From Tannerellaceae bacterium (GTDB lineage: Bacteria; Bacteroidota; Bacteroidia; Bacteroidales; Tannerellaceae), in contig JAISDJ010000113.1 of assembly GCA_031264865.1 (NCBI GenBank), forward strand, positions 1 to 32,157: 32,157 nucleotides of DNA. The letters run 5' to 3'. Under the pieces are notes generated by a model. That model saw nothing but the letters and a program-made list of their open reading frames with translations. It did not search any database and was not told the origin of the DNA. Shown one piece after another: positions 1-32,157 of the stretch (its first letter is position 1; every line of letters starts with the position of its first letter). Position numbers and translations under genes: made by a program.

Positions 1-1533
1 TTCAAAATCCGATTTATTTATTGATCTTGTTGGGACATTCTCACCTTTTTTCATGCGATTCCATGCATCTCGCGAAGGACCCATATAAGGATATGCATCA
101 AATATAGAGCCCCGGCCAAACATCCTTGGATCCTGTTGTTCTGTCAGTTTTTGCAGAAGCTCGCTTTGCAATTGTTTTTTCAATGTATCGTAATTGGCAT
201 CTTCTGCCAGATTGGCCATACATTCCCGGTCTTCTGAAATATTATACAGTTCTTCTTCCTGCCGTTTGCCGAAAGAAAGTTGCCAGTAGATATCTGTTTC
301 GGGATTCCGCCGTGCTTTTAATACTTCTGTTTTTGTCGGACTGCCGTCTACATTCATATACCCTGTTTCTGGATTTCCTGCTGGCCAACGACTGGTTTCA
401 AAATTTACCAGATAAAGAAAGTCGTTCTTTATAATGCCCCTGATCGGATATCCCTGGTCATCCGGTCGTCCAACATCATGCCTTTCTTTCCCGATCAACA
501 CATAATCCCTTTGCGGCTTACTGTTCTCTTTTGTCAATAGATCGAGAAAACTTTTTCCTTCTATTGGTTGCATCCCCGATTTCTCTTCCGGTATCCCGGT
601 TACAGCAAGAAATGTCGGCGTCAGATCTATAAAACTCAAAAGATCTTTTATCTCCCGCCCGGCTTTCGTTATCCCTTTTTTCCACATCATGGCGAACGGG
701 ACATGATTGGAATATTCGTATTCCTGTCCTTTAGCGCGAGGAAACGGCATTCCATGGTCGGCAGTAACGATGACGATTGTATTTTCCAGTTCCCCTGTCT
801 CTTCCAATGCCTGAAGGATAGCAACCAGATGTTTATCAAAATGCTCTATTTCCAACGCATAATCCAGCATGTCCGTGCGTACCACCTCGTTATCCGGCCA
901 GAAAGAAGGAACGGAATCAATCTGATTGATATTTTTCCCGGCTTTTAAAGAAGATCCGAAATCGTATCCTCTATGCGGTTCTAAAGCGCCATACCAGAAA
1001 CAGAAAGGTTGGCTCTTAGGCTTATTCTTGAGGAATTCTTTAAAATTAGCAGCATAATCAATATTGGATATTCCCTTTGTCGGGGGTGACAACTTGATCT
1101 GATTCCACATTTCCCCAACCATATTCCGTGGATTTCCCAACGAGTCGTTGGCAAACCCGGGTCCCCAGCCTTTTCCTGTTGCTCCTACCTTATAACCATT
1201 CTCAGCCAATACTTCGGGATAAGACTTGAACTTCGCAGGGAAATCAGACCAGTGATTACAGGCTTCTTCCAATTGCCAGGAATTGCGCCCTGTAATAATA
1301 CAGGCACGGGAAGGTGCTGATTTGGCATTACAGGTGTACATGCGATGAAACAACAGACCTTCTTGTGATACCCGATCAAAGCCGGGTGTATTGAGCCAAG
1401 TCGTTCCATATGCCCGCATATGGGGATAGGATACGTCGTCTGCGATACAGAACAGGATGTTGGGGGCTTTCTGTTGTCCGTACATCGTGGAGCAGAAAAG
1501 ACTCAGCCCGACTAATCGAATCGTATTTTTCAT
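1..1533 (-). CDS. S1-family sulfatase, serine-type, 3' end truncated by window edge
   Basis: The minus frame from ATG at 1531-1533 is open to base 1 (511 codons; not in the ORF track because no stop lies in the window). It reads [43 protein letters not shown]...[16 protein letters not shown]...[14 protein letters not shown]...[18 protein letters not shown]. Features: signal peptide, N-terminal metal-site DD, S-x-P-S-R formylglycine motif, TADHG. Confidence 0.93.
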
Positions 1534-1551
1534 GATAGTGAATAGAATAAA

Positions 1552-2973
1552 TTACTCATCTCTAAGTTCTGGTATCTCATCGAACAGCCTAAATCCGGAT
1601 ATGCGATCGTTTGTATCCGCCCGTTTTCTTTTCCAGAAGGGGTGATCAGCTGTATCTTTTTGCCATTGGACAAGAAGTTTAGCCAACTTTCTTCCTTCCG
1701 GAATATGCTGCGGTATATCTGCAATATTATCCAGTTCGAACGGATCATTTTCCAGATCATACAACTCGATCATTGAACGGGGTGCTATAAATATTTGTTT
1801 CTGGCTATCGTTTAATTTCCCTTCCCTTTGCCATTTTTTTAGTTCATACCAGCTCAGACTGGAACTCAGATCCGCCGCCGTACCATGGGGTAACTCATAA
1901 TAGGCATTATATATCAGCTTATATTTTTCAGATCGAATACAACGCATATATTCATCGGTATTATGCCAGTTACGTTCCGCATAAATATAGTCACGCCCCC
2001 TTTTAGTAGGATCCAGAACCAACTCATGGAAACTCTCGCCATAAATTTCTTCCGGTGGAGTAATGCCGACGAGGCTTAACAGTGTCGACATAAGGTCAAT
2101 ACTACTGACAAGTCCATTTTCATGCACTTTTCCCGGCTTAATAACTCTATTCCATACAAAAATTAAAGGAGTTTGTATTCCGGAATCATATAAAGAACCT
2201 TTACTTCTCGGGAAAGGCATCCCATTATCACTTAGGAAAACAATGATTGTATTGTTAAGTTTTCCTTTTTGTTCCAGGATCGAGAGCATTTTTCCTATAT
2301 TCTGATCCATACGGGTGATCTCATCATAATAATCAGCCAGATCACGCCGGGTATCCGGTCCGTCGATCAGATATGGGGGAACCGATACTTCTTCCGGGCT
2401 GTTCCTTTGCGGACAGATCTCTCGGTTATACGGACGATGCGGATCTGCAAATCCTACCCAAAGGAAAAAAGGTTGTTCTTTGCTTTCGTCGATAAACCGG
2501 GCATAATTTGCATACGTCTCTTCCGTAAGATCGCCCTGATTGGGCAGGTATCCGCTTGGAATCATCTGGTTGAATTGTTTATTTCCTTCCCCTCCCCAAT
2601 GGGTTTTTAACATCGATCCTGTATAATAACCTACTTCACGGAAATAGGAAGGCATCATTCTAATACCAGCTTTAAGAGGTGTATGTAGGTCTTCCGTTCC
2701 GATCGTATGAGCAAACATACCTGTCATCATACTGGTTCGTGAAGGGCTGGATTGCGGAGAGGTCAGGAAAGCTTTATTAAACTTTACTCCCTGCGCAGCC
2801 AAGCGGTCGATGTGGGGTGTTTTTATAGAAAGATTTCCGTAGCAACCGAAGTCCATTCCGGCATCATCGGCTATGAAAACGAGAATGTTCGGTCGTTCTT
2901 GTTCCTTACTTTCCTGTGCTGACAGCGTTGTAGTTGCAAAAATGCCTATTGGTATAAGCCAGTTCTTTTTCAT
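1552..2973 (-). CDS. S1-family sulfatase, serine-type
   Basis: ORF 1552..3045; the likely start is the internal Met at 2973 (MKKNWLIPIGIFATTTLSAQ signal peptide). Motifs: PNILVFIADDAGMDFGCYG, SSPSRTSMMTG, FADPHRPYN, IIVFLSDNGMPFPRSKGSLYDSGIQTPLIF. Confidence 0.93.
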   Translation of the reverse strand: MKKNWLIPIGIFATTTLSAQESKEQERPNILVFIADDAGMDFGCYGNLSIKTPHIDRLAAQGVKFNKAFLTSPQSSPSRTSMMTGMFAHTIGTEDLHTPLKAGIRMMPSYFREVGYYTGSMLKTHWGGEGNKQFNQMIPSGYLPNQGDLTEETYANYARFIDESKEQPFFLWVGFADPHRPYNREICPQRNSPEEVSVPPYLIDGPDTRRDLADYYDEITRMDQNIGKMLSILEQKGKLNNTIIVFLSDNGMPFPRSKGSLYDSGIQTPLIFVWNRVIKPGKVHENGLVSSIDLMSTLLSLVGITPPEEIYGESFHELVLDPTKRGRDYIYAERNWHNTDEYMRCIRSEKYKLIYNAYYELPHGTAADLSSSLSWYELKKWQREGKLNDSQKQIFIAPRSMIELYDLENDPFELDNIADIPQHIPEGRKLAKLLVQWQKDTADHPFWKRKRADTNDRISGFRLFDEIPELRDE

Positions 2974-3058
2974 TTTTCTGGGTATTATAGTAATCTTTTT
3001 TATGATCATTCGGTTGTGTATCCGGTATCTTGCGGTAATTTTCAACCTTAGTCAAACA

Positions 3059-5527
3059 TTACAGAATATTTTCAAATATAATGGATATGCTTCCGCCTGC
3101 TTCCGAGCGTAAAGTGATTTCATCTGTGTTTTCAGATATCACACTTCCTCCAATAACTTTTATCAGTTTCTTATCTCCATATTTTACACACACGGTTGAA
3201 GTCGATGCAACCTTAATCACCAGCAGGTTATTTCCCAGTTGTATGTCATCCAACTGCCCTGTCGATGAAATGACGGATATCTTTTCTCCTTCATTACCAA
3301 TTAGAAAAGCTTCTATCGTATCATCCGGTTTATTGAAATGAAATTCCATGCTGATACTTTCGTGGTTGCTTGTATAAGGATGATTTAAAATACCGAGTAG
3401 TTGTGAACGATTCAGACTTAATTTATAAGGGAACTTTACCTTTGATCCACTGAATCCGATAACCTGTCCGAAGGCATGCATAGAATCCACCTGTGTATAG
3501 ATCTCCGGGGATGCTCCTACTTTAGCATCGTAGTCGATCATGGTGCCTTCTATATAGGGTCTTACTCGTTTGGCTTTTACCAATGTTTTACCGATATCGA
3601 CCCTTTCTTCGGGAGTAAGTCGGCTAAGATCTCCCCAAAAACCATGCCCGGCAATTAAAGCGTTATTTATATTATAACGTTGTGCACGGTATGGCGCCAT
3701 ATCATGCGGGTGAACAGCATAAGTAAATAACTCTTTAGGGAAAAAATGTCCGTATTCATTAATAACCGTACGCATAGATTTAGTTCTGTAAGTGGAATAA
3801 TCCCCATAAGCGGACGCACCGTTATTGATGAAAAAAAATATTCCTTCCTGCAATGGCATCAACCCAATCATGCATCGTTCTGGTTCTGTCAGGTCTATTT
3901 CAACAACTACATCTTTATTGTATTCTTGTAACTCTTTCATAATACGGGTTACATAGAAAGGGAAAAGGTAATTATATCTTTCTATCCTTTCTTTTTTTGT
4001 ATATGTATTATCTCCATGATAGAGACCGGACAAAGAACTATTGAAAGTGTTCATTGCATCCCATTTAAAAAAACGAATACCTTGATCTATCAAGTTCTTA
4101 CAATCTTCGAGAAATAATTCTGAAAAAGGTCCTACAATATCAAATACCGGTTTTCCCCATTGTGCTACAATAGGAATTCCGTCCGATCGGCGAATAATCC
4201 ATTCGGGATATTGTCGATATCTTTCAAAGAGGCTATCTATTGCCATCGGAGATAACCAGATCCCCGGTGTCATATTATGATCCTTCATCCGGCTAACAAG
4301 CGGAGTCAATTTATTGGGTAAACGTTTTTGGTGTGGACTCCACGCACCAAGTGCTTCTTCCCATCCGTCATCAAGTACAAAAAGTTCGATATTCATCTCA
4401 GCAACATAATCAATTTCCCGAAGTATCCGTTCCTCAGTAAGGACCTCTCTTAAATCATGCCCTTTCTTATTCAGCTCCCTTTGCATTGCCCAGGTATTGT
4501 AATAAAAATGGGATTCCCGGGATTTAGGATGCTCTGTTATCTGGCTGAAAAGATAATTGTGTATCAGTGGTTCGATCTTTTCATCTTTTCCGATAAAACT
4601 GAAACTATTCCATACAGTTTCGTAATAAGAATCATACGGTATTTTTTCATTATCAAAATAACCTCCTCTTAGTAGCTCCGTAGCTATTGTCCGGGTATTT
4701 CCACTTTGCTTATAATGATGAGTTATAAACCAGAAATTTTCATCTTTTATATCAGTTTCGTCACCTTCTACTCCCTGACTTTCATCAATATCTCCCTTTT
4801 TCTTGGAGGTAACTTCCGACAACCGAAAACTATTTGCTTCATCTTGTGAGGCATGTTCGTAAGTTAACATTACTTGATGTTTCCCCGTATAGGTAACAGA
4901 GAAAGGACCTTTCAAGAAAAGCTCATTATCATCCGTCATCGTATGATTTCTGACAGCAGGATAAAACGTATGGTTCCAATATAGATAATTGGCCATTTGT
5001 ATTTCCTGTATAGATCCTTCTGTGCTATTATTTAAACATAACCTTGGATAAATCAGATGCAACTTTCCTTCCTTTTTATTTAACTGAAAGTTATATCCTT
5101 TGGTTGATTTCAGATGTATCTTCTCTCTGGTAAGTGTTGAGTTTTGAAAATATTGTCGGTATAATTCTATTTTCAAGCCCTTGTAAGAACCCTTACCTTC
5201 AAAGTAAAAAATATACTCCAGACCTTGATTAACCAAACTTCTCTCTTCGTATTTAATAAATTCCCATACCGGCATAGACGATGTTACAGTATTTTTGTTA
5301 ATCTGAAATTCGAAGTAAGGAAGTGCATTTTCAGCTATTAATTCTTTTTGGGTTTTCTTATCGAACACGGATTGGATTGAGATCATATTATTTTTAAAAG
5401 ATAATACCTGTCGCATTAGTGTATTTTCAAAGGTGAATTCCTTGCCAATCATGTGCCCGTTGGCTAGCATATTATTATCAAAAAAGAAAAATAAAATGAC
5501 TAGTAAAAAGATGTTCTTAGGTTTCAT
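3059..5527 (-). CDS. GH36/melibiase-like alpha-galactosidase-type glycoside hydrolase (divergent)
   Basis: 822 aa with signal peptide. TIM-barrel signatures of the GH36/GH27 clan: FYYNTWAMQ, ELFVLDDGWEEALGAWSPHQKRLPN, MTPGIWLSPMAID, and GIRFFKWDAMN (KWD nucleophile-like motif). Confidence 0.8.
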   Translation of the reverse strand: MKPKNIFLLVILFFFFDNNMLANGHMIGKEFTFENTLMRQVLSFKNNMISIQSVFDKKTQKELIAENALPYFEFQINKNTVTSSMPVWEFIKYEERSLVNQGLEYIFYFEGKGSYKGLKIELYRQYFQNSTLTREKIHLKSTKGYNFQLNKKEGKLHLIYPRLCLNNSTEGSIQEIQMANYLYWNHTFYPAVRNHTMTDDNELFLKGPFSVTYTGKHQVMLTYEHASQDEANSFRLSEVTSKKKGDIDESQGVEGDETDIKDENFWFITHHYKQSGNTRTIATELLRGGYFDNEKIPYDSYYETVWNSFSFIGKDEKIEPLIHNYLFSQITEHPKSRESHFYYNTWAMQRELNKKGHDLREVLTEERILREIDYVAEMNIELFVLDDGWEEALGAWSPHQKRLPNKLTPLVSRMKDHNMTPGIWLSPMAIDSLFERYRQYPEWIIRRSDGIPIVAQWGKPVFDIVGPFSELFLEDCKNLIDQGIRFFKWDAMNTFNSSLSGLYHGDNTYTKKERIERYNYLFPFYVTRIMKELQEYNKDVVVEIDLTEPERCMIGLMPLQEGIFFFINNGASAYGDYSTYRTKSMRTVINEYGHFFPKELFTYAVHPHDMAPYRAQRYNINNALIAGHGFWGDLSRLTPEERVDIGKTLVKAKRVRPYIEGTMIDYDAKVGASPEIYTQVDSMHAFGQVIGFSGSKVKFPYKLSLNRSQLLGILNHPYTSNHESISMEFHFNKPDDTIEAFLIGNEGEKISVISSTGQLDDIQLGNNLLVIKVASTSTVCVKYGDKKLIKVIGGSVISENTDEITLRSEAGGSISIIFENIL

Positions 5528-5548
5528 TTAATTTGTTGCAATATTGGA

Positions 5549-5601
5549 AGGTGTATCAAAAGTACCTCTGGGTTAAGAAAGAATAAACTTTTGACACACC
5601 T
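5549..5601. repeat. 53-bp inverted-repeat element between susD and the GH36-like gene
   Basis: aggtgtatcaaaagt (5549-5563) against acttttgacacacct (5587-5601); the reverse complement of the right arm is aggtgtgtcaaaagt, 14 of 15 identical. Confidence 0.75.
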
Positions 5602-5614
5602 CTATGATTTTCAT

Positions 5615-7096
5615 TTATTTAGGCATAATCTGATAATCATTCTGTTTCAATTCCGGATTTACATCAACCTGTTTCTGTGGAATCGGAGTAGTGAGGTTTG
5701 TTTCATTGAGTTTAAACCCTTTACTCGTCATTACTTCTACCGCACGACCGGTGCGGATTAAATCGAACCATCGGTGCCCTTCGAAAGCCAGTTCTACACG
5801 GCGTTCGTGTTCCACAGCCAAGAAGAATTCATTTTTATCCGAAGTTTTAATATCAATGGGAGAGGTTTCTGTTGTCTGGTAACCGAATCCCCGGCGGCGC
5901 ACTTGGTTGAGGTAACCACATGCCTGCGCTGTTTTTCCATTCTGGTTCAGTGCTTCGGCATACATTAAGAGTATGTCGGCGTAACGAATTACCGGGAAGT
6001 TGTTATTACTGTCGCCGTTTTGATAAGGGACGTCAAAGTATTTCTTCACATAACGTGATTCAATCCATTCTCCGTTTTTACGTGAGTCGTTATAGCCGAG
6101 TGCCATAGAAAAGTCTCTTCTCAGGTCACCTTCTTCATAGGCGTTATACATGCCCATTTCCGGAACGTTATTACCTCCCGTTCCTCCTACCTGAACGACA
6201 TTGGCTCCCGAGTTGAAAGGTGCAAAGGTGTTCGGAAAATTACTTCCTTCTCCGTATCCGCCTTTCTTGAACTGAACTTCGAAAACAGCTTCTTTGTTAT
6301 TGTGGTTATCCGCATGGAATACACTGGCATAACCCTCATTATTCAATGAGCCTGCCGCGTTCTCTAAAAGTGCGTATGCCGAACTGTTTACCACTTCTGC
6401 CAGTTTGGCTTCGGCTTCCGGGTATTTGTTCAGTGTGAGATATACTTTGCCTAATAAAGCTTTGGCAGCTCCTGAAGTAGTCCGACCGATATTCGCGTCT
6501 TCCTTGTAAGAAGCAGGTAATGCTTCGGCTTCTTTCAGGTCGGCGATAATCTGTTCGTATACTTTTTCTTTCGAATCTATCACATATTTATATGATTCAC
6601 TGATACTTATCTCGTGCAATACCAGTGGAACATTTCCATATACGCGAACAAGATTGAAGTAGGTCAATGCCCGGAGAAATTTGCATTCCAGTTTATACCG
6701 ATCACTAAGAGTTTTCTCGATAACTACATTTTCAATACGATCTAAAACCGTGTTGACACGATTAATACCGGTATAGCTCATATTCCAGAAATTGGCAATA
6801 TAAGGATTCGTAGTACGGATATAGAACTTATCGAATTCGTCTTGATCGACTACGGAACCTGAAAGTAAATTGCGTGTATTGTCTGATGGGATTTCCGCGA
6901 AAACATACCAGTTGCCATATTGGCTGTCCTCCTGAAGCGTGGAGTACGCACCGTTGACGGCCATCGTAAATTGTTCCGCCGTTTGATAAAATTGTTCCGC
7001 TCCTAATTCATTTTTCGGTTTTAAGTCGAGAAAATCACTACAGGATGTAAGGCCTAAACACAAGCCCAATACGATTATTTTATATTTTGCTCTCAT
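5615..7096 (-). CDS. SusD/RagB-family glycan-binding lipoprotein
   Basis: ORF 5615..7126; likely start MRAKYKIIVLGLCLGLTSCSDFLDLKPKNELGAEQFYQ (lipobox LTSC) at 7096. C-terminal RYADILLMYAEALNQ...ERRVELAFEGHRWFDLIRTGRA is typical SusD. It lies directly downstream of susC. Confidence 0.97.
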   Translation of the reverse strand: MRAKYKIIVLGLCLGLTSCSDFLDLKPKNELGAEQFYQTAEQFTMAVNGAYSTLQEDSQYGNWYVFAEIPSDNTRNLLSGSVVDQDEFDKFYIRTTNPYIANFWNMSYTGINRVNTVLDRIENVVIEKTLSDRYKLECKFLRALTYFNLVRVYGNVPLVLHEISISESYKYVIDSKEKVYEQIIADLKEAEALPASYKEDANIGRTTSGAAKALLGKVYLTLNKYPEAEAKLAEVVNSSAYALLENAAGSLNNEGYASVFHADNHNNKEAVFEVQFKKGGYGEGSNFPNTFAPFNSGANVVQVGGTGGNNVPEMGMYNAYEEGDLRRDFSMALGYNDSRKNGEWIESRYVKKYFDVPYQNGDSNNNFPVIRYADILLMYAEALNQNGKTAQACGYLNQVRRRGFGYQTTETSPIDIKTSDKNEFFLAVEHERRVELAFEGHRWFDLIRTGRAVEVMTSKGFKLNETNLTTPIPQKQVDVNPELKQNDYQIMPK

Positions 7097-7126
7097 ACTT
7101 ATTATTCTGTTTTTAGATATTAACAA

Positions 7127-10100
7127 TTAGAAAGTCACATTCACGCCTACCGTAAAGGTCCGGTTCAAAGGGTACATTCCATAGTCGGTACCGGGAGCCA
7201 GCGAGTTATCCTGTCTATGACTTGTTTCCGGATTGAATCCGCTGTAACTGGTGAATGTCGCCAGATTCTGGATAGACATGTACACCCGGGCATTCTGCAT
7301 GGTGCACTTTTGAGCAAGTACCTTAGGCAAAGTGTAACCCAGTGTCAGGTTATTGATCCGGATAAAAGAAGCGTCTTCCACCCAACGAGAAGAAACGGCG
7401 TTGTTTTGTCCCGTGGTCAACGCATTGGCACGTGGCGTTTTACCATCCCCCGGATTTTCCTCGGATCGCCATCTGTTGAGGACTTCCTTCATCTGGTTCT
7501 GGTTTCCTTCCAACTGTGTAAAGAAACGTTTTCCTAAGAACATCACATCCCTGCCATGAACACCTTGCAACATTACACTGAGATCAAAACTCTTGTATGT
7601 TAACTGGTTGGTCATCCCCCAGGAAAATTTAGGTTCATTGTTACCAATAATGGTACGGTCGTCGGCATCAATTTTTCCATCGTTGTTTATATCGGCATAT
7701 TTAGCATCGCCCACATGCGAGTCGGCAAGGCGGGGGCTGTTATCCAGATCTGCCTGGTTCATATAAACTCCTATTTGTTTGTAGCCATAGAAATTTCCCA
7801 TCGGCTTACCGATCATTGTGATGTGTGTCGTTCCGGCGCCACCGTCGCTTTGTATCGGATCGCCTGCCGGACCGAGAGCAATTATCTTATTACGGTTCAT
7901 GGACATATTCAGATTGGTGGTCCAACTGAAGTCTTTATTCATTACATTGACAGAATGGGTCGTAAGCTCAATCCCCTTATTGTTCACTTTACCAATATTA
8001 CTCCAGGCTCTGGAAAAGCCGGTAATTGTTGGAATATCTACTTCGAGCAACAGGTCGGTTGTTTCACGTTTATACAAATCCAACATAAACGATAGGCGGC
8101 TATTGAGTATGGAAAACTCAAATCCCAGGTCGTATTGCAAGGTCTTTTCCCAAGTCAGGGCATGATTGGAAAAGCTATGTTGTGCTGACCCGGTGACAAC
8201 ATTCCCGGTTCCGGAACCAAATACGTAGTTTTGATTGTTCATCGTACCGATCGAGCCATAATTGTTCGACATGCTGTTGTTTCCGGTTAAACCAACACTT
8301 GTCCGTATTTTCATATCGCTAAGCCACTTGATGTTTTTCATGAAATCTTCCTGCGAAATTCTCCAGGCTATCGACCCCGACGGGAAATAACCGTAGCGGT
8401 TGTCCTTTCCGAAGCGGGAGGAACCATCGGAACGGATCGAGGCCGTCAGGTAGTATTTATTGTTGTAGCGGTAATTCACACGGGCCAGATAAGAGATCAA
8501 TGACCATTCATTCATATCGGAAGAACCGCTTTTTACCTTTGCATTATTCAAGGTACGGATAATATCGTCCGGAAAATCTGAACCTTCCACTTGGCTTTGA
8601 TTGTAAGTGTTCTTCTGAAAGGTAAATCCGGCTACAGCATCGATTTCATGGGCGCCGAAAGAAGTAAAATAGTTCAATGTGTTTTCGTTCAGCCAGTTGA
8701 AAACTTCTCTGTTTTCAGTATTACCTTTTCTGTCGGTTGAGGGAAGTGGAGCTACCACTCCACCTTTAGGAACGGTGGACGGACGGAAAAATTTACTTCT
8801 GTAGTTCATCATGTCGGCGCCTATCGTTGTCTTAAACTTCAGATTTTTCAAAATGGAAATTTCAGCAAACATACTTCCGAAGAAGCGGAGATTGGCACGT
8901 GTGTTCTCGATATCTTTTGCTAAAGCTACAGCATTGGGAACACCTGTCAATCCGTCGCCGGCCACAGCGTATTCAGCCTGCGAAGACCAGGTTCCATCCG
9001 GATTGTAAACAGGCATGAGGGCAGTGGTTGCCAATGCCGGGATGACGACTCCGTCATTCGTCCAGTGTCCCTCGTTCACTCGGTTTTGATCGATATAGGT
9101 CGGCGCCAGGTTGATCCCAACTTTCAGCCATTTGTTAAATTCACTTTCAATTTTCGCACGCGCTGAGAAACGTTCGTAATCGCTTCCTATGATGATCCCC
9201 TCCTGATTGAAATATCCGGCAGAGAACATATATTTTGTTTTTTCGTCTCCACCGGAGACAGAAACCTGATAGTTTTGGATAGGCGCTGTACGGAAAATTT
9301 CGTCCTGCCAGTCTGTTCCTTTACCTATGGCTGCCATAGCCTCCGGATCATCGTATATTGCCGGATAGCGATAACGGTTACCGGCAGGGCGTACTTCTAA
9401 CGGATCATTGGGCGATGCACCCGAAACACGATCTACATAATTATTGTTGAAAGCTTCCCTACTGAATTCTACGAACTCCTCAGCATTGAGCATATCCATT
9501 TTTTTAGTGATATTCTGAAAGCCATAATATATATCCAGGTTTATACTCAATTTCCCGGTTTTACCTGACTTGGTGGTAACCAGCACGACTCCGTTTGCCG
9601 CACGCGAACCGTAAATGGCAGATGCGGAGGCATCTTTCAGTACTTCTATAGATTCGATATCACTCGGATTGATAGAATTCAGATTTTGTTCGCCCAGAGG
9701 AAAACCGTCGACTACGTATAACGGGGAACTGGAAGCAGAGATCGAACCCGCTCCACGCACCCGGATAGTGGCAGCTTGTCCGGGAGATCCGCCTACCTGC
9801 TGAACCTGTACACCCGCCAGTTGTCCGGCCATGGCTTGTGTAGGGTGTGATACTTTCAGGTCTTTCATCGAACCGGCTGATATCTGGCCTACGGAACCTG
9901 TTAAGTCTTTCTTCTTAACAACTCCATAACCAATAACAACTACTTCATCCAAGATTTTCGAATCTTCTCTCATGATTATATTCAAATGAGTCTGATCAGT
10001 GATTTTAATTTCTTGAGTCATATAACTGATATAGGAAACTTGAAGAATCGCGTTTGCGAGCAAACCGGTAATGGTAAACTTACCATCCAGGTCTGTAATG

Positions 10101-10528
10101 CTTCCGTTAGTGTTACCTTTTTCGACTATGTTCGCTCCGATAATCGGCTCGCCTCTTTCATCGGTGACTATACCGGTAATTTTTTTAGCCGATTGCTGGC
10201 TTATCCTGTTTTGTTCGGAAAGGTCATCGCGTTTGATAAGTGTAACGTTTTTGCCAACTAATTTGTATTCCACGTCAGTTCCTGTGAATATTTTATTCAA
10301 AACATCAAAGACAGATTCATTATTGGCATTTAGGGAGACCTGCCGATTTACATTTACCTCGTTCTTGTTATATACGAACAGGTAATCGGTTTGCTTCTCT
10401 ATTTCATAAATGATTTCCCTGAGGGAAAGGTTTTCTGCATGTATAAACACTTTTACATTCTGCGAATTGACTTCTATTGCAAAAAGGGTGTGAAGACATG
10501 CAAACAGGGCAATAACTGTGATTTTCAT
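7127..10528 (-). CDS. SusC/RagA-family TonB-linked outer membrane protein with N-terminal STN domain
   Basis: ORF 7127..10585; likely start at 10528 (MKITVIALFACLHTLFAIEVNSQ). STN domain (SLREIIYEIEKQTDYLFVYN), carboxypeptidase-D-like repeat (ITGIVTDERGEPIIGANIVEKGNTNGSITDLDGKF), plug domain (DEVVVIGYGVVKKKDLTGSV, LYVVDGFP, IEVLKDASASAIYGSRAANGVVLVTTK). Confidence 0.97.
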   Translation of the reverse strand: MKITVIALFACLHTLFAIEVNSQNVKVFIHAENLSLREIIYEIEKQTDYLFVYNKNEVNVNRQVSLNANNESVFDVLNKIFTGTDVEYKLVGKNVTLIKRDDLSEQNRISQQSAKKITGIVTDERGEPIIGANIVEKGNTNGSITDLDGKFTITGLLANAILQVSYISYMTQEIKITDQTHLNIIMREDSKILDEVVVIGYGVVKKKDLTGSVGQISAGSMKDLKVSHPTQAMAGQLAGVQVQQVGGSPGQAATIRVRGAGSISASSSPLYVVDGFPLGEQNLNSINPSDIESIEVLKDASASAIYGSRAANGVVLVTTKSGKTGKLSINLDIYYGFQNITKKMDMLNAEEFVEFSREAFNNNYVDRVSGASPNDPLEVRPAGNRYRYPAIYDDPEAMAAIGKGTDWQDEIFRTAPIQNYQVSVSGGDEKTKYMFSAGYFNQEGIIIGSDYERFSARAKIESEFNKWLKVGINLAPTYIDQNRVNEGHWTNDGVVIPALATTALMPVYNPDGTWSSQAEYAVAGDGLTGVPNAVALAKDIENTRANLRFFGSMFAEISILKNLKFKTTIGADMMNYRSKFFRPSTVPKGGVVAPLPSTDRKGNTENREVFNWLNENTLNYFTSFGAHEIDAVAGFTFQKNTYNQSQVEGSDFPDDIIRTLNNAKVKSGSSDMNEWSLISYLARVNYRYNNKYYLTASIRSDGSSRFGKDNRYGYFPSGSIAWRISQEDFMKNIKWLSDMKIRTSVGLTGNNSMSNNYGSIGTMNNQNYVFGSGTGNVVTGSAQHSFSNHALTWEKTLQYDLGFEFSILNSRLSFMLDLYKRETTDLLLEVDIPTITGFSRAWSNIGKVNNKGIELTTHSVNVMNKDFSWTTNLNMSMNRNKIIALGPAGDPIQSDGGAGTTHITMIGKPMGNFYGYKQIGVYMNQADLDNSPRLADSHVGDAKYADINNDGKIDADDRTIIGNNEPKFSWGMTNQLTYKSFDLSVMLQGVHGRDVMFLGKRFFTQLEGNQNQMKEVLNRWRSEENPGDGKTPRANALTTGQNNAVSSRWVEDASFIRINNLTLGYTLPKVLAQKCTMQNARVYMSIQNLATFTSYSGFNPETSHRQDNSLAPGTDYGMYPLNRTFTVGVNVTF

Positions 10529-10560
10529 AATACGAAATATGTGTTTAATTTCGGATATGG

Positions 10561-10592
10561 ATTGTTTGTACAAAATATAATTCATAATTTTG
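10561..10592 (+). promoter_or_regulatory. Candidate Bacteroidota sigma-ABfr promoter, TTG-N20-TAATTTTG
   Basis: TTG at 10562-10564, 20-bp spacer, TAATTTTG at 10585-10592. Same geometry as the tRNA promoter at 27631-27661 in this window. It points toward the terminator-like hairpin at 10648-10680. Confidence 0.5.
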
Positions 10593-10597
10593 TATGT

Positions 10598-10680
10598 AAT
10601 TGCGTTAGTACTTTGATTAATTATTTAAGATCGGGGTTCTAACCCTTAACCGGTAAGTGTTGGAGCGCTTGCCGGTTTTT
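10598..10680 (+). ncRNA. Candidate small antisense RNA upstream of susC (DonS-like position)
   Basis: Plus-strand promoter-like sequence at 10561-10592 followed about 90 bp later by a hairpin plus T-run. No ORF in this interval. It lies opposite the susC 5' leader, between fecR and susC. The 5' end is estimated. Confidence 0.42.
10648..10680 (+). terminator. Rho-independent-terminator-like hairpin between susC and fecR
   Basis: aaccggtaagtg-ttggag-cgcttgccggtt followed by TTT (five consecutive T including the stem end). 12-bp stem with G-U wobbles. Confidence 0.6.
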
Positions 10681-10779
10681 CATTTATTTTTTATATCTGT
10701 ATCATATGCTATTAGTATTAGGAGGTTTGACAATAAAATCTATATAAGAATCAACGTTTGCAGAAATTTGGATGTTGAA

Positions 10780-11724
10780 TTAATTAATAATGATCAGATT
10801 TTTTTCTTCATCTTTTTTGTAGCTAAAATGATGGGTAAGCTGCAAAACATCCAGAATATGGTATAAGCCGTCTCTTGTCCGGAATTTAGCAGTAGAATGT
10901 TGTTTGTTTTGTACAACAAACTTATTGTTTATCTGAATATTCATGTCAAAATATAATTCCAGCTTTTTTAATACCTCTATCAATGGCTCATCAAAATAGA
11001 GAATGCCTTTACGCCAAAGAAAATAGTCGATATGTTGTATGGGAACGACCGATAGCTTGTTGTTTGTCAGTATCGCCTGATTATCAGGTGCTAGAGAAAA
11101 CACCTGATTTGTGGCATAGTCGGTAATCTCAACTTTTCCGGTTAACAGAGCAGTTTCAAAATCTTTTGATTGTCTGTAGGCTCTTACATTAAAAGAAGTT
11201 CCTAACGCCTTAATATCATAGTTGGGTGTAGATACAATAAACGGTTTGTCTTTATTTGCTTTTACTTCAAAAAAACCTTCCCCATTAAGACTAACTTTTC
11301 GTTTTCCTTTAGTGAAACGGGTCGGAAAATTCAGTGTGCTACCAGCATTCAACCAAACCTGAGAACCGTCGGCTAAAGTAAGTTGTGCATTTTGTCCGGG
11401 CGGAACATATATGGTTTGCATAGCAATATCCTCTTCTGTATCTACGAAAGACAGACGTATACAATAATGTAAAGCAAATCCTAAAATAAAGATCGCAGCT
11501 ATTTCTATTGCTTTTTGCCAGATGTGTTTCCGTTTTATCTTCTTTTGGAAAGGCTTTGTAATAACTTCAGGAACCTCATACCAGAAATTTATATCATATA
11601 AACGGCATAGCTGCTGATAATATTTCATATTTGCCTCATTGGCATCTAACCATTCCGTAATTAAACGGGATTGTTCATTGGTTGTACGTCCTTCGAAGTA
11701 TAATTGTAGTAACTTATCATCCAT
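10780..11724 (-). CDS. FecR-family anti-sigma factor
   Basis: 314 aa: N-terminal cytoplasmic domain, one TM segment (IAAIFILGFALHYCI), FecR signature (VPPGQNAQLTLADGSQVWLNAGSTLNFPTRF...RKVSLNGEGFFEVKANKDKPFIVSTPNYDIKALGTSFNVRAY), C-terminal DUF4974-like region. Confidence 0.95.
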   Translation of the reverse strand: MDDKLLQLYFEGRTTNEQSRLITEWLDANEANMKYYQQLCRLYDINFWYEVPEVITKPFQKKIKRKHIWQKAIEIAAIFILGFALHYCIRLSFVDTEEDIAMQTIYVPPGQNAQLTLADGSQVWLNAGSTLNFPTRFTKGKRKVSLNGEGFFEVKANKDKPFIVSTPNYDIKALGTSFNVRAYRQSKDFETALLTGKVEITDYATNQVFSLAPDNQAILTNNKLSVVPIQHIDYFLWRKGILYFDEPLIEVLKKLELYFDMNIQINNKFVVQNKQHSTAKFRTRDGLYHILDVLQLTHHFSYKKDEEKNLIIIN

Positions 11725-11788
11725 ATTTTCTCTGCTTTATATATAAGACGATAGCTAGGAAAGGTTCACTAGTAGCAATCTTACTTTT

Positions 11789-12337
11789 TTAATACAAAAA
11801 CAAAAAATAAAACAGAGGCAGGTAATCTTTCAGGGAAATACGTAGGGCTTTCAGTGCTTTTGCAATATGGTAATCGACCCCTTTTACAGTGATACCTAAT
11901 GCTTCGGCTATTTCTTTTCCGGATTTTTGTTCAATGCGGCTCATCTTAAAAACGTTCCGTGTTTGTTCGGGAAGTTCTTCTAGAGTACGACTCAGGATCG
12001 TTTGTATTTCTGTGGAGAAAATATCTTCCGGATTGCATCCTTCAAGAGTTGATATACGAATGGACAACTCTCGCTGCTGCCATTCAGCCATGGCTTGGAA
12101 TGCTTCTTCGTAGCTAATCTGTGTTCTGAGGTAATCCAGGGATTTATGTTTGAGTATTGTCAACAGCAAGGCCAAAGGTTTCTCTATGGTCTCCTTTTTC
12201 ATAGCTTCCCATAATTTAATAAAGGACTCTGTCGCTATATCTTCGGCGACCTGATCGTTTCGTACATACATCCGGGAAAAGCGGTAGGCTTTCTTGTAGT
12301 ACTTTACATATATGTCGTTAATTGTTCGATCTGTCAC
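11789..12337 (-). CDS. ECF RNA polymerase sigma-70 factor (Bacteroidetes expansion type)
   Basis: 182 aa: YKKAYRFSRMYVRNDQVAEDIATESFIKLWE (region 2), LPEQTRNVFKMSRIEQKSGKEIAEALGITVKGVDYHIAKALKALR (region 4). Confidence 0.95.
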   Translation of the reverse strand: MTDRTINDIYVKYYKKAYRFSRMYVRNDQVAEDIATESFIKLWEAMKKETIEKPLALLLTILKHKSLDYLRTQISYEEAFQAMAEWQQRELSIRISTLEGCNPEDIFSTEIQTILSRTLEELPEQTRNVFKMSRIEQKSGKEIAEALGITVKGVDYHIAKALKALRISLKDYLPLFYFLFLY

Positions 12338-12344
12338 ATTGGAT

Positions 12345-12733
12345 TACTTAATTTAAGTTGCTATCTATAAAGTATTGAACTAAAAAAGGTTAATCCTGTA
12401 ATTTTGTAGTACCAACACACAAAAAAGGACTGACCATAGTTACAGAAAACGTTGCAATATACGTATTTTTTGATGATATATTGAAATCTATGAATCACAA
12501 AGAGTCGGAAAGCCGTAAAACTACCGATGCTGAAATTATAACTGTCGTTTTGATTGCCGCTCAGTATTTCGCAGAAAACAGGTGGGAACTGCTTTCTCGG
12601 ATATTGCTAAATATTTGCCTAAAAAGATTCATGCGGTGGCTAAATCCGGTTTTTTGATTAAACTCATGATGTTCATTTGGGCTTATATATTTGATAAATT
12701 GTACATATTATAAGTAGCAACTTGGATTAATTA
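12345..12733 (+). mobile_element. MITE-like internally deleted IS982-type element with terminal inverted repeats
   Basis: Left TIR 12345-12370 (tacttaatttaagttgctatctataa) against the reverse complement of 12708-12733 (taattaatccaagttgctacttataa): 21 of 26 positions identical, including the 9-mer AAGTTGCTA. It encloses a degenerate transposase made of N-terminal and C-terminal pieces only. Confidence 0.65.
12430..12713 (+). pseudogene. IS982-like transposase remnant (N- and C-termini fused, core missing)
   Basis: Frame 1 reads TIVTENVAIYVFFDDILKSMNHKESESRKTTDAEIITVVLIAAQYFAENR. It then continues in another frame as GTAFSDIAKYLPKKIHAVAKSGFLIKLMMFIWAYIFDKLYIL*. The catalytic core is absent. 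Confidence 0.7.
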
Positions 12734-12837
12734 GTTATCTTTATAATGTTCGTTGTTCTAAGCTTATATCGAACTCACGATAATAATAATGTCCATAGTA
12801 AAATTGTTTGTATCTTCATCAAATACTTCTCCTTATA

Positions 12838-13755
12838 TCACATTCGCCAGACATTCCATGTTTGCAACAGTACGGAAAAAAGGATAAATCCTAAACCGAT
12901 GTAAAAAGAGAAGGTAAGTTCTTTGGCTTCACCTAAGAAAAACATGGCGATTATAATACTATAAACTGGTTCGAGATTATAACTCAAGTTTACGGTAAAA
13001 GCAGATATTTGTTTTAGTACATCTATTTGTAAAAGATAGAGCAATACAGTACAGCAGACAACAAAAATTAACAGATAGATAAAATCTTGTGTATCCGGAA
13101 GAATTGTTTCGACTGGAAAAAAATGCAGATAGAGGGGTATTAGCAAGGTTAGTAAAAGGAAACCACCGAGCATTTCATAAAATACCATGACGGAAGAAGC
13201 ATATTTACTCCCTGTCTGCTTGTTTGTAATGGTGAAAAGCGCTGCCAGAAGAGAGGATGCAATCCCCAACAGGATGCCTTTACGATATTGTACATCGAAA
13301 TGGAATATCAAGCCTATTCCCGCTAATGCAATCAGGCTGAATGCCAGTTCCCTGAAAGATATTCGCCGATGACTTATCAAAGGTTCAAGTATAGCCGTGA
13401 AAAAACCGGTAAGTGAAAAGCAAATCACCCCGATAGACACATTGGATGCTTTAATACTTCCAAAAAAGAATACCCAATGAAGTGCTAACAGGGAACCGAC
13501 GCCAAATAGCTTTAGCCTGCCACTCCAACCCCCTAAAGAGGAGACAGAGAGAATCGTCCTTATTAGCCCTCTCTTTTGGAGGTTGGGGGATGGGCTGGAA
13601 TGGCGAAGTAATAGTATCACCGCCATTACCACCGCGGCAAGCATCATACGATACCAAACCAACAAGCCTTCGTTCAACGTGATTATCTTTCCGAATATAC
13701 CGGTAAATCCGGCTAACAGAATGGAAAGATGCAGTTTAATAAAGGCTTGTTTCAT
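12838..13755 (-). CDS. EamA/DMT-family transporter carrying an in-frame palindromic insertion
   Basis: 305 aa, about 10 hydrophobic segments; LLALHWVFFFGSIKASNVSIGVICFSLTGFFTAILEPL and NLSYNLEPVYSIIIAMFFLGE are typical of EamA. Confidence 0.92.
   Translation of the reverse strand: MKQAFIKLHLSILLAGFTGIFGKIITLNEGLLVWYRMMLAAVVMAVILLLRHSSPSPNLQKRGLIRTILSVSSLGGWSGRLKLFGVGSLLALHWVFFFGSIKASNVSIGVICFSLTGFFTAILEPLISHRRISFRELAFSLIALAGIGLIFHFDVQYRKGILLGIASSLLAALFTITNKQTGSKYASSVMVFYEMLGGFLLLTLLIPLYLHFFPVETILPDTQDFIYLLIFVVCCTVLLYLLQIDVLKQISAFTVNLSYNLEPVYSIIIAMFFLGEAKELTFSFYIGLGFILFSVLLQTWNVWRM
13519..13604. repeat. Imperfect palindromic repeat inside the EamA ORF
   Basis: Left arm gccactccaaccccctaaagagg... 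against the reverse complement of the right arm gccattccagcccatcccccaacctccaaaagagaggg. It is C/T-rich on the left and G/A-rich on the right. Confidence 0.7.
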
Positions 13756-13784
13756 TATCTCTTACATTTGTTTTTGTAGTAAGG

Positions 13785-15452
13785 TTAATAGCGGAATTTT
13801 CCTCCACCAAGAAATTCTCTCAATAAAGAGGTACCGGGAAGTTCTTCCGCCGGAATGGTATTAAAGTACGTCAGAAAACGCATCAAGCGATACGCTTCGG
13901 CGTTTTCTTTGTCGAATTCGCGAACTTCTCTTAAAATGGGTTCGGCGTATCGTCGGAGAACAGCTAATTCATACAAGAGAGCACTGTTGAACATTACATC
14001 TGCCGTTTCCTGATAAGGAAATATCCATTTGTCTTCTCCTTTACGGACACTGGACCAACGGGAAATTGTGTCTTTTGCCGAATAACCTCTGAACCGGTGA
14101 TCACGGATGATACGCCGCAAAAGACGGTTGTCTGTAGTAGGTATCCAGTTATGATTGTCGAGTGAGATAGACGTCAGGGCCGATACATATACTTTATATT
14201 TATACCTGTCATCAATATATCTGGTCAGTTCCGGATTCAAGGCATGGATACCTTCTATCATCAGAATGGATTTTTCTCTTAATTTCAGTTTTGTATTTCT
14301 ATAAACACGCGTACCCGTTGTAAAGCTATAAGTAGGGAGATCTATTTCTTTTCCTTCCAATAGCTTACCCATATCTTTGTTGAAGTAAGGAAGGTCGAGT
14401 GCGTATAAAGATTCAAAATCAAATTCACCATTTTCATCTCTCGGCGTGTCTGTCCGATTAAGAAAATAATCATCGAGTGAAATACTTACCGGATGAAGTA
14501 AATGGGTGATTAATTGGATGCCCAATCGTTTGGTAAAAGTTGTTTTTCCTGACGAAGAAGGTCCTGAAATTAATACGATACGGGCACCTTTATCATACCG
14601 AGCGGCTATTTGTTCGGCTATTTTTGCTATTTGTTTTTCCTGCATGGCTTCCGAAACCATGATTATTTCGGATGTATGTCCACCCTGTATCGCCCTGTTC
14701 AAATCACTAACATTGTCCATTTCCAATGTACGTTGAAGTGTTAGATGTTCTTTAAATACTTCAAACATCTTGTCTTGCCGGATGAATGGTTCAACTTCTA
14801 ATGGATTTGTCTTGCTTGGGATACGCAGAAGGATGCCTTCATAATAAGGAACGATATCGAATACGTTTATAAAACCGGTTGAAGGCGTCAGGCAACCATA
14901 AAAGAAATTAATATAACCATCCAAGTCGTAATAAGAAGTATAAGCCATACCGGCGCTTTCTATCAAGCGGGCTTTATCCTCCATTCCTCTTTCGCGGAAA
15001 AGGATAATTGCCTCTTCGGTCCGAATGTTTTTGTGGATAAAAGGAATATTCGCATCCACAATTTCGTTCATTCGCTTTTTAATTTTATCAATCGTTAATT
15101 GATCTAAATTTTTACCATTATAAATCACGCAATAATAGCCTTTGGAAACGGAATGTTCCAGATTCATGGTAGCTGAAGGAAGTATATCGTTTACGGCTTT
15201 AGCAAGTATATGGCACAGAGAACGGACATAAGCCCGAAGTCCTGATTGACTGGTACAATCCAGAAACTCCACATCTTTTGATTGCCAGCAACGATACGTA
15301 AGACCCTGTGTTTTGTTGTTTACTAAAGCATTCACCGGCGTATATTGAAGAGGAGTTCCTACGGCTTCATATATTTCCATCAAGGAAGAACCCATCGGAA
15401 CTTCTTTGTACTGTTTGTTATTTTTGCAATAAATAGTAATCGTTTCAGCCAT
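13785..15452 (-). CDS. Nucleoside (uridine) kinase with N-terminal TGS-like domain
   Basis: 555 aa: TGS-like N-terminus (ITIYCKNNKQYKEVPMGSSLMEIYEAVG), Walker A ISGPSSSGKTTFTKRLG, SISLDDYFLNR, ILMIEGIHALNPEL as in the uridine kinase/PRK family. Confidence 0.9.
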   Translation of the reverse strand: MAETITIYCKNNKQYKEVPMGSSLMEIYEAVGTPLQYTPVNALVNNKTQGLTYRCWQSKDVEFLDCTSQSGLRAYVRSLCHILAKAVNDILPSATMNLEHSVSKGYYCVIYNGKNLDQLTIDKIKKRMNEIVDANIPFIHKNIRTEEAIILFRERGMEDKARLIESAGMAYTSYYDLDGYINFFYGCLTPSTGFINVFDIVPYYEGILLRIPSKTNPLEVEPFIRQDKMFEVFKEHLTLQRTLEMDNVSDLNRAIQGGHTSEIIMVSEAMQEKQIAKIAEQIAARYDKGARIVLISGPSSSGKTTFTKRLGIQLITHLLHPVSISLDDYFLNRTDTPRDENGEFDFESLYALDLPYFNKDMGKLLEGKEIDLPTYSFTTGTRVYRNTKLKLREKSILMIEGIHALNPELTRYIDDRYKYKVYVSALTSISLDNHNWIPTTDNRLLRRIIRDHRFRGYSAKDTISRWSSVRKGEDKWIFPYQETADVMFNSALLYELAVLRRYAEPILREVREFDKENAEAYRLMRFLTYFNTIPAEELPGTSLLREFLGGGKFRY

Positions 15453-15534
15453 ACTATTTGGGTTAATATTTGTAGTTTTGCGAGTAAAAGTAAGTATATT
15501 AATCGGATGAGATTATCCGCTCAACTTTTTTTAA

Positions 15535-17223
15535 ATGGATTATTCTTTTTTTGACTTCCTTACTCTTGCCGGTTCTTTAGGCATGTTCCTGTATGGAATG
15601 AAAATCATGAGTGAGGGATTACAGAAAGTATCTGGAGATAAACTTCGCAGTATCCTTTCTGTTATGACGACAAACCGCTTTACCGGCGTTTTGACCGGTC
15701 TGTTAATTACAGCTCTTATACAATCGTCGAGTGCTACTACTGTGATGGTAGTCAGTTTTGTAAACGCCGGTTTACTTACTTTAGCACAGTCTATCAGTGT
15801 AATCATGGGAGCCAATGTAGGAACAACTGTTACTGCCTGGATTATCTCTCTTTTTGGATTTACAGTAGATATCAGCACGTTTGCTCTTCCACTTATCGGT
15901 ATTGGTATTCCATTAATTTTCTCGGGAAAGAGTAAACGCAAATCATGGGGTGAATTTATCATGGGATTTGCCCTTCTATTCTTAGGGCTTGACTATCTGA
16001 AAAACTCGGTTCCCGATCTTCAGAATAACCCGGAAGTATTAGCCTTTTTACAGAATTATACCTCTATGGGGTATGCTTCTTTATTTATTTTCCTTGCACT
16101 GGGTACGATACTTACCATTATTGTTCAATCGTCGAGTGCTACGGTAGCCATCACTCTTATTATGTGTGCAAAAGGTTGGATCCCCTTTGAAATGGCGGCC
16201 GCCATGATTTTAGGAGAAAATATCGGAACCACAATAACCGCCAATCTGGCTGCTATCTCGGCCAATATCTCCGCCAAACGCGCCGCTCTTGCTCATTTGA
16301 TGTTCAATGTGTTCGGCGTTTGCTGGGTAATGGTTGTCTTTTATCCGTTTACCCATATGATTGAATGGATTGTTACAAAATTCGGGCCGGGCGATTTACA
16401 AGTGTCAGTTTCTTATGGCTTATCTTTATTCCATTCGTTATTTAATATCACGAACGTGCTTATTATGGTATGGTTTGTGAAGTTCTATGTATATATTTGT
16501 TCTAAACTTATCAAACCCAGAAAAGGTAATGAAGAAGAAGAGTTCCAACTTACCTTTATTTCTTCTGGAATGCTTTCCACATCCGAGCTTTCATTGATGC
16601 AAGCCAAAAAAGAGATTGCAGCTTATGGCGACAGATGCTACCGAATGCTGGGTATGGTACGGGAATTGTATTATGAGAAAGATGATAACCAATTCCTGAA
16701 AATATACGGGCGTATTGAAAAATACGAAAACATCAGCGACCGCATGGAGATTGAAATTGCTAATTATCTGACGCATGTTGCCGAAGGACGTCTAAGCTCG
16801 GAAAGTAAGGAAGAATTACGTATAATGCTACGTGCCATCACTGAAATTGAAAGTATTGCCGACTCATGTAACAATTTAGCCGGAAGCATTAAACGCCGGA
16901 ACGAAGGTAAATCCACCTTTACCGATGAACAAAATGAGCATTTCGACCATATGCTATCGTTAATAGACAAAGCTTTACAGCAAATGAATAAAACGCTTCA
17001 CCAGCAGGAAACGACTCATGATGATATCAATCCTTCGTATAATATTGAAAATGAAATCAACAATTATCGTAATCAACTAAAGCTTCGTAACTTGGAAGAT
17101 GTAGACAACAAGAAGTATGATTACCAGGATGGAGTTTACTATATGGATATTATTTCCGAATGTGAGAGATTAGGAGACTATATTATTAATGTAATGCAAG
17201 CCATTGTAGAAAAAAAGTTTTAA
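15535..17223 (+). CDS. Na/Pi cotransporter family protein with PhoU-like C-terminal domain
   Basis: 562 aa. Two QSSSAT repeats (IQSSSATTVMVVSFVNAG, VQSSSATVAITLIMCAKG), MGANVGTTVTAW, GENIGTTITANLA. PhoU-like helical C-terminus. Confidence 0.95.
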   Translation: MDYSFFDFLTLAGSLGMFLYGMKIMSEGLQKVSGDKLRSILSVMTTNRFTGVLTGLLITALIQSSSATTVMVVSFVNAGLLTLAQSISVIMGANVGTTVTAWIISLFGFTVDISTFALPLIGIGIPLIFSGKSKRKSWGEFIMGFALLFLGLDYLKNSVPDLQNNPEVLAFLQNYTSMGYASLFIFLALGTILTIIVQSSSATVAITLIMCAKGWIPFEMAAAMILGENIGTTITANLAAISANISAKRAALAHLMFNVFGVCWVMVVFYPFTHMIEWIVTKFGPGDLQVSVSYGLSLFHSLFNITNVLIMVWFVKFYVYICSKLIKPRKGNEEEEFQLTFISSGMLSTSELSLMQAKKEIAAYGDRCYRMLGMVRELYYEKDDNQFLKIYGRIEKYENISDRMEIEIANYLTHVAEGRLSSESKEELRIMLRAITEIESIADSCNNLAGSIKRRNEGKSTFTDEQNEHFDHMLSLIDKALQQMNKTLHQQETTHDDINPSYNIENEINNYRNQLKLRNLEDVDNKKYDYQDGVYYMDIISECERLGDYIINVMQAIVEKKF

Positions 17224-17225
17224 CT

Positions 17226-18671
17226 ATGAGAAATCGAATCTCTTTCCTATTATATATATTACTTGTATATGTGCTATTTACCGGATGTTCAAGGGAAACA
17301 ATAATAGACAAAGATTCGGATATACCGGATGATGTAAATCACTGGATGGAGCAGAAAATGCGTGATCAGTATTTATGGTACGAAGAAATACCGGAAAGCG
17401 GAGCGTTGGATTTTTCCTTAGAACCCGAAAAGTTCTTCTATTCCTTATTGTCGGATAAAGACGGCAAATATAGAAAAGGGGTACACCAACCCTATTCTGC
17501 AATCATCCGAAAGAGTGCCACTTCAAAGGCATATATGGGCGATGGCTATTCTTTTGGATTTGAATTTCAATATTATCAGTTTCTCACTTCGAATAAATAT
17601 GGTTTGATGGTTCTTTATGTATTACCCGATTCTCCCGCATCAAAAGCAGGTTTGAAACGTGGAGATTGGATATACACAATTAATGATAAGCCTGTACCGG
17701 ATTTGGATAATATCTCCGAATTAATCACATTATTCGATACCTCAACACCTAAAACGTTGGAAATAGGAATTGCCAAAGGGATCGATCTGGAAATATCCCA
17801 TACCATTTCTATCACGGCTCAGCCTGTGACAGACAATCCTGTGCTGGTTCACAAGACGATTCCTCTGGCCAACGGACAAAAGGTAGGTTATCTGCTGTAT
17901 AATCATTTTACATCCGGGCCGAAAGATAGTGAAGATGAAACATTTAATAATATTCTTCGTAGTGCGTTCGTCCAATTTAAAGCAGATAACGTAAGCGAAT
18001 TTATACTGGATTTGCGTTTCAATGGTGGCGGGCTGGTATCCTGTGCACAGTTATTAGCAACAATGTTAGCTCCCAAATCAGCGTTGGATGATATTTTCTG
18101 CAACCTTACATACAATAATAAAAGTAAAGAGAATAAGAAGACGTTGTATTTAGATCCGAACCGAATTAATGAAGGAAGACCCGGAGCGAATCTTAATCTC
18201 AGCAGACTTTTTATAATAACAAGCGAACGTACGGCGTCGGCTTCTGAAATGGTTATCAATGGGTTGTCTCCTTATAAGGAGATGGAACTTATACAGGTAG
18301 GCACTAAAACCGAAGGAAAGAATGTGGCTTCCATTACAATCACTAACGACCGTTACGATTGGGAACTACATCCTATCATAAGCCGTTTGAGCAATAAAGA
18401 CGATTTTTCGGATTATTCAAATGGTTTCTCTCCTACGCAGGGTTTTGAATGTGATGACTCTAGACAAGGTGATTACTATCAATTAGGTGACTTGGAGGAA
18501 TATATTTTAAGTCATATCCTGAATTATATTGCCTATGGAAACTTTACCAAAAAGAAAAGTCAATCGTTTCGATCCGTTGAAGAAACAAACGTAATCCCGC
18601 TTTATAATTCGCTCGATTCAAAGAAAACAAACGGAGTAGCTATTCTACCCGCAGATTTTTACAGGCCATGA
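17226..18671 (+). CDS. S41-family peptidase, PDZ-containing lipoprotein
   Basis: 481 aa, lipobox LFTGCSRE, PDZ-like VLPDSPASKAGLKRGDWIYTINDKPV, S41 region EFILDLRFNGGG...ERTASASEMVINGLSPY...TKTEGKNVAS. Confidence 0.9.
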   Translation: MRNRISFLLYILLVYVLFTGCSRETIIDKDSDIPDDVNHWMEQKMRDQYLWYEEIPESGALDFSLEPEKFFYSLLSDKDGKYRKGVHQPYSAIIRKSATSKAYMGDGYSFGFEFQYYQFLTSNKYGLMVLYVLPDSPASKAGLKRGDWIYTINDKPVPDLDNISELITLFDTSTPKTLEIGIAKGIDLEISHTISITAQPVTDNPVLVHKTIPLANGQKVGYLLYNHFTSGPKDSEDETFNNILRSAFVQFKADNVSEFILDLRFNGGGLVSCAQLLATMLAPKSALDDIFCNLTYNNKSKENKKTLYLDPNRINEGRPGANLNLSRLFIITSERTASASEMVINGLSPYKEMELIQVGTKTEGKNVASITITNDRYDWELHPIISRLSNKDDFSDYSNGFSPTQGFECDDSRQGDYYQLGDLEEYILSHILNYIAYGNFTKKKSQSFRSVEETNVIPLYNSLDSKKTNGVAILPADFYRP

Positions 18672-19834
18672 AAAACAAGTACAAAAAGCTCGTAAACGGA
18701 CAAATTATTACGCCATCAGGTATTTTACGAAATCACTCGCTTATTATCTCCGATAATACAATAGCCGAGATTACGGAAAGTACGATTGAAATCGACAATT
18801 GTGAAACCATCGACGCCAAAGGAAACTACATTGCGCCGGGTTGTATTGATATACATTTGCATGGTGGAAACGGCCACGATTTCACAGAAGCGACGCCAGA
18901 GGCTTTTTATACTATCGCAGAGGCTCATGCCCGGCATGGTATGACTGCAATATACGCCACGCTTGCCGCCGCTCCGCGAACAACATTCGAACAAGCTATC
19001 CGTACCTGCGAAGAAGTGATGGTTGATCCGAAAGACGGAGCACGTATCATGGGCCTCCATTTAGAAGGAAACTACCTGAATAAAATGATGTGCGGAGGAC
19101 AAGACCCCAATTGTCTTTATAATCCCGACCCACAGGAATACAAAGAATTAATAACCTCTACCCATTGTATTAAGCGATGGAGTGCCTCCCCGGAATTACC
19201 GGGAGCTATGGAATTCGGACGATATGCCACAGCACAGGGGGTATTGGTATCATTAGCTCATACCGTTGCCGATTACCCTATTGTAAAATCCGCTTTTGAG
19301 GCCGGTTATACACATGCAACCCACTTTTACAATGCCATGACGGGAGTGCATAAAGATCGTGAATTTAAACACGAAGGTACGATCGAAAGTATCTATTTAA
19401 TGGATGATATAACGGTAGAACTAGTGGCTGATGGCATCCATGTGCCTCCTGTTATCCTACAACTTGTCTATAAGTATAAGGGTCCCGAACGCATCGCTTT
19501 AGTAACCGATTCTATGTTTGCCGCTGCTTTCCAAGGCTCGGTTGAGGGAATAGACAGTCGGATTATTGTAGAAGACGGTGTAGGTAAATTAGCCGACCGC
19601 TCTGCCCTAGCCAGCAGTATCGCTACGGGCGACAGACTTATACGCACCATGGTACAAATGGCAGACATCCCTTTAACAGACGCTATTCGCATGGCATCCG
19701 AAACGCCCGCCCGAATTATGCATATAGCCGACAAAAAAGGAACCTTGGAAAAAGGAAAAGACGCTGATATCATCATTTTCGATGCGGATATCAACGTCTT
19801 CACTACGATTGTAGAAGGGAAAAAAGTATTATAA
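18668..19834 (+). CDS. nagA: N-acetylglucosamine-6-phosphate deacetylase
   Basis: 388 aa amidohydrolase: APGCIDIHLHGGNGHDFTEA, GLHLEGNYLN, SLAHTVADY, GYTHATHFYNAMTGVHKDREF, ALVTDSMFAAAF. ATGA overlap with the upstream ORF. Confidence 0.93.
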   Translation: MKNKYKKLVNGQIITPSGILRNHSLIISDNTIAEITESTIEIDNCETIDAKGNYIAPGCIDIHLHGGNGHDFTEATPEAFYTIAEAHARHGMTAIYATLAAAPRTTFEQAIRTCEEVMVDPKDGARIMGLHLEGNYLNKMMCGGQDPNCLYNPDPQEYKELITSTHCIKRWSASPELPGAMEFGRYATAQGVLVSLAHTVADYPIVKSAFEAGYTHATHFYNAMTGVHKDREFKHEGTIESIYLMDDITVELVADGIHVPPVILQLVYKYKGPERIALVTDSMFAAAFQGSVEGIDSRIIVEDGVGKLADRSALASSIATGDRLIRTMVQMADIPLTDAIRMASETPARIMHIADKKGTLEKGKDADIIIFDADINVFTTIVEGKKVL

Positions 19835-19853
19835 TTGTATTCCTTACGTTCTA

Positions 19854-21449
19854 TTATTTCACTTCCAGTTCTTTATCATACGCTTCCTTATTGTTGATAA
19901 TGCGGAGCGCTTCGAGATAGCTGGGGTTATCATCATTCATAATCCGGAAATATTCTGCCATATCATACATATCGCGGGCAATAAGGGCTTTTATCTGGAG
20001 TTTGATCAGCGATTTGGAATGTGTATATTGTTCTTCATTGAATTCAATCTTCTCCTCTGTAGCCATATCTAATAAATTTTGTAAGATATCATCTGTTACC
20101 TCAAATGATTTTTTATATTGTTCAAATTTACGATAGATAGAGGTCATTTCTTTTCTGTTCTGATCCAAGTAACTCATAGCAACACGATTAATCAGCCCGG
20201 TTGCAACTAACCGGCGGTGATAATCGGTAAAACGGGTCGTATCTATCGGGATAAACAGATCCGGCATAATTCCTCCTCCGCCATATACAATCCGATTATT
20301 AATCAGTGTTTTGTATTTCATAGAATCAGGAAAATGAATACTGTCGGCGCTCATTAATTCTCCACGATTATAACGATCGATCAAATCATAGTGATATTCT
20401 TCTTTCTTACCATTTTCGTAGGGCCTTTGAATCCCTCTTCCGGTGGGCGTATGGTAGCGCGAAACGGTTAAGCGGATCATTGAACCATCAGGTAGCGGGA
20501 TAGGCTTTTGCACCAGCCCTTTTCCAAATGTCCGGCGTCCTACGATAACGCCTCTGTCCCAATCCTGTATGGCGCCGGCAAAGATTTCACTGGCCGACGC
20601 AGACGATTCGTCGACCAAAACAACCAAACGTCCATCTTCAAAGTTTCCTTTTCCTGTTGCTTTGGCTTCTTCTCTGGGCTGTTTGGCTCCTTCCGTATAA
20701 ACAATCAATCGTCCCTGGCCGAGAAATTCATTGGCCATATCGATAGCTATATTCAAATAGCCACCACCATTGCCTTGAAGGTCTACGATAAGATCTTTCA
20801 TTCCGCTTTTCTTCAGTTTATCTAAAGCCTCACGGAACTCGTCGGCTGACGATGCTGCAAAACGATTTAATTTTATATAACCCGTATGTTTATCCGCCAT
20901 ATACGCAGCATCAAGGCTATAAACCGGTATTTTGCCGCGAATAATCCTAAAAGCGATCAGTTCCGGTTCGTTTTGGCGAAGGACTTTTATTCTTACCTCC
21001 GTACCTTTAGGACCGCGCAGACGCTTCATAATATCGGTAGTTTTCATTTTCACACCTGCAATCAAGGTGTCGTTTACCATAATAATGCGGTCGCCGGCCA
21101 TAAGCCCTACCTTTTCGGAAGGTCCACCGGCTATGACTTGTATTACATACAATGTATCCGTGAGCATGTTGAACTGAATACCGATTCCATCAAAATTTCC
21201 CTGTAAGGGTTCGGTCATTTCTTTTGTCTCTTCGGGATCAAGGTAATTGGAATGAGGGTCAAGTTTTTCCAACATTCCCACAAGAGCATCTTCTACTAAT
21301 TTCCCGGTATCGGTAGAATCAACATATAAGCTCGATATAGCAAATAATGCCATCGAGAGCTTCCGTGATTCCTGATTTATGTTGTTCTGTGCAGTTATTT
21401 GCATAACAGAACAACTCACAAGTAACAGGTACAATTCAATTTTTTTCAT
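19854..21449 (-). CDS. S41-family C-terminal processing peptidase
   Basis: 531 aa: signal peptide, PDZ (VIAGGPSEKVGLMAGDRIIMVNDTLIAG), DLQGNGGGYL, VLVDESSASASEIFAGAIQDWDRGVIVGRRTFGKGLVQKPIPL (catalytic Ser/Lys). Confidence 0.95.
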   Translation of the reverse strand: MKKIELYLLLVSCSVMQITAQNNINQESRKLSMALFAISSLYVDSTDTGKLVEDALVGMLEKLDPHSNYLDPEETKEMTEPLQGNFDGIGIQFNMLTDTLYVIQVIAGGPSEKVGLMAGDRIIMVNDTLIAGVKMKTTDIMKRLRGPKGTEVRIKVLRQNEPELIAFRIIRGKIPVYSLDAAYMADKHTGYIKLNRFAASSADEFREALDKLKKSGMKDLIVDLQGNGGGYLNIAIDMANEFLGQGRLIVYTEGAKQPREEAKATGKGNFEDGRLVVLVDESSASASEIFAGAIQDWDRGVIVGRRTFGKGLVQKPIPLPDGSMIRLTVSRYHTPTGRGIQRPYENGKKEEYHYDLIDRYNRGELMSADSIHFPDSMKYKTLINNRIVYGGGGIMPDLFIPIDTTRFTDYHRRLVATGLINRVAMSYLDQNRKEMTSIYRKFEQYKKSFEVTDDILQNLLDMATEEKIEFNEEQYTHSKSLIKLQIKALIARDMYDMAEYFRIMNDDNPSYLEALRIINNKEAYDKELEVK

Positions 21450-21475
21450 TCTTTCTAATTTGCCTCAAATGAATA

Positions 21476-21934
21476 TTAATACAACTTCGTCTCTTTAGGC
21501 ACGAAGAGGGAGATATCTTTACCGTATTTAAGCAGTTCGCGAACGATGCTGGAACTGATATGGGTATGTTCGGGTTCTGTAAAGAGAATAAACGTATCTA
21601 TCCCGGTTAGCTTACGGTTTACATCGGCAATGCTTTTTTCGTATTCAAAATCATTGACTGTGCGGATACCACGTAAAATAGATTGCGCACCTACCTGAAC
21701 CGCAAAATCAACAGTCAGGCAATCATATAGCTCTACGCGTATACGATCGTCTCCCATATATAACTGGCGGATACTATCCAAACGTTTATCAAGCGAAAAA
21801 TAAGTCTGTTTTTTTTCATTGATACCGATAGCGATCACAACTTCGTCTACCAATGTGAGTCCCCGGCGGACTAATGATTGATGGCCGATGGTAAAGGGGT
21901 CGAATGTTCCCGGAAACAAGGCTACTTTTTTCAT
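21476..21934 (-). CDS. coaD: Phosphopantetheine adenylyltransferase
   Basis: 152 aa: [65 protein letters not shown]. Confidence 0.97.
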
Positions 21935-21938
21935 CTAC

Positions 21939-23792
21939 TTATATTTCTTCTTCTACTACCAGGTTTTCAATAATAAAGCTTTGCCGTTCCATGGTGTTCT
22001 TTCCCATATAAAAGGCCAGCATTTCTTTTACAAGGTCTTCTTTCTTCATGGTAACCTGATCAAGACGAATATCTTTTCCAATGAAATTTTTAAACTCATC
22101 CGGCGATATTTCCCCTAATCCCTTAAAACGGGTGATTTCAGGATTTTTCCCGGCAGCAGCCATCGCCGCCAACCGTTCTTCTTCTGTATAACAATACCAG
22201 GTTTTTTGCTTGTTTCTTACCCTAAACAAAGGCGTTTGCAAGATATACACATGATTCCGTTTGATCAGGTCGGGGAAAAATTGTAAAAAGAAGGTAATCA
22301 GCAACAACCGGATATGCATACCATCCACATCGGCATCTGTCGCAATAATTACCTTGTTATAACGAAGTCCTTCCAGTTCATCTTCAATATTTAATGCAGC
22401 TTGCAACAAGTTGAATTCTTCATTTTCATAAACAATTTTCTTTGTTAGCCCATAACTGTTTAATGGTTTTCCGCGTAAACTAAATACGGCTTGTAGATTT
22501 GGGTCCCGGCTTTTCGTTATCGAACCGCTTGCAGAATCCCCTTCTGTAATAAAGATACACGTTTCTTCCTGCTGATCTCCTTTTGCATCATTCAGGTGGA
22601 TACGGCAATCGCGTAATTTTTTATTGTGCAGATTGGCTTTTTTCGCCCGTTCGCGCGCCAGTTTGGTAACACCTGCAATGGCTTTCCGTTCTTTTTCGGA
22701 TTCCAGGATTTTCTTCAGCAACGCATCAGATGTTTCTTGGTTCTTGTGCAAATAGTTATCCAACTCTTTTTTAATAAAATCACCGATAAATTTGGATACG
22801 GTAGGCCCTTTAGGCCCCATGTCTTTTGAGCCTAGTTTCGTTTTTGTCTGGCTCTCAAATACAGGTTCTTCTACTTTGATACTGATAGCAGATACAATTC
22901 CGGAGCGGATATCCGAATAGTCAAAGCTTTTATTATAATATTCTTTAATAACACGCCCGATCGTTTCTTTAAATGCTGAAAGATGTGTTCCACCTTGTGT
23001 GGTATATTGTCCGTTTACAAACGAATAATATTCCTCTCCGTATTGATTGCTATGTGTGATTACCAGTTCAATATCTTCGCCTTTCAGGTGGATAATCGGA
23101 TAAAGAGGCTCAGTCGTCATATTTTCGTTCAGCAAATCGGCTAAACCATTACGTGAAAAGAATTTTTTGCCATTATATATAATGGTAAGTCCGGAGTTCA
23201 GGAAAACATAGTTTTTCAGCAGGCTTTCGATATACTCATCTTTATAGGCATACTCTCTGAAGATATCTTTATCCGGAGTAAATGATGTAAGCGTACCATT
23301 GGTTTCTTGTGTACGGACAATCTTCGACTCATCTGTAATAATAGCCTGGTTGTATTCTACCCTTTTACTTTCGCCATCCCGGTTGCTTTGTATCAGGAAC
23401 CGGCTACTCAGCGCATTCACCGCTTTGATACCTACCCCGTTCAGTCCAACAGATTTTTTAAAAGCCTTGCTATCGTATTTCGCTCCGGTATTCATTTTAC
23501 TTGAAACGTCTACCACTTTTCCCAACGGAACGCCACGCCCATAGTCACGTACTGTTACGGATCCATCTTCTACTGTTACTTCAATTGTTTTCCCAAATCC
23601 CATCATATATTCGTCGATGGAGTTATCCAGTACTTCTTTTAGCAATACATAAATACCGTCGTCTGCGTGAGTGCCATCGCCTAACTTGCCGATATACATA
23701 CCCGGACGCCGGCGAATATGCTCCATCCATTCGAGGGTTTTTACATCATCATCATCATAATCTACCGGATTCAAAGGCCTGTTCTCTTCCAT
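21939..23792 (-). CDS. parE: DNA topoisomerase IV subunit B
   Basis: ORF 21939..23813, likely start [12 protein letters not shown] at 23792. [61 protein letters not shown]-like ([13 protein letters not shown]), [42 protein letters not shown]. Confidence 0.93.
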
Positions 23793-23809
23793 ATTCCAAT
23801 TTTCACCTT

Positions 23810-24943
23810 TCAATTTTTTAACTCTTTTTTAAATGCCCTTCTTGTCTTATGATGTTCGCGTTTAAAATAGTCCCATTGTGCCTGGACAGCGTTGTTCGTT
23901 TCCAGTTCCGGATTACTTTCGGCATACTCTACGCCTGCGTTCATATATACGGGAATCAGATCGTTGAACAATAAGGCATTCACACCTTTTCCTTGATATT
24001 CGGGTAATACACCGGTTAAATATAGATCTACTACTTTGGGTTTCGACTTTAGCGCTCTCAGCAAAGGGATAATACCAAAGGGAAAGATTCGCCCCTTTGC
24101 TTTTTGCAGCGCTCTTGATAAATTGGGGAGGGTAATACCAAATCCTACCACTTCATCATCCTCCTCGCGTATAATTACCGTTACCATATCAAGCCGGATC
24201 ATCGGGATATACATTTTTACATAGTAATCTATCTGTTTATCCGTTAGGGGTGCAAAACCATATAATGGAGAATAAGCGGCATTTAATGCGTGAAATATTT
24301 TATAGGCATAGGGCCAAATTTCCTTCCGATTTTTAAATTTCATGGTTTTCAGACCATATTTCTTTTTCACGATTTCGCCTATCCTCAGATGCTTTTCCGG
24401 TATTTTATCCGGAATGTATATCTTAAATTCTTTCCAGTCTTGTTCTTTTTCATACCCTATCCGCTCCATGTGTTCGGGATAATACGGATGGTTATATATC
24501 GTAGCCATGGTTCCCAATTGGTCGAATCCATCAATCAACATTCCTTCATGGTCTAAATCTGTAAAACCTAACGGGCCGTGAAGTTCGTCCATACCCCTGT
24601 CTCTCGCCCAGTTTTCAACAGCGTCAAATAAGGCATCGACTACTTCAGCATCATCAATAAAATCCACAAAACCAAAACGCGCCCTTTTTTGTTCCCATAC
24701 CTCATTGCTACGATAATTGATTAGACCTGCAATCCGACCTACTATCTTGTCGTCACGATAAGCAAGAAAACAAACGCCCTCACCAATTTCGAATGCAGGG
24801 TTCCTGTTCTTGTCTAACGTCATCATCTCTTCGTCAATCAAACCTGGTACATGATAAGGGTTGCCTTTATAGAGCTCGATATTAAACTTTACAAACTTCC
24901 TACGTTCTTTTTTGTTTGTTACTTCTTTGATTATTACACCCAT
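23810..24943 (-). CDS. GNAT-like N-acetyltransferase domain protein
   Basis: 377 aa: [35 protein letters not shown]..., [49 protein letters not shown]. 4-nt overlap with the parE ORF. Confidence 0.75.
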
Positions 24944-25120
24944 TTCTAACTTTTATTAAGTAGGCAAAGTTACATAATAAATTCGAATCATTACTTACCA
25001 TACAAAAAAACAACAGCGATCCTTACGGTCAATGTAGCTACTATCCAAATAAGAAAAATGTTTGATACGATAAGCGGTACTAATATGCTCCGCGGATTGT
25101 TCGGCATGCTCTTTCATCAG

Positions 25121-25153
25121 AATAGGATTGAAATCCTATTTGTTTTAATTTTT
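25121..25153 (+). terminator. Terminator-like hairpin in the GNAT/LptF intergenic region
   Basis: aatagga-ttgaaa-tcctatt followed by tgttttaattttt on the plus strand. Confidence 0.4.
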
Positions 25154-25154
25154 G

Positions 25155-27068
25155 CTATAAATTGGAAATCATATCTTTTAATTCCTGGCTTACTTTCATA
25201 ACGGTATTGATATCTTGGCGTAACAGTTTCCGTTGGTAAGTAGCGATGAAATAAACAAGTAACCCTAAGGGGAAGAATAAACCGATAAGCATACTGATCT
25301 TCTTGTTAAGATGAGCTCCTAATTGTTTGTATCCTCCGATAATAGGGTAGTCCATTAATTTATTTAAAACTAAATTTTGGTCGGAGTTCGACAACTCGTC
25401 TACCATATCCTCCATTCCTAGGGCTAATTGTTCGGCTGCGGGGTCTTTTCCTCCTTCCTTCCAATAGGTGAAATAATTAATCCAACGTTTTTGTTTGTTT
25501 AGATAATCACCACAATCAATTGCTAAATCAGTAAGGCGCGGAACTAAATTTTGATAATCAGGGCTGTAAATAATGACTTCTTTCTTCTCTACCTTTCGTG
25601 TAGTACGTTTGCCTAGAAGGCTTTTTAAGGCATTTAAATATGTATCGGCGTTCAAAATAGCAGAATCATTAACCGCTTTATAGGTGAGGAATATACCTAA
25701 AGGAGCCAATACTACCGAACTTAGCCACATGCCTTGCCAGGCAGGCCAAACGCCGTCGCGCGCCATCTTGAAACCAATATTATTGACTACATAATAAAAA
25801 ATAAACAGAACAACGGATAGAACGACCGGCGTACCCAGTCCTCCTTTTCTGATAATGGCGCCTAAAGGAGCTCCAATAAAGAAGAATACCAGGCAGGCAA
25901 AGGGAACAGAGAATTTGTTATGCCATTCGGTAAGGTGGCGCCTCATTTTTAATGACTCGTCGCCAATAACGGCAGCTTTAAAGAAATTATCCGATTTTAA
26001 ATACTCCAGGGAGGATTTTGTCCGTGTAAGTAGGGATACTTGATTGCTGGCAGATTCTGCCAGGTACAAGCTATCAAAATTCAATGCCAGAGAGTCTGTC
26101 TGTAAAGTTGTTTTTCCTTCTTTTGCGCCTCTTTGAGGAGTACCCGGAAAGACTTTTTTGTAGGAAACCGTATATACGCTGTTCGCATTTACTTCTCTCA
26201 TGCTATCAAGACGCATCGACATAGAATCAATGGATGTTTGCAAATTTTCCAGGTTCTTACCGATATAATTGTTTTGGAATAAAGATTCGTCTGTCCGGGA
26301 AAAGTTTGCATCAAATTCAATAAATAATTCTTTACTTTGAAAAGTTTCCCTCCTGTAAGGAACAGCCTGTTTATTCTGTGCGGAACTAGATTGCGTCTTC
26401 AAATCCAAATTTTCGAATGATTCACCGCTGTATAAGATTAAGACAAGAAATAACTTATCCGACGACATTTTCAACCGGCCCGAATCGGCGACAAACACAC
26501 GGGCTTTATCAAAACCATTCGAGTAGTCGTAGATCATTAAATCTTTCAGCAAACCGCTTTTGTCGCTTTTATCTCTTACATATATATTATAGTTGGAAAT
26601 CTCTGAGCAGAAAACCCCTTCGGGAATATTTAATTCCGGTGATTTCTGTCGCATGGAGTAAAGCAATGAATAGAATTTAACCTGTACCACAGGCATAATA
26701 TTGTTCTGGTAAAAAAAGGCGCCGATACTGGCAAGCCCGATGAAAATAATCAATGGCTTCATAATATTAATAAGAGAAACGCCTGCCGATTTCATGGCAA
26801 GCAACTCTAAGCGTTCGCCTAAATTACCAAAAGTCATGAGGGAAGCCAAAAGAATGGCAAGAGGCAGCGCCATGGGTACCAGCATCAAGGCGGCATACAG
26901 AAACATTTCGCCTAATATCAGCATATCAAGCCCTTTCCCTACCATATCATCTATATACCTCCAAATAAACTGCATAAGTACGATAAACAAACAAATGCCG
27001 AAAGTCATGATGAATAACGGCAGGAATGTTTGCAGCATGAATGTATATAGTCGCTTAATTTTCAGCAT
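25155..27068 (-). CDS. LptF/LptG (YjgP/YjgQ)-family permease
   Basis: 637 aa: LKIKRLYTFMLQTFLPLFIMTFGICLFIVLMQFIWRYIDDMVGKGL..., LLASLMTFGNLGERLELLAMKSAGVS, HNKFSVPFACLVFFFIGAPLGAIIRKGGLGTPVVLSVVLFIFYYVV. Confidence 0.93.
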   Translation of the reverse strand: MLKIKRLYTFMLQTFLPLFIMTFGICLFIVLMQFIWRYIDDMVGKGLDMLILGEMFLYAALMLVPMALPLAILLASLMTFGNLGERLELLAMKSAGVSLINIMKPLIIFIGLASIGAFFYQNNIMPVVQVKFYSLLYSMRQKSPELNIPEGVFCSEISNYNIYVRDKSDKSGLLKDLMIYDYSNGFDKARVFVADSGRLKMSSDKLFLVLILYSGESFENLDLKTQSSSAQNKQAVPYRRETFQSKELFIEFDANFSRTDESLFQNNYIGKNLENLQTSIDSMSMRLDSMREVNANSVYTVSYKKVFPGTPQRGAKEGKTTLQTDSLALNFDSLYLAESASNQVSLLTRTKSSLEYLKSDNFFKAAVIGDESLKMRRHLTEWHNKFSVPFACLVFFFIGAPLGAIIRKGGLGTPVVLSVVLFIFYYVVNNIGFKMARDGVWPAWQGMWLSSVVLAPLGIFLTYKAVNDSAILNADTYLNALKSLLGKRTTRKVEKKEVIIYSPDYQNLVPRLTDLAIDCGDYLNKQKRWINYFTYWKEGGKDPAAEQLALGMEDMVDELSNSDQNLVLNKLMDYPIIGGYKQLGAHLNKKISMLIGLFFPLGLLVYFIATYQRKLLRQDINTVMKVSQELKDMISNL

Positions 27069-27109
27069 TGCCTATCCATTGAAGGGGCAAAAGTAGTGAA
27101 AAAATGGTA

Positions 27110-27493
27110 TTAAATACCTAACGTACGCTTTAATTCAATAATCTGAGAATCCCATAATTCGATTGCATCTTGTTTTTCATCAGGTTCGGCAAAGTCGGTT
27201 ATTTCAAGGGCAATGTCGCCGGTTAGTTCTATTGTATGGATATGGAACTCAAAATAAGTAGCGTCATCTTCTTCATCAACCCAATGGTAACGAACACTTA
27301 TTTCAGGTTTCATAAACACAACTTCAGCCTCTTCTTCCTGTTTATCCCATTTAAAAATATACTTATTATCATGGATAGATATGTCGTTGGCAAACCACGA
27401 AGCAAGTCCCGGTGGGGTAGTGAGATGATTCCATAAACTCCTTCGTGAAACGGTGGCAAAAACATATTCAATATGATACTTTTCCTTTTTCAT
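27110..27493 (-). CDS. START-like (SRPBCC/AHA1-type) domain protein
   Basis: 127 aa: KYHIEYVFATVSRRSLWNHLTTPPGLASWFANDISIHDNKYIFKWDKQEEEAEV...DATYFEFHIHTIELTGDIALEITDFA. Confidence 0.8.
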   Translation of the reverse strand: MKKEKYHIEYVFATVSRRSLWNHLTTPPGLASWFANDISIHDNKYIFKWDKQEEEAEVVFMKPEISVRYHWVDEEDDATYFEFHIHTIELTGDIALEITDFAEPDEKQDAIELWDSQIIELKRTLGI

Positions 27494-27630
27494 CTCTCAA
27501 TCCATTAAATTTGCCCTAAGATAGAAAAAAGAATCGAATCACATATCACTTTATAGGTAGAAAAATTATTTTTACACAGAATCGTTTCGAAACCCGATAC
27601 ATTCAAGCGTCTATTTTTTTATAAAAAGAG

Positions 27631-27661
27631 TTGCACAAGATAAAAATAACTCCTACTTTTG
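27631..27661 (+). promoter_or_regulatory. Bacteroidota housekeeping promoter for tRNA, TTG-N20-TACTTTTG
   Basis: TTG 27631-27633, 20-bp spacer, TACTTTTG 27654-27661, 24 bp before the tRNA 5' end. Confidence 0.7.
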
Positions 27662-27684
27662 CACCGTCCAAAAAGGCCGGTATT

Positions 27685-27758
27685 GGCGAGATAGCTCAGC
27701 CGGTTAGAGCGCATGATTCATAATCATGAGGTCCCCGGTTCAATCCCGGGTCTCGCTA
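27685..27758 (+). tRNA. tRNA with CAT anticodon (elongator Met, or Ile2 if lysidine-modified)
   Basis: ggcgaga-ta-gctc-agccggtta-gagc-g-catgatt-CAT-aatcatg-aggtc-cccgg-ttcaatc-ccggg-tctcgct-a. All four stems fold; anticodon CAT. Confidence 0.95.
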
Positions 27759-27762
27759 CTCG

Positions 27763-27808
27763 AAACAAAATAGGCTTATGAGAAATCGTAAGCCTATTTT
27801 GTTTTTTT
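27763..27808 (+). terminator. Rho-independent terminator after tRNA
   Basis: Perfect 16-bp stem aaacaaaataggctta / taagcctattttgttt (27763-27778 and 27789-27804) with 10-nt loop and a T-run. Confidence 0.88.
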
Positions 27809-28594
27809 ATTTGTACACAGAAAGACTGGAGACAGACCAGCACTATACTTACAAACTTTTTCGCCCTGACCCGCTGGTGGATATGGCAACATCAAACCGC
27901 TCCGACGCCCTTGTATATCCTTCAGTCTCTACGGCAGCCGTTTGCTTGCGATATGTTTAAATGAATCTGAAGCGATCGGATCAACAAGATGAGTAATCAC
28001 CCCCCAATGTACCCAAAAATCACAGTTATTCCTTGTGATTCAAAATAAGAAACAATATAGAGTGTGGACCCTTGTGTGAAAAAGGTAGGCGTGATTTTTT
28101 TAACATATCGTATTATTTGTAATATATAAAAACATCTGTTCAGAAAAGGAACTAAACGAAAATTGAACAAGAAAGTAACCGTACTTAACAGCACGCCGAA
28201 AATGAATTCGAAAAATATTGTCCTGTTCAAGATTATTTATTTGAGTCAGATTTTGATAAAGAAATCAAACGTATTAAAAGAAATTCAGGTAACTTGCAAT
28301 AAGATGAATGATTTTGAATACCCCTATTCTCTGCATCACATTTGTACCAGAAACTTATAAATGGCTGATATACTGGCAGGGTAATTTTCAAGGGAATGAA
28401 GCAAAAACAGCTAAGAACGAATATTAAGAATGGCGAAGCCACAGTAAACAATTGATACAAATAGTAGCCATTCTATCATTCTTTAAGCTCACCCTGGAGA
28501 TTTATCTGAAAAATTTCCATGAACCGAGAAAAATAATTAAATTTGCCCGGTACTAATTTTTAGAATAACAACAATTTCATCTTATATAATAAAA

Positions 28595-29659
28595 ATGACC
28601 AAAATACGACATTCAAATTTTGAACTATTACGTTTAGTCTGTATGTTGTTTATTCTTTTTAATCATTTATTGCACATGGCTTAAAAGCAGCAGGGTATTA
28701 TGAGGAAGATAGCATAACAACTATCAGTGTTATGCTAAACAGCCATTTTATAATTGCAGTCAATTGTTTTATTATAATTTCCGGATATTTTTCAATTAAA
28801 GCGAGTGTTAAAGGTTTTTTACATTTGTATTTATTCTGTTTTTTTTATAAAATGGGATTAACTCTATTTGCAGTTTTATGTACAGGTATTTTTTCTTATA
28901 AAAGTATAATAGTTGCGTTTTTTCCATTATCACATTCGGAGCTTTGGTTTATAACATTTATATCTACTTTCACCTCTATTGAATGATTTAGTCAACAGAA
29001 TAAGCCAAAAAGAATTTACAGTAATATTGTTATGTTTTAGTATATTGACATTTTATTTTGGCTTTTTATGGAGAGGGGTAATAAACAGTAATGGTTATAA
29101 TATAATGAATTTTATATTCTTATATCTTATTGGTAGATTTATTGCATTATACACGAGTAATACAAGAGGACAGAGCAAAAAGATCATATACATAATAATT
29201 TATTTTATTTGTTCATTTTTAATCGCCTGTTTTGTGATTATTATATGCAAATTAAATCTAAATAAAGACTATATACCGGCCTTAGGATATCCATATAACA
29301 GTCCATTAGTAATAATATCATCAATAGCATTTTTTCTGTTCTTTAGAACTTTAAGAATCAGAAGTAAATTAATTAACTGGCTGGCAAGCTCTGCACTTGC
29401 AATATATCTGATGCATGAGAATTCAGTTATAAGAGATCATCTTTATAACTATATAAGCGAAATTGGAAAACAAACAACGAATGGATTTTTATTGACTGGA
29501 TATTTTATTATATTGGCAATTGAAATAATGGTCATTTGTATTTTAATAGATCAAATAAGGATTTTTGTTATGAGTCCGATTGAAAGGATATTATGGAAAA
29601 TAAACATTGAAAAATATATAAATAGAATAGTCGATAAAATAGTACATATGATAAAATAA
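28595..29659 (+). pseudogene. Acyltransferase-3-family membrane acyltransferase, two frameshifts
   Basis: MTKIRHSNFELLRLVCMLFILFNHLLHMA* (28595), then in another frame LKAAGYYEEDSITTISVMLNSHFIIAVNCFIIISGYFSIKASVKGF...SHSELWFIT, then in another frame YLLSPLLNDLVNRISQKEF...LASSALAIYLMHENSVIRDHLY...IDKIVHMIK. Confidence 0.82.
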
Positions 29660-29768
29660 AAAAGATTTAATACCTGATAGATTTGTTGTCACATTTACTG
29701 TCCAGCCTGATCACAAAAGAATCGAATCCATTTGAAATGTCTGGGAAATAGGTTAAAAGCGTAGGGAA

Positions 29769-30310
29769 GGGCGTGTCAAAAGTGGCGTATCTTCTTTTTC
29801 TATTGCATATATCTCATGAGACATTTTTCATATTGAAGCATCCTTTTTGGTTCACTTTTGGTTGTGGGAGAAATGTTTGACTTTTAAAGAAAATAACATG
29901 CACATATAATGTTTTAATTTGTCTAAAAGAGCAACAAAAGCCTCTTTTGAGACGCTTCTGCATAGTTTTTTCAGATTAAAGGCCATAGTAAAATTACCAA
30001 AGTCCAGTTGAACTTTGGCAAAGAGTTTGTGTCGGAACCTTTTGTAGGCTATTGTATTGAACTTCATCTGCTCAAATACGATTTCCTTTTGTTCTGATAT
30101 ATAGCCTTTTAATAGAACAATCCTCACAATTGACTGCCTGATAACGACTTAGTTTCGATTCAAAACCATGTTTGTTGGTTAATGTTTTCTCTTCGGTCAA
30201 ATGCATCTGTTACCCCGTCGGACAAACCAGATAATCTTCGCGGGTATAGTAATAAGAGCTTTCCTGACGGGAGAGGTCGTTCTTAAAGATCGGGATAACC
30301 GCATCGAAAT
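29769..30310 (-). pseudogene. IS1182-type transposase C-terminal remnant with adjacent end-like sequence
   Basis: Minus-strand reading SSYYYTREDYLVCPTG*QMHLTEEKTLTNKHGFESKLSRYQAVNCEDCSIK, frameshift, then VFEQMKFNTIAYKRFRHKLFAKVQLDFGNFTMAFNLKKLCR (ORF 29852..30127). Internal stop and frameshift. gggcgtgtcaaaagt at 29769-29783 resembles an IS1182-type end. Confidence 0.7.
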
Positions 30311-30340
30311 AAGTTTTTCAAAAAGTTTTACCTTTGTAGT

Positions 30341-31383
30341 ATGAAACATTCCTTGTTCCAGTATTTTGATTCAGTACCCGATCCTCTTGTAGTTGGTCGT
30401 TGCGATCATCTGTTATCTGATATTTTAGTTATAGCCATTTGTACATATTTGACAGGCAGCAGTGATTATCAAGACATGCATCTCTTTGGTAAAGAACGAA
30501 GTAAAGAGTTATCCGATATCTTACTTACCCAATGGAGTTTCTTCGGTTGATACCTTTGAAATGGTGTTCAAATGTATTGACAGCAAGGCATTGGAAGAAT
30601 GTCTTCATATTTACGAAAAAACAATTTTATCCGGTCTTTTTCAAAAACAAGTTATTTTGGATGGTAAGAAACAATGTAAAGTCTCTCCAACTAGTCGAGG
30701 TAATAATGGATTGTATCTGCTGAATGTTTGGGTAAGTGAAAATAAGTTTTGTATAGCTCAGAAGAGAGTAGAAGATAAGTCCAATGAAATAACAGCTATT
30801 CCTGAACTCTTCGATTCAATAGATATGATTGATTTTGTGGTAACCATTGGTACACAAAAGAATATCGCTAAACAGATACGAGATAAGGATGCACATTATT
30901 TACTATCGGTAAAAGGCAATCAGCAAGATTTACTTGATGATGTAGAATGTGCTTTCAAAACACACACAAGATATGATTGCTATCAAGAATTGGATTACGG
31001 ACATGGCCGAATTGAAACTCGGAAATGCTCTATTTTAAAAGCAACGGATTATCTCTTAGCTGAAACCATTGCGGCATGGAAAGATGTTACTACGTTAGTC
31101 AAAGTAGAATCAATTCGCGAAATAAAAGATGTTAAGAGTAAAGGACCCGTTATATATCAGTGATGAAACTATCATGAGTGCTCGCTATTATAACGCCTTG
31201 GTAAGAGGACATTGGAGTATTGGCATTTAGATGTCATTCAAGGAAGATGCTTGCAGAGCCAGAAAGGAGAATGCTCCTGAGTATTTATTCATTCTTAGAA
31301 AGTTTGCTTTACAACTAGTATCTGCCAAGAAAGATAAGCTAAGCATGAAGAAGAGGTTATACAAGGCAGCATTGGATATCTAA
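30341..31383 (+). pseudogene. ISAs1-family (H-repeat-type) transposase, frameshifted
   Basis: MKHSLFQYFDSVPDPLVVGRCDHLLSDILVIAICTYLTGSSDYQDMHLFGKER, frameshift, VDTFEMVFKCIDSKALEECL...QVILDGKKQCK...AHYLLSVKGNQQDLLDDVE...DYGHGRIETRKCSIL, frameshift, ISDETIMSARYYNALVRGHWSI, frameshift, KEDACRARKENAPEYLFILRKFALQLV. Confidence 0.88.
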
Positions 31384-31429
31384 AAAGGATAATACAATTT
31401 TGATGCAGTTACCCTAATTTAGATCCTGT

Positions 31430-32023
31430 TTAAATTTTATTCAACAATAATCTTATAGATGCAATTTTGACCATTTCTTCCGCTGAATCGAATGTGAGCT
31501 CATAATTCCTGCAAAGCCTCCTGTAATTGTCAAACCAGGAAAAAGTCCTCTCGACAATCCAACGCTTATGGATAGGACGAAAGCCTTGCCTCTTGAAATT
31601 GCTAACCACCACTTGTATGGCGTAACCGAAAGCTTTCCTGAACGTATCTATGATTTCGCCCCGATACCCACCATCGGCCAATATGACTTTCACCGGAGAG
31701 CATAACTCCTTTAAGGTTCGCATCAGCAAATAAGCGGCTTTGCAATCGGCTATATTGGCAATTGTCACCATAACAGCTGTAAGAAAACCGTTTTTATCAA
31801 TTATCACATGCCCCTTGATCCCTTTGACCTTTTTATTGCCATCAATGCCGTTTAAAGAACAATTGTTACCCCAACGTACACTTTGGCTGTCCATTATGCC
31901 AACTGTAGGTTCTTTGTTCTGCCCATGTTTGAAACGGTTTTTTTCTCGTAATTCATTCAATAACAAGTCAAAATCCGATAATGCCGACCATTTGAGATAA
32001 TAATAACGTGAGTTCGATATAAG
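31430..32023 (-). pseudogene. IS5-family transposase, N-terminally truncated
   Basis: The open minus frame extends upstream of the track ORF as SNSRYYYLKWSALSDFDLLLNELREKNRFKHGQNKEPTVGIMDSQSVRWGNN...IKGHVIIDKNGFLTAVMVTIANIADCKAAYLLM...ILADGGYRGE...RPIHKRWIVERTFSWFDNYRRLCRNYE. Catalytic-core motifs are present, but the N-terminal DNA-binding part is missing. Confidence 0.85.
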
Positions 32024-32038
32024 AAAAAAGATAAAAAA

Positions 32039-32116
32039 TTAGCATAATAACTATGGATTGATTATCTTTATAGTGCTTATTTACAAATGATTAATCAATC
32101 CAAGTCGTTATGCTAA
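32039..32116. repeat. Long imperfect hairpin at IS982-type end
   Basis: Left arm 32039-32064 ttagcataataactatggattgatta against the reverse complement of 32092-32116 ttagcataacgacttggattgatta: 23 matches, 2 mismatches, 1 bulge; 27-nt loop. Confidence 0.8.
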
Positions 32117-32157
32117 GCACGAACGAAGTTATGGAAATATTCTATTTAATCGATGAA
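32110..32157 (+). CDS. IS982-family transposase, N-terminus only (cut by window edge)
   Basis: atgctaagcacgaacgaagttatggaaatattctatttaatcgatgaa = MLSTNEVMEIFYLIDE, like N-termini of IS982-type transposases. Confidence 0.5.
   Translation, partial: MLSTNEVMEIFYLIDE

Follow-up and report, generated by a model that had tools for sequence, protein, structure and literature searches.

Cao et al. (2016; cited in PMC7366714, PMC10994844 and PMC9723704) are the source given for DonS and other cis-antisense RNAs associated with PULs in Bacteroides. DonS is described as representing a group of such RNAs, 78–128 nt long, that diverge from susC homologues (PMC7366714), antisense RNAs have been reported for 15 B. 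fragilis PULs (PMC9723704), and 32 PUL-associated antisense RNAs have been annotated in B. theta, where antisense RNAs share this orientation and several were seen on Northern blots (PMC10994844, PMC7366714). In AT-rich genomes, antisense transcription can also be noise (PMC7366714).

We analysed a 32,157-nt stretch of DNA (the window) from a gut-type Tannerellaceae bacterium whose genome assembly comprises 4.69 Mb in 376 contigs. The minus strand carries, in this order, genes for an ECF-type sigma factor, FecR, SusC with an STN domain, SusD, a melibiase-like glycosidase and two sulfatases. As in the PUL of DonS, the ECF sigma factor and FecR belong to the locus, here encoded directly upstream, and the predicted RNA likewise runs antisense to a susC homologue, diverging from its 5′ end. 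From the comparisons below, we consider it likely that the plus strand of the fecR–susC spacer carries a DonS-kind antisense RNA gene, transcribed from a housekeeping-sigma promoter and pairing with the susC leader.

A predicted antisense RNA in the fecR–susC spacer

With the best susC start placed at the ATG at 10585, the predicted RNA lies between fecR and susC, entirely inside the susC 5′ leader (Table 1). Plus-strand nucleotides 10597–10683 fold into two hairpins at −31.5 kcal/mol with a z-score of −4.86, compared with −2.59 for the minus-strand susC leader. The second hairpin was the top terminator-like site in the 5.5 kb scanned, in which nine such sites were found and 4.1 were expected from shuffles. 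Another terminator-like hairpin is located on the plus strand at 10160–10177, inside susC. From the −7 box to the T-run the predicted length is ~86 nt, inside the 78–128 nt reported for DonS-type RNAs. A previous sequence-only reading had placed a stem-loop with a T-run at 10648–10680 on this strand, which the folding bore out, and its motif coordinates all proved correct when the sequence was read again.

Table 1 Features of the PUL and of the predicted antisense RNA gene in the window
Feature	Position	Strand	Basis or remark
ECF-type sigma factor	11789..12337	-	Pfam Sigma70_r4_2, Sigma70_r2
fecR (anti-sigma factor)	10780..11724	-	Pfam FecR, FecR_C
Putative -35-like motif of susC operon, GTCAAACC	10723..10730	-	Kept in closest ortholog; putative role
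Putative ECF-sigma -10-like motif of susC operon, GCATATG	10703..10709	-	Family consensus GCCTATG; putative role
Antisense RNA gene, predicted transcript ~86 nt	10597..10683	+	Fold z -4.86, model R2 match, ortholog conservation; predicted ends +/- 3 nt
Terminator T-run	10676..10680	+	Seen in sequence; T-rich 3′ side recurs in family
Hairpin 2, intrinsic terminator stem	10648..10677	+	13 bp, 4-nt loop UGGA; compensatory pairs in family
Hairpin 1	10604..10643	+	10604-10608 with 10639-10643, 10610-10618 with 10629-10637; one U-U mismatch
-7 promoter box TAATTTTG (TAnnTTTG)	10585..10592	+	Overlaps susC start codon; CATAnnTTT in 60/67 family loci
TTG, proposed -33 element (weak)	10562..10564	+	Inside susC coding sequence; in 4 direct orthologs, not family-enriched
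susC homologue, cis target	7127..10585	-	5′ leader opposite antisense RNA; Pfam Plug, CarbopepD_reg_2, STN
susD homologue	5615..7126	-	Pfam SusD_RagB

The closest named orthologs of the FecR protein are those of Massilibacteroides vaginae and Parabacteroides gordonii, and the direct orthologs of the locus encode FecR proteins 84, 69 and 65% identical to it. Across three orthologous PULs, identity to the window RNA reaches 90, 81 and 78%, compared with 74, 50 and 13% at the far end of the spacer, and the structure and terminator of the RNA are retained. The earlier reading had named a promoter and hairpin not conserved in orthologous PULs as grounds for giving up the RNA, and the RNA passes this check.

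A two-hairpin RNA family at FecR/SusC junctions

We sampled 30 FecR/SusC junctions, picked solely by FecR similarity, and a script detected the 5′ arm and terminator in 26 of them, not all fully convincing. In an alignment of 20 loci, 93.6% of cells were paired, compared with 39–49% in slid controls, and two-sided changes affected 13 pairs and 55 cells, compared with a shuffled mean of 16.9 cells. Hairpin 1 of the family consists of GUUAGUACU paired with GGUACUGAC, with compensatory changes, and hairpin 2 is the terminator. RNAalifold recovered the identical two hairpins from 24 non-seed sequences, located via a model and aligned without it, with a compensatory change in 16 of 21 pairs.

A covariance model from whose building the window and its orthologs were excluded (R2) matched the window at 10598–10685 with 61.6 bits (E = 1.8e-9 in the window, 2.7e-7 genome-wide). 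Searching the source genome with model R1 at a cut-off of E ≤ 0.08 gave 17 matches, of which the window alone had contributed to the seed; all lay antisense next to susC and/or fecR, 15 of them next to both. One match (L061) adjoins fecR only, its locus being cut by a contig end, and another (L055) adjoins a susC with a glycosidase gene upstream in place of fecR. At the latter (1501–1583, 63.1 bits), susC lacks an STN domain, the upstream gene is alpha-mannosidase-like and the CATAGGC motif described below is present. Sorted by SusC type, matches fell on 9 of 17 FecR-linked loci and on none of the 13 other SusC loci. About half of the FecR/SusC junctions in the source genome have no model match, and the RNA is therefore not obligatory. 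Six FecR/SusC junctions (L075, L089, L090, L093, L100 and L102) show a hairpin and T-run on the antisense side with no model match, and possibly carry diverged or different antisense RNAs.

Across the order, matches occurred in 18 of 119 genomes; 23 of the 27 loci examined adjoin susC and/or fecR, 22 with both. Among named genomes, P. gordonii has 15 matches, M. vaginae 7 and B. propionicigenes 2. The non-susC matches L107, L118, L119 and L129 were excluded from the family statistics. Across the phylum, few matches fell outside Bacteroidales, about half of those fetched lying at susC. Rfam searches at gathering and permissive thresholds gave no relevant family.

Several asymmetries favour the antisense strand. 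Read on the plus strand, the stems contain 84 G-U and 9 A-C juxtapositions, and a second count gave 179 and 11 on a non-seed alignment that was fitted to, and so leans towards, the model. In 67 of 68 loci the antisense strand had the lower folding energy, and the 8 nt after the stem contain on family average 5.4–6.0 T on the antisense side versus 1.8–2.1 on the sense side.

The promoter signal is confined to one element. The TAATTTTG box shares one base with the susC start codon, a register that recurs across the family, and CATAnnTTT at the −7 position compares with a mean of 2.0 loci in shuffles (Table 1). In the source genome, the corresponding AAAnnT-ATG was present at 12 of 17 FecR-linked SusC starts; its absence from the 13 other SusC starts, together with that of CAAAnnT-ATG from all 44 FecR starts, rules out a mere susC or general translation-start context. 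The sequence-only reading had further proposed a TTG-N20 promoter with exactly the spacing of a tRNA promoter. Its positions hold, with 20 bp between the TTG at 10562–10564 and TAATTTTG at 10585–10592, as between TTG (27631–27633) and TACTTTTG (27654–27661) of the tRNA-Met promoter. The spacing argument carries little weight, however, because TTG at 19–21 bp was not enriched (6 of 61 loci, compared with 1–5 at other offsets), and we rejected it as a family signature. The four direct orthologs that keep the TTG do so where it is also susC coding sequence. Across the family, the conserved promoter part is the −7 box only.

Beyond the RNA, a CATAGGC-like motif (GCCTATG on the sense strand) occurs in 54 of 67 family loci at a median of 18 nt past the end of the RNA model. 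In the downstream flanks of family loci, GCCTATG is preceded by an A-rich stretch, in the window (with GCATATG) at 10703–10730. We take motif and stretch together as the probable ECF-sigma promoter of susC operons linked to FecR. Leader lengths vary, since 291 nt separate one mapped ECF-PUL start in B. theta from its downstream gene (PMC11501099).

Comparison across loci establishes a conserved structured RNA of defined strand and position, tied to FecR/SusC junctions. The window RNA carries both family features, the R2 match and the TAnnTTTG box on the susC start codon. Conservation and compensatory pairing, along with the asymmetries between strands and the positional specificity seen across the genome, strongly support the earlier claim of an ~80-nt RNA antisense to the susC 5′ leader. 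Judged by this comparison, the antisense RNA gene in the window is genuine and conserved, and its structure is unusually well supported, although part of the conservation may serve the susC leader itself.

A near-identical RNA of ~82 nt was found in 35 of 42 Bacteroides genomes, one full copy each. Thirty Bacteroides loci were read, of which 16 were classed as FecR/SusC junctions and 12 as buk–pnp loci, with 2 unresolved; in six examples (L198, L206, L212, L222, L236 and L246) the RNA lies at about 1501–1582. Between the two classes, identity was 97.5% in the core, compared with 71.7% upstream and 24.7% downstream. Species that carry the PUL have it between buk and pnp. At locus L246, among the 16, the RNA is intact and lies between buk and pnp, flanked by a 35-residue susC piece and a 49-residue fecR piece as the only remains of these genes; the susC remnants at L222 and L236 contain stop codons. 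On the simplest reading, buk–pnp loci have lost the PUL but retained the RNA, whose function would therefore not be limited to cis, which suggests that some family members act in trans.

Proposed mechanism and rival explanations

We propose that a housekeeping-sigma promoter with its −7 box on the susC start codon would start the transcript ~12 nt upstream of the codon, and that the two-hairpin RNA would terminate just before the presumed susC mRNA start. With its terminator just short of that start, the RNA would be complementary to almost the entire susC 5′ leader. Without the glycan, the RNA would most likely pair with leaky susC leaders, blocking translation initiation of susC and/or triggering mRNA decay, and would thereby set a threshold for ECF-sigma-driven transcription to exceed. 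For its part, susC transcription would pass over the antisense promoter, resulting in mutual antagonism. We infer the expression of the RNA, the repression, its mechanism and the exact ends from the DNA.

Alternatively, the RNA could be made as a by-product, with repression exerted mainly by transcription through polymerase collision or blocking on the susC leader. The two promoters converge at a distance of ~110 bp and the terminator closely precedes the presumed sense start, which would suit such an arrangement. However, compensatory changes maintain the base pairs, of which collision alone needs none, making pure transcriptional interference insufficient, and one Bacteroides relative survives without any susC opposite. 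We therefore regard this explanation as unlikely.

Slightly less probable still is that the window RNA has its main targets in trans, in the leaders of other PULs, reached via hairpin sequences common to family members. GUUA(A/G)UACU and the terminator loop are indeed common to paralogs, and the Bacteroides relative was retained after PUL decay. Against this, the window RNA and its orthologs are 78–90% identical, which is not extreme, whereas 67 of 77 core columns are invariant in the stand-alone Bacteroides RNA.

The structure could also belong to the minus strand, as an attenuator or stability hairpin in the susC mRNA leader next to a fortuitous plus-strand promoter and terminator, given that the spacer is presumably transcribed as susC leader and that inverted repeats fold on both strands. 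The G-U/A-C and energy asymmetries disfavour such a sense-strand element, as do the T-run, present solely on the plus strand, and the tie of the −7 box to FecR-linked susC genes, leaving it very improbable. A chance pair of promoter-like and terminator-like sequences in AT-rich DNA, with which the near-shuffled yield of promoter-motif scans of the region would agree, is scarcely credible in view of the conservation, covariation, leave-out model score and positional specificity.

The antisense RNA pairing with the susC leader thus remains our preferred reading. Whether the Bacteroidales PUL antisense RNAs form one structured family acting in trans as well as in cis, with the buk–pnp member a general regulator derived from or shared with the PUL's own antisense RNA, we judge to be evenly balanced. 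With this family, DonS-type regulation reaches beyond a handful of Bacteroides loci: many Bacteroidales have members of a covariation-supported group that a model can search for and that Rfam lacks, and antisense control of glycan uptake can be annotated from sequence. The stand-alone relative offers a direct test of trans action to prioritise glycans.

Comparison with known small RNAs

MasB (PMC10994844) is an intergenic, trans-acting Bacteroides sRNA to which we considered the buk–pnp RNA alike. MasB is ~100 nt and described as narrowly conserved, whereas the buk–pnp RNA is shorter and widespread among the Bacteroides genomes; neither length, conservation nor Rfam, in which the buk–pnp RNA found no match, supports equating the two.

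FopS and GibS of B. thetaiotaomicron (PMC11697453) are, like the window RNA, small and terminator-ended, and FopS represses susC translation initiation (PMC11697453). The window RNA scored 23.7 bits against the GibS family (Rfam RF04182), whose gathering threshold is 115. FopS has a single-stranded 5′ seed and one terminator hairpin and acts in trans, whereas the window RNA has two hairpins and is fully complementary to its cis leader.

No DonS model was among the Rfam matches to the window, and a GH18 gene, sought for synteny with the don locus among the PUL genes beside five matches in one 5.2-Mb Bacteroides genome, was not found there. The match to DonS type that had been proposed earlier thus holds for orientation, place, length and the ECF/FecR setting (PMC7366714, PMC9723704), and draws on the description of DonS rather than its sequence. 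DonS belongs to Bacteroides, whereas the orthologs of the window RNA are found in Parabacteroides gordonii and Massilibacteroides vaginae. By these described features, including its similar predicted length, the predicted window RNA is a further DonS-type PUL antisense RNA.
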